Of a stretch of 64,000 nucleotides of DNA, positions 1 to 64,000 are shown piece by piece (the stretch's first letter is position 1; each line of letters begins with the position of its first letter). Under the pieces are notes generated by a model, which made no database searches, was not told where the DNA came from, and saw only the letters and a list, made by a program, of their open reading frames with translations. Source of the stretch: Chitinivibrionales bacterium. Lineage in GTDB: Bacteria > Fibrobacterota > Chitinivibrionia > Chitinivibrionales > FEN-1185. Location: the NCBI GenBank assembly GCA_035516255.1, contig DATJAL010000013.1, positions 62,001-126,000 of the forward strand, written 5' to 3'. The position numbers were made by a program, and so were the translations under genes.

Positions 1-57
1 ATTTTAATCTATTAATTAGGAATAATCCTCAATACCTTTTTAAATGGGAGCGTTTTT

Positions 58-1149
58 ATGAAAAAAGCAACCTTCACCTTTATTCTGTCGGTTCTCTATG
101 GCGCGGTGATGCTCGCGGTGCCGGCGCAAGGCCAGAATTCGGTTGAGGAGCTCATGTCGCAGGGAAACAACCTGCTCAAGAACGGCGCATCCACCGAGGC
201 AGCTTCCGTGTACAAGAAAATCCTGGCCAAGGAGCCGAGAAACTTCGAGGCGCAGGCAAACCTCGCCTTTGCCTATCTCCAGGCCGAACGATACGACAAG
301 GCCATCGCGGAATACAACAGGGCCATTTCGCTGGACTCCCGGAACGCAGAATGCTGGGCGAACCTGGGCTTCGCGTATGAAAAGACCGGAAAGTCAAGCA
401 AAGCGGCGGACTGCATTTCCAAATCGGTGGAGCTCAATCCGAGCAACGTGGAGGCGCGCATGAACCTCGCGGCCATGTACGAGAACGCGGGCGCGTGGGA
501 CAAGGCGATCGCGCATTACGAGGCGGCCATCAAGACCGACGCCAAGCGCGGGGACGCCTACAGCGGCGTCGCGCGTTGCATGACCGAAAAAGGCAACATC
601 GCGGGCGCGAAGAAATACTGCCAGGAGGCGATCGCCAACGATCCGAACAACGCCGACGCGCACTGGCAGCTCGGCAACATCCTTTGGAAAAAGGAGAACA
701 AGCAGGCCGAGGCGCTCAAGGAATACGAAACGTCGGTCAAGCTCGATGAAAACTCGCAGATCTTTTATGAAAACCTCGCTCTTCTCCAGGATGACATGGG
801 AAAAAAGGACGAGGCGCTGGCCACCTGGAAAAAGTACCTCATCTATCTTAACGACGCGATGAAGAAGGAAGAGGTGCAGCGGCACATCGACAAGCTTGAA
901 GGCCATGAGACATCCGCCTCGACCACCAGCAAGGCTGACGCGAAGGCGAACCGAGAAAAGGCGGCGCAGCAGAGTGAAGAGCAGATGCAGCAGCTCAAGA
1001 GCGAGCTGCACAATGAAGGAAAGGGCGAGACAAAGCACATTGACGCGCAGCCAGTCGACGTCGGCTCCGATTTCGACAAGCTGAGCAAGGACACCGGCAA
1101 CGCGCTCGACCTCCGCCAAGAGGCCAAGAAAAAGTCGGCGGCAAAGTAA
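58..1149 (+). CDS. Exported TPR-repeat protein (363 aa)
   Basis: The N-terminus is a signal peptide: a KK start, a hydrophobic stretch to about residue 20, and AQG-Q around residue 25, so the mature protein is probably periplasmic. Residues 30-270 are consecutive 34-residue TPR units, with recurring A-x-x-x-Y/A-x-x-A-x-x-x-P-x-N signatures (for example the NPSNVEARMNLA segment). The rest is a charged, Lys/Glu/Gln-rich, probably coiled or disordered tail. A GGGAG ribosome site sits a few bases before the ATG. TPR proteins are scaffolds, so no reaction can be assigned. It resembles in style the giant TPR protein at 8.5-16.3 kb but is not a fragment of it. Confident as a TPR protein; role unknown. 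Confidence 0.9.
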   Translation: MKKATFTFILSVLYGAVMLAVPAQGQNSVEELMSQGNNLLKNGASTEAASVYKKILAKEPRNFEAQANLAFAYLQAERYDKAIAEYNRAISLDSRNAECWANLGFAYEKTGKSSKAADCISKSVELNPSNVEARMNLAAMYENAGAWDKAIAHYEAAIKTDAKRGDAYSGVARCMTEKGNIAGAKKYCQEAIANDPNNADAHWQLGNILWKKENKQAEALKEYETSVKLDENSQIFYENLALLQDDMGKKDEALATWKKYLIYLNDAMKKEEVQRHIDKLEGHETSASTTSKADAKANREKAAQQSEEQMQQLKSELHNEGKGETKHIDAQPVDVGSDFDKLSKDTGNALDLRQEAKKKSAAK

Positions 1150-1172
1150 GATCGTCAAGAGGGCAATTGCTG

Positions 1173-1226
1173 ATGGGTTTATGGGTTGACGAGGGCCGAA
1201 CACCATGCGTTGACCCGTAAACCCAT
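1173..1226. repeat. Imperfect inverted repeat after the TPR gene
   Basis: Two 19-base arms (1173-1191 and 1208-1226) built on ATGGGTTTA-GGGTT face each other across a 16-base spacer with three mismatches. It sits between the TPR gene and the radical SAM gene. It could act as a transcript-end hairpin, but there is no T-run, so a dispersed repeat is equally likely. Confidence 0.5.
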
Positions 1227-1256
1227 TGTCGTATCACCGTACAAAGAACGTCGCCA

Positions 1257-2159
1257 GTGCTCCGTTACAACTCATACCGCTCCCATCTTAAAAAGCGCTT
1301 TGGAAAACCGGTGCTTAAAATTCCGCTCAACGCGGGGTTCTCCTGCCCCAACCGCAACGGCACCATAAGCGCGGAAGGATGTTCGTTCTGCGACAACCGG
1401 TCGTTCTCCCCTGTCGCCTTGACCGCCGCTTCCATCATTGACCAGTTGCAAGGCGCGATCGACCGGGACAACGGCAGGCACAGCGCGTATATCGCTTATC
1501 TCCAGCCATTCTCCAACACATACGGCGACAGGAAACGGCTCGCTGAAGTGTATGAGCCCGTTATCAAATATCCAGGGATTATCGGGCTTGCGGTTGGAAC
1601 AAGGCCGGATTGTTTTTCAGAAGGTGTTTTAGACTACCTTGAAGATGTATCGAAGCGAACTTATCTCTCGATTGAAATTGGTTTACAGAGCGGCAACGGT
1701 GAAGTCCTCAAGCGCAATAATCGCGGGCATGATGCCGAGTCGTTCATCAACGCTGTCAGTGAGCTTTCCAAAAGGAGAATCGAGGCCGTGGCCCATGTCA
1801 TGATTGGGCTGCCGTTTGAAACGCGCGGCCAGACAATAAATACCGCGAAGCTCCTCGCCTCGCTTCCCGTCAACGGCATTAAAATCCATCAACTGATGAT
1901 TATAGCCGGAACCAAAGCGCATGAATGGTATAAGGAAGGGAAAGTGAAGGCATTGACGATTGAGGAATATGCCGACATTCTGTGCGAGTTTTTGTCCTAT
2001 GTGAGGCCCGACCAGTTGATCCATAGGATCATGGCGGATTCAAGTGTGAAAAACGGCCTCGTTGCGCCGACGTGGAGCGCGGAGAAGGGGAAGGCGATAA
2101 AGTTTTTACATGAAGTGATGGAGAAGAAAGGACTAGTGCAAGGAAATTTATATAGGTAA
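1257..2159 (+). CDS. YhcC/TIGR01212-type radical SAM protein
   Basis: The 300-residue protein starts at GTG. It carries the family's distinctive cluster motif near residues 30-46, where a CPNRNGT segment is followed by GCSFC. These cysteines bind the radical SAM 4Fe-4S cluster. Further along are a GLAVGTRPDC segment and an IGLPFET segment, as in the YhcC/Elp3-like radical SAM family. The substrate of the family is not established. The gene stands alone, with only a short gap after the TPR gene, and is followed by a convergent parC separated by structured repeats. No ATG in the reading frame is better placed. Family call firm; function unknown. Confidence 0.88.
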   Translation: MLRYNSYRSHLKKRFGKPVLKIPLNAGFSCPNRNGTISAEGCSFCDNRSFSPVALTAASIIDQLQGAIDRDNGRHSAYIAYLQPFSNTYGDRKRLAEVYEPVIKYPGIIGLAVGTRPDCFSEGVLDYLEDVSKRTYLSIEIGLQSGNGEVLKRNNRGHDAESFINAVSELSKRRIEAVAHVMIGLPFETRGQTINTAKLLASLPVNGIKIHQLMIIAGTKAHEWYKEGKVKALTIEEYADILCEFLSYVRPDQLIHRIMADSSVKNGLVAPTWSAEKGKAIKFLHEVMEKKGLVQGNLYR

Positions 2160-2390
2160 AAATATTCATGGCGCCCGCCGGTCACGACTCCGCGCCCCCT
2201 TACGGGCCCGGCCTATCGGCCTCGTTGCCGGACCGCCCGAGTCACCTTTGGCGAGGGGTCGGCCGGCAATTCGCTTTGGCTCACCCTCCGGTCCGCACCG
2301 GCGCGAAACATCATTCCGTTTGTTTACTTAGAGACATCCCGAATAAAAACATTTTGTTTTCAGACCAACTTTCAAGTTATAACGTTCCCT
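2160..2390. other. Intergenic GC-rich palindromic stretch
   Basis: There is no gene here. Positions about 2165-2310 are dense in inverted repeats: GGCC-TATC-GGCC near 2212, and a TTGCCGG (2224-2230) that can pair with CCGGCAA further on (about 2264-2270). The composition is far more GC-rich than the following AT-rich 2330-2390. It resembles the other structured intergenic elements of the window but cannot be aligned confidently with any of them. Confidence 0.4.
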
Positions 2391-2578
2391 TCTTCCACCG
2401 TGTAAAGCGCGCGCTGCCACGAGTGTGTCGCCAGCCACTGCTATCGCCCGCAAATCACTATGGTACCGGCGCCAAAGAGGGGGTGTGGGTGCAGATCACC
2501 GCCACTCCCTTTTGTCCAGATTGATTTTACTATGAGGGAGTGGCGGAAGCTGCACCCCAGGGGGAGACCTCCCCCTCC
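2391..2578 (+). repeat. Structured dispersed element family A, copy 1
   Basis: This copy shares with 8235-8421 and 33028-33216 a 5' region ending in GGCGCCAAAGAGGGGG, then a long hairpin. The outer arm GGGTGCAG (2487-2494) pairs with CTGCACCC (2550-2557). The internal loop is ATCA opposite AAG. The inner 11-bp arm CCGCCACTCCC (2499-2509) pairs with GGGAGTGGCGG (2536-2546). A short GGGGGAG/CTCCCCC hairpin closes the element. Relative to the other copies both arms differ but stay complementary. It lies between two convergent genes. Confidence 0.8.
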
Positions 2579-2618
2579 AGAAGTTTTTATTTGAGGAAAT
2601 TAAATTGAAAAAAGAATT

Positions 2619-4529
2619 TTAATTGGAAAGCTTCAGCACGCTCTGCATCTTCACCGTCTTTGCTTCCTTGTTCGACAATCTCACGCCCTGCGCCTTCACT
2701 CCCTTGATCAGGTAGTCCTTGAGGTTGAACTGCTCCTCGAGCACGCGCAGGTACGGTTTGGGCTTGTACTCCACCTGGATGGTGCCCTCGGGCTCGGTGG
2801 TGAACATCTGCACCGTTGCGCCCTCGGGCACGAGCTGGTAGGCCTTCTGCATGATGAACTGCTCGATCCGGCAGCGCTTGATGCAGGGGCACATGTTCTC
2901 GGGGTCCTTGTAGACAAGCGAGAAAACGAGGTCCTTGTCCGGGAACCCGCAGTGGAGCATGCCCTTGTCCACGAACAGCTTGTCGGGCGCGTTGATCACC
3001 GAGTACACGCCGTTCTTGCGGATCACCAGGATGCGGTCGTAGAGCGACACGTCGAACAGGGCAACGCCGTTCACCTCGTAGCCGAGGTACCCGTTGTCGC
3101 GGTCGTACCGCAGCTTGAGGTTGCGCTGCGCCACTTCGCGCACGTCAACGCGCTCGAACGACACGACCTCGGTGCGGCGCAGGTATTGCTTGCCGTACTT
3201 GAGGATCAGATCCTGCAGAAACCCTATGGTGTAGTCGATGATGTCGTCGAGCGAATGTTTGATCTCCTTGAGCCGCGTCTTGATCTCGTCCATCTCATGC
3301 TGGGCTTTGTTGATGTCGTAGGCGGAGATCCGGCGTATGGGGATCTTGAGCAGGGTCTCGACGTCGTCGGGCGTGACCTCACGCTTGATGTCCTTCTGGA
3401 AAGGTTCCAGTCCGTCAATCACTGCCTTGACCACGCCCTCTTGCGTTTTCTTGTCCTCGATTTTTTTATAGACGCGGTTCTCGATAAAGATCTGCTCGAG
3501 CGTCTTGGCGTGGAGCCGGTCGCGCAGGTGGCCGTCCTCGATCTTGAGCTCGCGGCGCAAGAGCTCCACGAGCCGGTCCGCATTATATTTGAGCACGTCG
3601 GACACGCTCATGGTGACGGGCTTGTTGTCCTGTATCACCACGACGTTTACCGTGGTGGAGACCTCGCAGTCGGTGAAGGCGTACAGCGCGTCCACGGTGT
3701 CCTGCGTGTGAACGCCGCGCGCGAGGTGGATCTCGATCTCCACCTGCTCCGACGTGAAGTCCTGTATGCCCGCGATCTTTATCTTGTTCTTGCGCGCCGC
3801 GTCTTCGATGCTCGCGATGAGGCTCTCGGTGGTGGTGCCGTAGGGGATCTCGCGCACCACGATGCGCTTGTCGTCCCTCGCGTCGAGCCGCGCGCGGATG
3901 CGCACCTTGCCGTTGCCCTCGTTGTATTCCGATATGTCCAGCATGCCGCCCGACGGGAAGTCGGGCCTGAGCGAGAACGTGTCCTTGTTGAGGTAGGAGA
4001 TCTGCGCCTGGAGCAGCTCGATGAAGTTGTGCGGCAGGATCTTGGTGGCCATGCCCACGGCGATACCCTCGGCGCCCTGCGCCAGCAGCACCGGCACCTT
4101 GGCGGGCAGGGCAACGGGCTCCTTGTTGCGGCCGTCGTAGGAATCGACGAAATCGGTGATCTCCGGGTTGAACAGCGTCTCCCTGGCCAGCGGCGTTAAG
4201 CGGCACTCGATGTAACGCATGGCCGACGCCTCGTCGCCGGTGAGCACGTTGCCGAAATTTCCCTGTTTGTCAATAAACAAGTCCTTGTTGGCAAGGCCGA
4301 CGAGCGCGGCGAAGATCGACGCGTCGCCGTGCGGGTGGTATTTCATGCATTGGCCCACGGCGTTGGCCACCTTGTGGAACTTGCCGTCGTCCATTTCATG
4401 CAGCGTGTGCAGGATGCGGCGCTGCACCGGCTTGAGCCCGTCCGACAGGTCCGGGATGGCGCGGTCTTTGATGACGTAGCTCGCGTACTCGATGAAATAG
4501 TTTTTATATAATGCGGGGACGAACGCCAT
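2619..4529 (-). CDS. parC: Topoisomerase IV / gyrase-like subunit A (ParC type)
   Basis: This is the DNA cleavage and rejoining subunit of a type II topoisomerase. The N-terminal region shows the quinolone-resistance-region motif KYHPHGDAS (about 63-71) and the catalytic tyrosine in SAMRYIE (Tyr106). [12 protein letters not shown] loop follows, then the coiled tower with many charged residues around 390-450. The protein is 636 residues, shorter than GyrA (usually over 800). Only part of the C-terminal beta-pinwheel seems present, as in the ParC-like second subunit of Chlamydiae and Bacteroidetes. It lies downstream of parE on the same strand with a 138-base gap. Calling it ParC rather than GyrA is inference from length and partner. 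Confidence 0.88.
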
Positions 4530-4605
4530 TAGGGCACCTTGGCTCTGGATGTGGTTCTGTCATCCCCGACCCGATCGGGATCCATTTTGCCAAAAAGCAA
4601 TAATA

Positions 4606-4629
4606 GATTCCCGCTTTCGCGGGAATGAC
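4606..4629. repeat. Palindromic repeat GATTCCCGC-GCGGGAATGAC type
   Basis: CCCGC-TTTC-GCGGG forms a small hairpin flanked by GATT and AATGAC. The same 24-base unit occurs at 32913-32936, and related, more decayed versions lie at about 49399-49445 and 49950-49995. It is a REP-like dispersed intergenic palindrome. This copy sits between parE and parC. Confidence 0.75.
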
Positions 4630-4667
4630 AAACTGGTCATTAGGATTAGAATCAAGAAAGACGCTCA

Positions 4668-6473
4668 TTAAACCAAATTCTCCATAATGAAGTCCTTGCG
4701 CTCGGGCGTGTTCTTGCCCATGTAGAATTCGAGCGTCTCGGGAACGTTCTTGATGGACTTGACGTTTACCTCCACAAGCCGCATGTTCTCGCCGATGAAC
4801 TGGCCGAACTCGGAGGGCGAGATCTCGCCGAGCCCCTTGAAGCGCGTGACTTCCGCGCCTTTCAGCTCCTTCACCGCAGTGTCGCGCTCCTTCTCGCTGT
4901 AGCAGTAGCGGGTCTCCTTGTTGTTGCGCACGCGGAACAGCGGGGTCTCGAGGATGTACAGGTGGTTCGACACTACCACGTCCTCGAAATACGTGAGAAA
5001 GAACGTCATGAGCAGGTAGCGGATGTGGAATCCGTCAACGTCGGCGTCGGTGGCGATCACGATCTTGTTGTACCGAAGGGTCTCCATGTTCTCCTCGATG
5101 CCGAGCGCCATCATCAGGCTGTAGAGCTCCTCGTTCTGGTAGATGGCCGCGCGGTTGCGCGAGAACACGTTCTCGGGCTTGCCCTTGAGCGTGAAGATCG
5201 CCTGGGTCTGCACGTCGCGCGCCGACACGATGGACCCGGCCGCCGACTGCCCCTCGGTGAGAAAGATGGTCGATTCCTCGCCGTGCTTGGAATCGCCCAG
5301 ATGGTATTTGCAGTCCTTGAGGCACGGGATCTTTATCTCGATGCGCTTGGCGGCCTCCTTGGCCTCCTTCTTGACCGCGTTGAGCTCCTTGCGCAAATGT
5401 TCGTTCTGCACGATCTTGCTCTCGAGCGCCTTGGCGCTCTCGGGGTTCTTGTGCAGAAAGTCCACCACGCCCGACTTTACTTCCGAGATCACCCATGCGC
5501 GGATCTCGGTGTTGCCGAGCTTGTTCTTGGTCTGGCTCTCGAACACCGGCGCCTTGAGCTTGACCGCGATGGCGCCCGACATGCCCTCGCGCACGTCAAG
5601 GCCCGAGTAGTCCTTCTTGTAGAACTCCTGGATGCCCTTGAGAAAGCCCTCGCGGAACGCCGAGAGGTGCGTGCCGCCGTCGCTCGTGAGCTGGCCGTTG
5701 ACGAACGAGAAGTAGGTCTCGCCGTAGGAGGTGTTGTGCGTGAAGGCGAACTCGAGGTACTTGGTCTTGTAATGGCCGATGCCGTAAACGATCTTGTCGC
5801 CCACCTCGTCCTTGAGCAGGTCCAGAAGGCCGTTCTTCGATTCGAACGTCTGCTTGTTGAAGATGAGCTTGAGCCCGGTGTTGAGGCAGGAGTAGATCCA
5901 GAGCCTGCGCTCCACGTATTCGTGGTTGAACGCGTATTCGCCGAACAGCTCGGGGTCGGGCGTGAACTCGATGAGCGTGCCGTTGTGCTCGCCCTTCACC
6001 GTGCCCTTGCGCTTGCCCACCTGCTTGCCTTTTGAGAACGTGGCCTCGAAATACTCGCCGTCGCGGAACGACGCCACGCGGAAATGCGACGACATGCCGT
6101 TCACCGCCTTGGTGCCCACGCCGTTGAGCCCCACCGAGAACTGGAACACGTCGTCGTTGTACTTGGCGCCGGTGTTGATCACCGACACGCACTCTATCAC
6201 CTTGCCCAGCGGGATGCCGCGGCCGTAGTCGCGCACCGAAACGATCCCCTCCTCGATGGCGACCTCGATTTTCTTGCCGAACCCCATGATGAACTCGTCG
6301 ATCGAGTTGTCGATCACTTCCTTGAGCAGCACGTAGATGCCGTCGTCCGGGTTGGTGCCGTCGCCCAGCCGGCCGATGTACATTCCCGGACGTAAACGGA
6401 TGTGCTCGAGGGAACTGAGGGTCTTGATTGTTTTTTCGTCGTAGACCGGGATGTTGAGGCGAGTGTCTGGCAT
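4668..6473 (-). CDS. parE: Topoisomerase IV / gyrase-like subunit B (ParE type)
   Basis: This is the ATPase subunit partner of the ParC-like protein. A GHKL ATP-binding domain comes first, with KEVIDNSIDE (about 51-60) holding the catalytic Glu and Mg-binding Asn, and GRGIP and GLNGVGTKAVN boxes. The transducer domain follows, then a TOPRIM domain with EGQSAAGSI, a GKPEN segment and the metal-binding DADVDGFHIR. A QSA replaces the usual DSA, while the other TOPRIM acidic residues are intact. I start at the ATG at 6473. The longer frame begins at a TTG inside AT-rich, non-coding-looking sequence. The protein has about 601 residues and no insert, as in ParE-type proteins. It is probably co-transcribed with parC. 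Confidence 0.9.
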   Translation of the reverse strand: MPDTRLNIPVYDEKTIKTLSSLEHIRLRPGMYIGRLGDGTNPDDGIYVLLKEVIDNSIDEFIMGFGKKIEVAIEEGIVSVRDYGRGIPLGKVIECVSVINTGAKYNDDVFQFSVGLNGVGTKAVNGMSSHFRVASFRDGEYFEATFSKGKQVGKRKGTVKGEHNGTLIEFTPDPELFGEYAFNHEYVERRLWIYSCLNTGLKLIFNKQTFESKNGLLDLLKDEVGDKIVYGIGHYKTKYLEFAFTHNTSYGETYFSFVNGQLTSDGGTHLSAFREGFLKGIQEFYKKDYSGLDVREGMSGAIAVKLKAPVFESQTKNKLGNTEIRAWVISEVKSGVVDFLHKNPESAKALESKIVQNEHLRKELNAVKKEAKEAAKRIEIKIPCLKDCKYHLGDSKHGEESTIFLTEGQSAAGSIVSARDVQTQAIFTLKGKPENVFSRNRAAIYQNEELYSLMMALGIEENMETLRYNKIVIATDADVDGFHIRYLLMTFFLTYFEDVVVSNHLYILETPLFRVRNNKETRYCYSEKERDTAVKELKGAEVTRFKGLGEISPSEFGQFIGENMRLVEVNVKSIKNVPETLEFYMGKNTPERKDFIMENLV

Positions 6474-6614
6474 AGGTCTTTTTATATATATTGTAGCACG
6501 TTGGCAAAGGCGATACAAGATATTGTATAAATAATATAATTAATGGAAAAAGGAGGATGAATTTTGGAGATACTTTATAGATGTATATGATGTGTATAAT
6601 AAGAAAACACAAAT

Positions 6615-6726
6615 CTGGTGGGGACACCACTTCGTGGTTTCCCCTGAGGTGCAGCTTCCGGCGCGCCTCGGATAGCTTGAAATGTTCAAAGCGCGCCGGC
6701 GATCTGCACCCACACCCCTTCCCCAA
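6615..6726 (-). repeat. Structured dispersed element family A, copy on minus strand
   Basis: Read on the minus strand it repeats the family A plan: GGGG-rich lead, outer arm GGTGCAG with CTGCACC, an internal loop ATCG opposite AAG, and an inner arm CCGGCGCGC with GCGCGCCGG. On the plus strand these are 6648-6654 with 6704-6710, and 6658-6666 with 6691-6699. The closing hairpin is longer here (ACCAC/GTGGT inside GGGG/CCCC, 6619-6643). The inner arm has a wholly different sequence from the other copies yet still pairs perfectly. Confidence 0.75.
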
Positions 6727-6837
6727 AGTCAACTCATCTTTTCCATTATCAAGACAAAACTTCAACTTATACACCTCCGCAACAAACTAAAACCAGGTCC
6801 GGAGTCACTACCGCACTTTTACCCATCAAATCTTTCT

Positions 6838-7022
6838 CGACGCGTTAGGGGCGAGCGGAGGCCGCGCCGGAACGCGGTGCTGCCCGGACCCGGCTTTTTG
6901 CGAAGCAAAAAGCATACGGGCCGTGGCAGCCCGAGCCCAAGGCGAGACCGGAGTGAGAACCCACCCCAATGGCTGGCGCAATTTGTTGCGCCAGCCATTG
7001 GGGGAACGCCCGTATTTTTTTC
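6838..7022 (+). repeat. Structured dispersed element family C, copy 1
   Basis: It shares with 27971-28135 the string GAGGCCGCGC-GGA-CGCGGTGCTGCCCGGACC, a variable hairpin (here GCTTTTTGC-GAA-GCAAAAAGC), then AT and GGGCCGTGGCAGCCCGAGCC, then AAGGCGAGACCGGA. After a variable part comes GGGGAACGCCCG and a T-run. In this copy the variable part is a perfect 17-bp hairpin (6965-6981 with 6986-7002, loop TTTG). It ends 45 bases before the reductase start codon. Confidence 0.75.
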
Positions 7023-7066
7023 TTTGTCTTCAGTATCATTCCACAAGAATTATTTTTTCATTAACC

Positions 7067-8149
7067 ATGAAGCTTTCCAAAATCCTCATCGGCGCCATGA
7101 GGTTCAAAGACCGCGCGAGCGCCGCTGAAATCATCCACAAGGCCATTGACTGCGGCTTCAATTACATCGACACGTCGCCGTGCTATTGTTATAAAAGCGA
7201 GAAGGAGAATTCGGAGGCGTGGGTGGGCGCGGCGCTTGCAACGGCCGGCTATCGCGAGCGCGTGATGGTGTCAACGAAATGCGCGCCGGGCGACGGCGGC
7301 AGGGGGCTCGGGCCTTTCGTGGCGAGCCAGGGGTTCGGCGTGCGCACCACGGCGCACCTTGCGCAGATGTTCAAACAATCGCTTGCCCGGCTCGGCTTGC
7401 CGCGGCTTGACTTTTACCACTTGTGGACCACGCACACCAGGGAGCAGTTCGAGGCCGCCATGCAGCCGGGCGGCTGGTACGACGGCGTGATGGAACAGAA
7501 ACAAAAAGGCATGTTCGACCACCTCGGCATCACCACGCACGCCGACCCGGACACCATCATCGCTTTTTTGGAGACCGGGAAATTCGAGACCGTGACCATG
7601 CCGCTCAACGTGATCGACCTCACGCGGCTCAAGACGGTTGACTATTGCGCCAAAAAAGGCATTCCGGTGATCGCCATGAACCCGCTCGCCGGCGGGTTCT
7701 GCGCGGCAAATTCAAGGCTCAAGGAGCTCGCGCTGCGTTATCTCATGGCCCTGCCAAACGTGCATATCCTGATCGGATTCTCTGCGGTAAACGAGGTTGA
7801 CTATGCGAAATGGATCCTCGACACCTCGCCGGAACACAAGCAGACCGCTGAACAGATACTGAAAAAAGTGGACACCCTCATCGGCGCACGGGAGCCGCGG
7901 TGCACCGCGTGCGGATACTGCCAGCCCTGCCCGCAGGGCATTAATCTTGGTTCCTGCCTTTCCTATTATAATATCTATAAGTATATGAAGCTGCCGCATG
8001 CAAAGAAGGCCTTTAAAGAAAAGCAATGGGAGGCTTCTCTTAAGCTTGACAAGTGCACCGCCTGCGGAACCTGCTCAACGAGATGTCCCAACCAGCTCCC
8101 GCTTGACAGAATCATAGCTGACGCGAAAAAGCTTTTGTACGAGAAGTAG
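7067..8149 (+). CDS. Aldo/keto reductase with C-terminal 2x[4Fe-4S] ferredoxin domain
   Basis: The protein has 360 residues from the ATG at 7067; upstream in-frame codons run through the structured repeat and are not believable coding sequence. Residues 1-270 form the (beta/alpha)8 aldo/keto reductase barrel. FNYIDTSPCY carries Asp35 and Tyr40 of the usual catalytic set, with Lys71 in STK and a histidine in FYHLW. Residues about 280-345 carry two cysteine clusters, CTACGYCQPCP and CTACGTCSTRCP. This is the COG1453 type of predicted oxidoreductase. The clusters suggest electrons come from or go to a ferredoxin-like partner rather than only NADPH (inference). Substrate unknown. Confidence 0.9.
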   Translation: MKLSKILIGAMRFKDRASAAEIIHKAIDCGFNYIDTSPCYCYKSEKENSEAWVGAALATAGYRERVMVSTKCAPGDGGRGLGPFVASQGFGVRTTAHLAQMFKQSLARLGLPRLDFYHLWTTHTREQFEAAMQPGGWYDGVMEQKQKGMFDHLGITTHADPDTIIAFLETGKFETVTMPLNVIDLTRLKTVDYCAKKGIPVIAMNPLAGGFCAANSRLKELALRYLMALPNVHILIGFSAVNEVDYAKWILDTSPEHKQTAEQILKKVDTLIGAREPRCTACGYCQPCPQGINLGSCLSYYNIYKYMKLPHAKKAFKEKQWEASLKLDKCTACGTCSTRCPNQLPLDRIIADAKKLLYEK

Positions 8150-8155
8150 ATAAAA

Positions 8156-8188
8156 TTCACCACAGAGACACAGAGAGCACAGAGAAGG
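8156..8188. repeat. CACAGAGACACAGAG-type dispersed repeat
   Basis: An ATTCACCACAGAGACACAGAG core lies just after the reductase stop codon. Close relatives lie at 23358-23382 and 53303-53335, each in a gap between genes. This A/G-rich periodic repeat has no coding potential. Confidence 0.7.
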
Positions 8189-8234
8189 CAATAATGGAGT
8201 TCGAAAGTAATCAACCTCGGCTATTATAATTGTC

Positions 8235-8421
8235 TTTTTCCGCAGAATAATAGCGCGCGCTGCCACAGTCGTCTCGCCAGCCACTTCTCGTATCCGCGAA
8301 TCACGGGAGTATTGGCGCCAAAGAGGGGGGTGTGCCCCCGGATCACCGCCGCATCCCGCCGCACATTCTACTTGACATCTGGGATGCGGCGGAAGCCGGG
8401 GGCCAGGGGGAGACCTCCCCC
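8235..8421 (+). repeat. Structured dispersed element family A, copy 2
   Basis: This is the best-formed copy. The outer arm GCCCCCGG (8334-8341) pairs with CCGGGGGC (8396-8403). The internal loop is ATCA/AAG. The inner 12-bp arm CCGCCGCATCCC (8346-8357) pairs with GGGATGCGGCGG (8381-8392). The closing hairpin is GGGGGAG-AC-CTCCCCC (8406-8421). Upstream homology to copy 1 runs from about 8258 (GCGCGCTGCCAC, then CGCCAGCCAC). It lies between convergent genes, followed by the terminator of the giant TPR gene. Confidence 0.85.
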
Positions 8422-8445
8422 ACCATATCATTACAAAATATAAAA

Positions 8446-8490
8446 CATGAAATAAAAATGCCCCTCCTCCCTTTCGGGAGAAGGGGCTTA
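8446..8490 (-). terminator. Rho-independent terminator of the giant TPR gene
   Basis: On the minus strand, after the TAA of the TPR gene, GCCCCTTCTCCC-GAAA-GGGAGGAGGGGC forms a stable stem directly followed by ATTTTTATTT. Spacing and T-run fit an intrinsic terminator. Confidence 0.85.
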
Positions 8491-8517
8491 ACCTTCCAAT
8501 AACCGTCTTATAAAACC

Positions 8518-11500
8518 TTATTTCTTCTTCTTGCCCGACTCCTCAAGAATCTCCTTATTGTTAGGATCAAGCTTGAGCGCCTTGTCAAGATGGAGCTGGT
8601 AATCGGCCATGTTCTTCTGGACCTTCGCGAGCTTGGCGAGCCCGAGCTCCGCGAGCGCGTAGTTCGGGTCGGCCTTGAGCGCGCGGTCGTAGAACGTCTT
8701 GGCCCACGGCAGCTTCGACTGCATCAGGTACACCTCGGCGCGCTCGTACATCGCCGGCGCGTAGTTCGGGTTGATGTACGAGATCTCCTTATAGGTCTCC
8801 ACCGCGTCGTCCCACTTGCCCTGGATCGACTGGATCTTGCCGTAGAGCATGAGCGCCGGGATGTTCTCCGGGTCGGTGGCCGTGATGTCCTTGATCGTGC
8901 TCTCCGCCTGCGCGTACACGCCGGCCAGGTACAGCGCCTCGGCGTATTTGAGCAGCGTCTTGTTGTCGCGTTTCTTCTGGACAATGGCCGACATCACGTC
9001 GAGCGCCTTCTTGGACTGGCCCGTTGACTTGTACAACTCGAACAGCGTCATCTTGATGTTCTCGTCGTCGGGCTTGAGGCGGTCGGCCTTCTCAAGCAGG
9101 TCGGTTGCCTCGCGCGAACGATCGGTCTCGATGTAGCCCTGCGCCAGGGGAACCATGAACGCCGGGTCGTTGGGCTTGAGCGAATTGGCCATTTCGAGGA
9201 ACACCATGGCGTCGTTGACCTTGTGCTTTGAAAGCAGGAGCTCGCCGATCTTCCCCGCCGCGTCCGCGTTCTGCGGGTCGAGCTGAATGAACTTGCGGTA
9301 CGCGTCGAGCTCCTCCTTGTCCTTGCCGAGCTTGCCGTACACCTGGCCCATCTCGTACCACATGGCCGGGATGGTGTCGGCGAGCGCCGAGCACTTCTTG
9401 AGCAACGTGAGCGCCTTGTCAAGCGTCGCCTTCTGCTTGGCATAGTAGAGGCCCGCGGCGAGAAAGCTCTTGTAGTCCCTGGGAAAATTGACCGTGTTTT
9501 CCTCGTACATCCTCGCGGCCGCGGCCGGGTTTGTCGCTTCCGTCAATTGGGCCTTGCGCAGCGAGGCGTCTGCGTCATGCACGCTGGTGAACTTCGTGTA
9601 CACCGTATAGGCCTCGAGCGCCTTTGCCGCGTTTCCGGTTTTATCGTACGAATCGGCGAGCAGCTTCATCACCGTGACGACGCCCGGGTTCTTCTCGGTC
9701 GCCTTTGTGTTGAGTTCACGGAACCGTTCGAACAGCTCGATGGTCTTTTTATAGTCCTTGGTGTAATAGCACGCCTGGCCGTAGGTGAAAATGAAGTCCA
9801 TGGTCCTTGACGCCTCACCCGTCACCATGGCGAGGTACTTGACCGCCTCGTCGTAGTTCTTCGCGTTGAACGCGGCCTCGCCCACCGATTTGGCGACCGT
9901 CACGTCCTTCGGGTTCTTTTCAAGGTACTTCTTGTACATCGAAAGCGCCTGTGAGGCCTTGTTCTGCTTCGTGTACAGTTCGCCGAGCGCCTTGTAGTCG
10001 GCGGTGGCGTCGGGGTTCATCGCGATCGACTGCTCGTAGGAAATCACGGCCTCGTTGACCTCGCCGTTCTTCGCCTGGCACTGCGCCAGCGAGGAGAGCA
10101 CGCTCACGTTTTTCGGGTCGAGCGCGAGCGCCTTCTGGTACATCGCGCCGGCCTTGGCATACGATCCCTGCTTCTGGTAGATCGCTCCAAGCGACGCGTA
10201 CATGGTTGCGTCTGCCTCGCCCGCGGCCACCGCGCCGGCAAGCGCCTTGCCCACCTCCTCGGGCAGGCCTTTCGACATCACGAGCTCGACATACCGTTTG
10301 TAAAATCCCTTGATGGCGGGATCGGCCTTGAGCGCCGCGCGGTAGGCGGTGAGCGCGCCGGTCATTTCCTTCTGCTCGTACAGCATGTCGCCGAGGTTCT
10401 TCTGCGCCGCGGCATCGGCCGGATTGAGCGCCACGTATTTCTTGAGATACAGGGCCGCGTCGGCATTATTGCCCGCCTTCACCGCGATGTCGTAGAGGGT
10501 CTTGAACACATCGGGATTTGTGGGCGTGAGCACCGCGAGTTCCTTGAAAATATCTGCCGCCTTTGTGCAATTCCTGCTCTTATAGCACGCCTGGCCGTAG
10601 AGAAGCAGGTAGGAGGCGGTCTTGGCTTCCGGGCCCTGCACCATGGCAAGATATTTTACAGCCTCATCGTAGTCCTTGGCCTTGTATTCGTATTCGCCCA
10701 CGGCCATGGCGGTTTTGGTGTCATTCGGGTTCTTTTCCAACACCTTCTTGTACATGTTCATGGCCTGGTCGTTTTTGTTCTGCTTGCTGTACAGGTCGGC
10801 AAGCATCTTGTATTCCTTGATGTCCGACGGATTGAGGGCGACCACCTGCTCGTAGGTAATGGTGGCTTCCTTGACGTTGCCGCTCTTGGCCTGGCAGAAT
10901 CCCAGCGCCGACAGCGCCTCGTTGTTGCGCGGGTCAAGCTGGAGCGCCTTGGTGTACATCTCGATGGCCTTCGAGTAATTGGCCGCGTTCTTGTACACGC
11001 CGCCGAGGGTCATGTACATCGCGGCGTCGGCCTCGCCCGCCGCAATGGCGCCCTTGAGCGCCTTGACGATGTCGGCCTGCACGCCCTTTGCGGTCACCAG
11101 TTCGACATAGCGTTTGTAAAAGCCCTTTGCGGACGGGTCGGCGAGGAGCGCTGCATTGTAGGCCGCGAGCGCGCCGTCGGCGTTTTTCTCTTCGTATAAA
11201 ATGTCGCCGAGGTTCTTCTGCGCCGCCGCGTCGGCCGGCTTGAGGCTGAGGTATTTCTTGAGGTACACGGAGGCGTCTTTCTTGTTGCCGCCTTCCTTGG
11301 AGGAAATATCGTACAGCATCCTGAACACTTCGGGATTGAGCGGCGTCAGCTTGGCAAGCGCAAGCAGCACCTCTGAGGCCTTCTTGAAATTCTTGGCGTT
11401 GTAGCATGCCTGGGAATATTTGAACAGGAAGTCGGCGCTGCCGGCCTCGGCCCCGCTCACCATGCCGAAATATTTCATCGCCTCTTCATAATTCTTCTGG

Positions 11501-14500
11501 TTGTTGAGGTAATCGCCCACGATGAGCGCGATCTTGGAGTTTTGCGGCCGCTTTTCAAGATATTTCTTGTACATCGAAATGGCCTGGCTCGTCTTGTTCT
11601 GCTGCTCGTACAGGTCGCCGAGCACGCGGTATTCCTCCGCGGCGTCCGGGTTCATGGCGACCGCCTGCTCGTAGGAGATCACGGCCTCGTTGGTGTTGCC
11701 CATCTTGGCCTGGCACTGCGCGAGGGACGAGAGGATCTTCACCCGCTTCGGGTCGAGCTGCAGCGCCTTCTGGTAGTATTCGATCGCCTTTGCGCAAGCG
11801 CCTGATTTCGCATTGGTGTTTCCCATGGTCTCGTACATCTGCGCGTCGGCCTCGCCCGCGGCGATCGCACCGCGCATGGCCGGGAATATCTCCTTGGTGA
11901 GGCCGAGCGTGGTCACGATCTCAACGTACCGTTTGTAAAAGCCCTTGATTTCCGGGTCCGCCTTGAGCGCGGCCTGATACGCGGCAAGGGCGCCTTCAAA
12001 ATTCTTCTGTTCGTACAGCAGGTCGCCGAGGTTCTTCTGCGCCGCCGCGTCGCCGGGCCGCAGCGCGACGTACTTCTTGAGATACGCAGCCGCATCGGTC
12101 TTGGCGCCGCCGCTTTCGTTGGTGATATCATACATCATTTTATAGATGTCGGCGTTCGCCGGCGTGAGCACGGTCAGCCTCGTGAGCACCTCGATGGCCT
12201 TCTTGTAGTTCTTCGCAAAGTAGCACGCCTGTCCGTACTTGAAAAGGAAGTCGGCGTTTTTCGCCTCGGCGCCGCCCACCATGCCGTAATACTTGATGGC
12301 GTCGTCGTAGTTTTTCTGGCTGAGCGAGTAGTCGCCCACCGATTTTGCTATGGCGAAATCGGTCGGCTTCTTCTCGAGGTATTTCTTGTACATGGCCACG
12401 GCCTGCGACGTCTTGTTCTGCTTGCCGTACAGCTCGCCGAGGGCCTTGTATTCGTCAACCGCCTTGTCGTTCATGGCCACGGCCTGCTCGTAGGAGATCA
12501 CGGCCTCGTTGACGTTTCCGCTCTTGGCCTGGCAGCTCGCCAGCGCCGTGAGGATGGCGATGTTGCGGGGGTCGAACTGCAGCGCCTTCTGGTACATGTC
12601 GATGGCCTTCGGATAGGCGCCCTGGCGCTGGTACACGTTGCCCAGCGAGCTGTACATCGCCGCGTCGGCCTCGCCCGCCGCGACCGCTCCGGTGAGCGCC
12701 TTGACGAGTTCCTCGGACGTGCCCTGCGCGCCCACGAGCTCGACATACCGTTTGTAAAAGCCCTTGAGCGTCGGATCGGCCGCGAGCGCCGCGCGGTAGG
12801 CGGCAAGCGCGCCCGCGTAGTTTTTCGCCTCATACATCATGTCGCCGAGGTCCTTCTGCGTCGCAGCGTCGCTCGGTTTGAGCGCCGCGTACTTCTGCAG
12901 ATACGACGCGGACTCGGTTTTCGGGCTGCCGTCCTTGGAGGCGATGTCGTACAGGGTCCTGAACACGTCGGGGTTCTTCGGCGTGAGGGCCGCGAGGCGG
13001 ACATAGAGCTCCTTGGCCTTCTTGTAGTCCTTGACGGAATAGCACGCCTGGCCGTAGCGGAACAGCAGGTCGGTGTCGGTCGTTTCGGCGGTGGTGACCA
13101 GGGCGAAGTACTTGATGGCCTCGTCGTAGTTCTTCTGCGAATATTCGTAGTCGGCGATGGTTTTTGCGATGGACCGGTTGCCGGGCTTCTTGGCCAGGAA
13201 CTTTTTATAGACCGCGACGGCCTGGTTCGTTTTCTTCTGCTGCATGTACAGATCGCCGAGGGCCTTGTATTCGTCAACCGCCTTGTCGTTCATGGCGACC
13301 GCCTGCTCGTAGGAGATCACGGCCTCGTTGACGTTGCCGCTCTTGGCCTGGCAGAACGCCATGGACGAAAGCACGGCCACGTTTTTCGGGTCGAGCTGCA
13401 TTGACTTTTGATACATTTCGATGGCCTTGGCCCACGCGGCCTGCTTCTGATACACGTTGCCGAGCGAGCTGTACATGGCGGCGTCCGCCTCGTTGGCGTT
13501 GATCGCGCCGGTGAGCGCCTTGACAAGCTCCTCGGGCGTGCCTTGAGCGCCCACGAGCTCGACATACCGTTTGTAAAAGCCCTTGAGCGACGGGTCGGCG
13601 GTGAGCGCCGCCCGGTACGCGGCGAGTGCGCCGGAATAATTCTTGATGTCGTACATCATGTCGCCGAGGTTTTTCTGGGCCTCGGCGTCGCCGGGCTTGA
13701 GCGCCGCGTATCTCTGGAGGTATTGCGACGCCTCGGTGCGCTCGGTGCTGTCCTTCGAGGTGATGTCGAACAGGAGCCGGTACACTTCGGCGTTTTTGGG
13801 ATTAAGCACCGCAACCTGGGCCAGGAGCTCCTTGGCTTTCTTGAAATTCTTCGCGTAATAGCACGATTGGCCGTATTTGAACATCAGCTCGCCGTCCTTT
13901 GCCTCGGCGCCGCCCACCATGGCGTAGTATTTGTTCGCCTCTTCGTAGTCCTTCTGGCCGAATTCGTAGTCGGCCACCAGCTTCGCGATGCGGTATTCGC
14001 CCGGCTTCTTGGCCAGGTAGCGTTTGTAAACGCCGACGGCCTGGGCGGTCTTGTTCTGCTGCTGGTACAGGTCGCCGAGCGCCTTGAGCTCGTCGACGGC
14101 CTTGTCGTTCATGGCGATGGCCTGCTCGTAGGAAACGATGGCCTCCTTGGCGTTGCCGGTCTTGGCCTGGCAGTGCGCGAGCATGCTGAGCACCGCGGTG
14201 TTCCTGGGGTCGAGCTGGATGGATTTCTGGAACATCTCGATTGCCTTGGGGCAGAATCCCTGTTTGAGATAGAGCGAGCCGAGCGAGGCATAGGTCTGCG
14301 CGTCGGCCTCGCCGGTGGTGACCGCGCCGGTGAGCGCCGCGGTGAGCTCGGCGGGCTCGGCATTGGGCCCGAGCAGCTCCGCATACCGTTTGTAAACTCC
14401 CTTCGCCGCCGGGTCTATCTTGACCACCGCGCGGTAGGCCGCGAGCGCGCCGGCCATTTCCTTCTTTTCGTAGAGCAGGTCGCCGAGCGCCTTCTGCGCG

Positions 14501-16308
14501 GCGGCGTCGCCGGGTTTGATGGCGACATACGACCTGAGGTAGCCGGCGGCCTCGGTGGTGTTATTCATCTTCATTGCGATGTCGTACAGGTTCCTGAAGA
14601 TCTCCGCGTCACGCGGCGAGAGCTGCGCAAGCTCCTTGAACTCCTCGAGCGCGGCCTTGGTGTCGCCCTGCGACAGGGTGTAGCGCGCGAGCCGCTGGCG
14701 CGATTGGATGTTGCGGGGCTCAAGGGCGAGGATCTTCCGGTCTATCTCGGCGAGCCGCGCCGGCTCGTTGAGCTGCTCATAACATATCGCGAGCTGTTCC
14801 CAATATTCCTTGTTGTTCGGCTGCTTGCGCACCATGAACTCGAACTGGTCCTTCGCCTCCTTGTAGTTTTTGTCCTTCATGTAAATGCTGGAAAGAATGA
14901 CGCGTGGCTCCCAGAGCGTGGCGTCGAGGTGCAGCGCGGACTCGGCCGCGTCGCGCGCCATGTCGGGCTGGTTGAGCTCATAGGCGGCCATGGCCATGCC
15001 CTGCGCGGCCGGCGCCGAGCGCTCGAGGGTGTAACTCTTCTGGAAATACTTGGCGGCGTCCTGGTATTTTTTCGCCTTCAGGTTGTAGTCGCCGAGCGCC
15101 AGCTGGATCTTGGGATTGTTGGGGTTGAGCGCGAGCATTTTTTCATAGACGACCTTGGCCTTCTCAAGCATCCCGGCCTTGGTGTACATTTCGCCGAGCC
15201 TCGCGTAGGCCTCGACGTCCGTGCTGTTGACCTCGAGCTCCCTTTCAAGATAGACCATGGCCTTTTTCGGGACGTCGAGCCCCTCGTAGCAGCGGGCGAG
15301 GAGGACATTGATGCCCGGGACGATTTTTCCGGTCGAATCGATTGCGTCGATCGCCTCGAAATGCACGACCGCGGCCTGGTAATTCTTTTTATCGAGCTGA
15401 TAGGTGCCCACCACTTTGTGCGCATCCAGCACCTCTTTGGCCTTCGAGGGTCCTACTTTGTCAAGAAAGAGCTGGTATGCTTTGGCGATCTTTTCGGGGT
15501 CGGCATTGGACTTGGAGAGCGCGGTGGCCCACATGTAGTATTCCTGCGCGCCAAACTGCGGCTTTGACGACGCCTCCTCGAACTCAGCGGCGGCCTCGCC
15601 GAATTTCTGTTCGTTGTAATAAATTTTCGCCAGGTCGAAGCTCGCGTCGACCGACGTTGGCTTTTTCTCCTTTGCCAGCTTGAGATAAACGACGGCGGAT
15701 TCGGGCGGGCTCACCTCGCCGATTTTGAGCGCCAGCACCGGGTCGGGCTGCTTTGCATACACCATCTTGAGCAGTTCCACCGCCTTGGGATAGTTCTTTT
15801 CGTTGTACAGAATGACGCCGAGCTCCTTGACCGCGGTGATGTTCGACGGATCGGCCTCAACGACCTTTTCGAGCGCCTTCTTGGCCTCGGCGGGTTTGCC
15901 GAGCGCGATGCACGCGCGCGCGTATTCCCAGCTCGCGTCGGCCGTGAAGTTCACCTCAAGGGCCTTTTTCGCCATGGGCGCGGCCTGGGCCGGCTGGTTG
16001 AGGGAATTGTACACCTTTGCGATGCCGAGGTAGGCCTCGTAATTCTTCGCGTCCATCCGGGTCGCCACCAGATAGCAGGCGAGCGCCTTCTCGGTAAGGC
16101 CCGTCTCAAGGTTGGCGCGGCCGACCTTGACCCATGTCGCCGCGTCGCGCGCCGTGGTAGGAATGTTCTTTTCCGCATAGGCGAGCGCCTCGGTGTATTT
16201 CTTCGCCTCAATCAACTTGTCAAATTGCTCGTCGGAATAGGCGAAGGTGGCGGCAAGCAGAATCAGTGCGGAAACAATGTAGCGGATGTGATGGCGACTC
16301 CTGGTCAT
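8518..16308 (-). CDS. Giant exported TPR protein with repeated 273-aa modules (about 2,596 aa)
   Basis: I start at the ATG at 16308, eight bases after an AAGGAG site. The slightly longer GTG start overlaps that site. Residues 1-26 are a signal peptide (basic start, then SALILLAATFAYS), so the product is exported. The rest is almost entirely TPR. The central part is a tandem array of large modules: a KRYVE/KRYAE anchor recurs at plus-strand positions 10295, 11111, 11930, 12749, 13568 and 14387. The spacing is 816 or 819 bases, or 272-273 residues, roughly eight 34-residue TPRs. Phrases such as EAVISYEQAVAMN recur in each module. The protein ends in a lysine run. It is probably a very long superhelical periplasmic scaffold; partners unknown. 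Confidence 0.93.
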   Translation of the reverse strand: MTRSRHHIRYIVSALILLAATFAYSDEQFDKLIEAKKYTEALAYAEKNIPTTARDAATWVKVGRANLETGLTEKALACYLVATRMDAKNYEAYLGIAKVYNSLNQPAQAAPMAKKALEVNFTADASWEYARACIALGKPAEAKKALEKVVEADPSNITAVKELGVILYNEKNYPKAVELLKMVYAKQPDPVLALKIGEVSPPESAVVYLKLAKEKKPTSVDASFDLAKIYYNEQKFGEAAAEFEEASSKPQFGAQEYYMWATALSKSNADPEKIAKAYQLFLDKVGPSKAKEVLDAHKVVGTYQLDKKNYQAAVVHFEAIDAIDSTGKIVPGINVLLARCYEGLDVPKKAMVYLERELEVNSTDVEAYARLGEMYTKAGMLEKAKVVYEKMLALNPNNPKIQLALGDYNLKAKKYQDAAKYFQKSYTLERSAPAAQGMAMAAYELNQPDMARDAAESALHLDATLWEPRVILSSIYMKDKNYKEAKDQFEFMVRKQPNNKEYWEQLAICYEQLNEPARLAEIDRKILALEPRNIQSRQRLARYTLSQGDTKAALEEFKELAQLSPRDAEIFRNLYDIAMKMNNTTEAAGYLRSYVAIKPGDAAAQKALGDLLYEKKEMAGALAAYRAVVKIDPAAKGVYKRYAELLGPNAEPAELTAALTGAVTTGEADAQTYASLGSLYLKQGFCPKAIEMFQKSIQLDPRNTAVLSMLAHCQAKTGNAKEAIVSYEQAIAMNDKAVDELKALGDLYQQQNKTAQAVGVYKRYLAKKPGEYRIAKLVADYEFGQKDYEEANKYYAMVGGAEAKDGELMFKYGQSCYYAKNFKKAKELLAQVAVLNPKNAEVYRLLFDITSKDSTERTEASQYLQRYAALKPGDAEAQKNLGDMMYDIKNYSGALAAYRAALTADPSLKGFYKRYVELVGAQGTPEELVKALTGAINANEADAAMYSSLGNVYQKQAAWAKAIEMYQKSMQLDPKNVAVLSSMAFCQAKSGNVNEAVISYEQAVAMNDKAVDEYKALGDLYMQQKKTNQAVAVYKKFLAKKPGNRSIAKTIADYEYSQKNYDEAIKYFALVTTAETTDTDLLFRYGQACYSVKDYKKAKELYVRLAALTPKNPDVFRTLYDIASKDGSPKTESASYLQKYAALKPSDAATQKDLGDMMYEAKNYAGALAAYRAALAADPTLKGFYKRYVELVGAQGTSEELVKALTGAVAAGEADAAMYSSLGNVYQRQGAYPKAIDMYQKALQFDPRNIAILTALASCQAKSGNVNEAVISYEQAVAMNDKAVDEYKALGELYGKQNKTSQAVAMYKKYLEKKPTDFAIAKSVGDYSLSQKNYDDAIKYYGMVGGAEAKNADFLFKYGQACYFAKNYKKAIEVLTRLTVLTPANADIYKMMYDITNESGGAKTDAAAYLKKYVALRPGDAAAQKNLGDLLYEQKNFEGALAAYQAALKADPEIKGFYKRYVEIVTTLGLTKEIFPAMRGAIAAGEADAQMYETMGNTNAKSGACAKAIEYYQKALQLDPKRVKILSSLAQCQAKMGNTNEAVISYEQAVAMNPDAAEEYRVLGDLYEQQNKTSQAISMYKKYLEKRPQNSKIALIVGDYLNNQKNYEEAMKYFGMVSGAEAGSADFLFKYSQACYNAKNFKKASEVLLALAKLTPLNPEVFRMLYDISSKEGGNKKDASVYLKKYLSLKPADAAAQKNLGDILYEEKNADGALAAYNAALLADPSAKGFYKRYVELVTAKGVQADIVKALKGAIAAGEADAAMYMTLGGVYKNAANYSKAIEMYTKALQLDPRNNEALSALGFCQAKSGNVKEATITYEQVVALNPSDIKEYKMLADLYSKQNKNDQAMNMYKKVLEKNPNDTKTAMAVGEYEYKAKDYDEAVKYLAMVQGPEAKTASYLLLYGQACYKSRNCTKAADIFKELAVLTPTNPDVFKTLYDIAVKAGNNADAALYLKKYVALNPADAAAQKNLGDMLYEQKEMTGALTAYRAALKADPAIKGFYKRYVELVMSKGLPEEVGKALAGAVAAGEADATMYASLGAIYQKQGSYAKAGAMYQKALALDPKNVSVLSSLAQCQAKNGEVNEAVISYEQSIAMNPDATADYKALGELYTKQNKASQALSMYKKYLEKNPKDVTVAKSVGEAAFNAKNYDEAVKYLAMVTGEASRTMDFIFTYGQACYYTKDYKKTIELFERFRELNTKATEKNPGVVTVMKLLADSYDKTGNAAKALEAYTVYTKFTSVHDADASLRKAQLTEATNPAAAARMYEENTVNFPRDYKSFLAAGLYYAKQKATLDKALTLLKKCSALADTIPAMWYEMGQVYGKLGKDKEELDAYRKFIQLDPQNADAAGKIGELLLSKHKVNDAMVFLEMANSLKPNDPAFMVPLAQGYIETDRSREATDLLEKADRLKPDDENIKMTLFELYKSTGQSKKALDVMSAIVQKKRDNKTLLKYAEALYLAGVYAQAESTIKDITATDPENIPALMLYGKIQSIQGKWDDAVETYKEISYINPNYAPAMYERAEVYLMQSKLPWAKTFYDRALKADPNYALAELGLAKLAKVQKNMADYQLHLDKALKLDPNNKEILEESGKKKK
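9960..14720 (-). repeat. Tandem coding modules of 816-819 bp inside the TPR gene
   Basis: At least six consecutive modules are recognisable by the CGTTTGTAAA anchor and by long identical blocks around it (for example the minus-strand words for ALYEQKN/MMYDIKN and AVAMNDKAVDEYKALG). Spacing is 819 bases four times and 816 once. The lack of indels and the high similarity indicate recent duplication or ongoing gene-conversion-like homogenisation (inference). Outer boundaries are approximate. Confidence 0.8.
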
Positions 16309-16559
16309 AGATAAGACTCCTTCCACGTCTCTATAAAATAAGGTTCTGTTTTTTCATTAATTAAAGGCAAATATGGCGTGAAGATTAAAAATATATAATA
16401 TATGGTATATAAGAAAATATTTAAAGTCAAATGTTTAGTGGGAATTTCCTGCAGAAGTTTTTTTATACCGCAACGAGGCTATTGACAACGATTTGCCGGG
16501 GAATCCGGGCATGCCCGACTTTTACCGCTCTCACCCGCCGTATTCGGTATACCGTTCCG

Positions 16560-17771
16560 TCAACGACGCGATTCGCCGGCCGGTCTCCTGAGGCGCAGAA
16601 AAAGGGGATAGCTTACGGCCCAGCATACGCCGGCAAAAACAAACGCGAGGATGATGCTGCCGAAGAACCAGTCGATTCCCCACTTGACAAGATAACTGTA
16701 ATGGAACCGCGAAAACGCCCCGGTCCACGACAAGGGAACCACGAGCTTTCCCGTTGCAATTGTCAAGGGAATCAGCACGGGCAGAAACGGCGGGGACGAG
16801 ACGCTCACGCCGAGAAACGCGAGCGGCCGGTTGATGCGCGTGAAAAAACTGAGCACGACAAGCGAGGCGACCTGGAAAAAATAAATGGGCAGTATCCCGA
16901 CAAAAACGCCGAGCGTGAGCGAAAACGCGGCCTGCCGGGGCGTCGTGTTCCTCCGCAGCTCGTGCCTGAACAGCGCGACCACCTTCTGCCGCCACGTGGC
17001 GCCGGGATTTTCCAGGATAAGGAACGGGACAAACAGTTTTATCAGCGCCGCCTTTGAATTCACCTTGAAGATGCGCAGAAAATCACGAACCGGCCTAAAA
17101 TGCGAAACCTCCCCTCCCTTGGCCGCGTAAAAAAGATGTACCTGAACAGGTTTCACCGGTATGCCGCTCCACGCCGCCTTTACCAGAACCTCCTGCTCGA
17201 ACTCGTACCGCTCGCCCGCGCATTTGAGCGCCCGCGCCGCCGAGAGCGGGTACGCGCGGAACCCGCACTGCGTATCGCGGATGTCAATGCCGGTGATGAA
17301 TTTGTACCAGAACGCGCCGAATTTCCTTCCCGCGGCCGAGCGGGCCGGCTCTTCGGTCGGTTCCTTTACCAAGACCCTGTCGCCGATCCAGAGGGTTTCT
17401 GGCTCGGCCGCTATTCTGCCGAGAAACGCGGGGATGTCGGCAGGATCGTGCTGGCCGTCGGCGTCAAGGGTTATCGCATGCGTAAAGCCGAGCTCTGATG
17501 CCCTCCGGAAGCCGGCGCGGAGCGCGGACCCCTTGCCGGAATTTCTGTCAAAATTGATGACGGTGATTTTGCCAGATGATGGCCCGGGAGACTGAAGGAT
17601 GGTTTTTGTGTCGTCGGTGGAGCCGTCGTTGATGATGATGATGTCCTGAATAAGTTTTTTCGTCTCTGAAATGACGGACAAAATTGTTCCGGCGTTGTTG
17701 TAGGTGGGGATTACGGCGACAGGGCGGATGGTGGTTGAGCCCGGAGATTTTTCTTTTTCTGAATCCATCAT
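16560..17771 (-). CDS. GT2 family glycosyltransferase fused to DUF2062 membrane domain
   Basis: Residues 15-235 are a family 2 glycosyltransferase like dolichyl/polyprenyl-phosphate mannose synthases: VIPTYNNAGT start, IINDGSTDDT, and the metal-binding TLDADGQHDP. A WIGDR and an RDTQCGFRAYP box follow. Residues about 265-400 are a hydrophobic DUF2062 domain with three or four membrane helices (GVFVGILPIYFFQVASL; SPPFLPVLIPL; the C-terminal IILAFVFAGVCW). It likely transfers a sugar from a nucleotide donor to a polyprenyl phosphate at the inner membrane. The acceptor is not shown. It stands alone on the minus strand; the Met-Met start is at 17771. Confidence 0.88.
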   Translation of the reverse strand: MMDSEKEKSPGSTTIRPVAVIPTYNNAGTILSVISETKKLIQDIIIINDGSTDDTKTILQSPGPSSGKITVINFDRNSGKGSALRAGFRRASELGFTHAITLDADGQHDPADIPAFLGRIAAEPETLWIGDRVLVKEPTEEPARSAAGRKFGAFWYKFITGIDIRDTQCGFRAYPLSAARALKCAGERYEFEQEVLVKAAWSGIPVKPVQVHLFYAAKGGEVSHFRPVRDFLRIFKVNSKAALIKLFVPFLILENPGATWRQKVVALFRHELRRNTTPRQAAFSLTLGVFVGILPIYFFQVASLVVLSFFTRINRPLAFLGVSVSSPPFLPVLIPLTIATGKLVVPLSWTGAFSRFHYSYLVKWGIDWFFGSIILAFVFAGVCWAVSYPLFLRLRRPAGESRR

Positions 17772-17929
17772 GAAGATATTTTGATTGAAAGGATTTAAGT
17801 TTATTTTGAATTAAGATACGCTGCGGAATGGGGTTGCGTCCATACTTTTTCTCGCTGAGAGGCCTGCAATAGAATCGCCGCGGACGTTCAAAAATACGGC
17901 ATGTCTTTTAATTTTTTATTGGGGGAAGC

Positions 17930-19481
17930 ATGAATAACAGAATTTTTCCGACATTATTCTTTATTTGTCTGCCTGTTTTACAAATTACAGGACAAACCAT
18001 CGACCTCTCCGGCAAGGTCGTCGACGAAAACGCCGCCGCTGTTCCCGGCGCGTCGGTCTCGCTGATGATCAACGGCGCCGCAACGGTATCCGACAACAAC
18101 GGCACGTATCATTTAGGGCCGACGGCGATAACCGCGGCACCGAGGTCGAATGACGATAATCCAATCATTTCTGTGACGAAAAATCGGCTCACGATTTTTT
18201 GCGCCGCTCCGGAACGCGTGAGCGGGGCGCTTTTCTCCCTTGACGGAAAATGCCTTTTGCTCATTCCGCCGTCCGTTGTGCCGACCGGATATCATGACCT
18301 GAATATTCCGCTGTCAAGGTTCTGCTCGTCATGCGGAATTTTCTCCGTCACTCTCGGCAAAATGCGGTACGATTTCAAGGTCACGGCCGTGAACGGAGGA
18401 TTTTTTGTCCAATCACACCATGATCCCGCCGAAACCGGTTCACCCATGCAAAAAGCCTCCGCCGATGTTATTATTGACACCATGCGCATAATAAAATCCG
18501 GCTTCGACACCGTAAAAATCTGCCTCGGCAAGCTCACCGACACCATGCCGAGCGTGTATTTGACGACCACCGACGGCTATCCCCGCATGATCATCAACAA
18601 CGCGGCGACGGTCATGATGATTTACAAACCGGATCCATTGACGGGCTATTGCCGCGGGTCGCGTTTCGACCGGTCGGGCATCATCGGCAGGGTGACCAGC
18701 GGCGGACACGCGTGGTATGCAGACCGGCGCGCACGATCCGCTCGCGGAACCCACCGGCCCCGCCGGAGAATTCGGCATCGATTCGGTAAACGGCTACGGC
18801 AACCAGCCGTTTCTCAAGATCGGCGTGGGCAAGTTGCAGGGCACCGGCGGCACCTACAACTTCCGCACCAATTACCAGATTCTCGATCCCGGCGCGTGGG
18901 CCGTTACGCGCGGAAAATACTGGGTGCAGTTCTCCCACCAGATCGCGGCCGTCAACGGGTACGATTACGCTTATGTCAAGCTTATCACCCTCGACACCGC
19001 GGCGCCCGTATATTCGATTTACTACGACCTCAAGAATACCGGCGCGAAGCCCTTCATCACCGACCATTACACGCATAATTTCACCCTGATCGACGACAAA
19101 CAGGTCGCCGGCAATTATAAAGTGACGCTGGGGTTTTCGCCCACGTTTGCCGGGCAGACCTCCTCCCCGGGGAGCTGGAGCTCCATGGCCACGGTGAGCG
19201 GCAAGGTGATCACCATCACCGCCACGCTCAACGGATCCGATTACCTGTGGGCGAATTTCGGCGGACTCACGGGCACCGTTGCGGACAACAGCGCCATCGT
19301 GCAGGAGACCGCGGGCAAGGCGGCGCTCAAGATCCAGGGCGACGCGGCGCCGTACAAATACAATTTCTGGGCCTCGCCGCGCTCGGTGTGCCCGGAGCCG
19401 TACCTGCCGGTAGACCTTGCTCCGGGAGCGGGAATAACATGGACGGATACGTATACGGCGTATCCGAACGGGGCGCAATAA
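17930..19481 (+). pseudogene. Secreted protein with regulatory-like fold, single frameshift
   Basis: A signal peptide (NNRIFPTLFFICLPVLQ) opens the gene, preceded by GGGG. A carboxypeptidase-regulatory-like beta domain follows (LSGKVVDENAAAVPGASVS, about 25-60). From about residue 215 the frame holds a YCRGSRFDRSGIIGRV segment and GGHAWY, and is lost at 18718. The continuation lies in the +1 frame from CAG at 18720 (QTGAHDPLAEPTGPAGEFG, then FLKIGVGKLQGTGG) to TAA at 19481. Reading past one extra base at 18719 restores one continuous protein of about 516 residues. The second half resembles an uncharacterised secreted family. It is a recent one-base insertion or a sequencing error; the downstream half shows no other decay. 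Confidence 0.75.
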
Positions 19482-19518
19482 TTCAAGGATAATTGATAGT
19501 TGACGGTTGACAGTTGAC

Positions 19519-19632
19519 GGCTGCACCCAGGAGGGGGGAGCGGAAGACCGGCCGCGCAATTGCTTGATAGGAAATCTGTCGCAACAGGGAGGAGCGCGGA
19601 CGGGCTGAAGCGAGGGGGAAACTTCCCCCGCC
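19519..19632 (+). repeat. Structured dispersed element family B, copy 1
   Basis: It shares with 38439-38593 a CTGCACCC-GGAGGGG lead, an AGCG-A-AG-CCGG segment, and a GAGCG/GAAGCG-AGGGGGAAACTTCCCCC end (GGGGG-AAACTT-CCCCC hairpin near 19614-19630). It fills the gap between convergent genes. Just upstream at 19495-19520 is a short GTTGAC repeat (GTTGACGGTTGACAGTTGACGG). Confidence 0.65.
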
Positions 19633-19647
19633 CATACATCTTTAATT

Positions 19648-20940
19648 TTATCTGGCTTTTTTCTTCCTGCTGTCCACAACCCTTACCTTCTTCGCGCTCT
19701 TCCCCCGAAAATGCTGGATGGTCGTGATGTTGGAGATGAGCACGGGCAGCTGCACGCGCGCCTGGGCGCGAAGCTGGCAGCCGATCTTGTCGAGGTTGGA
19801 GGGCATGGTGGCGGCGTGGATGGTGACGCGGTCGGAGCCGCTCTCGTCGTCCTCGAGCACGATGATGTAGTCCTCGATGCCGTCCAGGGAATCGAGGACG
19901 TTGGTGATGGCGAGCGGATACACGGTGGTGCCTTTTATCTTGATCATCTGCGATTTACGCGCGAGAATGGGGCCCACGCGCAGGGAGTTGCGACCGCATG
20001 CGCATTTTCCCGGCACCTTGAACGTGATGTCGCCGGTCTTATACCGCAAAAGGGGCATGGCCTCCACGCCGAGCGGCGTGGCCACAAGCTCGCCCACCTG
20101 GCCGTCGGCGGCCTCTTTTCCGGTTTCGTCAACTATCTCGGTGTACACAAGCTCGGGATGCGCGTGGCCGCCGTACTGCGTGGTGCATTCGCAAAAGGCG
20201 CACGAGAGCTCGGTGGAGGCATAGGTGGAATACACCTTTGCGTCGTACAGCTCTTCAAGCGCCCTGCCCACGGTGTTGAGCTCCATGTCCTGTCCGCGGA
20301 TTGCCTCGCCGATGCAGACGAGCTTTTCGATGGACGAGCCTTTTGTGTCAAACGACAGCTTGGCAAGCTCCTTGGCGAGCCGCAGCAGAAACGACGGTAC
20401 GCCAACTACCACTGTGGGCTTGAGCAGATCGATGTAATATTTCTGCATGTCAAACGGCAGCACGCCGATGCGCGCCGTGTTCACGCCCAAAAGCGACAGG
20501 CCGCGGTAATAGGCCATGCCCGCGATAAAGAGCCGGTCGAGCGATACGAGGATCTGCGCCCGGTCCTTGGGCGTCACGCCGGTGCCGTAAAACGACAAAG
20601 CCTCGTTGAACGCGAGCCGGTCGACGTCGTTGGCGGTCATGGAGAACACGAGCGGCTTTCCCGTTGAGCCGCTGGTGACCACGGTCTCCACGATCTGCTC
20701 GGGCGTGACGCCCAGGAACATATTCGTGTCCTCGACCACGTCCGATTTCTCGGTGAAGGGCAGCTTTCGGATGTCGTCCCTTGTCTTGATGTCGTCGGGG
20801 AACACATCGAACAGCGCGTTCTGGTAATGCGGCGACACCTCCTTGGCGTGGCGCACGTGGTTGCGCATCGCGCGCACCGAGCGCGCTTCGATCTCGTCGG
20901 CCGACAGAAATTCCCATGAGAGTTCGGGTCTAAAAACCAA
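19648..20940 (-). CDS. PaaK-like AMP-forming acyl/aryl-CoA ligase
   Basis: This 430-residue adenylate-forming enzyme is of the phenylacetate-CoA ligase type. It has the nucleotide loop VTSGSTGKP (about 88-96), a YSTYASTELS box in the adenylation core, YKTGD, a CACGRN metal/turn motif and a KSQMIKIKGTTVYP C-terminal hinge. It would activate a carboxylate as acyl-AMP and transfer it to CoA or a carrier. Substrate unknown. The start is a TTG at 20940: the codon just upstream is a stop in this frame, and a perfect AGGAGG lies eight bases before TTG. That site is inside the end of the upstream TonB receptor gene (11-base overlap), so the two are probably translationally coupled. Confidence 0.85.
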   Translation of the reverse strand: MVFRPELSWEFLSADEIEARSVRAMRNHVRHAKEVSPHYQNALFDVFPDDIKTRDDIRKLPFTEKSDVVEDTNMFLGVTPEQIVETVVTSGSTGKPLVFSMTANDVDRLAFNEALSFYGTGVTPKDRAQILVSLDRLFIAGMAYYRGLSLLGVNTARIGVLPFDMQKYYIDLLKPTVVVGVPSFLLRLAKELAKLSFDTKGSSIEKLVCIGEAIRGQDMELNTVGRALEELYDAKVYSTYASTELSCAFCECTTQYGGHAHPELVYTEIVDETGKEAADGQVGELVATPLGVEAMPLLRYKTGDITFKVPGKCACGRNSLRVGPILARKSQMIKIKGTTVYPLAITNVLDSLDGIEDYIIVLEDDESGSDRVTIHAATMPSNLDKIGCQLRAQARVQLPVLISNITTIQHFRGKSAKKVRVVDSRKKKAR

Positions 20941-23326
20941 TTATGATTCCTCCTGCGGGAAAAAACGAAAGCTGGTACACGTTGGCGGGACCGCTCCTGC
21001 CGTCGGTGTACAGCCTAGTCCAGATGTTTTTGCGGTCGTACACATTTTGTAAATCAAAATAGTAAATCATCTGCAGAAAACCAAAGCCAAACCTGCGCTC
21101 CCACCGGAGGTCGAGCTTGTGGTATTCGCCGTACACGTCGCTGTTGAGCGCGGCGGCGCTGTTGATGAACCAGCGGTGATACACCGTGTCGTATTCAGGC
21201 GAGGTGTGCGGCCGCGGACCGAGGTAGCGCCACCTTGCCGAAACCTCATTCCGGTCAGCGACGGGCATCACGGGCGAGAGGATCTTGAACCACAATTTCC
21301 CGGCCAGCGATTTGTACCAGACGTAGTGCAGCAGTTCCTTTTTCCAGCCGCCGGTGAGCGTGAGCGAATTGATGTAATCGAAATCGCCGCGATACCACTG
21401 GCCCTCGTGGCCGGGACGCGGGTCGAGGTCCTCCGATTTCGACAGCGAGTACGCCGCGCTCCAGGAAAACTCTTTTGTCAATTTTTTCTCGGCGAACAGT
21501 TCAAGGCCATAGCTGCGGCCCTTCCCTATCGAAACGCGCGCGAGGGAATGATTGAACTTGTCCGGGACCGGCGGCGTGGACGAAAGCAGGAAGGAATCGA
21601 CGGGCATATCGTCGTACCGTTTGTAAAACCCCTCGGCGGCGCATTTGACGCCCGACGCGCCGAACTGGTATTCCAGGCCGCCGATGCCGGTGGCGGCCCG
21701 CTTGGGCTTGAGCGCCTTGTTGAATGCACATGCCGCAAGGTCGGCGTAGTCCGGGTCCTGATACTGCACGCCCGCGGCGGTGGTGGCCTCGAGCTGCGGC
21801 AGAATCGCCCATGAGGCGCTGAGCCGCGGCGACACGGTGTAACTTTTGTTGATGGTGAACGCATCGAACCGCAGGCCGGGCACCACGCGCAGCCGCGGCG
21901 CGGGCCGCCAGATGCCGGACGCGAACGCGCCGTATTTGTAGCCGATGTCGCGTTCGTCAACATACCTTTCCCAGACCACCGGCGGGCCGGCCAGGGGCTC
22001 GGGTTTGAATGTGTCGGCGGCGCCCGCGTACTGCCTGAGCGTGTCGGGCCAGTCGTGCATGTTGACGGTAAAGTCGGCCCGTTTGACAAACGCGCCTACC
22101 GTGAGCCGGTTGTTTCCCTCGAAGTCAAGCGACGCCTGGGCCTTGCACTCCTGCTCCTGCTCGATGGAGGTGTTCTTGAAAAACGTGTCGGAGGCCGTGT
22201 ATTCGAGCCGGTCGAACGTGTTGCCCGTGCCCGAGACGGTGACCATGGTGGAAAGCCGGGACGTGACGAACTGCTCCCAGGTGACGCCGCCCGCATACAC
22301 GTAGCCGCCCGACACAAGGGTGGAGCCCTTGGTGCCGTAGCGCTCGCTCGCCGAATCAATGGTTATGCCGTTGTCGCCGTAAATGGCATTGGCGTATATC
22401 TTGTGGTCGGCCGTGTTGTCCGCGACCCTTGCCTCAAGCCCCCAGTATTCGGGCACGGCGGCGGTCTGGTTGTTGAAGGACGTGTGCGAAATGAAATCGA
22501 GGTAGCTCTTTGTGGCCGAGAACATGAAGTTGGCCTGCTTGGAAAACAGCGGGCCTTCCAAGTGAACGCCCGCGCCGGCAATGCCCAGGTCAACCCCGCC
22601 CAGCACCATGTCGGTGCTGCCGTCGCGCAGCTTCACGTCGAGCACGCTCGAGGCCTTGCCGCCGTACTGCGCGGGCGGCGCGCCCGCGTTGAACGTGAGC
22701 CCCTTGACAAGCAGTGGATTGACAAGGGAGATAACGCCGCCGCCCGTGCCCTGCTCCGCGAAATGGTTGGGGTTGGGGATCTCTATGTTGTCAAGGAGGA
22801 ACAGGTTCTCGCCCGGCGCGCCGCCGCGCACCACGATCTCGTTGGTGTTGTCGCCGCCCGAGCTCACGCTCGGCAGGTTTGCCACCACGCGCTGCACGTC
22901 CATGAGGACCCCGGGCGCGCGCAGCAGCTCGTCGCCGGAGATGATCTTGGTCGACGAGGTCATGTCGGGCGGTCGCCGAAACGACGTGGCGCGCACGGTC
23001 ATGCGGTCGACCGCCGCCTTGCGGGGATTCAGGTCGGCGTCGCAGCGCTTTACGGCATCGCCGGAAACGTACACGTCGGAAACGGCGAGCGATTCAAAGG
23101 CGGGATGAGCGAACTGAAGGTTGTAGCTCCCCGGCGCGACGGAATCAAACGCATAGCCGCCGGTGCTGTCCGATTGGGCAATTCTGCCGGATCCCGTGAT
23201 GATGATGGTGGCCCCGACGATTTTTTTTCCGCTCTGGGCATTGGTCACGACGCCGGTGATGCCGCCGGCCTGGGCCAATACAACATTTATAATGACACAC
23301 AGGATGATCGGGCAGCAATGTTTCAT
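20930..23326 (-). CDS. TonB-dependent outer-membrane receptor (798 aa)
   Basis: A signal peptide (about 1-20, ending VLAQA) is followed by a carboxypeptidase-regulatory-like domain (ITGVVTNAQSGKKIVGATI, 22-100). The plug domain (about 105-235) holds VVANLPSVSSGGDNTNEIVVRGGAPGEN-type signatures and a FLLDNIEIPNPNHF segment. The rest is a 22-strand-like beta-barrel with alternating aromatic strands to a terminal GF. It imports a large substrate using TonB energy; ligand unknown. It overlaps the PaaK-like gene downstream. The next gene upstream (radC) is separated by 246 bases with repeats. Confidence 0.9.
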   Translation of the reverse strand: MKHCCPIILCVIINVVLAQAGGITGVVTNAQSGKKIVGATIIITGSGRIAQSDSTGGYAFDSVAPGSYNLQFAHPAFESLAVSDVYVSGDAVKRCDADLNPRKAAVDRMTVRATSFRRPPDMTSSTKIISGDELLRAPGVLMDVQRVVANLPSVSSGGDNTNEIVVRGGAPGENLFLLDNIEIPNPNHFAEQGTGGGVISLVNPLLVKGLTFNAGAPPAQYGGKASSVLDVKLRDGSTDMVLGGVDLGIAGAGVHLEGPLFSKQANFMFSATKSYLDFISHTSFNNQTAAVPEYWGLEARVADNTADHKIYANAIYGDNGITIDSASERYGTKGSTLVSGGYVYAGGVTWEQFVTSRLSTMVTVSGTGNTFDRLEYTASDTFFKNTSIEQEQECKAQASLDFEGNNRLTVGAFVKRADFTVNMHDWPDTLRQYAGAADTFKPEPLAGPPVVWERYVDERDIGYKYGAFASGIWRPAPRLRVVPGLRFDAFTINKSYTVSPRLSASWAILPQLEATTAAGVQYQDPDYADLAACAFNKALKPKRAATGIGGLEYQFGASGVKCAAEGFYKRYDDMPVDSFLLSSTPPVPDKFNHSLARVSIGKGRSYGLELFAEKKLTKEFSWSAAYSLSKSEDLDPRPGHEGQWYRGDFDYINSLTLTGGWKKELLHYVWYKSLAGKLWFKILSPVMPVADRNEVSARWRYLGPRPHTSPEYDTVYHRWFINSAAALNSDVYGEYHKLDLRWERRFGFGFLQMIYYFDLQNVYDRKNIWTRLYTDGRSGPANVYQLSFFPAGGIIIGF

Positions 23327-23357
23327 AAAATTGGCTTCTTATCCCTGATCTTTTAAA

Positions 23358-23382
23358 ATTCTCCGCAGAGAGCGCAGAGAAG
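23358..23382. repeat. CACAGAGACACAGAG-type dispersed repeat, copy 2
   Basis: An ATTCTCCGCAGAGAGCGCAGA unit follows the receptor start, related to the copies at 8156 and 53303 but shorter by one period. Confidence 0.55.
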
Positions 23383-23430
23383 AATATGAACCGAAAAAAA
23401 AATCATGAAGAATCGCTAAATTTACTCCCC

Positions 23431-23510
23431 TGTCATTCGAGGAGCAGAGCGACGAAGCAATCGCCCCTTCTCCCTTCAGGTGAGATTGCTTCGCTTCGCT
23501 CGCAATGACA
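23431..23510. repeat. Inverted repeat TGTCATTCG-AGGAGC ... CGCAATGACA
   Basis: TGTCATTCGAGGAGCAGAGC at the left end and GCTTCGCTCGCAATGACA at the right end are imperfect inverted repeats, with GACGAAGCAATC and GATTGCTTCG as the inner pair. It is a self-complementary, MITE-like dispersed element lying between the TonB receptor and radC. Confidence 0.7.
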
Positions 23511-23572
23511 AACCACGTTGTACCCTTAGTCTTTAATCGCTATTTTTCTCTGTGCCTCGGCGGCAATCTTCT

Positions 23573-24256
23573 TTACTTCGGCCATCTCGGCATCTCGCAT
23601 AGGCTCACCGCCGCGTCGCGGGTCACTATCACGTGGTCAAGCAGCGGGATCTCCATGAGCTTTCCTATTTTGAAAAGCCGCTCGGTGATGTTCCAGTCGG
23701 CCTCGCTGGGGCCGGCCGCGCCGCCCGGGTGGTTGTGCGCGAGGATGATCGACGCGGCCTTGCACTGCACCGCCTTCTCCACGATCTGCCGCGGATACAC
23801 GGCGCACTGGTTCACCGTGCCCTCGCTCACGATTTCGGTGGCGATGATGTTGTGGCCGCCGTCGAGGTACAGGGCGGCCACGTATTCGTCCCCGCGCCGG
23901 CCGAACGCGAACCTGAGATATTCCTCAACGTCCCTGCGGTGGTGCGCGAGCGGCCGCTTCTCGTATTTCTCCTTCATGCAGTAGGCCATCAGCTCGCGCA
24001 TGAGCGCGAGCAGCAGCGACGAGCGCCGGCCGATGCCCTTGACTTCCGCGAGTTCGGGCGCGCTTGCGTGGAGCACGCCGCTCACGGTCTTGAACCGGGC
24101 GAGAAGCGCTTTGGCAAGGGGCTTGGTGTCTTTGCGGGGGATGACGCAGGAAAGGAGGAGCTCCACGATCTCGTAATCGGCGAGCGAGGCCAGCCCGGCC
24201 TTTTCGAAACGGGAAAGCAGGCGTTCCCGGTGCCCGTGGTGTTCGCCGGCCGTCAC
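23573..24256 (-). CDS. radC: RadC/JAMM-domain protein
   Basis: The protein has 227 residues, the normal RadC length, with a GTG start. The N-terminal half carries a helix-hairpin-helix (LAEVKGIGRRSSLLLALMREL, near 63-83). The C-terminal MPN/JAB domain has the zinc motif AHNHPGGAAGPSEAD (His-x-His...Ser...Asp) and ends VIVTRDAAVSL. RadC was named for DNA repair but its biochemical role is unsettled. It follows the ketosynthase fusion gene by only 16 bases, so it may share the transcript, probably without functional connection. Confidence 0.93.
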   Translation of the reverse strand: MTAGEHHGHRERLLSRFEKAGLASLADYEIVELLLSCVIPRKDTKPLAKALLARFKTVSGVLHASAPELAEVKGIGRRSSLLLALMRELMAYCMKEKYEKRPLAHHRRDVEEYLRFAFGRRGDEYVAALYLDGGHNIIATEIVSEGTVNQCAVYPRQIVEKAVQCKAASIILAHNHPGGAAGPSEADWNITERLFKIGKLMEIPLLDHVIVTRDAAVSLCEMPRWPK

Positions 24257-24272
24257 GGGCGCCCGCCTTGCC

Positions 24273-25595
24273 TTACCATTCCACGGAGAGCGCGGCGATG
24301 GTGACGCCGGCGCCCACGGAGCAGAGCACGAGCTTGTCGCCGCGCGAAAGGTCCTTTTCGAGATCGAGCAGCGCGAGGGGGATGCTGGCGCTTGACGTGT
24401 TGCCCACGCGGCCGATGTTGACGTGGAACCGCTCGAACGGGATGCCGCATTTCTGCGCCGCGGCCTTGAGGATGCGCCCGTTGGCCTGGTGCGGCACCAC
24501 CTTGTTCACTTCCTCGAGCTTCCAGCCGCTCCGGGCGGTCACCTCCTGGATGATGGACGCGAACCCGCCGGTGGCGAAGCGGAACATGGCGTGGCCGTCG
24601 AGCCTGAGCCACGGGTTGAGGTTTTCGAGACCGAGCGGAATTTTATATCCGGGCACAGCACGCTTGGCAAGCTGGAGGCCCTTGGCGTCGGCCCGCAGCA
24701 CCGCCTGCTTGATCACGTGGCCCTGCCGCGCGCCCGACACCACGGCGGCGCCGGCGCCGTCGCCGAACAGAAAGTAGGTGCCCATGTCTGTTTTGTCAAG
24801 AAGCTGCGACTGCATCTCCACGCCCGCCACCAAAATGTTGTCGGCGACGCCCGTGGCGACGAGCCCCTTCGCCACCGACAGCGCGTAGAGCCAGCCCGAG
24901 CACGCCGCGTTGATGTCGAACGAGGGAATGCCGTGCAGGCCGAGCAGGTCCTGGAGGATGCACGCGGTGGACGGCATCACCACGTCGGGCGTGGTGGTGG
25001 CGAGCACGATGGCGCCGATGTCCTTGCCCACGAGGCCGCTGCGGCGTATCGCCTCCACCGAGGCGTGATAAGCCATTTCGGACGGTTTTTCGCCGTCCCT
25101 GGCCCAGCGCCGCTCGCGGATGCCGGTGACGCCGTAAATGTAATCTTCGGTGACTGCGGGAAAATCCCGCAGCAGCTCCTTGTTGGGAACAACGCGGTCG
25201 GGAAGGTAGCCGCCGATGCCGAGAATGCTCGCGTGAACGCCGTTTCCCGCGGCGGCCGCGGGCCCGAAGCTGGGAAGCGGCATGCTTTTCCCCGGCCCTT
25301 TTGCCGCCTGCGCCGAGGGAATGGCTTCCTTCATGGAAACATCGCTGGTCTCGATTTCCATGACCGGTTCCTCAAAGGACACCGTGTCGCCTTCGGTCGC
25401 GATGAGCTTGATCACTTTTCCATCGCACGGCGCATCGAAGTCGAACGCGGCCTTGGCGCTTTCTATTTCAGCAAGGATCTGGCCTTTTTTGAATGCGTCG
25501 CCTTCCGCGACATTCCACTTTGTAATGGTCGCCTCGGTCTCCGCCGCCGCCTGCGACGGCAGATACAGGGGAATCTTGAAAACAGTGTCGCTCAC
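24273..25595 (-). CDS. Lipoyl-domain / FabH-type ketosynthase III fusion
   Basis: I use the GTG at 25595, which has a GGGAG site eight bases upstream. The TTG six bases earlier has no room for one. Residues 5-85 are a biotinyl/lipoyl carrier domain with the hairpin EIESAKAAFDF, whose lysine (Lys48) sits where lipoate is attached in ETDKA-type domains. A Pro/Ala-rich linker (90-118) follows. Residues 120-440 are a ketosynthase III with the complete triad: Cys232 in NAACSG, His369 in PHQAN, Asn399 in GNTSSAS. KASIII normally condenses an acyl-CoA with malonyl-ACP. The fused carrier, directly next to an E1 enzyme (genes overlap), suggests the acyl group arrives on lipoate instead (inference). 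Confidence 0.88.
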   Translation of the reverse strand: MSDTVFKIPLYLPSQAAAETEATITKWNVAEGDAFKKGQILAEIESAKAAFDFDAPCDGKVIKLIATEGDTVSFEEPVMEIETSDVSMKEAIPSAQAAKGPGKSMPLPSFGPAAAAGNGVHASILGIGGYLPDRVVPNKELLRDFPAVTEDYIYGVTGIRERRWARDGEKPSEMAYHASVEAIRRSGLVGKDIGAIVLATTTPDVVMPSTACILQDLLGLHGIPSFDINAACSGWLYALSVAKGLVATGVADNILVAGVEMQSQLLDKTDMGTYFLFGDGAGAAVVSGARQGHVIKQAVLRADAKGLQLAKRAVPGYKIPLGLENLNPWLRLDGHAMFRFATGGFASIIQEVTARSGWKLEEVNKVVPHQANGRILKAAAQKCGIPFERFHVNIGRVGNTSSASIPLALLDLEKDLSRGDKLVLCSVGAGVTIAALSVEW

Positions 25596-25597
25596 GG

Positions 25598-27586
25598 TCA
25601 ATCTCCCATCAGTTGTTCAAGTGCCATTTTCACCCGGTCTTTGTCCGGCCTGTAAAGCTGCTCCAGTTCCGACGCGAACGGTACCGGCATGGCCGGCGGA
25701 CACACCAGCACCGGAGGTTTCTTCATGTGCGGCATGCATTCACGGCACGCCATCGAGATGATGCGGTCGCCGAGGCCAGAGATTTCGGTGCTCTCCTGCA
25801 CCACGCACAGGCGGCCGGTCTTCTTTACCGATTCAAGTATCCGCGCGGGCGCGAGCGGACCAAGCACGAACGGGTTGAATATGTCGAAGCCGGCCTTGAC
25901 TTCCGCGCATGCTGCAAGCACCGGGTCGAGCATGGCGCCGAAGCCCACCACGGTGCACTCGTTGCCGTCGGCGTATTTTCTCTCGCGCCATATCCGGTTG
26001 AGATCGCCGTCAAAGTCAATATCGCCGCCCTTGGTGCCGTAGAGCAACTTGTGCTCGAACACAAGGCAGGGGTTCGGGTCGTAAAATCCGGCGACGATCG
26101 CCTCGAACGTCTCCTGCGGCGTAAAGGGATAAAGCAACTTGAGCCCGCAGAAGCGCGACCACAGCCCTTCGAACTCGCCCGAATGGAACGCGCCGAGCGT
26201 GATGCCGCCGCCGCAGGGAAGCCGGAACAGCGCAGGCACTTCCTTACCGCAACGAAAATACCATGTGCCGCAATTCAATCCCAACTGGGTCGCCGACTCG
26301 GTGGAGAAATCGGCAAATTGGTATTCCACGATGGGCCGCATGCCGGTCTGCGAAGCGCCGAGCGCAAAACCGACGATCGCGGATTCGGCCATGGGCATGT
26401 CGAGCACGCGGTTGGGACCGAACTTGTCAAACAGCCCCTTGCAGGTCTTGAATGCGGACCCGTACGGCCCCACGTCAAGGCCCAGAAGAACGGCGTTCTT
26501 GTTGCGCGACATGACGTAGTCGAGCGCCAGGGTAACGGCGTTGAGGTTCTTCACCTTTTGCGCCTTGAATGCGTCGAGCGCGGACGCCTGTTTCCGTTCT
26601 GCAAACACGGGCCCGAATGAAATGCCCGGATCGGGCCGCGGCACCTCGAGCGCGCGCTTTACGGTTTCGTCAACAAGCGCCGCGGCCTCCTTTTCCATGG
26701 CCGCGACGGATGTCTCGGAGGCGCCGGAGTCGAGCAGCGATTTCCGGCCGCGCACCACCGGCTCTCGTTTGAGCCATTCGTCCCGCTCCTGCTGCGTCAC
26801 GTATTCGGCGTTGTCGTACACGGCGTGGCCGAGGAGCCGCAGGGTCATGCATTCGAGAAGATAGGGCATCGATGTTTTGCTCATTTCGTCAAGCGCATCG
26901 CACACCGCGCAATAAACCTCCCATGCGTCCGTGCCGTCGATGGTCTTTCCCTTGATGCCGTAGCCCGCGGCCCGGTGTGAAATTTTCGCGCAGGCGTATT
27001 GCAGCCGCGTGGGCGTGGAATAGGCGTAATGATTGTTCTGCACCAAAAAAAGCACCGGCGATTTGCGCACCGACGCGATGTTGAGCGACTCGTGGAACTC
27101 GCCCTTGCTGCTGCCGCCGTCGCCGATCACGGCCAGGCCGAAAATGTCCTCGCCGTTTTGGCGCGCCGACCACACGCCGCCCACCACGGTGCTGAGCATG
27201 TTGGAAAGGTGGCTGATCATGGGAAAGCGGCGGTATTGAACGTTCGCGTGGTGCACGTTGCCCTCGCGTCCGTGCGTGGGGCTGTCGGCGTTGGCCATGT
27301 ACTGGCACATGATTTCGTACGGCGTGTCGCCCATGATCATGTGCGCGGAAATGTCGCGGTGCAGAAGCGACAGCACGTCTTTGGCGGGCCTGAAGGGAAA
27401 GCTCATGCCCACGGCAGTTGCTTCGTTGCCGACGCCCAGCGTCACCGTGCCCTTCACATACCGCTTGCGGAAAAGCTCGACCAGCTTCTCCTCGAATTTT
27501 CTCGAAAAAAACATCCAGGAATACGCGAGCGGCCAGAATTTTTCTTTGGAGAGCTTTTGCGGATAGCGCGGAAAAACGGTGTTCAT
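25598..27586 (-). CDS. Fused 2-oxoacid dehydrogenase E1 (alpha+beta)
   Basis: This 662-residue TPP enzyme has both E1 subunits in one chain. The alpha part (1-325) has a HRDISAHM loop and the TPP/Mg motif GDGGSSKGEFHESLN (155-169). The beta part (345-662) has LGLDVGPYGSAF, the catalytic-site Glu401 in MAESAIVGFALG, and the C-terminal transketolase domain with a VVQESTEISG segment. E1 decarboxylates a 2-oxoacid (pyruvate or branched-chain type) and reductively acylates a lipoyl group. No E2 or E3 gene is adjacent. The next gene, starting within its stop region, encodes a lipoyl-ketosynthase that could be its acceptor. Substrate specificity cannot be read from sequence. Confidence 0.9.
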   Translation of the reverse strand: MNTVFPRYPQKLSKEKFWPLAYSWMFFSRKFEEKLVELFRKRYVKGTVTLGVGNEATAVGMSFPFRPAKDVLSLLHRDISAHMIMGDTPYEIMCQYMANADSPTHGREGNVHHANVQYRRFPMISHLSNMLSTVVGGVWSARQNGEDIFGLAVIGDGGSSKGEFHESLNIASVRKSPVLFLVQNNHYAYSTPTRLQYACAKISHRAAGYGIKGKTIDGTDAWEVYCAVCDALDEMSKTSMPYLLECMTLRLLGHAVYDNAEYVTQQERDEWLKREPVVRGRKSLLDSGASETSVAAMEKEAAALVDETVKRALEVPRPDPGISFGPVFAERKQASALDAFKAQKVKNLNAVTLALDYVMSRNKNAVLLGLDVGPYGSAFKTCKGLFDKFGPNRVLDMPMAESAIVGFALGASQTGMRPIVEYQFADFSTESATQLGLNCGTWYFRCGKEVPALFRLPCGGGITLGAFHSGEFEGLWSRFCGLKLLYPFTPQETFEAIVAGFYDPNPCLVFEHKLLYGTKGGDIDFDGDLNRIWRERKYADGNECTVVGFGAMLDPVLAACAEVKAGFDIFNPFVLGPLAPARILESVKKTGRLCVVQESTEISGLGDRIISMACRECMPHMKKPPVLVCPPAMPVPFASELEQLYRPDKDRVKMALEQLMGD

Positions 27587-27713
27587 GAATCTCGCTGGTT
27601 GGAATGGAAAATGGTTTGAACGGCTGTAATTATAATATGTATAGAATATAAGTTAAGATTGTAAATGCGGGTTTTGAATTTTATAGATGCTATAATTCAA
27701 AATTTTGAATTTT

Positions 27714-27895
27714 ATGGGGGAGAGGTATACCCCTTCGGGTACTTCCGATGGTCGTCTCCCCCGGCCTCGGTCTCCTCGCCCTATCGGGCTGCGGGATACT
27801 CGGCACTCCCCTCTCCAGGGTGCGGCTGGGTACCACCCAATGCAAGCCCGTACCTTCGGCTGGGCGCACCCTTGTGGCGGCAATTGTTTAGATAA
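27714..27895 (-). repeat. GC-rich structured element, possible family C relative
   Basis: On the minus strand GGGGGAGA pairs with TCTCCCCC (plus 27715-27722 with about 27762-27770), enclosing the hairpin TACCC-GAAG-GGGTA. The family C copy at 35755-35912 holds the matching CACCC-GAAG-GGGTG with a paired base change. An AGCCGAAGG word is also shared. The remainder does not align clearly, so membership is tentative. Confidence 0.5.
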
Positions 27896-27970
27896 AGAGG
27901 TTAGATCTAATTTAATTGACTGCTGCCCGATCGGCGAGGCGAAAGCATCTTTACTAACAAGAATTCCGCC

Positions 27971-28135
27971 GCCACGTTAGGCAGGACTGGAGGCCGCGCT
28001 GGAGCGCGGTGCTGCCCGGACCCCGGCGGTCTTCCGCCATCGGGCCGTGGCAGCCCGAGCCGAAGGCGAGACCGGAAGGACGGCCGACCCGACACCGAGC
28101 ATTTGCGAGGTGGAGGGGAACGCCCGGTTTTTTTA
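27971..28135 (+). repeat. Structured dispersed element family C, copy 2
   Basis: GAGGCCGCGC-TGGA-GCGCGG and GTGCTGCCCGGACC match copy 1 at 6838. The variable hairpin is GGCGG-TCTT-CCGCC here instead of a T/A-rich stem. Then come AT, CGGGCCGTGGCAGCCCGAGCC, GAAGGCGAGACCGGA, a variable segment, GGGGAACGCCCG and seven Ts. It ends 23 bases before the start codon of the Nudix gene. Confidence 0.75.
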
Positions 28136-28158
28136 TTATTTTATTACTAGAAAAAACC

Positions 28159-28569
28159 ATGGACCAACTACCCCACATCCTTGTCGCCTGCGCCATCATC
28201 GAAAATAACGGGAAAATCCTGGCCGCAAAAAGGAGCGACGCCCAACCACACGGCGGAAAGTGGGAATTTCCAGGCGGGAAAATCGGGAAGGATGAAGATC
28301 CCGACGCCGCAATCGTCCGCGAAATCAGGGAAGAGCTCGGCTGCGGCATCCGGGTGATTAATGAACTGTCAGATGTGTCTTTCAGATATCCCGACAAGAG
28401 CGTGACGCTCGTGCCGCTCGTTTGTGAAATAACTGAGGCCACTGCCCATGCGCTTGAGCACGATGAAGTGCGCTGGGTAGATATGAAAGAGGCGGATGCG
28501 CTTGACTGGCTTCCGCCGGATAAAGAGATAATGAAGGATTATTTCAGGATGAAGCAATTCGGGGGATGA
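28159..28569 (+). CDS. mutT: MutT-type Nudix hydrolase
   Basis: The 136-residue protein is the usual MutT size. The Nudix box is complete: G-x5-E-x7-REIREELG within residues 39-61, holding the catalytic glutamates. The N-terminal LVACAIIENNGKILAAKR and HGGKWEFPGGK are typical of (deoxy)nucleoside triphosphate pyrophosphohydrolases that remove 8-oxo-dGTP. I start at the ATG at 28159, because in-frame upstream codons lie inside the family C repeat. Exact substrate (8-oxo-dGTP, 5-methyl-dCTP and others) is not determinable. It is convergent with the GH30 gene, with only two bases between them. Confidence 0.9.
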   Translation: MDQLPHILVACAIIENNGKILAAKRSDAQPHGGKWEFPGGKIGKDEDPDAAIVREIREELGCGIRVINELSDVSFRYPDKSVTLVPLVCEITEATAHALEHDEVRWVDMKEADALDWLPPDKEIMKDYFRMKQFGG

Positions 28570-28571
28570 GG

Positions 28572-30284
28572 TCACTGGGATCCAACCCCAATCTTTTTCC
28601 AACAGCGTCCGAATCTATTCTCGATCTTTAACAAATAGAGACCCGAGGATAATCCTTTTAGACTCATCATCACATTTCCATTTTCATTCTCCCCGACGCG
28701 GCACTTTCTGCCTTGCACCGTCAACAATTCCACCGATATTTTCCCGGCAACTTTCTGCTTCACCAAAAGAGTATTCCCCCTCAAAATCACTTCAGGCATT
28801 CCCGCCGCAACTGTCCTTACCGCCTTGTCCCGCGCCGAAAGAACTGGTCCGTCCCAGAAAAACGTCATGCTCGCCGATGCCGGGATGCCGTAGGTAAACG
28901 ACTTGGAGCCCCAGAGCACCTTGAAAACGTGCGCCGCGAGGCTGTCGTTGTTGTAGGCGACGAGCGCGATCGAGCCGTTGGTGTTTACAAACGCGACATT
29001 GAGCACGGTGGAGTCGGCGGTGGAAAAAATGCGGCGCGCGCCGTTGCGCACGAATTTGGACAGGTGGCCGATGGTGTAATAGTCGATAAGGTAGTCGAAC
29101 TGGCCGGCCTTCGCGTCGCTTGCGTGCACCCTGACCATGCCCATGCACGTGCTGCACCCGCCGATGTGCGGGCCCCAGTTCTCGTCCGTCGCCACCGGCC
29201 ACTTGACATACGAGCGCGCCCAGTTCCTGGTCATGTACACCATGTCGACGAAGTTCTGCTGCTGCTGCGCGCGCGTGGATAGCGTGGCCTGCGACGAGCG
29301 CTCGGTGATGTAAACATTGAGCCCGTACTGGTCGTGGACGCGCGTCTGAGTGGCCGGATCGCCGAAATAGCCGTGGAAGGCGACGCCGCCCACGTGCGGC
29401 GAGCGGGTGATCAGGGTGTCGGTGAGAAATGGCTCGACCGCGACGATATCGTACCAGTTGAAATCGAGGAGCAGGATTTTCGTAATGAGGTCCTTCTCCG
29501 CAAACTGCGGGAGCCAGTTGTTTCGGAGCATGGTCTGCATGTCGGCCGCCGTGATGTCCTCCACCGACGGGTAATCGAGGCCCGGGCAGCAGGTGGGCTC
29601 GTTGTTGAGCGACACGTAATCGATATGCACGCCGAGCGATTCGTAGGCCTGGATGGTCCTGACGTAATAGCGCGCCAGGTGCGGAAAGCATTCGGGCCGC
29701 ACCCCGCCCACCACCACGCTGTTGTTGGTCTTCATCCAGGCGGGCGGGCTCCACGCGTTCATCATGAGCGTGAGGCCGGGATTGAGCCGGCGCGCCCATT
29801 TTGTCAAGGGCAAAACGTCCATGGTGTCGTGGCTGACGCTGAAATGAGGCAGGGTCGTGTCGTTGATGTCGGTGGAGTCGCCGTCGTAGGTGTAGCGCTC
29901 GCGCGTGAGGTCGGACGAGCCCATGGGATTGCGCAGAAAACTCGCGCCGATGCCCTTTACCGTGTCGAACAGCGCAGTCATCACCGAATCCCGCAGGGCC
30001 GGGGAAAGCACGCGGTTGACAAGCCAGGCGGCCCCGTCGGTGAACGACGCGCCCGCGCCCTCCCATGTCTGGTACTGCGTGTCGGCGTCCACCCCTATGA
30101 CGGTCATAGCTGCGACCGAAGTCGTGTCGGGCCTGAACACGGCGTCGGCCCGGGGCGCGAGCCCCGACGTTATGGAGGAATCGGTTGAAGCGGTCATCCA
30201 GACATGGACGGTGTCGCCGCTTGCAAAAAGGGAAAGGGGAATTGAACATGTAAGAAAAATAGAGATTAAAATCCGTGTGAGCAT
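28572..30284 (-). CDS. Secreted GH30-family glycoside hydrolase with C-terminal sorting tail
   Basis: I start at the ATG at 30284, which directly opens a signal peptide (LTRILISIFLTCSIPLSLFASG). Residues about 60-490 fit GH30: QTWEGAGASFTDGAAW, the acid/base Glu229 in SLNNEP, a VAFHGYFGDP strand, and the nucleophile Glu328 in YITERSS. A small beta domain follows (LVAYNND, FKVLWGSKSFTY). The last 75 residues are a Por/T9SS-like tail (LLTVQGRKCRVG, SGLYLLKIENR). GH30 enzymes act on beta-glucosides or glucuronoxylan; which cannot be told. A preceding AT-rich gap and no partner gene suggest a single transcript. Confidence 0.88.
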   Translation of the reverse strand: MLTRILISIFLTCSIPLSLFASGDTVHVWMTASTDSSITSGLAPRADAVFRPDTTSVAAMTVIGVDADTQYQTWEGAGASFTDGAAWLVNRVLSPALRDSVMTALFDTVKGIGASFLRNPMGSSDLTRERYTYDGDSTDINDTTLPHFSVSHDTMDVLPLTKWARRLNPGLTLMMNAWSPPAWMKTNNSVVVGGVRPECFPHLARYYVRTIQAYESLGVHIDYVSLNNEPTCCPGLDYPSVEDITAADMQTMLRNNWLPQFAEKDLITKILLLDFNWYDIVAVEPFLTDTLITRSPHVGGVAFHGYFGDPATQTRVHDQYGLNVYITERSSQATLSTRAQQQQNFVDMVYMTRNWARSYVKWPVATDENWGPHIGGCSTCMGMVRVHASDAKAGQFDYLIDYYTIGHLSKFVRNGARRIFSTADSTVLNVAFVNTNGSIALVAYNNDSLAAHVFKVLWGSKSFTYGIPASASMTFFWDGPVLSARDKAVRTVAAGMPEVILRGNTLLVKQKVAGKISVELLTVQGRKCRVGENENGNVMMSLKGLSSGLYLLKIENRFGRCWKKIGVGSQ

Positions 30285-30343
30285 AATGCCTGTTTGTGAG
30301 AAATGAGGTTTTAAAAGATAGGATTTATTATTTGCCACGATCG

Positions 30344-30454
30344 TTTGACCTCCCCCTTTATCCCCCTCCGAATCGGAGGGGGGAAAATACGATTTTTTTT
30401 GTAAATTCCTTCTCCCCTTCTCCGGTTCGGAAAAGGGCCGGAGGATGAGGTCAA
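30344..30454. repeat. MITE-like repeat, left flank of DUF559 gene
   Basis: The terminal inverted repeats are TTTGACCTC and GAGGTCAAA. Inside are two hairpins, CCCCCTCCG-AATCGGAGGGGG and CCCCTTCTCCG-GTTCGG-AAAAGGGG. About 80% of it matches the element at 30864-30970 in the same orientation. Its right end supplies the TGA stop codon of the DUF559 gene. Confidence 0.85.
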
Positions 30455-30858
30455 ATATCGTTCACAGCGTTATTTATTCTGTCAATAACATCATCGATGT
30501 CATGTTCGATCTCACTATTCTTGAACCGTAGTTCCCGGATTCCCCTTGTGCTGAAAACTTCATTCCTGTGTTTGTCAACCTTTTTCTGTTCTTCATCATC
30601 GTGTATCGACCCATCAACCTCAATCACTAAATTTTTTTCCGCGCAGAAAAAATCGGCGATAAAACCTTCAATGATCTGTTGGCGCCTGAATTTAAGGCAA
30701 CCGCATTTCTTGCCTCTCAACCTGGACCATAGCATGGCCTCGGCCGGAGTCATGTTTTGCCGATATATTCTGGCAAGAGTAACCTTGCCTTTGGAAATTC
30801 TCTGGAGCTGAACCACGCCGGAATATTTTAATTTTATGTTTTCTGTTTTTAGAGCCAT
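30451..30858 (-). CDS. DUF559 nuclease-like protein
   Basis: The 135-residue protein is a DUF559 (PD-(D/E)xK / Vsr-like) domain: ARIYRQNMTPAEAMLWSRLRG, then FRRQQIIEGFIADFFC, and the catalytic-style NLVIEVDGSIHD. The core Glu/Asp and the following RNEVF segment are intact. Proteins of this family are predicted endonucleases without an assigned target. The gene sits exactly between two copies of a roughly 107-base MITE-like element. The start's ribosome site (GGGGCGG) lies in one copy and the stop codon in the other. Confidence 0.88.
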   Translation of the reverse strand: MALKTENIKLKYSGVVQLQRISKGKVTLARIYRQNMTPAEAMLWSRLRGKKCGCLKFRRQQIIEGFIADFFCAEKNLVIEVDGSIHDDEEQKKVDKHRNEVFSTRGIRELRFKNSEIEHDIDDVIDRINNAVNDI

Positions 30859-30863
30859 GTTTA

Positions 30864-30970
30864 TTTGACCGCCCCCTGTATCCCCCTCCGAATCGGAGGG
30901 GGAAAGATTCGTCTTATTAATTCTTTCTCCCCTTCTCCGATTCGGAGAAGGGGCCAGGGGATGAGGTCAA
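30864..30970. repeat. MITE-like repeat, right flank of DUF559 gene
   Basis: Same plan as 30344-30454: TTTGACC start, CCCCCTCCG-AATCGGAGGGGG hairpin, CTTCTCCG-ATTCGGAGAAG hairpin, GAGGTCAAG end. The two copies form a direct repeat around the DUF559 gene. Confidence 0.85.
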
Positions 30971-30991
30971 GAGATTCTGAACAACATCATC

Positions 30992-31930
30992 CTACCTCGT
31001 TATCAGAAACCTCTCGCAATATTCCCTTTTCTCTCCTCTAGCGTGCACAAAATAGAATCCCGTCTGTAAAGAATTCCCGTACCGCCAGACATAGTTGCTT
31101 GAATTCCTGTCAACGTCAAGCGATTTTATTTTCCTGCCCGCGGCATTGTACACCGCCGCGCTTGCGATGCCCGCTTCTTTTGGAAACTCAAACATCACAG
31201 AGGATGGATTGACCGAAATCCCGATCCTCCCAGCTTCAACCGGCCTTCTTGCATGAATGACCGCGCTATTGAACATCGAATCAGGCAGCGGCTCGTTGAT
31301 CTTGATATTGGAGAAAACATATCCGCCGTGGTTCATGGATGTGTCCCTCATGAGCGCGATTTTCTCGAGCAGCGGAACGCCGCCGCTGTCGCCGTATAAA
31401 AAAATGCCGTTAAACACATTCGAATCCGGGCTGCTCTGGTGCACCAGAAGCGCGGTGATGACCCACCTGTTCTTGTCGATGGTATAGGCCCAGCTCGAAT
31501 CGGCGGTCGTTGCGTACGATACCACGCACGTGTCAAGCGTGTCCCGCCTCACCGCGGCGCCCTTGTCCTTCCACCCCCGAATCACGGCCGACGAGAGCAG
31601 CGGCTCCCGCAGCGTGGCAATCCCGAGCTCGAAAAGCCCGAACGCCTGGTCCGCGAGGTAAACGCCGGGAAACGGCACATTGCCCTCGGGGGCGATGGCG
31701 TCGAGACGGACATGGGACGGGGCGGAATAATAGTACCGACCGGTACTTTGCGAAAGGTGGCCTCAGGTGCAGTAGTATTTGTAAATCTCCGCGTCGGCTG
31801 AATAGGAGGTGATTTTGTCGTAGGTGGCGGAGAGGCGCTGGATGACGGTGTCGAGGGAAATGGGCTGGGAAAAAGCTGAGACGGCGAAGAGTAAAAATAA
31901 TACTGATGATGTAATGAGTTTTCGTGACAT
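30992..31930 (-). pseudogene. LolA-like secreted protein with an in-frame TGA codon
   Basis: The start ATG at 31930 has a GGAG site seven bases upstream. A signal peptide follows (SRKLITSSVLFLLFAVSAFS), then an LDTVIQRLSATYDKITSYSADAEIYKYY segment like the N-terminus of LolA-fold lipoprotein carriers. The codon at 31765-31763 is TGA. The same frame continues without a shift (GHLSQSTGRYYYSAPSHVRLDAIAP, then the sequence to 30992), ending in a sorting-type tail (AAGRKIKSLDV, FYFVHARG). Without the TGA the protein would be 312 residues. The parsimonious reading is a CGA or TGG to TGA nonsense change. Selenocysteine is a remote alternative (see findings). Confidence 0.7.
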
Positions 31931-31998
31931 GTCAGGCTCCGGGTTTTTATAAATACGCAGGATAAATATAACTCGCGACAACTACTTTGGTTCCTATG

Positions 31999-32682
31999 TT
32001 ATCTTGGTTCTTGGGAGATTTGTTCGGGGGTTTTACCATTGAAACTTACTAAGGCAATCGAATATATATACCAAAACGGGAGATCCTCATCAAAATCGTG
32101 GTGATATTTAAATACCAAACCAACATTTTCAAGGAAAACGGTAGTATCGAAACTACCAATTGTAAAGTCGTCTTGACCGCTAATTTGTATGTATTCAACG
32201 AGATTTTGAAACGGTCTGTAATAGCCGAAATTCTCTTTGTATGTTCCGCGGCTTTCGAGTCCCCAGGATGAAGTTGTTCTTGTTGAAAGGGTGAAGTATC
32301 CAGTTTTATCTATGACGGTATCGGGTGTTTCGATAATAGAGTCAACTAAGTAGGTTGTATCGGATGGAGGGCAATTAGGATAGCAGGCCGTAGATGGAGG
32401 ACATGTATCGGATATACAATATATTAGGCCACTATCGCGGATGGTTACGTCAAACATTGTAGTAATACTGTCAAGTCTAGTTACTTTCATCACCACGATT
32501 GTTTTCGTAAAATTTGAATTCCACCATGCATTCTCAGTACCTGTGCCTTTGACTGAATAAATCCAAGTATCGCCAACCGTGATAGCAGGCATGAAATTTA
32601 CAAGAGCCGGAAGAACCGGGCCATTGATCTTATTGCTACAAGCGAGCAACAATAGGCAAATTGCCAGAACTTTGTGTTTCAT
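31999..32682 (-). CDS. Secreted lipoprotein of unknown function, AT-rich
   Basis: The 227-residue protein has a lipoprotein signal (KHKVLAICLLLLAC, lipid Cys at 15). The body has VGDTWIYSVKGTGTENAWWN and two Cys-Pro-rich segments (SDTCPPSTACYPNCPPSD). I recognise no family. The gene is noticeably more AT-rich than most neighbours and uses AT-ending codons, hinting at separate origin. It lies 68 bases upstream of the LolA-like gene on the same strand, so they may have been one operon. Confidence 0.75.
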   Translation of the reverse strand: MKHKVLAICLLLLACSNKINGPVLPALVNFMPAITVGDTWIYSVKGTGTENAWWNSNFTKTIVVMKVTRLDSITTMFDVTIRDSGLIYCISDTCPPSTACYPNCPPSDTTYLVDSIIETPDTVIDKTGYFTLSTRTTSSWGLESRGTYKENFGYYRPFQNLVEYIQISGQDDFTIGSFDTTVFLENVGLVFKYHHDFDEDLPFWYIYSIALVSFNGKTPEQISQEPR

Positions 32683-32912
32683 GTTATTCTTCTTTTAGTC
32701 GGAGAATTACTTTCCAGAAATTTTTCATCATTCTTCTTCGTCCAAACTTACCGCCCTATCATAACAAATCCTTTTTCCCCTAACCATCTACCTTATTTCT
32801 ATCTATATAATATACCCAAATCTCCCCAAAATCAAACCTTATTTTAAAAACCGTTTTCTGCCCGAAACCACCTCCTAATTACAGATTTCAGTGGTCAGTA
32901 CTCAGTAGTATG

Positions 32913-32936
32913 GATTCCCGCTTTCGCGGGAATGAC
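32913..32936. repeat. Palindromic repeat GATTCCCGC-GCGGGAATGAC type, copy 2
   Basis: Identical over its 24 bases to the unit at 4606-4629. It is a free-standing dispersed palindrome in a long non-coding gap. Confidence 0.75.
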
Positions 32937-33027
32937 ACGAAAAATGCACGTTACCTATTTTCCGATTAACAACTCCGGAAATTACTTAATCGAAAACGGC
33001 ACTTCTACTTATACCCTTATAATATCT

Positions 33028-33216
33028 CTTCTTCCGCCGTGTAAACTCTCTATTACCACGGCCGCAACGCCAGCCACCCGAATGCCCGCCGGCCATGGGA
33101 GTATCGGCGCCACGGAGGGGGTGTGCCCCCGGATCGCCGCTGCATCCCGGCAACGCATATTTGCTTTACATTCGGGATGCGGTGGAAGCCGGGGGCCAGG
33201 GGGAGACCTCCCCCGC
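33028..33216 (+). repeat. Structured dispersed element family A, copy 3
   Basis: The outer arm GCCCCCGG (33125-33132) pairs with CCGGGGGC (33189-33196). The internal loop is ATCG/AAG. The inner arm CCGCTGCATCCCG (33137-33149) pairs with CGGGATGCGGTGG (33173-33185), with two G-T wobbles that preserve pairing. The closing hairpin GGGGGAGACCTCCCCC (33199-33214) is identical to copies 1 and 2. Confidence 0.83.
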
Positions 33217-33285
33217 AAAATGATTTGTATTTTGATATCATTGACTATTATAAAAGAATAACGTAACTTTCATCCCATATTTCCC

Positions 33286-34710
33286 ATGGAATCACTCAAG
33301 CAAGATCACTCAATCCTTCCCATCGTCTCGATCGTCGGGCGTCCCAACGTCGGCAAATCGTGCCTGTTTAACCGGATCATCGGCGTCAAGGCCGCAGTGG
33401 TCGACGACGTGCCCGGCGTCACCCGCGACCGCAACTACCGCGGGACCGCCTGGAACGGCTGCGCCTTCTCGCTCGTCGACACGGGCGGGCTCATCCCCGC
33501 CTCGAAGGACGGCATGGCCCAGGACATCGCGAAACAGGTTGCCGTTGCCTGCGAGGAATCGGACGTGATATTGTTTCTGGTGGACGTGCGCGGCGGCGTT
33601 TGTGCCGACGACCTTGCCGTTGCGCGCGGCCTGCGCAAACAGGCGGGCGACCGGGTGGTGCTCGTTATTAACAAATGCGAATCAAGGCAGACGCAGTACG
33701 ACACCGGCGCGTTCGTGTCACTGGGCCTCGGCGAAGGCCATGCCGTTTCGGCCCTGCAGGGCTACGGCGTGGGCGATTTGCTCGACCGCGTGACGGCCAT
33801 GCTCAAGGCCGGGGGCAAAAAACGCTCGCCTTCCCGGGCGCTGCGCGATGACCGCGATTTTGTCAAGGTGGCGGTGGTGGGAAGGCCGAACGCGGGAAAA
33901 TCCTCGCTTGTAAACAAGCTGCTCGGCCGGCAACGCATGATCGTGCGGCCCGATCCGGGCACCACGCGAGACTCGATCGACTCCGAAATGACCCATCGGG
34001 GCCGCCCGATGGTGCTCATCGACACGGCGGGCCTGCGGAAAAAAGCCAATGTGAAGGAAGACCTCGAATACTACTGCAACCTGCGCGCCATCGCAAGCAT
34101 CGGCCGGTGCGACGTGGCGGTTCTCGTGGTGGATGCGGTCCTGGGAATTCACGAGCAGGACCTGCGCATCGTGCGGCAGATCGTTGACACGCGCAAGGGC
34201 CTTCTCTTGTGCTGGAACAAGTGGGACCTTGTGCCCAAAACGCATTCCACCTTTGACCATCTTAGCGCGGCTGTGCGGGCGCAGTACATGGAACTGACGC
34301 ATGTGCCCATGGTTTCGGCGTCGGCGCTCACGGGCCGGCGCGTGACCGCGGTGCTCGACCGGGTTCTGGAAATCCAAAGCCGCATGCGCTTGCGCGTTGA
34401 CGCAAAGGAACTTGCCGACCTCGTGCGTTCGTGGGTTTCCGAGCACCCGCATCCCACCACGGCGAACAGGCAGGTGATCATAGAGACCTGCGTACAAGCG
34501 GATGCGCCTTTTCCGCTGTTCCACCTGGTTGCAACCAATCCGCGAAACGGGCTTCCCAATTACAAGCGCTTCATCGCCAACAAGCTGTACAACACCTACG
34601 ATTTCAACGGATGCCCGGTGGTGGTGGATTTTGTACCCATCCGCAAGCGCGCGCGTTATAATAAGGAAGAGGAATTCCGGCCATCCCTGAAAGGAGATGA
34701 TGTTCAGTGA
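33286..34710 (+). CDS. der: Ribosome-assembly GTPase Der (EngA)
   Basis: The 474-residue protein has two tandem GTPase domains and a KH-like C-terminal domain, the diagnostic Der layout. Domain 1 has GRPNVGKS (P-loop, about 18-25), DTGG and NKCE. Domain 2 has GRPNAGKS (about 205-212), DTAG and NKWD. The C-terminal KH domain carries the PNYKRFIANKLYNTYDF segment. Der acts in 50S subunit maturation. The G4 motif of domain 1 reads NKCE instead of NKxD. The start ATG is preceded by a poor ribosome site. The gene overlaps gpsA by four bases (GTGA), so the two are coupled. Confidence 0.96.
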   Translation: MESLKQDHSILPIVSIVGRPNVGKSCLFNRIIGVKAAVVDDVPGVTRDRNYRGTAWNGCAFSLVDTGGLIPASKDGMAQDIAKQVAVACEESDVILFLVDVRGGVCADDLAVARGLRKQAGDRVVLVINKCESRQTQYDTGAFVSLGLGEGHAVSALQGYGVGDLLDRVTAMLKAGGKKRSPSRALRDDRDFVKVAVVGRPNAGKSSLVNKLLGRQRMIVRPDPGTTRDSIDSEMTHRGRPMVLIDTAGLRKKANVKEDLEYYCNLRAIASIGRCDVAVLVVDAVLGIHEQDLRIVRQIVDTRKGLLLCWNKWDLVPKTHSTFDHLSAAVRAQYMELTHVPMVSASALTGRRVTAVLDRVLEIQSRMRLRVDAKELADLVRSWVSEHPHPTTANRQVIIETCVQADAPFPLFHLVATNPRNGLPNYKRFIANKLYNTYDFNGCPVVVDFVPIRKRARYNKEEEFRPSLKGDDVQ

Positions 34711-35726
34711 ATATCGCAATTCTCGGCGGAGGAAGCTGGTCGATCGCGCTCTCGGTGCTGCTTGCGGGAAAAAACCACGCCGTGCGGATGTGGGAATTCG
34801 ACAAAAATGACGCGGCCATGCTTGCGCGGCAGCGCGAGCATCCCAAAAAATTGCCGGGCATCAAAATCCCGCCCAGCGTCGCGGTCACCAACGATATCCG
34901 CGAGGCGCTTGAGTCCGCCGAATACGTTTTGTGCGTAGTGCCGTCGCAGACCACGCGGAACACCTGCAAAACGCTGGTCGCGGCCATGGACAAGGCTTCG
35001 CTTGACAAAATAAAAGGCTGGATCATCGCGTCAAAGGGCATCGAATGCGGCACGCTCAAGATCATGAGCGAGGTGCTCGTCGACGAGATCCCCGGGCTCT
35101 CGGCCGACCGGATCGTGGTGCTCTCGGGCCCGTCGCTCGCCGCCGAGGTCTCGCACGGCATCCCCACCACGGTCGTGGCCGCGTCAACAAACCTTGATCT
35201 CGCGAAAATCATCCAGAAGGAGTTTTCCACGCACACCTTCCGGATCTACACCAACACCGACGTCAAGGGCGTTGAGCTTGCCGCGAGCATCAAGAACGTG
35301 ATCGCGCTGGCGGCCGGCATCTGCGACGGCCTCGGCCTCGGCGCCAACACCAAGGGCGCGCTCCTCACCCGCGGCATGGCCGAAATCGTGAGGCTCGGAA
35401 TAAAAATGGGCGCGCAGGAGCAGACGTTTTTCGGCCTTGCCGGCATGGGCGACCTCATCACCACCTGCACCAGCACACTGTCGCGCAACCACACCATGGG
35501 CGAGCTCATCGCGTCCGGGCTGTCGCTCAAGGAGGCTCTTTCCAGGACAATCATGGTCGCCGAGGGTGTGGAGACCGCGCGCTCCGTGCACGAGCTGGCG
35601 AAAAAATACGGCATCGTGATGCCGATTTCCGAGGAAGTGTACAAGGTGCTATTCGAAGGCACGCCGGTAAAAGAGACGATAAAGAATTTGATGCTGCGGG
35701 AGCACCGGCCGGAGCGGTGGGGATAA
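34707..35726 (+). CDS. gpsA: NAD(P)-dependent glycerol-3-phosphate dehydrogenase
   Basis: The 339-residue enzyme makes sn-glycerol 3-phosphate from dihydroxyacetone phosphate for phospholipid synthesis. The N-terminal Rossmann loop reads ILGGGSWSIALS (GxGxW-type). It has VVPSQ and SKGIE boxes, then SGPSLAAEV, and the catalytic-lysine region VELAASIKNVIALAAGICDGLGLGANTKGALLTRG. A FFGLAGMGDLITTC box follows. All family landmarks are present at normal length. The GTG start overlaps the der stop codon, indicating translational coupling in one operon. Confidence 0.96.
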   Translation: MNIAILGGGSWSIALSVLLAGKNHAVRMWEFDKNDAAMLARQREHPKKLPGIKIPPSVAVTNDIREALESAEYVLCVVPSQTTRNTCKTLVAAMDKASLDKIKGWIIASKGIECGTLKIMSEVLVDEIPGLSADRIVVLSGPSLAAEVSHGIPTTVVAASTNLDLAKIIQKEFSTHTFRIYTNTDVKGVELAASIKNVIALAAGICDGLGLGANTKGALLTRGMAEIVRLGIKMGAQEQTFFGLAGMGDLITTCTSTLSRNHTMGELIASGLSLKEALSRTIMVAEGVETARSVHELAKKYGIVMPISEEVYKVLFEGTPVKETIKNLMLREHRPERWG

Positions 35727-36219
35727 TAATATTTACTTTCAATTTAAAAATTAAATTTGGGCGTTCCCCCGTCGGCCCTCCTTCCGGTCCACCCCTTCGG
35801 GTGCTTCTCCCTCGTCAGGGATTTCCAAGGGTCACAAGGGTCGTCGTCCTTCGGCTCGGGCCGCCACGGCGCTATGCCGCTACGCGGCGGCGAAGTTCCA
35901 GTTAGTCAATATGCCATTGTGGCGCCAGTCGAACATAATTTTCAGTACCATTATTTCTTTATGAAGAGTTTGCTCCCCTCTCCGATTGGGCGGGGGTGCG
36001 GTCAAACGATAAAAGAAAGACAACTTTTTATCCCCAGATGTTTCTTGCCCGAAATCAGCGCCGACCAGCCCTCGGAAACCTTAGCTTTTTACAAAAACGA
36101 CTTTTTTATATTTTTATGTGCATTTTAAATTGTCATATAGTATAATAATTTTATCTTAATGATATACCTCACAAGAACGCTCTAATTGGCGGCATAAAAA
36201 CATTTTAGGGTTCGCGTCA
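35727..36219. other. Intergenic region between gpsA and the MerR gene
   Basis: There is no gene. It begins with a short AT-rich spacer, then the reversed family C element (35755-35912). Positions 36100-36175 are strongly AT-rich with repeated TATA words, the likely promoter region of the MerR gene, though no exact -35/-10 pair can be fixed. Confidence 0.5.
35755..35912 (-). repeat. Structured dispersed element family C, copy 3
   Basis: Read on the minus strand: hairpin GCCGC-CGCGTA-GCGGC, then AT, GCGCCGTGGCGGCCCGAGCC, GAAGGACGAC, a variable part with the hairpin CACCC-GAAG-GGGTG, GACCGGAAGGAGGGCCGAC and GGGGGAACGCCC. The order matches copies 1 and 2, with a different hairpin stem. The more variable 5' part is lost or decayed. 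Confidence 0.65.
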
Positions 36220-36570
36220 ATGCTCGACAATAAAAAAACATATTATTCCATCAGCGAGGTGTGTGAAAAAACCGGGCTCGAGCCGCATGTGCTGCGGTAC
36301 TGGGAGAGTGAATTCGCGCAGCTGAGGCCCAAGAAGAACCGGGCCGGCAACCGGGCGTACCGCGACAAGGACATTGAGGTCATCCGTTATATTAAGCACC
36401 TGCTTTATGAAGATCAATTCACGATCCCCGGCGCGAAAAAGAAGCTCGCCGAATCAAAGGAATTCGCGCTCCCGCTCCCCACCCCGCCGCAGGAGCAGCA
36501 ATCCAACGGGCATGTGCTGCAGGAAGTGTCCAGGGAACTGCGGGCGCTTCTGCAGATTCTGAAAAAGTAA
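36220..36570 (+). CDS. MerR-family HTH regulator
   Basis: The 116-residue protein has a MerR winged helix-turn-helix at residues 7-75: YYSISEVCEKTGLEPHVLRYWESEF, then NRAYRDKDIEVIRYIKHLLYED. A short Gln/Pro-rich linker and a C-terminal helix (VSRELRALLQILKK), probably for dimerisation, follow. It lacks the ligand domain of metal- or drug-sensing MerR proteins. Such stand-alone MerR proteins are common near lipid and division genes, but no target is visible here. It is convergent with the methyltransferase gene, whose stop codon is adjacent. Confidence 0.85.
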   Translation: MLDNKKTYYSISEVCEKTGLEPHVLRYWESEFAQLRPKKNRAGNRAYRDKDIEVIRYIKHLLYEDQFTIPGAKKKLAESKEFALPLPTPPQEQQSNGHVLQEVSRELRALLQILKK

Positions 36571-37218
36571 TTATTCCGGTTTGCAAATTCTGATGATGTC
36601 GTCGCGGACGGAGACCCGCAACTCGGGCCGCCGCGAAGCGATTCTTGCAGCAACCGCTTCAACGGTGGGATAATCGTTGCTTCCGGTGAACTCCCGGGCG
36701 TCGTCGATGAGCACCACATGGCCGTCCACGCGATGGGCCATGATGGCCGACAGTTCCTCCATGATCGGCGTGTTCTTCTCCCCCTTCACGTTGCCGCCCG
36801 AATAATGGCCGTCGAGCCAGAACAGGCACGGCGCGGTGACGCGTGCCAGAACCTGGGGAAGCAGGACCGTGCTGTCGCCCAGCAGCAGGGTGACATTTGC
36901 AAAACGCGAAAGCCGCCTGCGCGCCTTGTCTAGGAATTCCCTGTTGAGCTCTATCGAATAAACGGCGGTAAAGGTGCCCGCCATCGCCTCGACCATTTCG
37001 CCCAGATACGTGCCGGTTTCGACGAATACGCCGATTTTGTATTTCCCGGCATATTCCTTTATCGCCATCTGCTTGACAATATGCGGGGGCGGCACGGGCC
37101 TGCCTTTTGCGAGCCAGTCCCGATATTCCTTTTGGGAATTTTTCCTGCGTTTTGCTTGCCGGTACCCCTCGTGATTGAAGAGATACAGAAAAACTTCCTG
37201 TATCAACCCCGCACCCAT
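36571..37218 (-). CDS. TylF/macrocin-type class I methyltransferase-like protein
   Basis: The 215-residue protein has a Rossmann methyltransferase core. VFVETGTYLGEMVEAM (about 64-79) is the SAM-binding glycine loop. YSIELNREFLDKA (motif II acidic residue) and LLLGDS follow, then a FWLDGHYSGG metal/catalytic segment and VVLIDDARE. This pattern fits macrocin-O-methyltransferase-like proteins acting on sugars or glycans, though the substrate is unknown. It lies 12 bases downstream of the radical SAM gene on the same strand, so the two probably work in one pathway. Confidence 0.8.
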   Translation of the reverse strand: MGAGLIQEVFLYLFNHEGYRQAKRRKNSQKEYRDWLAKGRPVPPPHIVKQMAIKEYAGKYKIGVFVETGTYLGEMVEAMAGTFTAVYSIELNREFLDKARRRLSRFANVTLLLGDSTVLLPQVLARVTAPCLFWLDGHYSGGNVKGEKNTPIMEELSAIMAHRVDGHVVLIDDAREFTGSNDYPTVEAVAARIASRRPELRVSVRDDIIRICKPE

Positions 37219-37230
37219 GAAATCATCCTT

Positions 37231-38217
37231 TTACGACCGAAGTGATTGGTTCGCCTTTTGTCTTTTCTGAAACAGCATTGGCCCCAGGGCATCAAATACC
37301 GAAGCAATTGACGTATAAGACTCTATCGAATAGTACTGGTACCAGCCGCAGTTGCGCTTGCACGTTTTCATATGGCCGCGCAGGACCTTCGCCTCGCGCG
37401 TGTGCAGCCATTCGGACAGGTCTGTCGAAACAAGGCTGGGCCCCTTGGTGGCCCGGATGTGGCAGGGATAATACACCCTGCCGTCCGGCGCGATGATGAT
37501 GGACGCCGACGAGCAACGTCCCTCGCGCAACGCCCTGAAATAGCCCTGCGGCGTGTGGATCGTGTTCGGATAGTTCTTCCGCAGCGCGGAAACGGCGGCC
37601 TCCAGCTCCGAAATATCAGGGAAGAAATCCTCGGTATCATCCATGTGCGTTGCCGGGATCACCACGATGGCGGCGCCGGCGTCAAAGCAGCGCTTCACTT
37701 TTTCCTCGAGGCCGCCGATGGTCTGCCGCGTCACTACCACCTGCACCGACACCTGGCTTGGAAGCCTCCGCACCAGTTCGGGCAAGGCGCCGTACAATTC
37801 CATGTTGGCGTGGCCCTCATCGATCGAGATGTGGAAAAAGTCAATGCAGGGGCCGTATTCCTCGAGCGGATAGTCGAGGATGGTCTTGACGCTCGTGGTG
37901 AACAAAAGGTAAAAGCGGCATCGCTCGCGCGCATAATGCAGGAGCTCGCCGATGTCGCCGCGCAGCAGCGGCTCGCCGCCCTCGAAGCTCGTCATGAGTA
38001 CGGGCGAGCGGGAAAGGTTGTCCAGGATTTTCTTCACGCTCTCCGTGGGAAGGTCGGGCAAGCGGTCGTTCTTGACATTGCAGAACGGGCACGCGAAATG
38101 GCACCGCGAGGTGACCTTGAACGAGGCGTAAAAGGGATAGACCGCTTCGCGATGGATGAAGTTGTGAAACAGGCCTTTGAGCGTGGGAAGATAATGGGAT
38201 AAAGGAAGGATCCGCAT
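37231..38217 (-). CDS. Radical SAM protein with SPASM-like C-terminus
   Basis: The 328-residue protein carries the radical SAM cluster CHFACPFC (about 39-46) followed by the MTSFEGGEPLLR box that binds SAM. The C-terminal part has extra cysteines (REGRCSSA, YYPCHI, CKRNCGWYQYY), as in SPASM/twitch domains with an auxiliary 4Fe-4S cluster. Such enzymes modify peptides, sugars or lipids. The adjacent methyltransferase suggests a small tailoring pathway. Substrate unknown. The start ATG has no strong ribosome site. Confidence 0.85.
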   Translation of the reverse strand: MRILPLSHYLPTLKGLFHNFIHREAVYPFYASFKVTSRCHFACPFCNVKNDRLPDLPTESVKKILDNLSRSPVLMTSFEGGEPLLRGDIGELLHYARERCRFYLLFTTSVKTILDYPLEEYGPCIDFFHISIDEGHANMELYGALPELVRRLPSQVSVQVVVTRQTIGGLEEKVKRCFDAGAAIVVIPATHMDDTEDFFPDISELEAAVSALRKNYPNTIHTPQGYFRALREGRCSSASIIIAPDGRVYYPCHIRATKGPSLVSTDLSEWLHTREAKVLRGHMKTCKRNCGWYQYYSIESYTSIASVFDALGPMLFQKRQKANQSLRS

Positions 38218-38601
38218 GGAGGAAATATACCATAATCTAATTAAGAGATAGTTTTGTTTTTATTTCATGGAAATATCGCGGGGGAAGGCCCGCGCTCTAG
38301 CGACGGCCTGCGGTCGCCCCTGGCGCGAAAAGTCATCCACTCCATTAAGCACTTGACAAGTACCTATCGGTATATTAAAAAATTGGACATTTACATCTGA
38401 TCTTTTTTACGGGATTACTTGGTAATCGACCGCATCAAGGGTGCGGCCAGCGGAAGGCACGGGCCTGCACCGGCAGGTGCCCGGCCGCACCCGGGAGGGG
38501 ATAGCGAAGGGCCGGGCGTGCTTTACGAGTACGAAATAGTTGAAAAACGCGGAGCCCGACCGGGCCGGAGCGAGGGGGAAACTTCCCCCACCGGATTATT
38601 T
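38218..38601. other. Intergenic region with a family B element
   Basis: There is no gene in about 380 bases. A small hairpin (GCGAC/GTCGC near 38299-38316) lies in GC-rich sequence, then an AT-rich 38340-38410, then the family B element (38439-38593), ending just before the rlpA stop codon. Confidence 0.55.
38439..38593 (+). repeat. Structured dispersed element family B, copy 2
   Basis: A long 5' hairpin has outer arm GGGTGCGGCC (38439-38448) with GGCCGCACCC (38483-38492), and inner CCTGC-ACCG-GCAGG. It continues GGGAGGGGATAGCGAAGGGCCGGGCGTGC. The 3' end GGAGCGAGGGGGAAACTTCCCCC matches copy 1 at 19519 exactly over its last 17 bases. Confidence 0.65.
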
Positions 38602-39036
38602 TTATTTTACTATCTCTATCCTCACCCTTACCGACCCAGGCCCGATCATCCCCAGCTGCCGTGCCGCCTCATAGGACAAATCGATGATCCGCTCGCGCTT
38701 GAACGGTCCGCGGTCGTTGACCCTAACCCGCACCGCTTTCCCGTTTGACAAGTTCGTCACCCGCGCCACGGTGCCGAGCGGCAGCGTACGGTGCGCGGCG
38801 GTCATCGCGTGCATGTCGTAGCGCTCGCCGCTCGCGGTCTTTCTGCCGTTGAACTCCCTGCCGTAGTAGCTGGCCATGCCCTCGCACGGGCCGAGACACC
38901 CGCCTTCTCCCCTTGACACAATGCGCGACGGCGCGCAGCCGGAAAGAAACATCAGTGTGGATAGGGATAGAACAAGCACATGAAAAAATAGACCCTTCCC
39001 GCAGAAGGAATTATCATGAAGCAAAACGCTTCTCAT
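38602..39036 (-). CDS. rlpA: RlpA-like septal ring lipoprotein
   Basis: The 144-residue protein has a lipoprotein signal ending LMFLSGC (lipid Cys34) and a DPBB domain with the RlpA signatures GMASYYGREFNGRKTASGE, MTAAHRTLPLGT and RVNDRGPF. The catalytic Asp and His are present. RlpA cleaves denuded peptidoglycan at the septum in some bacteria. The SPOR domain that targets it to the septum is absent, so this is the short form. It stands alone on the minus strand. Confidence 0.9.
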   Translation of the reverse strand: MRSVLLHDNSFCGKGLFFHVLVLSLSTLMFLSGCAPSRIVSRGEGGCLGPCEGMASYYGREFNGRKTASGERYDMHAMTAAHRTLPLGTVARVTNLSNGKAVRVRVNDRGPFKRERIIDLSYEAARQLGMIGPGSVRVRIEIVK

Positions 39037-39156
39037 GCTCTAATTGTACTATGCTCAGCGGAAATAGTGGGGGAAAAAGGAGTGACAAAATGGCATGGGT
39101 ACCGGGCCATAAAGTAAATCAACAAGTCCACCATTAATCTTGATTTTGTGACTCTT

Positions 39157-40062
39157 TTATTGGATGTACTTGTGCAGGTCCTTGATGCTTGCAATCTTTT
39201 CCTTCTCGCAGAAGTCTTTTATTCCCGCAAGCACCGTTGATGCTGTGGAGGGGTCGACGAAGTTCGCGGTTCCTATTTGTATAGCTGAGGCGCCGGCGAG
39301 CAGGTATTGCAGGGCGTCGTTCGCGCTCGTTATCCCGCCCATGCCGATGACGGGGATCGAGACCGCCCTGCTCACCGCATAGGTCGCGGCGACGCCCACG
39401 GGACGTATCGCGGGGCCCGACAGGCCGCCGGTCCCGAGCGGCAGCGCCGGCTTTTTTGCCGCGACATCGATCACCATGCCCACCAGGGTGTTGATGCACG
39501 ACACCGCGTCGGCGCCGCCGGCCTCGGCGGCCCTGGCAACCGCTTTTATGTCCGTGACGTTGGGGGTGAGCTTCACGATGAGCGGCCGGTTGGTGCGGCG
39601 CCGCAAATCCTTGGTGAGCGTTTCCACCAGGGAGGGGTCGGTGCCGAAGGCCATGCCGCCGTGCTTGACATTGGGGCACGAAACGTTGATCTCGTAGCCC
39701 CAGATTCCCCGGCACTGCTCCAGCCTGTCAAGCACCGCGGCATAATCGGCCGCGGCCGCGCCTGCCACGTTCACCACGATGGCGCACGGATACGTGAAGC
39801 ACTGCTGCAGCTTTTCCGCGATGAATTTGTCCACGCCCACGTTGGCCAGCCCGATGGAATTGAGCATCCCGGACGGCGTCTCGATGATGCGCGGAATGTC
39901 ATTGCCCGGGCGCGGCTCGGGTGTCACCGCCTTGGTGTATAGCGCGCCGATTGCCGAGAAGTCAACCAACTGCTCGTATTCGCCGCCATACCCGAAGGTG
40001 CCGGACGCGACGCCCACCGGATTGGCGAGCCTGTTTGCGCCGATGGTTACGCTGAGGTCCAT
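39157..40062 (-). CDS. pyrD: Dihydroorotate dehydrogenase catalytic subunit (class 1B)
   Basis: The protein has 301 residues from the ATG at 40062. The frame is open further upstream but only through pyrK. The flavin barrel shows VGVASGTFGYG, KAVTPEPRPGN, MLNSIGLAN, and the class 1 active-site loop NVSCPNVKHGG, whose cysteine (rather than serine) is typical of class 1. IPVIGMGGITSANDA binds FMN phosphate. It oxidises dihydroorotate to orotate in pyrimidine synthesis. The 16-base overlap with pyrK and the PyrK partner make it class 1B (NAD-linked). Confidence 0.95.
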   Translation of the reverse strand: MDLSVTIGANRLANPVGVASGTFGYGGEYEQLVDFSAIGALYTKAVTPEPRPGNDIPRIIETPSGMLNSIGLANVGVDKFIAEKLQQCFTYPCAIVVNVAGAAAADYAAVLDRLEQCRGIWGYEINVSCPNVKHGGMAFGTDPSLVETLTKDLRRRTNRPLIVKLTPNVTDIKAVARAAEAGGADAVSCINTLVGMVIDVAAKKPALPLGTGGLSGPAIRPVGVAATYAVSRAVSIPVIGMGGITSANDALQYLLAGASAIQIGTANFVDPSTASTVLAGIKDFCEKEKIASIKDLHKYIQ

Positions 40063-40835
40063 GCGATCCTCGTGCTTTCGAACACCGGGCCGTCGGTGCA
40101 GGCGCGCGCATACCCGCCGCCGGCCGTCTTCACCGCGCAGCCCATGCAGGCGCCCACGCCGCACGCCATGGTCTGTTCGAACGACACATAGCACGGAAGT
40201 CCCTGCTTCCGCGACCATTCGTGGCACCCTTGCATGAGCGGGACCGGCCCGCACACGCAGAGCGCCCCAATGTTGGGATTCTCCTTTTGCAATTCCGAAA
40301 GATATTCCAGGGGCGTGCCTTTTTTTCCGCGCGATCCGTCGTCGGTGGTGATGAAAGGCGCAAGGCCGGTCGTGGCATTCAACGCCGGAAGCTGGCTTGC
40401 GGTGCGGCACCCTAAACCCAGGGCGGGTTTTCCACCCTTCTTTTTGCATTCGGAGAACAAGAACAGCATGGGGCCGAACCCGGTGCCGCCCGCCACGCAC
40501 AACGGCGATTCGAGCGCGCCGTCCGACGCGCTGAAGAAATCCGTGCCGAGCGGCCCTATCACATCAAGCTCACCGCCGGCGGCTTTGGCTGCGAGAAGTT
40601 CGGTGGCAGGGCCTCTTATCTTATAGAGAATCGTCGCGTGTCCGGTCTCGGGGTCGTAGGCGGAGAAAGCGAACGGCCGCCTGAGAAGCGGGGTTGACAA
40701 GGGAGATACCCGTATGGTGCAAAACTGTCCGGGCAGCGGGACGCCGGCACGGCCGTCCCATTCAAACGTCAGCTCGTAGAAGCAATCCGAGACCTGGGCG
40801 TGGGACACGATTTTCGCAATAAATTGCTTCATCAT
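40047..40835 (-). CDS. pyrK: Dihydroorotate dehydrogenase electron-transfer subunit
   Basis: The 262-residue protein has a ferredoxin-reductase-like fold. The FAD site includes a RRPFAFSAYD segment, the NAD site GGTGFGPMLFL, and a C-terminal 2Fe-2S cluster in CGVGACMGCAVKT with a further Cys in YARACTDGP. It passes electrons from PyrD's flavin to NAD. It is the first gene of a pyrK-pyrD operon with overlapping coding regions. It is divergent from the SLBB gene across a 53-base gap that must hold both promoters. Confidence 0.95.
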   Translation of the reverse strand: MMKQFIAKIVSHAQVSDCFYELTFEWDGRAGVPLPGQFCTIRVSPLSTPLLRRPFAFSAYDPETGHATILYKIRGPATELLAAKAAGGELDVIGPLGTDFFSASDGALESPLCVAGGTGFGPMLFLFSECKKKGGKPALGLGCRTASQLPALNATTGLAPFITTDDGSRGKKGTPLEYLSELQKENPNIGALCVCGPVPLMQGCHEWSRKQGLPCYVSFEQTMACGVGACMGCAVKTAGGGYARACTDGPVFESTRIAWTSA

Positions 40836-40888
40836 CCGTAAATCTTGCCTGCGGTTGCCTATTCTATAAGTATAAGATAAATTAGTTC

Positions 40889-42607
40889 ATGAAAGCGGCC
40901 GTTATTCCATTTTTTATGCGCAAACCGTGCCGTAAACTATTTTACCATTCTGATTTTGCTTTACGCCGTGCGCACCCGACGGTGTCAATGGATTTTCAAC
41001 AGGGAGAAAAATCTCTGCGCTGCGCCAGCTTGTTTCGCCGCATCCATCCCCTCGCCGGTTTTGCCTTGTTGTGGGCTTTCTTCTGCGCTTTTGCCGTTGA
41101 TCTTCCCGATCTGAAATCCGCCTCCAAGATGCTCCCCGGCGTTTTGCCCGATGAGCAGGTCCGCGTTCCGGAATTCCAGGCCGACAACTCGATTGATCCC
41201 GAGACCTATCAGATCGGCGGCGGCGACGCGTTCCAGATCTCGGTGGTCGAGCTGCCGTCGGTGCGGTATTCCGGAACTGTCAACGAAAATTGCGACGTAT
41301 ACATCCCCGACCTCGGCATCATCAAGATCGGCCGAACCACGCTTTCCCGGGCGAAAAAAACAATCGCGAATTTCGTCGGATCCAAGCTCAGTAAAAAATA
41401 TGACGTGTACGTTTCCCTGGTTAAAACGAAAACCGCGGTGCTGACCGTTTCCGGCGCCGTTTCCGCGCCCGGCACCTACCGGCTCTCCGGGACCTTCCGG
41501 TTGCTCGACGCCATTAAAACCGCTAACAACGGCGAGCTGCCGTCGCTCACCGAATACGATTACCGCGAAGTGGAATGCCGCAACAGAGATTCGCTGCGGC
41601 TGTGCGATGTGTTCAAATTCCTCTTTAAAAACGACCTGACCCAGAATCCCTACGTGTATCCGGGCGACAACATTCTGCTGTCATACGCCAAAAGCCGGGT
41701 GTATCTGCTCGGCTCGGTCAAGAACCCCGTTGCCGGGCCGGTTCCCATTAAGCAAGATGAGCCGCTCGCCGAGTTTCTGTCGCTTTTCACGTTTGACGCC
41801 TCGGCGGATTCCGGCCGCATCATGGTGCAGCGTTCCCCGGCGGAAAACGCCGTCTATTCCCTTGCGCGGCCCGAGCCCTTTCTTCTCAGGGACCGCGATC
41901 TGGTGATCGTTTCGGAAAAAGAAAACTACCCGCAGGTCACGGCGGTTTCGGTGAAGGGCGAGGTGAAACGTCCGGGCGCCTATCCTCTTGTCATGAACGT
42001 GACAAAGGCCAGCGATGTGCTGGACCTGGCCGGGGGGCCCACGAAAACCGGGAACATCGACCGGGCCTTTGTGATCCGCAACAAGAAAATTCCCGCCGAA
42101 GAGTTGAAGCAGGGCAACGGATCCAAGGCGGCGGCGTCGGGGACGCCGCCGGAGCATTCGGTGCGTCCCGAAATCAACGCCGGGTATTTTCACATGAACC
42201 TGTCGGGCGATTATTCAATCATCAGGCTGCGCGATTGCAAAAACGGGCTGCTGCTCGAGGCCAACGACGAGATCGTGGTCCCGCAAAAGGAATACTGCGT
42301 GTATGTGTCGGGCAGCGTATGCCACCCGGGCGCCTATGCCTTTGCGGCGGGCAAAGGCAGGGACTATTACATCGGCCAGGCGGGCGGGTATTCATCGAGG
42401 GCCGACCGGTCAAACGTTTTTGTGGTCACTTATTACGAGAGTCTTGCGCAGCAGAAGGAAAACGGCGAGCTTGAAGAAGGTGATGTGATCGTGGTCCCCG
42501 ATTCCCAGCAGTACAAGTTCCTTTCCATGGTCTTTATTCCCATTCTTTCGGCAATTGCCATTACCCTTTCCACCATATTGGCGCTTTACACCAGCGTGCA
42601 TCGATAA
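40889..42607 (+). CDS. SLBB-domain polysaccharide export protein with C-terminal membrane helix
   Basis: The protein has 572 residues from the first ATG; an internal ATG at 40988 is also possible. Both lack a good ribosome site. A hydrophobic stretch (FALLWAFFCAFA) marks the export signal. Residues about 105-185 are a Poly_export domain (YQIGGGDAFQISVVEL, GTVNENCDVYIPDLG). Several SLBB domains follow (VSGAVSAPGTYRLSGT, VKGEVKRPGAYPLVM, VSGSVCHPGAYAFAAG). The protein ends in a membrane helix (SMVFIPILSAIAITLSTILAL), which is unusual for Wza-like exporters that are lipid-anchored. It precedes the Ton motor genes in the same direction. Confidence 0.85.
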   Translation: MKAAVIPFFMRKPCRKLFYHSDFALRRAHPTVSMDFQQGEKSLRCASLFRRIHPLAGFALLWAFFCAFAVDLPDLKSASKMLPGVLPDEQVRVPEFQADNSIDPETYQIGGGDAFQISVVELPSVRYSGTVNENCDVYIPDLGIIKIGRTTLSRAKKTIANFVGSKLSKKYDVYVSLVKTKTAVLTVSGAVSAPGTYRLSGTFRLLDAIKTANNGELPSLTEYDYREVECRNRDSLRLCDVFKFLFKNDLTQNPYVYPGDNILLSYAKSRVYLLGSVKNPVAGPVPIKQDEPLAEFLSLFTFDASADSGRIMVQRSPAENAVYSLARPEPFLLRDRDLVIVSEKENYPQVTAVSVKGEVKRPGAYPLVMNVTKASDVLDLAGGPTKTGNIDRAFVIRNKKIPAEELKQGNGSKAAASGTPPEHSVRPEINAGYFHMNLSGDYSIIRLRDCKNGLLLEANDEIVVPQKEYCVYVSGSVCHPGAYAFAAGKGRDYYIGQAGGYSSRADRSNVFVVTYYESLAQQKENGELEEGDVIVVPDSQQYKFLSMVFIPILSAIAITLSTILALYTSVHR

Positions 42608-42825
42608 ACACGTGCCGCGCCCGCCGCCGGCGTGCGCGCCGGGCCCCGCGCGCTTGTGCGCTTCACCGACGCTTGGTGCAGTTTGCGGAATCGCGGTTGC
42701 AGATTTGGGCATGAAGAAATAATTTATTTTACAGGACGCTTTGCGCGGGCAAAAATTCCGTTTCCCACGCCAAGGTTTTTTACCAGTCCCAACAAAGGTT
42801 CTTTTCTCCAAGGAGTTGTTAAACC

Positions 42826-43458
42826 ATGATTCATGCCGTTGCCACCTTTTTTAACTCGGGCGGGCCGTTCATGTGGGTGATCCTCATCGTGCTCGCCATC
42901 TCAACCGCTGTCGTAATAGAGCGGGCATACTTCTACTTTGTCGTCTGCAGGGTGAGCGGTCCCGCGCTCGTGGCCAAGCTCGCCGCGCTGCTGCGGTCCG
43001 GCAAAAGTGACGAAGCGAAGAAAATTGTGGAAAAGGGCGGCGCGCCCATCACCGTGCTGCTGCGCACGGCGGTGGACCGCTTCTGCGCGGGCATGGACCT
43101 GCGCGAGGTCGAGGAGGGCATCGAGGAATCGGCGATCATTGAGATGCCGCGCATGATCCAGCGCCTCAACTACCTTTCCCTTTTCGCAAACATCGCGACG
43201 CTGCTCGGCCTTCTCGGCACGATTTCCGGCCTCCAGGCGTCGTTCTCGTCGCTCGCCGCGGTGGAGGCGTCGAAGAAGGCGACCATGCTCGCGGCGGGCA
43301 TCGCCGAGGCCATGAACTGCACCGCGTTCGGCCTCATGGTGGCCGTGCCGTGCATGGTGGCATACACCTGGCTCTACAACAAACAGGCGCAGTTGACAAA
43401 AATGATAGACGACTCGGTTGTCAAGACGCTCAATTTCATGAAAAAGCTCAAACAGTGA
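42826..43458 (+). CDS. exbB: MotA/TolQ/ExbB proton-channel protein
   Basis: The 210-residue inner-membrane protein is preceded by AAGGAG. It has three helices: residues 16-36, about 117-140 (SLFANIATLLGLLGTISGLQASF) and 160-185 (NCTAFGLMVAVPCMVAYTWL), with a cytoplasmic loop between the first two. The GLLGTISGL and CTAFGLMVAVP motifs are typical of ExbB/TolQ. It forms the motor stator that uses the proton gradient to drive TonB-type proteins. It is followed by two exbD genes with a 4-base overlap to the first. An AglR/TolQ-type role in motility or cell division is also possible. Confidence 0.92.
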   Translation: MIHAVATFFNSGGPFMWVILIVLAISTAVVIERAYFYFVVCRVSGPALVAKLAALLRSGKSDEAKKIVEKGGAPITVLLRTAVDRFCAGMDLREVEEGIEESAIIEMPRMIQRLNYLSLFANIATLLGLLGTISGLQASFSSLAAVEASKKATMLAAGIAEAMNCTAFGLMVAVPCMVAYTWLYNKQAQLTKMIDDSVVKTLNFMKKLKQ

Positions 43459-43958
43459 AAACGCTTTCCGTCGGAAAAAAAGGTTTTTTGCCCTCAGAGG
43501 CGATCGAGGGCGAGATCGACATCGACGTCAAGCCGATCATGAACGTGCTCATCATCCTCATCCCGTTCCTCGTGTCGGTGGCGGTCTATACCAACCTCGC
43601 GGTGATCGACATGTCGCTGCCGCCCAACGTGACCGCCGCGGCGGGCGTCGGCGCGGCAAGCGAAAAGCCCAAACTCAAGATCACGGTGGTGGTGGCGCAG
43701 ACGTTCTGCGCGATCACGCTGGGCGAGTCCCTGCTCGATTCTCTCCCGCGCAGCGGCGGCGACTATCCCTATGCCGCGCTCGCGGAAAAACTTTCCGCGC
43801 GGCGGGCAGCGGCCGAGGTAAAGGACGAGGTCATCGTCGCGCCGCGCGACAAAATCCAATTCAAGTACGTGGTGCGCATCATGGACGCGTGCAAGAAGAC
43901 CGGGTTCGAAAAGGTCAGCCTCGCGAGCGCCACCGAAAACCCCGGCAGCGGCCAGTGA
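43455..43958 (+). CDS. exbD: ExbD/TolR-family protein 1
   Basis: It starts with GTG overlapping the exbB stop codon (GTGA), giving 167 residues. Longer frames run through exbB and are not real. One N-terminal membrane helix (IMNVLIILIPFLVSVAVYTNL, about 28-48) is preceded by the conserved acidic residue in the DIDVKPIMN segment, which takes part in proton movement. The rest is a periplasmic domain. It pairs with ExbB as motor subunit. Confidence 0.9.
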   Translation: MKTLSVGKKGFLPSEAIEGEIDIDVKPIMNVLIILIPFLVSVAVYTNLAVIDMSLPPNVTAAAGVGAASEKPKLKITVVVAQTFCAITLGESLLDSLPRSGGDYPYAALAEKLSARRAAAEVKDEVIVAPRDKIQFKYVVRIMDACKKTGFEKVSLASATENPGSGQ

Positions 43959-43959
43959 C

Positions 43960-44427
43960 ATGAACTTGAAGAAGAAAAAACTGTCGTCCGGCTTCGGCGC
44001 CATTTCCGATCTTATCAAGCCGCAGATGACGTCGCTCATCGACATCCTCACGCTCCTGCTCGTGTTCCTTATCCAGAGCTTCAACGCCGAGGGCACCCTC
44101 GTGACGCCGTCGGCCGACCTGCAGCTCCCGCTCTCATCGTCCAAGAAGCAGCCGAGCCCCAGCCTCATGCTCGAGGTGACGCGCGACGGCGTGGTGGCCG
44201 AGGGACGGAAGCTCGCCGAAAACAAATCGTTCGCGGCATCGGCGGACTTGCTCGTGATAAGCGTGTACGATTGGCTCGTGCGGAAGAAAAACAAAACCGC
44301 GGCGCAACAGAAACGGATCATCATCCAGTGCGACCGCGACATAGAATTCAACATTGTCAAGCGCGTGATGTACACGTGCAGCAAGGCGGGGTTCACCGAT
44401 TTTTCGGTTCTTGTCATAGAAGAATAA
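43960..44427 (+). CDS. exbD: ExbD/TolR-family protein 2
   Basis: The 155-residue second ExbD starts two bases after the first. It has a single helix (MTSLIDILTLLLVFLIQSF, with the membrane Asp) after a basic cytoplasmic start, and a periplasmic domain ending FTDFSVLVIEE. Two different ExbD proteins per ExbB are common in deltaproteobacterial and FCB operons, where they may form a heteromeric stator. Confidence 0.9.
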   Translation: MNLKKKKLSSGFGAISDLIKPQMTSLIDILTLLLVFLIQSFNAEGTLVTPSADLQLPLSSSKKQPSPSLMLEVTRDGVVAEGRKLAENKSFAASADLLVISVYDWLVRKKNKTAAQQKRIIIQCDRDIEFNIVKRVMYTCSKAGFTDFSVLVIEE

Positions 44428-44466
44428 CCGCATATACGCAGGTGAAGAAGAGAAACCAACAGTTTA

Positions 44467-44533
44467 AAGTTGGAAGTTGAAAGTTGAATGTGTTTTATTT
44501 GTATCGTTACTTTCAACGTTCAACCTCCAACTT
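44467..44533. repeat. Inverted repeat between exbD2 and tonB
   Basis: AAGTTGGAAGTTGAAAGTTG (44467 onward) is mirrored by TTCAACGTTCAACCTCCAACTT (44512-44533), with only two mismatches over 22 bases. It could form a strong hairpin in the polycistronic message and lower tonB expression (inference), or be a dispersed GTTGAA repeat. Confidence 0.7.
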
Positions 44534-44574
44534 CCGGCTTGTTTTCATCGTTTTAGGTCAACTGAGGATAAATA

Positions 44575-45360
44575 ATGCCCGGCGCAATGAACGACACCAC
44601 GCTCGCGCTCCTTTCCGCCCCGCGGCAAAGCGGCCGCAACAACGGCTTCGGCGTGATTTTTGTCGTCACCCTCGCCCTGTTCATCGGCGCGGGCCTGTAC
44701 CTTAAAACCGTTAAGCCGCTTCCGGTAAAGGAAGAAACGAAACGGATGGTGCAAATAGAGACTCAATTCGTGGTGCCGGAGCAGAAAAAGCCGGAGCCGC
44801 CCAAGCCCGTAAAGCCGAAGGAAAAGGAAGTGATCGACCTCACCAAATCGCCCCTTCTCAAGCAGAAAGAGGATTTCACCGCACCGCAGGCGGCCCCCGC
44901 GCAGACCGCCCCGGCTGCCAAGCCCGTGTACGGCCTCAGGCGCGTTTTCTCAACCGGCCTCGGGGCGGGCGGCGCGGTGTCGGAGGCGGTGATCGGCAAG
45001 CTGGGCAACACGCTCGACAAGGCCGTGGACACCGTGACTCCCACAAAGCAAGACCTCGCCGGGCCGCTCGTGTCGATCTCGACCGTCACCTCGGCGCCTC
45101 GCGTGCGGAAGGAAGTGAAGCCCGAATACACCAAGGAGATGATCGAGGCCAAGGTGGAGGGCGTGATCCGCGCCGAGCTGCTCGTGGGCGGGGACGGCAA
45201 GGTGAAGGAGGTCAAGATGCTCAACGACCTCGGGTACGGGACGCGGGAGCGCGCCCGTGAGTTATTTTTCCAGCTTGAGTTCGATCCCGCCATGCGCGAC
45301 GGCAAGCCCGTCGCGACATGGATCACCTTTTCGATACGCTACGTGCTTTTGCAGGAGTGA
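44575..45360 (+). CDS. tonB: TonB-family energy transducer
   Basis: The 261-residue protein has one N-terminal membrane helix (NGFGVIFVVTLALFIGAGLYL, about 23-43). A proline/lysine-rich periplasmic spacer (EQKKPEPPKPVKPKEKE) and a C-terminal TonB domain (AKVEGVIRAELLVGGDGKVKEVKML, then FDPAMRDGKPVATWITFSIRYVL) follow. It carries motor energy to outer-membrane receptors. It is the fourth gene of the exbB-exbD-exbD-tonB-receptor-lipoprotein run. Confidence 0.92.
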   Translation: MPGAMNDTTLALLSAPRQSGRNNGFGVIFVVTLALFIGAGLYLKTVKPLPVKEETKRMVQIETQFVVPEQKKPEPPKPVKPKEKEVIDLTKSPLLKQKEDFTAPQAAPAQTAPAAKPVYGLRRVFSTGLGAGGAVSEAVIGKLGNTLDKAVDTVTPTKQDLAGPLVSISTVTSAPRVRKEVKPEYTKEMIEAKVEGVIRAELLVGGDGKVKEVKMLNDLGYGTRERARELFFQLEFDPAMRDGKPVATWITFSIRYVLLQE

Positions 45361-45362
45361 GC

Positions 45363-48137
45363 ATGCGACCGGAACGGCTCCGTGTCTTGACAACCGCAAC
45401 ATGCCTGCTCCTTTGGGCGACGCTGCTGCCGGCGAGCGGCCAGATCAGCGAAACCGCGCCGAACGCCCCCGCCGCGTCGAAAGACACGATAGGCACCGTT
45501 GCACAGGACAGCCTCCCTCCCATCGATTCCATGCCGCGGCTCCTGCAATTCATCAAGGCCGACTACCCGCCGGACCTGGTCAAAAAAGGCATTGAGGGCG
45601 CGGTGGTGCTCGACCTCGTGGTCGATACGCTGGGCAAGGTCGACAGTGTCGCTATTGTCAAAGGATTTTACCCGCGGCTCGACTCCAGCGCGGCCGCGGT
45701 CGCGTCCCGGTTCAACTTTACGCCCGCGAAAGCCGGCGGCAGGCCGGTGCCGGTGATCATGGAATACGTGTACCGGTTCTCCCTGCAGGACGTGACCGAG
45801 AAAATCGGCCGGTACGTGAACCTGAAGGGCCGGCTGCTCGAGCGCGGCACGCGCGCGCCCGTGCGCGACGCGACCGTGGTGGTGAGCTTCAAAGACACCC
45901 TTGCCGACACCACGCTCGGGCTCCCGTTCGGCGCATACCTTAAAAAAATCTGCGGGTTCGGCAGCCAGCACTGCGAGGAGAATTCTGTGGTCACCATCGC
46001 GGACTCGCTGGGAAGATTCGCGTTCTATTCGCTGCCTTGCGGCCCCATCACGCTCAAGGTGATCAGCCCGGGATACGAGCAGCTCGTGGAGAACGAAACC
46101 ATCAAGCACGGCGAGGCAAAGGAGATCACCTACCACATCCAGCGTTTTTCGTACGGCGAATATGAGATCGTGGTGTACGGCAAGGCCGAAAAGAAGGAGG
46201 TCGCCACCTACACGCTCACGCTCAACGAGGTAAAAAAAGTGCCGGGACTGGGCGGCGACGCGGTGAAGGTGGTGCAGGCGCTTCCCGGCGTTGCGCGGAC
46301 CTCCCTCCTGGGAAACCAGATCGTGGTCCGCGGCGCAAGCACGGCCGACTCCAAGTTTTACCTTGACGGCGTGCAAATCCCGGTCCTGTTTCACTTCGGC
46401 GGCCTCAAGTCGACCTACAATTCCGACGCCCTCGAGTCAGTCGATTTTTACCCCGGCGGGTTCGGCACGCGGTACGGCGACGTTACCGCGGGCGTCATTG
46501 AAATCAAGGGCAGGCCCGCGAAGACCGACCGCATCCATGCCACCGTGGATGCGAACCTCATTGACGCATCGTTCATGGTGGAGGGGCCCGTCGCAGACAA
46601 CGTCTCCACGCTGCTCACCGCGCGGCGGAGCTATATCGGCGACATCCTCAGCTGGGCCGTCACCAAGATCGACCTGCCGGTTTCCATCCAACCGTATTAT
46701 TGGGACTATATCTGGCGCACCGATTACACCCCGACAAAAGACCAAAAGCTGTATCTGACGTTGTTCGGCTCGTCGGACTATTTCAAGGTGGTGGCGCCCT
46801 CGTTCGGCGGCCGCGGGGCGACCGTCACCAACGACCCGACCGACCAAGCCGACGAGCGGACGTGGTTCAACATGGGCATTCTCGGATGGAACTGGAACAT
46901 CTCGCCGAACATAAAGAACAGCGCGACGTTCTCATTGACCTACGGCGACCAGTATTCGTCGTTTTTTGGCATGGTCAAGGAAGACGAAAACGCCTGGTAT
47001 TACAATCTCCGCGACGAGGCGAGCATCACCGTCGCCAAGAACGCGGTGGTCAACGCCGGCCTCGACGCGCTCGTCTATCCGGCGAACCTCGAATTGATCA
47101 TGCCGACCTCGGCGGATACGGTTTTCCGGGACACGATACGCAACTGGGTGTTCGGGGACATAGGCGCCTACCTCAACCTCGATTGGAAGCCGTTCGATCG
47201 GCTTGAAATCATCCCCGGCCTGCGCTACGACTATTTTCCCGAACTCGATTACCGGGGCGGCATCGTGCCCGCCTTCTGGAACTACGGCCTCATCGACAAT
47301 CACCAGGGGGCACCGGGCGAGCCGTCCCTGCGGGTCACGGCCCGGTACAAACTCGCGCCCTCGCACACCCTCAAGGCCGCCGTGGGAAATTACAGCGAGA
47401 CGCCGCAGCCGCTCGGCGAAACGATCATAAAACAATACGGCGACCCGCACCTCCCCGCGACAAAGGCCGTGCAATACGTCGGCGGGTACGAATGGAAAAT
47501 CACCGATCTTGACAATGCGGATGTCCAGGTCTATTACAACAACCAGTGGGACATTCCGCGCATGGCCACCCCGCAGGACGCATCCGCCGGAGGGACGCCC
47601 AAGGGATTCTATGCCGACCAGCTCGGCCGGATGTACGGGCTCGAGGTACTGTTGCGGCACGACCAGGGCAAACGGTTTTTCGGCTGGATCGCCTATTCCC
47701 TCTCCCGCAGCGAACGCAGGGACCCCCATACCGGCATCTGGTCGCTGTATTCCAAGGACGAAACCCACAACCTGCAGCTGATCGGCAGTTACAAGCTTCC
47801 CAAGTTCTGGGAAATAGGCTGCCGCCTGCGGTACGTCACGGGTGATCCGACCACGCCGATCACGGGCGTGACATACGACGAAACCGACGGCCGTTTTCTC
47901 CCGCAGTACGGGCCGCGGAATTCGTCCAGGTTCGACCCGTTCCTCCAGCTTGACATGAGGGTAGAAAAAAAATTCATGATGAAGAACTGGATCCTCACCG
48001 CGTACCTTGATTTCCAGGACTTGAGCTGGTTTGTGTACAAGAGCCCGGAATTTTACATGTACAACTACCGGTACGATCAAAAAACGCCGGTCGGGGCGAT
48101 CCCGGAACCGGCCCTCGGCCTTTCCGCGGAGTTCTAA
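45363..48137 (+). CDS. TonB-dependent receptor with N-terminal TonB_C-like domain
   Basis: The ATG at 45363 lies two bases after the tonB stop codon, has AGGAG just upstream and directly opens a signal peptide (RVLTTATCLLLWATLLPASG). The 15 codons before it overlap tonB. Residues 58-141 look like a TonB C-terminal domain (PPDLVKKGIEGAVVLDLVVD, RFNFTPAKAGGRPV), then a carboxypeptidase-regulatory-like domain (about 150-260). The plug (about 295-385) has KVVQALPGVARTSLLGNQIV, FYLDGVQIPVLFHFGG and FYPGGFGTRYGD. The C-terminal beta-barrel ends LGLSAEF. The TonB-like domain may bind its partner in the periplasm. Ligand unknown. Confidence 0.9.
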   Translation: MRPERLRVLTTATCLLLWATLLPASGQISETAPNAPAASKDTIGTVAQDSLPPIDSMPRLLQFIKADYPPDLVKKGIEGAVVLDLVVDTLGKVDSVAIVKGFYPRLDSSAAAVASRFNFTPAKAGGRPVPVIMEYVYRFSLQDVTEKIGRYVNLKGRLLERGTRAPVRDATVVVSFKDTLADTTLGLPFGAYLKKICGFGSQHCEENSVVTIADSLGRFAFYSLPCGPITLKVISPGYEQLVENETIKHGEAKEITYHIQRFSYGEYEIVVYGKAEKKEVATYTLTLNEVKKVPGLGGDAVKVVQALPGVARTSLLGNQIVVRGASTADSKFYLDGVQIPVLFHFGGLKSTYNSDALESVDFYPGGFGTRYGDVTAGVIEIKGRPAKTDRIHATVDANLIDASFMVEGPVADNVSTLLTARRSYIGDILSWAVTKIDLPVSIQPYYWDYIWRTDYTPTKDQKLYLTLFGSSDYFKVVAPSFGGRGATVTNDPTDQADERTWFNMGILGWNWNISPNIKNSATFSLTYGDQYSSFFGMVKEDENAWYYNLRDEASITVAKNAVVNAGLDALVYPANLELIMPTSADTVFRDTIRNWVFGDIGAYLNLDWKPFDRLEIIPGLRYDYFPELDYRGGIVPAFWNYGLIDNHQGAPGEPSLRVTARYKLAPSHTLKAAVGNYSETPQPLGETIIKQYGDPHLPATKAVQYVGGYEWKITDLDNADVQVYYNNQWDIPRMATPQDASAGGTPKGFYADQLGRMYGLEVLLRHDQGKRFFGWIAYSLSRSERRDPHTGIWSLYSKDETHNLQLIGSYKLPKFWEIGCRLRYVTGDPTTPITGVTYDETDGRFLPQYGPRNSSRFDPFLQLDMRVEKKFMMKNWILTAYLDFQDLSWFVYKSPEFYMYNYRYDQKTPVGAIPEPALGLSAEF

Positions 48138-48153
48138 AGGAGACGCGACCGCC

Positions 48154-49356
48154 ATGACGTTTCATAAAAGTTTTAAAACCCTCTCCGTTGCCGCGGCCGC
48201 GTGCGGGATGTTCCTTTCATGCACCCAGTTCCCGACGCAGCTCGGGTACATCGGCGGCCAGTATGTCCAGACCGTCGGGTTCGTTTTCACGCCGCTTGCC
48301 GAGGGCGCTCCCGGCGACACGCTCCATCTGCACGCGTATTTTGCCGGCGAGCCGGTTAGCTCGTTCGCCTGCAGCCTGTCGACGAGCTACTCGATCACCG
48401 CGTTCGGTTCCGATACGGCGGTGAATTTCAAGCCGCTTGTCGACCCCGCGGCGCGTCTCACCCCGGATTCAATCGCGCTTTCATTTACCATCCCGCAGGA
48501 TTTTTTCGCGGCCGCGGGCCCAGTGGTCGTCGCCGCGCTCGCGACGATCCCCAATTCGGTGCGGGCGCAGTTCGGGCTTGATTCCGCGTCGCTGGCCAGC
48601 GTGCCGCCCGCCCAGCTTGCCTCCCTGGCCGGATCGTTTCTGACCACCGTCGATTTTTCTTCGGCCGACAGCACGCTTTCCAAGCAGGCGGAAAAACTCG
48701 CGGAACTACTCTCCGGGCAGATCGTTTTACACCTCGCGGTCAACGGCGGCTACACCATCACGCGCAACGTTACCGTTCGCTATAACGCTCATGTCCGCAA
48801 TGACAAGTACGTTTTTGTCAACAAAAACCCCGACCCGTGGTGGATCGGCATTCTCAAGGTGCGCAACAGGAAGCGGCAGCTCCTTTCCGTTTTCGAAAGG
48901 GACTCAACCGACACGATGTTCTGTCTGTACGCCCGGGACACCTCGGCGGTGGCCGGGCCCAAGCGTTTCACCGACACCGTTCTTATCGACACCGGCTTCA
49001 CCTACTACGCGGCCGGCGACAGCGGAATCGCGGAGGGAAACGACCACCGCGATTCATCGTATACGAACGAAGGCGCGTTTGAGCCCGAAATCTACAGCTA
49101 CCTCTGGTTCTACCAGCCGGATTCCGGCACCACGGACCTCAACCCGCAGAACTCCCTTTCAATCGGCAACGGCCGGGACTATTACAGTTCCATGGCCACG
49201 CCGCTCGATACGGCGATGCACAATTTCACCCTATGGGCGCGGGTCTCCGAGAGCGCATCGGGCGTGCCCAATGCTCCCGTGTCGGTTTCGGTGAAGCAGG
49301 TGGGTGTGGTACTTATGTATTCAGAAAAATATGCAGCATCGGTAAAGAAGAAATAA
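48154..49356 (+). CDS. Lipoprotein downstream of TonB receptor
   Basis: It starts at the ATG at 48154, preceded by AAGGAG and 16 bases after the receptor stop codon. The lipoprotein signal ends CGMFLSC. The 400-residue body has no family I recognise: it looks like a beta-rich surface protein, with GGYTITRNVTVRYNAHVRND and a WWIGILKVRNRKRQ segment. Receptor-lipoprotein pairs of this kind often form SusCD-like ligand-capture units. However, the protein lacks the TPR fold of SusD, so only the position supports that idea. Confidence 0.75.
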   Translation: MTFHKSFKTLSVAAAACGMFLSCTQFPTQLGYIGGQYVQTVGFVFTPLAEGAPGDTLHLHAYFAGEPVSSFACSLSTSYSITAFGSDTAVNFKPLVDPAARLTPDSIALSFTIPQDFFAAAGPVVVAALATIPNSVRAQFGLDSASLASVPPAQLASLAGSFLTTVDFSSADSTLSKQAEKLAELLSGQIVLHLAVNGGYTITRNVTVRYNAHVRNDKYVFVNKNPDPWWIGILKVRNRKRQLLSVFERDSTDTMFCLYARDTSAVAGPKRFTDTVLIDTGFTYYAAGDSGIAEGNDHRDSSYTNEGAFEPEIYSYLWFYQPDSGTTDLNPQNSLSIGNGRDYYSSMATPLDTAMHNFTLWARVSESASGVPNAPVSVSVKQVGVVLMYSEKYAASVKKK

Positions 49357-49398
49357 TGCTGGGGATTGGCGGCGATTGTTGAGGATAGGTTGATGTGT

Positions 49399-49445
49399 CA
49401 TTCCCGCGAAAGCTCGCCCTCGACTTGATCGGGGGCGGAAATCCA
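49399..49445. repeat. Decayed CCCGCGAAAG palindromic repeat
   Basis: A GTCATTCCCGCGAAAGCTCG unit resembles the palindrome at 4606 and 32913 in reverse orientation, but with an insertion (CCCTCGACTTGATCGGGGG). It lies after the lipoprotein gene. Confidence 0.5.
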
Positions 49446-49576
49446 TTTTTTCCGTCGGATTTCGGCACGTTTACATCCTTAAAACTGCCACCGATCCACG
49501 CTGCAATAGGCCCTTCTATGCTAAAATAAGAATATTAAAATTCATCACCATTGATAGTGCCCAACATCAAATAAAA

Positions 49577-49903
49577 ATGGTTTTCCTATGGGCGTATAAC
49601 AATTCGGGGGTTCACGACCTCACCACCTCCGGCCTCGATACCTTCCATCTCCACGGCACCACTCTCACCCATCCCGTTTCCAGCCGTTTGCAATCCTCTA
49701 TCCAAAACGGCCCAATGTTTTTTAAAGCCATCACCGGCAAATTCTTCGTGCCTTCTTATTTGCAAGGGACAAAAGCCGTTACAACCGTGTACGACCTTGC
49801 CGGAAAAATGCTGAGTAAGCTTGTATTGAAGAATGAAAAATATTTAGACCTACATAGATTTACCGGCGCGAACGGTGCGGTGGTTGTGAAGGTGGGAAGA
49901 TAG
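49577..49903 (+). pseudogene. Remnant of a secreted protein C-terminal domain
   Basis: The open frame has 108 codons. The second half (VTTVYDLAGKMLSKLVL, FTGANGAVVVKVGR) has the form of the C-terminal sorting tail seen in the secreted proteins of this window. No signal peptide and no catalytic domain precede it. It is most likely the last third of a decayed secreted-protein gene. A functional small protein cannot be excluded. Confidence 0.5.
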
Positions 49904-49949
49904 CCTCTTCAGAAAAATAATGCAACTCTATAATTTTTGTCGACTGAAT

Positions 49950-49995
49950 TCCCGCTCCCCGCTTTCGCGGGGACAAGTTTCGCGGGAAAGACATT
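49950..49995. repeat. Nested CCCGC/GCGGG palindromes
   Basis: GAATTCCCGCTCCCCGCTTT then GCGGGGACAAGTTTCGCGGG: a CCCCGC-TTTC-GCGGGG hairpin inside a larger TTCCCGC/GCGGGAA pair. It is related to the 4606 and 32913 palindromes and lies between the remnant and rlmN. Confidence 0.6.
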
Positions 49996-50010
49996 TCTAT
50001 CCTTCAATAA

Positions 50011-51093
50011 TCAGATCAAATAATTTTCTTTCCAACTTTTCTTCATACTCCCCGCCAATTGCCCGCACGCCCCCATGATGTCCTGCCCCCTGCTCCTCCT
50101 CAGCGTCGCGTTCAATCCCTTGTCGAAAAGTTTCTGCACAAATTCCTCGGTCTTTTTAAACGACGGCCCCTTAGCTTCGCCGTACCTGCTCGGGTTCAGC
50201 GATATCACGTTTACTTTGCAGACAATCTTGCCGAGCAGCGACGACAGCGCCGCGACCGCTTCATCGCCATCAGTTTCTCCTTCCATCAACACATACTCAA
50301 ACGTGACCGGCCGTCCGGTTTTCTCAAAATATTCCCCCGCAATCTCTACAAGCGATTCAATCGGGTATTTCTTATTCACCGGCATTATCTTATCACGTAC
50401 AGCGTTATTACATGCGTTGAGCGAAATCGCCAGTCCTATCGGGATGTCCTGTTCCATCAGCCGCCGTACAGACGGCACCACGCCCGCGGTGGAAACCGTG
50501 ATGCGCCGCGCGCCAATGCAGAACGCATTCTCGTCGTTGATGATCTCGAGCGACGATAAAAAATTCTCATAATTCGATAGCGCCTCGCCCATGCCCATGA
50601 ACACGATGTTGGTGACGGGCTTGTCTTTGCGGCCGGCTTGGTAATCGTTGATAGCGATGAGCTGGCCGAGGATTTCCGCCTGCGTCAAGTTGCGGATAAG
50701 GCCTATTGCGCCGGTCTCGCAGAACAGGCAGCCCAGGCCGCAGCCGAGCTGGCTCGAAAGGCACGCGGTGCGGCGCGCTCCGTCAATCAAAAGCACGCTT
50801 TCAATGAGATATTCCGAATCAGCAACCTTGAACCCGAACTTCACCGCATCTTTCTCCGCCGATTCCAGCACCGCCGCGACGAAAAGCTTTTCAACCGTAA
50901 AATGCTCGGCCAGTTTTTTGCGGGTTTCCCTTGAGACGTTTGCCATTTCGTCAAAGCTGGAAACGCGCTTCTGGTACAGCCATTTGTACACCTGTTTTGC
51001 GCGGAACGCGGGTTCGCCGAGGTCGGTGATGGCTTTAGCAAGCGCGGGGAGGGGAAGGTTTTTGAGATTGGGCTTGTTGGATGATGAGGTCAT
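50011..51093 (-). CDS. rlmN: 23S rRNA (adenine-C2)-methyltransferase RlmN
   Basis: The protein has about 360 residues from the ATG at 51093 (a longer frame reaches into a repeat). RlmN methylates A2503 of 23S rRNA and some tRNAs. It carries the radical SAM cluster CGLGCLFC within SSQLGCGLGCLFCETG, the FMGMGEALSNYEN box, ITVSTAGVVP, and the mechanistic C-terminal cysteine in DIMGACGQL. The N-terminal HhH-like region (AFRAKQVYKWLYQK) is normal. Stand-alone housekeeping gene. Confidence 0.93.
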   Translation of the reverse strand: MTSSSNKPNLKNLPLPALAKAITDLGEPAFRAKQVYKWLYQKRVSSFDEMANVSRETRKKLAEHFTVEKLFVAAVLESAEKDAVKFGFKVADSEYLIESVLLIDGARRTACLSSQLGCGLGCLFCETGAIGLIRNLTQAEILGQLIAINDYQAGRKDKPVTNIVFMGMGEALSNYENFLSSLEIINDENAFCIGARRITVSTAGVVPSVRRLMEQDIPIGLAISLNACNNAVRDKIMPVNKKYPIESLVEIAGEYFEKTGRPVTFEYVLMEGETDGDEAVAALSSLLGKIVCKVNVISLNPSRYGEAKGPSFKKTEEFVQKLFDKGLNATLRRSRGQDIMGACGQLAGSMKKSWKENYLI

Positions 51094-51127
51094 AGGGAGA
51101 AAATACTTTATTTCTAACTGCACCTTT

Positions 51128-51186
51128 AACCTCACCCCCAGCCCCTCTCCCACAGGAGAGGGGTGGCCGAAGGCCGGGGTGAGGTT
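51128..51186. repeat. MITE-like hairpin between rlmN and a secreted-protein gene
   Basis: AACCTCACCCC and GGGGTGAGGTT form terminal inverted repeats, with CCCCTCTCC-CACAGGAGAGGGG inside. In plan it is like the two repeats flanking the DUF559 gene (a CCTC terminus with an internal CCCCTCTCC-type stem), but not homologous enough to be called the same family. Confidence 0.6.
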
Positions 51187-51194
51187 GTTCTCTC

Positions 51195-53243
51195 TTATTC
51201 CACCATCATCAGCTTCTTCGTCTCCGCCAATTCCCCTGCGTCAAGCTTGATGAAATAGATTCCCGCCGGGCAATTTTTCTTTTTCCAGTAAACTGTGTGG
51301 CTTCCCGCCGCAATATGCCCGTTGACAAGCGTGACGACACGCCTGCCTGAAGCGTTGAAAATTTCCAGCGTTACGTGACATGCCGCAAGTAAGTCAAATT
51401 GTATCCCCGCGGAATTGATAAAAGCGAGATGTAAACTGCTTTTTGATATTTCAGGCATCCTGTCATTGATTACAGAGGCTCCATTTTCAAACCGCACCTG
51501 CGCCGGGATCTTGTTCACCATCGGATTCAGGTCCGGGCCGATGGGCGGCCACGGCATTGTGCCCCACCACGACGGTTTTCCCGGAAGGTAATAGGACGCG
51601 GGCAGCACGTGGTCGGCGATGGAAGGGTCCCACTTGGTCGAATCCGACGCGTAATCGTAGTTGCCGTGAAGTATTGCCGTTGTGTACGGCTGCCTGTTGT
51701 CTTCAGGATAGGTGCCCGAGGTGCCGTCGTCGTTGGCCTCGCTGTAGCCGAAACAGTAGCTGTAGGTGGTGGCGTCGTAGGAGCGGTATTGCGGCGCAAT
51801 GATCATTGACGCGGCGGGAATCTTGTTCTTTCCGTTGTTGTACGACGTGATCTGCAGCAAATCGGTGGAGCCCACCACGTTTCCCGCGATGTTGTAATAC
51901 CGTCCGGCAAAGTCCACGTTCACGGCGCGGTTCGCCTGGCACGCCCACCAGGTTGAATCGGTTCGCTCGGGAGAGCGGCCCGAAAGGGGGTTGCATATTT
52001 TCGTGGTGCCCGTAAGAAATGACCTGAACAGTGTGTTGTGGCTGTTGGAGCCCCAGATGCCGTCGGGATGGAACGAGGTCGCGATGTTTCCCTCGTACAA
52101 ATTGAACATGGGGTGCGAGCCGTGCATGGAAAAATCGCCCATGACCACGTTGTAGGCGGTCTCGTCGAAGTCGTTGGCCGAATAATTGTAGCCGATCACG
52201 TTGCCGGCCGCCCCCCAGTTGAGCATGATTGACACATGCATGCGCCGCAGGACGTTGTTTTCGACGAGAATGCCGCTTGACTTGTCGGCAATGAACACGT
52301 CGGCGTCGGTCTGGCCCGGCGTGTGATGGAACGCGTCGTGGAAATAGCTGTCGCGCACCTCGCAGCGGTACGCCCAAAACGCCCGGAAATGGTCGCCGTC
52401 GGTGTAATTGCTCTCGATGTTCTTCACCCAACAATAGGCGGATCCGTTCATGAGGATGTTTTCGGTGTAGCCGGTGTTGTTCATGTACACCTGCACGTCT
52501 TCGAGCCCGGCGTACTTTGCGCCGGCGCTGAACGGCGTTGCAAGCGGCGAGAGCGCAGGATCGTACGCGATGTACAGCGACGGCGCGATGCCGACGGCGG
52601 TGCCGTTGACAGACGTCACTTCCACGATCTGTCCCAGCGCGCGCGTGCCGTTCCAGCCGATGCCGCCGTCGCACCAGGTGCAGCTTCCCTCCCCGCCCTT
52701 GATGGTGACAAACGTCGAATCGTTGAGCTCGGTGATCAGCAGATAAGATCCCACCGTGACGCCGGCCGCGCTTGCGAGCGTGACGGAGGTCGAGCCCTGC
52801 GTTGTCCCGGCAACGATCGCAACTGAATTCGTCCGGTACGGCGTGGCGTCCTGGCCGAACGCGACCACGGCGCCGCCGCCCGTGCCGTGCGCGTCGAGTA
52901 TCGTTTGTGAGGGGCCTGCGCCGCGAAGCGTGACGCTGCTCGGGACTCGTATCGTGCTGTCGATAAGAAACCTGCCGGCTGAAAGGAGCACCACTTGGTT
53001 CGCGGTGCAGGCATTGAGCGCGGCCTGGATGCCGGAGGTCGCGTCGCTAGCGCCGTTGCCGTAGGTGGAGGCGTTGATCGTTGTGGAAATGGTTGTTCTC
53101 ATTGGAACGCCGCCGGGGATGCCGATGTTGTTTTGCCAGATGACGCGGCGGGAGGAGGGGATAATTTCGGCATATGATGTTAAGAATGAAAAAATTATGG
53201 TGATGGAAAAAGCGGCGAAAAGGAAAAAGGATTTTTGGTTCAT
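51195..53243 (-). CDS. Secreted right-handed beta-helix protein with sorting tail (682 aa)
   Basis: A signal peptide (NQKSFFLFAAFSITIIFSFLTSYA) comes first. Residues about 45-560 have the look of a pectate-lyase-like parallel beta-helix. GIQAALNACTANQVVLLSAGRF and VTLRGAGPSQTILDAHG begin the coil, then repeated asparagine-rich turns occur (ENNVLRRMHVSIMLN, YNYSANDF). The final 70 residues form a Por-like domain (LEIFNASGRRVV, AGIYFIKLDAGE). It is similar in plan to the 61.2-63.3 kb protein, sharing the WWGTMPWPPIGPD type of motif. Probably a polysaccharide-binding or lyase-like protein; no catalytic residues assigned. Confidence 0.82.
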   Translation of the reverse strand: MNQKSFFLFAAFSITIIFSFLTSYAEIIPSSRRVIWQNNIGIPGGVPMRTTISTTINASTYGNGASDATSGIQAALNACTANQVVLLSAGRFLIDSTIRVPSSVTLRGAGPSQTILDAHGTGGGAVVAFGQDATPYRTNSVAIVAGTTQGSTSVTLASAAGVTVGSYLLITELNDSTFVTIKGGEGSCTWCDGGIGWNGTRALGQIVEVTSVNGTAVGIAPSLYIAYDPALSPLATPFSAGAKYAGLEDVQVYMNNTGYTENILMNGSAYCWVKNIESNYTDGDHFRAFWAYRCEVRDSYFHDAFHHTPGQTDADVFIADKSSGILVENNVLRRMHVSIMLNWGAAGNVIGYNYSANDFDETAYNVVMGDFSMHGSHPMFNLYEGNIATSFHPDGIWGSNSHNTLFRSFLTGTTKICNPLSGRSPERTDSTWWACQANRAVNVDFAGRYYNIAGNVVGSTDLLQITSYNNGKNKIPAASMIIAPQYRSYDATTYSYCFGYSEANDDGTSGTYPEDNRQPYTTAILHGNYDYASDSTKWDPSIADHVLPASYYLPGKPSWWGTMPWPPIGPDLNPMVNKIPAQVRFENGASVINDRMPEISKSSLHLAFINSAGIQFDLLAACHVTLEIFNASGRRVVTLVNGHIAAGSHTVYWKKKNCPAGIYFIKLDAGELAETKKLMMVE

Positions 53244-53302
53244 GAGGACCTCCGGGGAACATCACTGGATAATATAAACAAAACTTACTTGGATTATTTA
53301 TA

Positions 53303-53335
53303 AATTCACCGCAGAGACGCAGAGAACGCAGAGCA
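53303..53335. repeat. CACAGAGACACAGAG-type dispersed repeat, copy 3
   Basis: ATTCACCGCAGAGACGCAGA then GAACGCAGAG: same family as 8156 (A to G changes at several periodic positions) and 23358. Confidence 0.7.
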
Positions 53336-53542
53336 AGTAAATATTTCCAGTAAAAGCGGCAAAAATTCACCGGCAGATCAGCGGCATGACAATTGCCCAT
53401 AAGTTGGAATACTGGCGGAAATGGTATGAAAAAAATGCAGTCGGGAGAGGTACGGAAAAAACCGTTTCTCTCGGGTGTCGCTGAAAGCCCGGAAAAAAAA
53501 TATGGTAAGAATTAGCGCCATTAATGCATTACGCTAGTCACG

Positions 53543-53767
53543 TTAAAAATCAAACGTCAATAGAACCTTCTGACTGTTCCCGCCGCCGAAAGAATACGTT
53601 GCCCTTGCCCTGAAATATCCGATGCCGATCAAGATTACACCGCTCGCCTCCAATACGCCGAAGGTGGTCCACAGTGGGTTTTCCATGTCGCTCGCCCGAA
53701 AAAAACCCGAACTGTTATTTTTACTGTTATTCAATATCAACAAGGGAAAAATGCCTGAGACTGCCAA
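53543..53767 (-). pseudogene. Small membrane-protein fragment, doubtful
   Basis: A 74-codon frame from a TTG has two hydrophobic segments (the first continuing upstream as GFYIAGVC-LAVSGIFPLLIL, the second FGVLEASGVILIGIGYF) and an end YSFGGGNSQKVLLTFDF. The same frame continues upstream to a stop at about 53867 without an ATG, so it looks like the truncated 3' end of a longer gene. Function unknown. Confidence 0.35.
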
Positions 53768-53947
53768 GCAGACTCCCGCGATGTAAAATCCGTTCCATTT
53801 GAATTCACTTTCCGGGGACTGGCTTGAGAAATCTCTCTCATAATGACTCTGAAAAGGAGCATGAATGTATCAATAAGATGACGAATGCCATCCATAAGGA
53901 TTGGAAACCATTTCGCCGGGATGGGATCATTTTGGCTGTCTCCCCCT

Positions 53948-55861
53948 TTATCGAATCACTGCTACCGGCGCATTCACCATTCCTTTTTGTAAAATCATTG
54001 CCGCAAAGAATATCCTTCCGCTCACCGGCATCCCGTTTGCATTTTTCCCGTCCCATATAATTTCATGCTGCCCCTGCCCCATCCATCCGCTGTACAGCGT
54101 CCTTACGAGCCTGCCCTGGCAATCATGGATGAGAATCTTTACGGGCTGGCTCCGGTCAAGATTCGCCAGGAGTTCGATATGCCCTCCGTAAAGAAGCGAA
54201 TTCCGGCGTATCATCATGGAAGGCCCTTTTAACATTTGTGAACCTTTCGGCCCGCTTTTCACCCCGCTCTGATACGTGCTGTAGCAGCCGCGGTCCGGGT
54301 GCACCGGGTCCCACAGGTTTCCATTCAGGTCCGCCGGCACGCCCGGAATCGGCGTTCCGCTCTGGTAGCACGGCGATGTTGTCTTGATCCGGTAATCATC
54401 GTCGGCGTCGCTCGTGTCAACAAACTCCGGATTACCCTTCGTAAAATTCGTTCCCATCGGGACCGGCTGGTTCCAGAACAGCGTGTCGAAATGGTTATAG
54501 GCTATTGTGGAATTGGGAAGCGTCTTTACGCTGTCGCACCCGAACGTGTTGAAGATGTTGTCCAGCGCGCTGTAATTCGACTTTGCCGTCACCGGGTCGT
54601 CGATGAGGATGATGCCGCCGTCCACGAACGTGGTGTGCCACAAAAGCACATGGTCCCACACGCCGCTCATCTGGGAAATGGCATACGAGGTGTCCGGGTC
54701 CTTTTCGAACAACAAATTGACAACAGCGAAATTTCTGCAGTCCGCGCCGAACAGCCCCTGGGTCGACATGTTGACGGCCTTGTTGTTGTACACAATGACG
54801 TTGTCGACGGTGTCTCCCGGGTTGTAAAACTGGACAAAGTCCGGATGCGCGCCGGTGCTGTCGCTCTTGAACCCCACGCTGTCGATGTCGATGTTGATCG
54901 CCGTGAGGTTGTTCGCGGGACGGTAAATGTCGGAGCCGATCCGCTTGATGGTGGCGTTGCGCAAGAACGGATAGGTCTGTACGTTCATCAGGTCGCGCAC
55001 CGTGCAGTCGGTGAGATACGTCCGGTACGGCGAGTTGCCGCCGAACGGGTTGCTGCCGTTGTACTGGCCGCGCTTGTCGTACAGCGTCACGCCGTCGAAC
55101 CAGATGTCATTGCCGCTTTCGAAATAAAAAATGGTCCCGTAGCCGGGCGCGTTGTCGCCGTACACGGAGACGTTCTTCCAGTGCACCATGTTCTCGCCGA
55201 ACCTGCCCGTGCTCGTGCCGTCTTCGGTGTAGCCGGCGATCACCACGTCGCCGGCGGCCAGGCCGGGCGCGGCCATGATGGTGGTCCAATATCGATAATT
55301 TTTGCTCGCCAGCTTGGTGCTTAGCTTGTAGTTCTTGCTTGCCTTCAGGTAAACGGTACCGCCGGCGCCGACCAGTTTGTATCCTTTCTCAATGGTCTGG
55401 TACGGGCCGGTTTGGACGCCGGTCCCGGTCGCGTCGCTGCCGTTGTCGCAATCGACCCAGGCGATATTACTGTTTGTCAAAGTTCCATGGGAATTCGCAT
55501 AAAGCCTGAGCGTGTCGAGCGTCCGCGCCGTATGGCCGCTTCCGTCGGGAAAGGCGGTGGCGGTCACGCTTATTGGTCCGTCTGCATAATCGGCCGCATG
55601 GAGGGTCACCCAGTACTCGTAAACATTGACCGCGCTGTTGCAGGTGGGATCGGTGGCCCGCTGGACCAAGGTTCCATTCACTTTGAACTCCACGTCGACG
55701 CCGGTCTCGTGAAACGCCACCACGCCCACGTTGATGCTGGAGTCGAAGACCTGGAAGGGCACCATATCCCAGTTGGCGATGACCCGGGTGGCGCGAAGGG
55801 GAAGGCTGGTTGACAGGATAATAAACGCGGACAGCAGGAGAAGACTGTTTCTAGTTTTCAT
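53948..55861 (-). CDS. Secreted parallel beta-helix protein with sorting tail (637 aa)
   Basis: A signal peptide (KTRNSLLLLSAFIILSTSLPL) leads. Residues about 25-120 form an Ig-like beta domain (VIANWDMVPFQVF, VDVEFKVNGTLV), then a parallel beta-helix core from about 135 (YQTIEKGYKLVGAGGTVYLKA, NDIWFDGVTLYDKRGQYNG, DNVIVYNNKAVNM). The C-terminal FlgD-like tail reads KILIHDCQGRLVRTLYSGWM, IIWDGKNANGMPVSGRIFFA, ending at VIR. It could be a carbohydrate-active surface protein. The FlgD_ig-type end is a known sorting-tail variant in FCB genomes. It is next to the 132-residue secreted protein. Confidence 0.82.
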   Translation of the reverse strand: MKTRNSLLLLSAFIILSTSLPLRATRVIANWDMVPFQVFDSSINVGVVAFHETGVDVEFKVNGTLVQRATDPTCNSAVNVYEYWVTLHAADYADGPISVTATAFPDGSGHTARTLDTLRLYANSHGTLTNSNIAWVDCDNGSDATGTGVQTGPYQTIEKGYKLVGAGGTVYLKASKNYKLSTKLASKNYRYWTTIMAAPGLAAGDVVIAGYTEDGTSTGRFGENMVHWKNVSVYGDNAPGYGTIFYFESGNDIWFDGVTLYDKRGQYNGSNPFGGNSPYRTYLTDCTVRDLMNVQTYPFLRNATIKRIGSDIYRPANNLTAINIDIDSVGFKSDSTGAHPDFVQFYNPGDTVDNVIVYNNKAVNMSTQGLFGADCRNFAVVNLLFEKDPDTSYAISQMSGVWDHVLLWHTTFVDGGIILIDDPVTAKSNYSALDNIFNTFGCDSVKTLPNSTIAYNHFDTLFWNQPVPMGTNFTKGNPEFVDTSDADDDYRIKTTSPCYQSGTPIPGVPADLNGNLWDPVHPDRGCYSTYQSGVKSGPKGSQMLKGPSMMIRRNSLLYGGHIELLANLDRSQPVKILIHDCQGRLVRTLYSGWMGQGQHEIIWDGKNANGMPVSGRIFFAAMILQKGMVNAPVAVIR

Positions 55862-55888
55862 GGAGCACTCCTTTCAAATTCATTTCAT

Positions 55889-56287
55889 CTAATCTTGTCC
55901 ATACCAGGTAAATGTGCCGGTCTTCTTGTCAACACCCCCGAATTGAGTGTTGTTGTAAACTATCCAGACAACTTCTTTTTTCTCATTTGAATAGTCTTTG
56001 TCAAAGTGAAAATTGACGATTACCGGTCTCTTGACCCGATAGGTCCTTATGTTGTTGTCTTTCCATGGATCGGTCCGCCAAACCACCTTGCCCTTTTTAT
56101 CAATGGCAGTGATAATTATTTGTGCGGAATCAAGAAAGTACTTGTAGCCTGTCGATGAATCAGTCAACGTATCCCTTATCACCTTTACCGGCAATGTCGC
56201 ATGACCAATATAGGAGTAAGTGGTGTCTGCAAAACAGTTCGCCGAAGCGCATATCAGCACGACGCAGAAAGAGATTATAATTCTCAT
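55889..56287 (-). CDS. Small secreted protein, unknown function (132 aa)
   Basis: A signal peptide (RIIISFCVVLICASANCFA) precedes a compact beta-rich domain with YKYFLDSAQIIITAIDKKG, WRTDPWKDNNIRTY and the tail FGGVDKKTGTFTWYGQD. No family recognised. Its start overlaps the stop codon of the upstream beta-helix gene (56284) by four bases, so they are co-translated. It is more AT-rich than its neighbours. Confidence 0.75.
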   Translation of the reverse strand: MRIIISFCVVLICASANCFADTTYSYIGHATLPVKVIRDTLTDSSTGYKYFLDSAQIIITAIDKKGKVVWRTDPWKDNNIRTYRVKRPVIVNFHFDKDYSNEKKEVVWIVYNNTQFGGVDKKTGTFTWYGQD

Positions 56288-57693
56288 TTGCCCCGCCTCG
56301 CAACCATCACTTTTTGAACCGCATTACCCCCGTTGCCCGGCACCTCAACAAAATACACCCCTGATGAAAGCCCTGAACCATCCAGAAAATTCTCACGCTG
56401 CTTGTTCATCGGCCTTTCCAGCACTTTTTTCCCGGCAAAGGTAAAAAGAGAAACCATGATGCGCTCATTGCCATATGCATTATTGAAAGTCAACACTATT
56501 GAAGAAGTCAACGGATTCCAAACCGCAAAGAAGTCTTGACGCTGCGGCGCGCCCGGCATTCTGCCGGTTATCGACGTACCGTCCGTCAAGGGATGCGGAT
56601 AGATGTACGGCACATAGCCCGGCCTTGCGCTCAGATAATAGTCGCGGTTCACTTGGACCATGGCGGGCGTCTGGCTTCCCACGGACATGGAAGCGTCGTT
56701 GTTCCAGACATACGCGGGATCGGAAACCTGGTTTTTCCCGCGCCCGATCTGGTAGAGCGCCGGGTATCCGCTGTCTTCCTCGTATAAATCGATGGTGCCG
56801 GTCACCTGGTTCGCGCCGGTGTGATGGTTGTTGAACACCACGCCGCTCCCGGCGCGGAGCGTGATGTAGCAGCACTGGCTCGCGTTCGGCACGGTGGTGC
56901 TGAAGGTGTTTTCGTAGATCTCCCACCACCGGGCGCCGATCATGCCGGCCGTGCCGTGCTGGTCGATCTGCGCCATTTCGACGCTGTTGTGCCTGAACAC
57001 CGTGCGCGCTCCGTAATACGACTGCACCGCGGAACATCCCCAGAAATACGCGGGGTTGCCCGTCGCGTTGTTCGTGAAGGTGTCGTCCTCAATGTAAACC
57101 GCGTCCCCGCTGCCGGGAACGATGTCGTAACTCCAGCCCGAGGCATCGCTCGGCCCGTAGGCGCTGTTGTGGATTATTTCGGCATTGCCCGCGGCATTGA
57201 ACGCATTGTGGTCGATGACGCCGGTGAGCGCTCCTCCCCAGAGCTGTACCGCGGTCCCCCCGGACGGGACCGTGAAGGCGCAGTGGTCGATGCGGAACAC
57301 GCCGGCGCCGCCCACTTCCAGATTGTAAACGGTGACCGCGGCCGCGTTCCCGTTGAAGGTGATGCCGGAAAACCGCCTGAAGGAGCCGGTGTCGCAGACC
57401 AGCTGGCCCGTGTACGACCCGGCCATCGCGTTGTTGATGACGGTCTTCCCCGCTCCCGCGCCCAGCAGCGTTATCCCCTTGTCCATGGAGACAACACCGC
57501 CCCACGTTCCGCTGCCCGGAGGCAAAGCCACGGTGTCGCCTGCCTTCGTCGCGTTTATCGCCGACTGGACGTCGGTTTGGGAACAGGTGGGCGCGGAAAT
57601 GATTACGGCGTGAATAGCGGTGAATAAGCCGATAGTCAACACGTAAATCATGATGCCCCATGGATTGGCTGGAAAGGATTTTGGTTTTTTCAT
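56284..57693 (-). CDS. Secreted beta-helix protein with sorting tail (469 aa)
   Basis: A hydrophobic export segment near residues 13-32 (WGIMIYVLTIGLFTAIHA) follows a basic start. The coil begins at SAINATKAGDTVALPPGSG and GITLLGAGAGKTVINN, a typical pectate-lyase-like opening. Later turns such as FRIDHCAFTVPSG and TGVIDHNAFNAAG show the repeating Asn ladder. The C-terminus has LFTFAGKKVLERPM and GVYFVEVPGN before QKVMVARRGK. It may share the transcript with the 132-residue gene downstream. No catalytic triad is assigned. Confidence 0.82.
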   Translation of the reverse strand: MKKPKSFPANPWGIMIYVLTIGLFTAIHAVIISAPTCSQTDVQSAINATKAGDTVALPPGSGTWGGVVSMDKGITLLGAGAGKTVINNAMAGSYTGQLVCDTGSFRRFSGITFNGNAAAVTVYNLEVGGAGVFRIDHCAFTVPSGGTAVQLWGGALTGVIDHNAFNAAGNAEIIHNSAYGPSDASGWSYDIVPGSGDAVYIEDDTFTNNATGNPAYFWGCSAVQSYYGARTVFRHNSVEMAQIDQHGTAGMIGARWWEIYENTFSTTVPNASQCCYITLRAGSGVVFNNHHTGANQVTGTIDLYEEDSGYPALYQIGRGKNQVSDPAYVWNNDASMSVGSQTPAMVQVNRDYYLSARPGYVPYIYPHPLTDGTSITGRMPGAPQRQDFFAVWNPLTSSIVLTFNNAYGNERIMVSLFTFAGKKVLERPMNKQRENFLDGSGLSSGVYFVEVPGNGGNAVQKVMVARRGK

Positions 57694-57724
57694 GATTGCT
57701 CTGTCCTCAGATGGATCAAATTGT

Positions 57725-59272
57725 TTACCTTATGATTATTTCTTTTTGTACAAAGGATGATTTTCCGGAAGTCAATTTGAACAAATACACGCCGGCATGA
57801 CAGCTTTGGCTATTCCATGAAATTGAATTCCTCCCTACATCAGTCCAAGAATTCAGCAGCGTGTTGATTCGCCTGCCTGAAACATCAAGGATTTCCAATT
57901 CGACGTGCCCGGCTCTCGGATTAACAAACTCAATTCCGTTCCGGTTGACAATGATGAATTTCAGATCAGGGAGAGCCTGATCGGCAGCCGCCGGGCCTTC
58001 TATCATGCTTGAATTTGCAAATTCATACGCCCCCAGGTCCGGCGGCCCGTACGCCGTCCTGCTCACGCCGTCCTTGTCCGTGGGAACGACCGCCGTCAGG
58101 TCGTCGCCCGCGTCAATCGGCGCGGCGCCCTTGACCAGATGGTAATCGGCGCTGGCCGTGTCGACAAAATAGCCGGCCTGGGCCGGCAGGTTTTTTCCCG
58201 TTGCGGGCCCGATGTTGTTCCTCACGTCCAGCGCGCCGGCGACGTGGAACACGGCGCCGCCCGGCGCCGCGTCGATGGTGTTGTGGTAAAGGGCGCGGGT
58301 GTAGGAATCGTTCGACTGGTTGTCAACGTAGATGCCGTAGCCGCTCACGTGCCGTATGACGTTGTTGTACACGGTGGTTCCCGTGCCCGCCCGGATCGCG
58401 GTCTTCACGTCGTGGATGAAATTGTCCCGCACCACCTGCTGCGGGTCGCTTGCGTAATTCTGCACGGCGCCGACCGACTGGTTCACCTCTATCGCGCCCA
58501 CGTCGTTGCCGTTCTGCGACCAGTCGGAGCCGAGGTTGACATTGTAGATGTTGTTCCCTTCCGCGGTGATGTGATGCGTGCCGATCTTAAACTCAATGCC
58601 CTCGTCGGTGGTGTTGTAGACGGTGGTGTTTCGCACGGTCACGTTGTTCGTGTTGTCGAGGGGCGCGGCGTCGCCCGTGCCGATATAAATTCCCTCCCCG
58701 TTGTACTGCCACTGCCTTGTGTCATGGACCGTACAGCTGTCCACGGTCACGAACGATGAATTCAGATGGACGTGCAGCCCCTCCTGCCCGACGTGGTGGA
58801 TCGTGCACCTGTTTATCGATATAGTGCTCGAGGAGTCGATAAAAAGCCCCTGGTTGTAATTCGTGATCGTGAATCCCCGCAAAGTGATGTGGCTCGTGTT
58901 GATTATCTTGCACCTGCCGGTGTTGACGCCGCTGCCGAGCAGCAGCACCGTGTCGCCGTGAAAGGCGCTGATGGTCGTGTTCGCGCCGGGTTTTCCCGCC
59001 GGTCCCGATATGTAAAGGGCCTCGTTGTAAGTGCCGGCGCGCACATACACGGTGTCTCCGGAGGACATGCGGGAAATAGCGTAGCTGATGGTGCAGAACG
59101 GCTGCGCCAGGGTGCCGCGTCCCGCCGCGTCCTGGCATGGCGGGGAACCGGCGTTGTTGACATAATACACCGCAGCGAAGGAATATCCGGCGAGTCCGAA
59201 CAGTGCAAAGCAGACAAGCGGGATAAACCGCGGTTGGTGAGCCATGATCCTGCACGACGCCGCTGTTTTCAT
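57725..59272 (-). CDS. Secreted beta-helix protein with sorting tail (515 aa)
   Basis: It starts at the first ATG (59272); an ATG ten residues later is also possible. The signal is FIPLVCFALFGLAGYSFAA. The coil opens with AVYYVNNAGSPP and FCTISYAISRMSSGDTVYVRAGTYNE, a Pel9A/chondroitinase-like DUF1565 opening. It continues with ITLRGFTITNYNQGLF, CTIHHVGQEGLHVH and YNNVIRHVSGYGIYV turns. A GPPDLGAYEF motif ends the helix and a tail (LEILDVSGRRINTLLN, GVYLFKLTSG, KEIIIR) follows. This opening and the DLGAYEF cap are typical of secreted PbH1 lyase-like or binding proteins. Confidence 0.85.
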   Translation of the reverse strand: MKTAASCRIMAHQPRFIPLVCFALFGLAGYSFAAVYYVNNAGSPPCQDAAGRGTLAQPFCTISYAISRMSSGDTVYVRAGTYNEALYISGPAGKPGANTTISAFHGDTVLLLGSGVNTGRCKIINTSHITLRGFTITNYNQGLFIDSSSTISINRCTIHHVGQEGLHVHLNSSFVTVDSCTVHDTRQWQYNGEGIYIGTGDAAPLDNTNNVTVRNTTVYNTTDEGIEFKIGTHHITAEGNNIYNVNLGSDWSQNGNDVGAIEVNQSVGAVQNYASDPQQVVRDNFIHDVKTAIRAGTGTTVYNNVIRHVSGYGIYVDNQSNDSYTRALYHNTIDAAPGGAVFHVAGALDVRNNIGPATGKNLPAQAGYFVDTASADYHLVKGAAPIDAGDDLTAVVPTDKDGVSRTAYGPPDLGAYEFANSSMIEGPAAADQALPDLKFIIVNRNGIEFVNPRAGHVELEILDVSGRRINTLLNSWTDVGRNSISWNSQSCHAGVYLFKLTSGKSSFVQKEIIIR

Positions 59273-59287
59273 TCATACGCTCCCTGT

Positions 59288-60775
59288 TTACTTGACCACA
59301 ATTATTTTCTGGATCGCGCCTGTCGTCCTGCTCTTTACGATGCACGTTCCCTGCCTGTCAATCCGGTCCGCGAAAAGACGCTTGCCGGCGCAATCGTAAA
59401 GCGTGAGATCCACATTGTTCTGCAAACAGCGTTTGAGAAGCGCCGGGGTGATCGGATTTTGGATCATGGGACGCAGGGCTTGAAAATCCCGTTGTCCTGA
59501 AAATCCCCGTACCGCGGAATTCGAAAACTCGAACGCGCCGATGTCGAAAACGCCGTTGTACGGCCGCGCAGTGCCGTCGTAATCCGTGGCCACGGGGAGC
59601 GTTGTTCCCGCGTCAACGGCCGGGCTTGTCGAGGTGATGCGGAAATTGTTGTTCGCGGAATCCACGAACTGCGGGTCAACGTTCATCTTGTCATGGCCGC
59701 CGGTAGCGGCATAGGTGGACGCGTTGAACAGGTTGTAGTCCTCGGTGACCGGCGCGGCGCCGTTATTCACGATGATGGCGTGGTCGTAGCACTTGCTGAA
59801 GATGTTGTTCTTGACAATTGCGCCTGACGTGAAGCTCCCGCCGAACCCCGCGCCGTAGTACTTGATGTCATAGAACGTGTTGTTGTACACGAAAATGTTG
59901 GTGATGCCGTCGCTCACGCACAGGCCCCACGCCGCCGAATGCGCGAAAATATTATTCTTGAACGTGAAGTCGTGGTTGTTGTGATGATAGATGCCCTCGG
60001 CCATCAGGCCTTCGTCGCACTCGCTGCACCAGTTGCCGTCCCAGGTGATGTTGGCCGCGTGCTCGCCGTTGTTGTCGAAGGTCTGCCAGCAGTCGAGGTG
60101 CGCGCTGCCCACCTCGCTGAACACCGTGCCGTGGAAATAATTGTGCCTGAACATGATGCTGTCGCCGAAGAACCGCGAATAGTCGCAGTCGTCCGTGGTG
60201 TCGTACTGGAACAGGCGGTCGACCTCGTTTCCCTCCACCAGGAAATTGGTGCCGGTCACCGTGATGCCGTACTGGCAGTGGTGCACGTGGTTGGCGCCGA
60301 TGTACACCGAGTCCCACGGCCCGCCGCTCCAGTTGGACTGGATGCCCGGCCCGGGAATGTCATGGCAGTAGTTGTCCACGATCTCCAGGTTGCTGCTCGA
60401 GATCCACACGCCCCCGCCGTTCCAGCCGCCTTGGCTGTAGGTGATGTCAAACCCCTCGACGCGAAGATAATTCGCGCTGCCCGTGTTGAACCCCTGCATG
60501 AACACGGTGCGACGGGGATCGGCCTTGAATACAATTTTTTTGCCGATTGAACCTGAATGACCGGAAGTAAACGAAATGCGCTCGTTGTAGGTTCCGGACT
60601 TGACAATCACGGAATCTCCGGCGACGGCGACCGCGGCGGCCTTGGAAATGGTCTTCCACGGCTGCGCCGCGGTGCCGGGGTTTGCGTCGGCGGAATTTGA
60701 TGCGGACTGGTCGACGTAGTAGGTGGCGGCACAAACAATGGAACAGAAAAGAAGAACAGGAAGTGAAAGTTTCAT
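59288..60775 (-). CDS. Secreted beta-helix protein with sorting tail (about 495 aa)
   Basis: I use the ATG at 60775, preceded by an AGGGGG site and opening a signal peptide (KLSLPVLLFCSIVCA). The longer frame adds 52 residues without signal character. The DUF1565-like start is ATYYVDQSASNSADANPGTA, then AGDSVIVKSGTYNERISFTS. Turns such as VEGNEVDRLFQYDTTDDCDY and FKNNIFAHSAAWGLCVSDG follow. The helix ends GVFDIGAFEF, and the short tail is LTLYDCAGKRLFADRI and AIQKIIVVK. It is a sister of the 515-residue protein next door, 15 bases away, probably a duplicated pair. Confidence 0.83.
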   Translation of the reverse strand: MKLSLPVLLFCSIVCAATYYVDQSASNSADANPGTAAQPWKTISKAAAVAVAGDSVIVKSGTYNERISFTSGHSGSIGKKIVFKADPRRTVFMQGFNTGSANYLRVEGFDITYSQGGWNGGGVWISSSNLEIVDNYCHDIPGPGIQSNWSGGPWDSVYIGANHVHHCQYGITVTGTNFLVEGNEVDRLFQYDTTDDCDYSRFFGDSIMFRHNYFHGTVFSEVGSAHLDCWQTFDNNGEHAANITWDGNWCSECDEGLMAEGIYHHNNHDFTFKNNIFAHSAAWGLCVSDGITNIFVYNNTFYDIKYYGAGFGGSFTSGAIVKNNIFSKCYDHAIIVNNGAAPVTEDYNLFNASTYAATGGHDKMNVDPQFVDSANNNFRITSTSPAVDAGTTLPVATDYDGTARPYNGVFDIGAFEFSNSAVRGFSGQRDFQALRPMIQNPITPALLKRCLQNNVDLTLYDCAGKRLFADRIDRQGTCIVKSRTTGAIQKIIVVK

Positions 60776-61240
60776 GAAGCAGCCCCCTTTTATTAGAGTA
60801 GTGATAAACCCGCTTCTTATTAAATCTCCCGGCTCATGAACCTCATTGTCCATCTTACTAGTACATTCCATCATTTTATCGTAACGAACTTTTGGGGCAC
60901 CATCATTGCTCCCGTTTTTCCACCCGGACATAAGTTCCTTGCGGCAAATCCTTTATGTCAAGCAATCAGGATTTTTCAATTCCGCCACCCAACTGCCGTA
61001 TCACCAGCCTTTGAGTTTAATTGACTTAATGGAGGTATCAGGATATAACTGATAAAAAACATTCTCAATTCATATCATTTTTTCCACAATAGATCACTAA
61101 CAATAGGGCAGACCCACGAGCCCCCCTTTCCAAGGGGTTCGGGGGTTGTTATAATAAGCATTTTCCTTGGCAGGTCTTGGGGGCGGCCAGCCCCTACCTG
61201 CTTTACCATTTTTTATTAAAAATGAAACAATCGTCTTCGG
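60776..61240. other. Intergenic region between secreted-protein genes
   Basis: There is no gene in about 465 bases. The left half is AT-rich. Positions 61118-61144 carry a CCCCCCTTTCC/GGGGTTCGGGGG imperfect palindrome. Positions 61170-61201 hold GCAGGT...ACCTGC arms enclosing GGGG/CCCC, which on the minus strand lies just beyond the stop codon of the 702-residue gene and could be its transcript-end hairpin, but there is no T-run. Confidence 0.5.
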
Positions 61241-63349
61241 TCAAAATATCCCTACCACTTTTCTCACCCCTCCCGCTATTCCTATCACGTAAAGTCCCTC
61301 CGATAAACTTTTCCCCTGATTGTCCCTCCCGTCCCAGAAAAACCTCGCCCCGTTTGCCGACGATTGGTCCGGCGCAAGCGTTCTGACCGTCCGGCCTATT
61401 ATGTCGCAAATTGTCAAACGGCATTTTGCCTCCGCGCCCGTCATTTTAATCATCCATTCATGCCCACCCGGCATCCGGCGGACGGATAGCGACACAGGCC
61501 CCTGCCTCATCAAATTCGCAGGAGCATTGGACACGGCCGTTGTATAGCAGTTGTCTGCGTTGAAGGTCAGCGGATCCCCGCTGCCGTCGGCCGGGCCCTT
61601 CATGATGTTCGCATAACAGTTGCACGCGGGGATCTGGTGCGCATGGCCCGCCAGGCCCGAAAGCGCGCCGCCGGAAACATCGGGGCCGATCGGCGGCCAG
61701 GCGATCGCGCTCGGCCACCACGCCGGCTTTGCAGACAGGAAAAACGAGGCGGGCAGCGTCTTGCCCGCGGGCACGGGATTGGCGTACTTGGCGATCGCGC
61801 TAGGCACTTCGGACGCCTCCCACCGCGCCGAGTCGCTCACGACGTCGTAATTGCCCCAGCGCATGGTCGTGGCCGGAACGAGCGGGTCTGCCGGGATGGT
61901 CACGGTGCCGTTTGAGTTGCCGCCGCCGAGGGCATACACCTGTCCGCTGCCGTACGGCGCCGGCGTCTGATAATTTATGGTGATGCCGGCGGTGCCGAGC
62001 ACGTTGCCGACGATGTTGCAGTACCGCTTGTAGGAATCGAGCCGCACCGGGATCAGGTTGTTCAGCTTGCCCTTTTCCCATCCTGTAAAGCGGTTGCGGA
62101 ACAGCGTGTTCATGCCGCCGGTGCCGTGGAACAGGTCGGCGCCGAACATTGACCCATCGTTGCCCTCGAGCAGGTCGAACTCGTTGCCCTCGTTGTGGTC
62201 GGTGGCGCTGCCGTACAGAAAATCGGCCGACGCGGTCTCGTAGTCGTTGATGGAGAAGTTGTACGCGATCACGTCTCCCACGCCGAGCTGCAGCAGCTGC
62301 GGCGCCGTGACGTGCTGGAAAATGTTGTTGATCACGAGGTTGTCCGACCCGAGGTATATCTCCACGCCGTAGCTCTGCGTCTGGCCGTGCTGCGTGCCGT
62401 AAAAATAGCAGTCGGCAATGGTGTTGTGCGCCGAGGCGCACAGCTGCACGTGGTTACGGTTGGAGTTGACGGACCGGACCCCCTTCACCCAGCAGTTGAT
62501 CGCGCCGTACATGCTGATGCCGTTGATCTCGCCCGCGGCGCTGTCGTGGTTGATGGAAAGGTCTTCGAGCCCGGCGTTCTGCATCGGCCGCACCCACCAC
62601 GCGCCGGGCGAAAGCGCGGCGGTCCAGGTCGGGGCGTACAGGGCCGGCGAGATGGTGTAGACACTCCCGTTGATCGCCGTGACCTTCACGATCTGCGTCT
62701 GACCGTGCTGGATGTTGTTTATCACGCGGCCGCCGTTTCCTCCTTCGAGTGAGCAGGGAAATGTGGTGTTGTCGCATACGAAAAGCTCGCCGTTGTCGGC
62801 CGCCGCGTTTTCCTGGTCGAGTATGAGGTACTGCCCCACGGCGATTCCCGAGCTGCCCACGTTCGTGAGCGTGATTTGCGCGGTTCCCTGCGCAAAGCCG
62901 GCGGTCCAGACCGCGGCATTGGTGCCGCCCGGCCATGCATCTTTGTCGCCGCCCCATACGTGATTCTCGGCCGTAAAGCACACCACGCCGTAGCCGCCGA
63001 AACAGGCGTTGACGCCGGTGAAGACCAGGAAGGTCTTGTCCGCGCCGGCGCCGCGCACCGTGACATCGCTCTTGAGCACGATGCCGCCTGCCAGGGAATA
63101 CGTTCCGGCGCTCAGGGACACCACCTGGCCGGCCGGGCACGCCGCGATGGCCGCGTTGATCTGGTCGGCCGTGGCGCCCGGGTTGAGCGTGGTGTAAATT
63201 GCGGCCCTGTTCGGGACGCCCCCTTCGACGCCGGCCTTGCCCCAGTCGATCGACCGGCTGGCCGCGACGATGCCGGTTGCGTTCTGGGAATAGGCAAGCC
63301 CGAGCGATACTATCACGGTGATGACCGTTTTTATTGGGATATGTGACAT
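61241..63349 (-). CDS. Secreted beta-helix protein with sorting tail (702 aa)
   Basis: It starts at the ATG at 63349 with GGAGG six bases upstream. The longer frame lacks a site. A signal peptide (HIPIKTVITVIVSLGLAYS) precedes an ASRSIDWGKAGVEGGVPNRA opening, close in type to the 51.2-53.2 kb protein. The coil starts INAAIAACPAGQVVSLSAGTY and VTVRGAGADKTFLVFTGVN. Further turns carry NNIFQHVTAPQLLQLGVGD. A WWPSAIAWPPIGPD segment is shared with the paralogue. The end has LTICDIIGRTVRTLAP, RFFWDGRDNQGKSLSEGLYV. It is the largest of the local family. Confidence 0.84.
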   Translation of the reverse strand: MSHIPIKTVITVIVSLGLAYSQNATGIVAASRSIDWGKAGVEGGVPNRAAIYTTLNPGATADQINAAIAACPAGQVVSLSAGTYSLAGGIVLKSDVTVRGAGADKTFLVFTGVNACFGGYGVVCFTAENHVWGGDKDAWPGGTNAAVWTAGFAQGTAQITLTNVGSSGIAVGQYLILDQENAAADNGELFVCDNTTFPCSLEGGNGGRVINNIQHGQTQIVKVTAINGSVYTISPALYAPTWTAALSPGAWWVRPMQNAGLEDLSINHDSAAGEINGISMYGAINCWVKGVRSVNSNRNHVQLCASAHNTIADCYFYGTQHGQTQSYGVEIYLGSDNLVINNIFQHVTAPQLLQLGVGDVIAYNFSINDYETASADFLYGSATDHNEGNEFDLLEGNDGSMFGADLFHGTGGMNTLFRNRFTGWEKGKLNNLIPVRLDSYKRYCNIVGNVLGTAGITINYQTPAPYGSGQVYALGGGNSNGTVTIPADPLVPATTMRWGNYDVVSDSARWEASEVPSAIAKYANPVPAGKTLPASFFLSAKPAWWPSAIAWPPIGPDVSGGALSGLAGHAHQIPACNCYANIMKGPADGSGDPLTFNADNCYTTAVSNAPANLMRQGPVSLSVRRMPGGHEWMIKMTGAEAKCRLTICDIIGRTVRTLAPDQSSANGARFFWDGRDNQGKSLSEGLYVIGIAGGVRKVVGIF

Positions 63350-63830
63350 TTCTATCCTCCCCGGTTTGGAATTCTTTTCTAAAATGCCCGCTCTATCAAA
63401 ATAATACCCAGATATTCCCTTTTTCGCAAGACAAATGTGGGATATCATCGGACTGTTCGGGCCAGGTCATTTCCGGCATCCGGCTCAAGAACAAATTTTT
63501 TCATAAATATGCTTGGGCCGTTCATCGCCAATATATTTTAGTAGCCGTTGAGGGGGAGGGGAATTGCATCGGGCAAAAGGTGCCGCAGCATCGGCGCTGA
63601 AGCGTCATGCGGCAAAATGCATTTTTTGTTCCGACTGCGCTTAAAAAATTCCTCGGATTTCACCCCGAGACTTTCCCCCGTCCCCGCCATAATCTCATAA
63701 AAACTCATTGATTAATTTCTTAAAATGACGGCATTATTTCCTTATATTATCGTCTGCAAAACAGCCGGGGCTTATTAATCGCTTAATCGGAGCCGATACA
63801 CTTTTTACCACACTTTAGAGGAGGTCTTTA
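63350..63830. other. Intergenic region between divergent secreted-protein genes
   Basis: There is no supported gene in about 480 bases. The region should hold the promoters of the 702-residue gene (left) and the new gene (right). An AT-rich stretch at 63700-63760 is the probable promoter area for the right gene, but no consensus pair can be fixed. Confidence 0.5.
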
Positions 63831-64000
63831 ATGGTCCCCTTCAACCGAACAAGCTTGAAAATCGGCGTCGTGCTTTGCTTTTGTCTGCTGTCGGTAAGCC
63901 ATGCCCAGCCGCCAAGAACCGGCGGCTATGCCGGGCAGATGAACGGGACCAAATCATGGGACCTGCCCAACGCGCCGAGCGGCACGCGGCCCGACCAGGC
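63831..64000 (+). CDS. Secreted protein, 5' part only (cut by window edge)
   Basis: A strong AGAGGAGG site lies seven bases before the ATG. The first 56 codons are seen: basic start, hydrophobic core (IGVVLCFCLLSVSHA) and likely cleavage after SHA-Q, then PPRTGGYAGQMNGTKSWDLP. No domain is visible yet, so function cannot be assigned. Confidence 0.75.
   Translation, partial: MVPFNRTSLKIGVVLCFCLLSVSHAQPPRTGGYAGQMNGTKSWDLPNAPSGTRPDQ

Follow-up and report, generated by a model that had tools for sequence, protein, structure and literature searches.

The stretch analysed here (the window) is 64 kb (C13:62001-126000) of a 4.28-Mb draft genome (G000, 96.6% complete). It carries four copies of a hairpin element, which we designated family A, beside genes encoding ParC, ParE, MnmL, an aldo/keto reductase and Der. 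A first-pass annotation had claimed that the four follow a single plan. Reading and folding of the sequences bore this out in every copy: outer arms, internal loop, inner arms, apical loop and a closing G/C hairpin are common to all four, with folding z-scores of -3.1 to -4.6 relative to dinucleotide shuffles. The parts of each copy and the other repeats of the window mentioned below are as follows.

2170-2312; 6831-6900, minus strand; 38290-38333: repeat type Z (GGGCGTTCCC ... GGCTGCCACGG ... CGGGCAGCACCGCGCTCCAGCGCGGCCTCCAGTCCTGCCTAACGCG)
2378-2383, plus strand: TATAAC, a -10-like hexamer at the left edge of copy 1, a T1-type element
2388-2476, plus strand: T1 leader of copy 1 (CTTCTTCCACCGTGTAAAG ... 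CGCCAGCCAC ... CCGGCGCCAAA), conserved in sequence, with no consensus fold
2477-2485, plus strand: linker 1 of copy 1, GAGGGGGTG, constant across the phylum
2480-2576, plus strand: match of copy 1 to covariance model R1, 100.9 bits
2487-2557, plus strand: central hairpin of copy 1, with outer arms 2487-2494/2550-2557, internal loop ATCA 2495-2498 opposite AAG 2547-2549, and inner arms 2499-2510/2535-2546
2560-2575, plus strand: 3' hairpin of copy 1, GGGGGAGACCTCCCCC, its 5' side overlapped by linker 2, CAGGGGGA; not called as an intrinsic terminator
6619-6718, minus strand: copy 2, a central hairpin with GGTGCAG/CTGCACC outer arms and no T1 leader, R1 66.5 bits; its longer 3' hairpin is at 6620-6644
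8225-8326, plus strand: TATAAT (8225-8230) and T1 leader of copy 3
8327-8422, plus strand: linker 1, central hairpin with CCCCCG outer arms and 3' hairpin (8406-8421) of copy 3, R1 99.1 bits
19510-19632, plus strand: family B type element with another central module (GGGGGAGCGGAAGACC ... GGCTGAAGCGAGGGGGAAACTTCCCCC), R1 21.0 bits, E 0.025
33018-33117, plus strand: TATAAT (33018-33023) and T1 leader of copy 4
33118-33215, plus strand: linker 1, central hairpin and 3' hairpin (33199-33214) of copy 4, R1 94.1 bits; der lies 70 nt downstream
38440-38592, plus strand: second family B type element (GGTGCCCGGCCGCACCCGGGAGGGGATAGCGAAGG ... GGCCGGAGCGAGGGGGAAACTTCCCCC), R1 20.2 bits, E 0.037

The outer arms had been described as two types with two copies each, and the sequences read the same way: GGTGCAG/CTGCACC in the copy at 2487-2557 (plus strand) and the 6615 copy (minus strand), and GCCCCCGG/CCGGGGGC in the copies at 8334 and 33125 (both plus strand). 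The internal loop is ATC(A/G) with AAG opposite, and these bases, already noted as constant in the window, proved invariant within the covariance-model set. The inner arms are CCGCCACTCCC, CCGCCGCATCCC, CCGCTGCATCCC and CCGGCGCGC, the third of which resembles the second, with G-U pairs. Three copies close with the hairpin GGGGGAGACCTCCCCC, and the minus-strand copy has the longer GGGGAAACCACGAAGTGGTGTCCCC in its place; with up to three mismatches allowed, GGGGGAGACCTCCCCC occurs 10 times within the window, compared with 0.64 expected. A leader of about 90 nt, conserved in sequence and mostly unstructured, precedes the copies at 2391, 8235 and 33028 and is missing from the minus-strand copy.

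Copy number and exchangeable modules

The genome and its relatives were searched with a covariance model, as the first-pass annotation had proposed. This model (R1) was built from 31 copies, and matches were accepted at E<=1e-3. There were 86 in G000 and 39 in the sole genome of the same genus (G001), with almost none in the other related genomes of the 61-genome sample: one weak match in the same-family genome G002, and one weak match in the other 58 together. The pattern GATCRCCR-N24..54-YGGAAGCYG matched 56 times in G000, including two matches inside coding sequence that look like chance, and zero times when reversed. Across the named genomes a strict family A pattern gave five apparently chance matches, none of them supported by R1, and the element was not matched in phage genomes. 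Rfam gave no match at the gathering score or at permissive E-values, in agreement with the earlier statement that no named RNA family could be recognised. The literature searched, mostly without subscription papers, contained no description of the element; REP, BIME and Frpo papers surfaced. The four window sequences are members of a large DNA-repeat family built from interchangeable hairpins.

The repeated unit is a chain that opens with a 5' module (a hairpin, or in many G000 copies the T1 leader) and linker GAGGGGGTG; the exchangeable central hairpin follows, then linker CAGGGGGA, and the G/C hairpin and CCCCC-ACCA complete it. The two linkers flanking the central hairpin are fixed, and whole hairpins are swapped between them; in some copies the central slot holds an unrelated perfect hairpin, for example GCCCGGCAATAAAAAAGACGC...TTTTTTATTGCCGGGC. 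The 5' modules are T1 (the leader with its TATAAT-like edge), T2 (CGCGGGTGCGCCC...CGGCCGCACCCAGGA) and T3 (TTGCGAAGGGGCG...CGCGCCCCTTTGCAGGA), and the 3' hairpin is also of several kinds. Inner-arm types were found with both outer types, and both outer types on T1 and T3 backbones; T3 mostly occurs with an ACCAC..GTGGT 3' hairpin, and T1 mostly with the short form. Different palindromic units are therefore combined, as in BIMEs, though in a fixed order. Several genomes of the phylum apparently share one locus (L176, L180, L182 and L183) at which the 5' hairpin differs and the remainder is kept. The family B elements at 19510 and 38440 look like a sister of family A with another central module. 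The one at 38440 has its 5' part in common with T2 copies of family A, and the B-type module is also present in virus-like contigs. Three G000 copies (L020, L048 and L115) carry a nested insertion, a ~60-nt insert (AAAAGGCATAATAAAATGGTGCGAAGCACC...ATGAAATGACA) within the outer arm.

Pairing, covariation and the T1 leader

In an alignment of 89 distinct copies, 94.5% of cells were paired, compared with 77.5% when partners were shuffled and approximately 43-59% when one arm was slid. Two-sided changes were found in 24 of the 26 pairs, and the covariation score was 0.388, versus 0.131 for shuffled and at most 0.091 for slid arms, where cells count sequences rather than events and the arm-slide control retains the relatedness of the copies. 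Judged by that control, pairs covary beyond copy relatedness, as expected of a structured RNA. The result was repeated with the 39 G001 copies and the single G002 copy. Both alignments were fitted to the structure, and a hand-made MAFFT alignment (A2) that was not so fitted agrees.

The inner arm is better evidence of covariation than the outer arms. Because the latter fall into two types, CCCCCG and GGTGCA/G, with few intermediates, they are probably best read as two founder variants, and covariation there is likely to represent a few events counted repeatedly. At the inner arm, 75 copies carry 31 different 7-nt arms, and 61 of the 75 pair at six or seven of the seven positions. Isolated non-Watson-Crick positions between good pairs are G-U in 52 cases and A-C in 19; this excess indicates that the plus strand folds as a single strand, either RNA or ssDNA, under selection.

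The first-pass annotation had concluded that the copies are conserved RNA rather than copied DNA. Its observation was right and indeed understated, and its RNA reading was half right. The fold is conserved, with covariation in two species and the G-U excess on the plus strand; however, the DNA has been copied and shuffled too, in that the leader is copied DNA and the modules assort, and the housekeeping genes alongside, the turnover and the near-identical copies of another lineage described below fit a mobile repeat. Covariation is usually taken as proof of functional RNA. Here it coexists with mobility, hairpin swapping and turnover, which makes family A a cautionary case for RNA discovery.

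Each T1 copy might nevertheless be a small RNA gene (~190 nt) comprising a -10 of its own, the leader, the large hairpin and the G/C hairpin, and might act in trans or, at the 3' end of the convergent neighbour, as an antisense RNA. The covariation, the plus-strand G-U excess and the invariant internal loop are what such a gene would display, and a TATAAT-like hexamer (at least 5 of 6 positions) lies near the start of the leader, mostly 9-12 nt ahead of it, in 35 of 40 T1 copies, compared with 13 of 240 control windows. Retention of this edge in T1 copies suggests transcription, but its direction is ambiguous. Neither a -35 nor any other sequence is conserved upstream of it on the plus strand in the 40 T1 copies, and on the minus strand the same bases read TTTACA-N17-TATTAT, pointing outward; the hexamer may thus be a plus-strand -10 without a -35 or part of an outward minus-strand promoter to which the leader contributes TTTACA. 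On inspection, T2 and T3 copies and the minus-strand window copy have no such box. The 3' hairpins of the window copies also speak against an RNA gene, as they are not listed as intrinsic terminators: the sole call is a weak 5-pair sub-hairpin (6629-6616), and those of the three plus-strand copies drew no call on either strand. Moreover, the internal loop is dispensable, with plain hairpins filling the slot in other copies, and copy positions turn over. We therefore think it unlikely that T1 copies are RNA genes of this kind. The leader was also considered as a folded domain and rejected, since RNAalifold finds no consensus fold there.

Neighbouring genes and turnover of positions

Neighbours were assigned with a simple codon-usage gene caller, and its calls are approximate. 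At most one of 87 copies was predicted to lie within an ORF, and that ORF was weakly scored. Of the 86 G000 copies, 51 have a convergent 3' neighbour and lie a median of 21 nt from its stop codon; in G001, 17 of 39 do (median 22 nt). Where the 3' neighbour is co-directional, the median distance to its start is 104 nt in G000 and 63 nt in G001. The 5' neighbour is at a median distance of 320-380 nt. When both neighbours are convergent, the element is pressed to the 3' one (Wilcoxon p 2.4e-4, with 110 nt allowed for the leader). Family A is thus dispersed, intergenic and beside ORF 3' ends in the manner of REPs, which adjoin ORF 3' ends in other bacteria (PMC3733652). A second repeat type (Z, listed above) was found less than 600 nt away on the 5' side of 39 of 87 copies, versus 4 of 87 on the 3' side.

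The median of 21-22 nt to the convergent stop codon would suit an mRNA 3'-end element, whose hairpins on the neighbour's transcript form a bidirectional terminator or exonuclease barrier and whose copies are retained for that role. We consider this improbable as an account of the family: 35 of 86 G000 copies lie upstream of a co-directional gene, the plus-strand window copies lack a terminator call in either direction, and parC is followed by a different element in G001 and by none in G002.

Few positions are common to the two related genomes. In a comparison covering the neighbours of detected copies, G000 (87 copies) and G001 (39 copies) were found to have approximately four positions in common with matching orientation; a further two intergenic regions carry the element in both genomes with its orientation flipped, and no other position is shared. 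The MnmL-ParC-ParE genes are syntenic in G001, with ParC/ParE DNA 84-85% identical, and the family A copy is absent there. This mnmL-parC region was rejected as a clean empty site, as its spot is occupied by other repeat-like sequence, long and GC-rich (GGGGTAGTTTCTTGCGCCAGGGGCGACGG ... CTTCCCCCAC; L234, ~2990-3280 of the reversed locus).

Recent spread of near-identical copies was seen in one lineage. A 215-nt unit free of ORFs is present six times in G006 and once in G015, the copies being ~97% identical with unrelated flanks; between G006 and G015, by comparison, identity is 73% in a flanking coding stretch. The unit is a cousin rather than a member of family A, and the features of a MITE (no ORF, near-identical copies at unrelated sites) were found for the G006-type copies and not for family A. 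The ends of the G006-type unit are CTYAGC...GGCTYAG, and the single copy with both flanks has CTTAG/CCTAG. The flanks of the G006/G015 pair are too diverged for an empty site, and a clean empty site with target duplication was not found; for family A, no terminal inverted repeats with target-site duplication were seen.

Spread across replicons and the mobile-repeat reading

The pattern GAGGGGGTG-N35..65-CAGGGGGA was found in 44 of 168 genomes of the phylum, with zero matches for the reversed control. BLAST of one phylum element gave matches mostly on alphaproteobacterial plasmids, where the chain is complete, with linker, variable hairpin and G/C hairpin all present. On six annotated plasmids the chain precedes divergent genes for DUF932, ArdC-like metallopeptidase or toprim proteins, ~80-95 nt from their start; on one of the six the gene is annotated as hypothetical. 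In addition, 11 IMG/VR stretches were found by the 5' hairpin alone; the 3' G/C hairpin was present in 10 of them, the eleventh ending at the contig edge, compared with rates of 2% at random places and 0.7% in shuffled segments. We take the plasmid and virus-like matches as putative homology of architecture, a match that rests on ~33 nt and the plan. Plasmid copies (L189-L200, L211) also have in common an extra conserved stretch on the start-codon side (CGCGACGGGCGCCGGAAGCCTCTCTCCAGCCCTCAACCCGTCACGG), which precedes genes of several unrelated families; that region has no Rfam match.

The plasmid relatives resemble Frpo/ssi sites in preceding genes of leading-region type, and plasmid leading regions carry anti-defence genes and Frpo promoters (PMC11541004). 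The element could accordingly be a ssDNA promoter or priming site of such regions, with the chromosomal copies as its descendants. Unlike Frpo, however, it has no -10/-35 hexamers inside the hairpins on inspection, chromosomal copies are located elsewhere, with those of the window flanking housekeeping genes, and G000 shows no clear replication-strand bias relative to GC skew, which is weak in that genome; we regard this origin as very doubtful. Recombination sites like integron attC, which share the position after stop codons and the priority of structure over sequence, are an explanation we find hardly credible, as copies are single, dispersed, in both orientations and beside housekeeping genes in the window rather than in arrays, and no RYYYAAC/GTTRRRY pair frames the unit on inspection.

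On balance, we lean towards reading family A as a REP/BIME/MITE-like intergenic mosaic that is non-autonomous and keeps its single-strand fold. One strand, exposed as ssDNA, would fold into a row of hairpins, and a trans-acting enzyme would recognise the folded strand, needing the pairing and the linkers rather than the hairpin sequences. The recognised strand would then be copied elsewhere, and recombination or template switching at the G-rich linkers could swap hairpins between copies. Copies would persist where they are least harmful, immediately downstream of stop codons or ~100 nt ahead of start codons. The survivors may act as barriers at the 3' end of the adjacent transcript, a role that has been proposed for REPs.

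Known repeats resemble family A in part. Like the GTAG and CGTC super-families of REP/BIME repeats (PMC3733652), it is high in copy number, palindromic, intergenic near ORF 3' ends, mosaic and able to form single-strand hairpins; unlike them, it has a unit of 100-230 nt in which fixed linkers join three different hairpins. Its core alone is ~97 nt, whereas a REP is a palindrome of 20-40 nt with an unpaired GTAG or CGTC tag, and it ends in GAGGGGGTG and CCCCC-NCCA with no such tag at the hairpin foot. Nor does it flank the REP-type transposases of its genome as a repeat with a cognate RAYT would. Bacterial MITE-like intergenic repeats include ERIC/IRU, RU-1/2/3 (PMC2759123) and Correia; compared by description rather than sequence, these are likewise 100-200 nt, dispersed and foldable, with no transposase gene, but family A swaps hairpins as cassettes and clear terminal inverted repeats were not found, the short CTNAGC ends being confined to the G006-type unit. 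Rhizobial intergenic mosaic elements (RIME), again compared by description and not sequence, are also mosaics of palindromes between genes.

Several points weigh against the mobile-repeat reading. No mobiliser was found, the Y1 transposase genes being flanked by other repeats; the search for a clean empty site was negative, as described above; stems drift while loops stay fixed, which implies selection on structure and is not expected of a dead repeat; and the TATAAT-like edge of T1 copies hints at transcription. As far as flanks can tell, a REP transposase was rejected as mobiliser because the RAYT-like genes of G000, G001 and G002 are flanked by other palindromes, and a Y1_Tnp match is absent in 9 of 22 element-bearing genomes. 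A group II intron or retroelement was also rejected, as G000, at its 96.6% completeness, has no RVT_1 match. One RAYT-like gene (L088 1160-1870, G000:C16) lies between GGCCCGACCTGAAGGT-type palindromes, and other Y1 genes in G001 and G002 contain or adjoin GTAGGGGC...GCCCCTAC repeats.

A bolder proposal, to which we give little credence, is that the mobile repeat belongs to a cross-phylum class of mobile element defined by architecture rather than sequence: three hairpins on constant G-rich linkers, the middle one swappable. Such elements would be moved by an enzyme that works on one folded strand, would reside on chromosomes, conjugative plasmids and virus-like contigs, and might be reused on plasmids as a single-strand control element before anti-restriction genes. 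If this is one homologous class across phyla and plasmids, the questions become which enzyme recognises a sequence-free fold, and what the fold does ahead of plasmid anti-restriction genes.

Two other repeat arrangements occur in the window. Positions 30334-30398 and 30854-30918 form a repeat pair, 82% identical, with a CCCCCTCCGAATCGGAGGGGG palindrome, and positions 8518-16326 on the minus strand hold a 2602-aa ORF with six internal repeats of ~819 nt.
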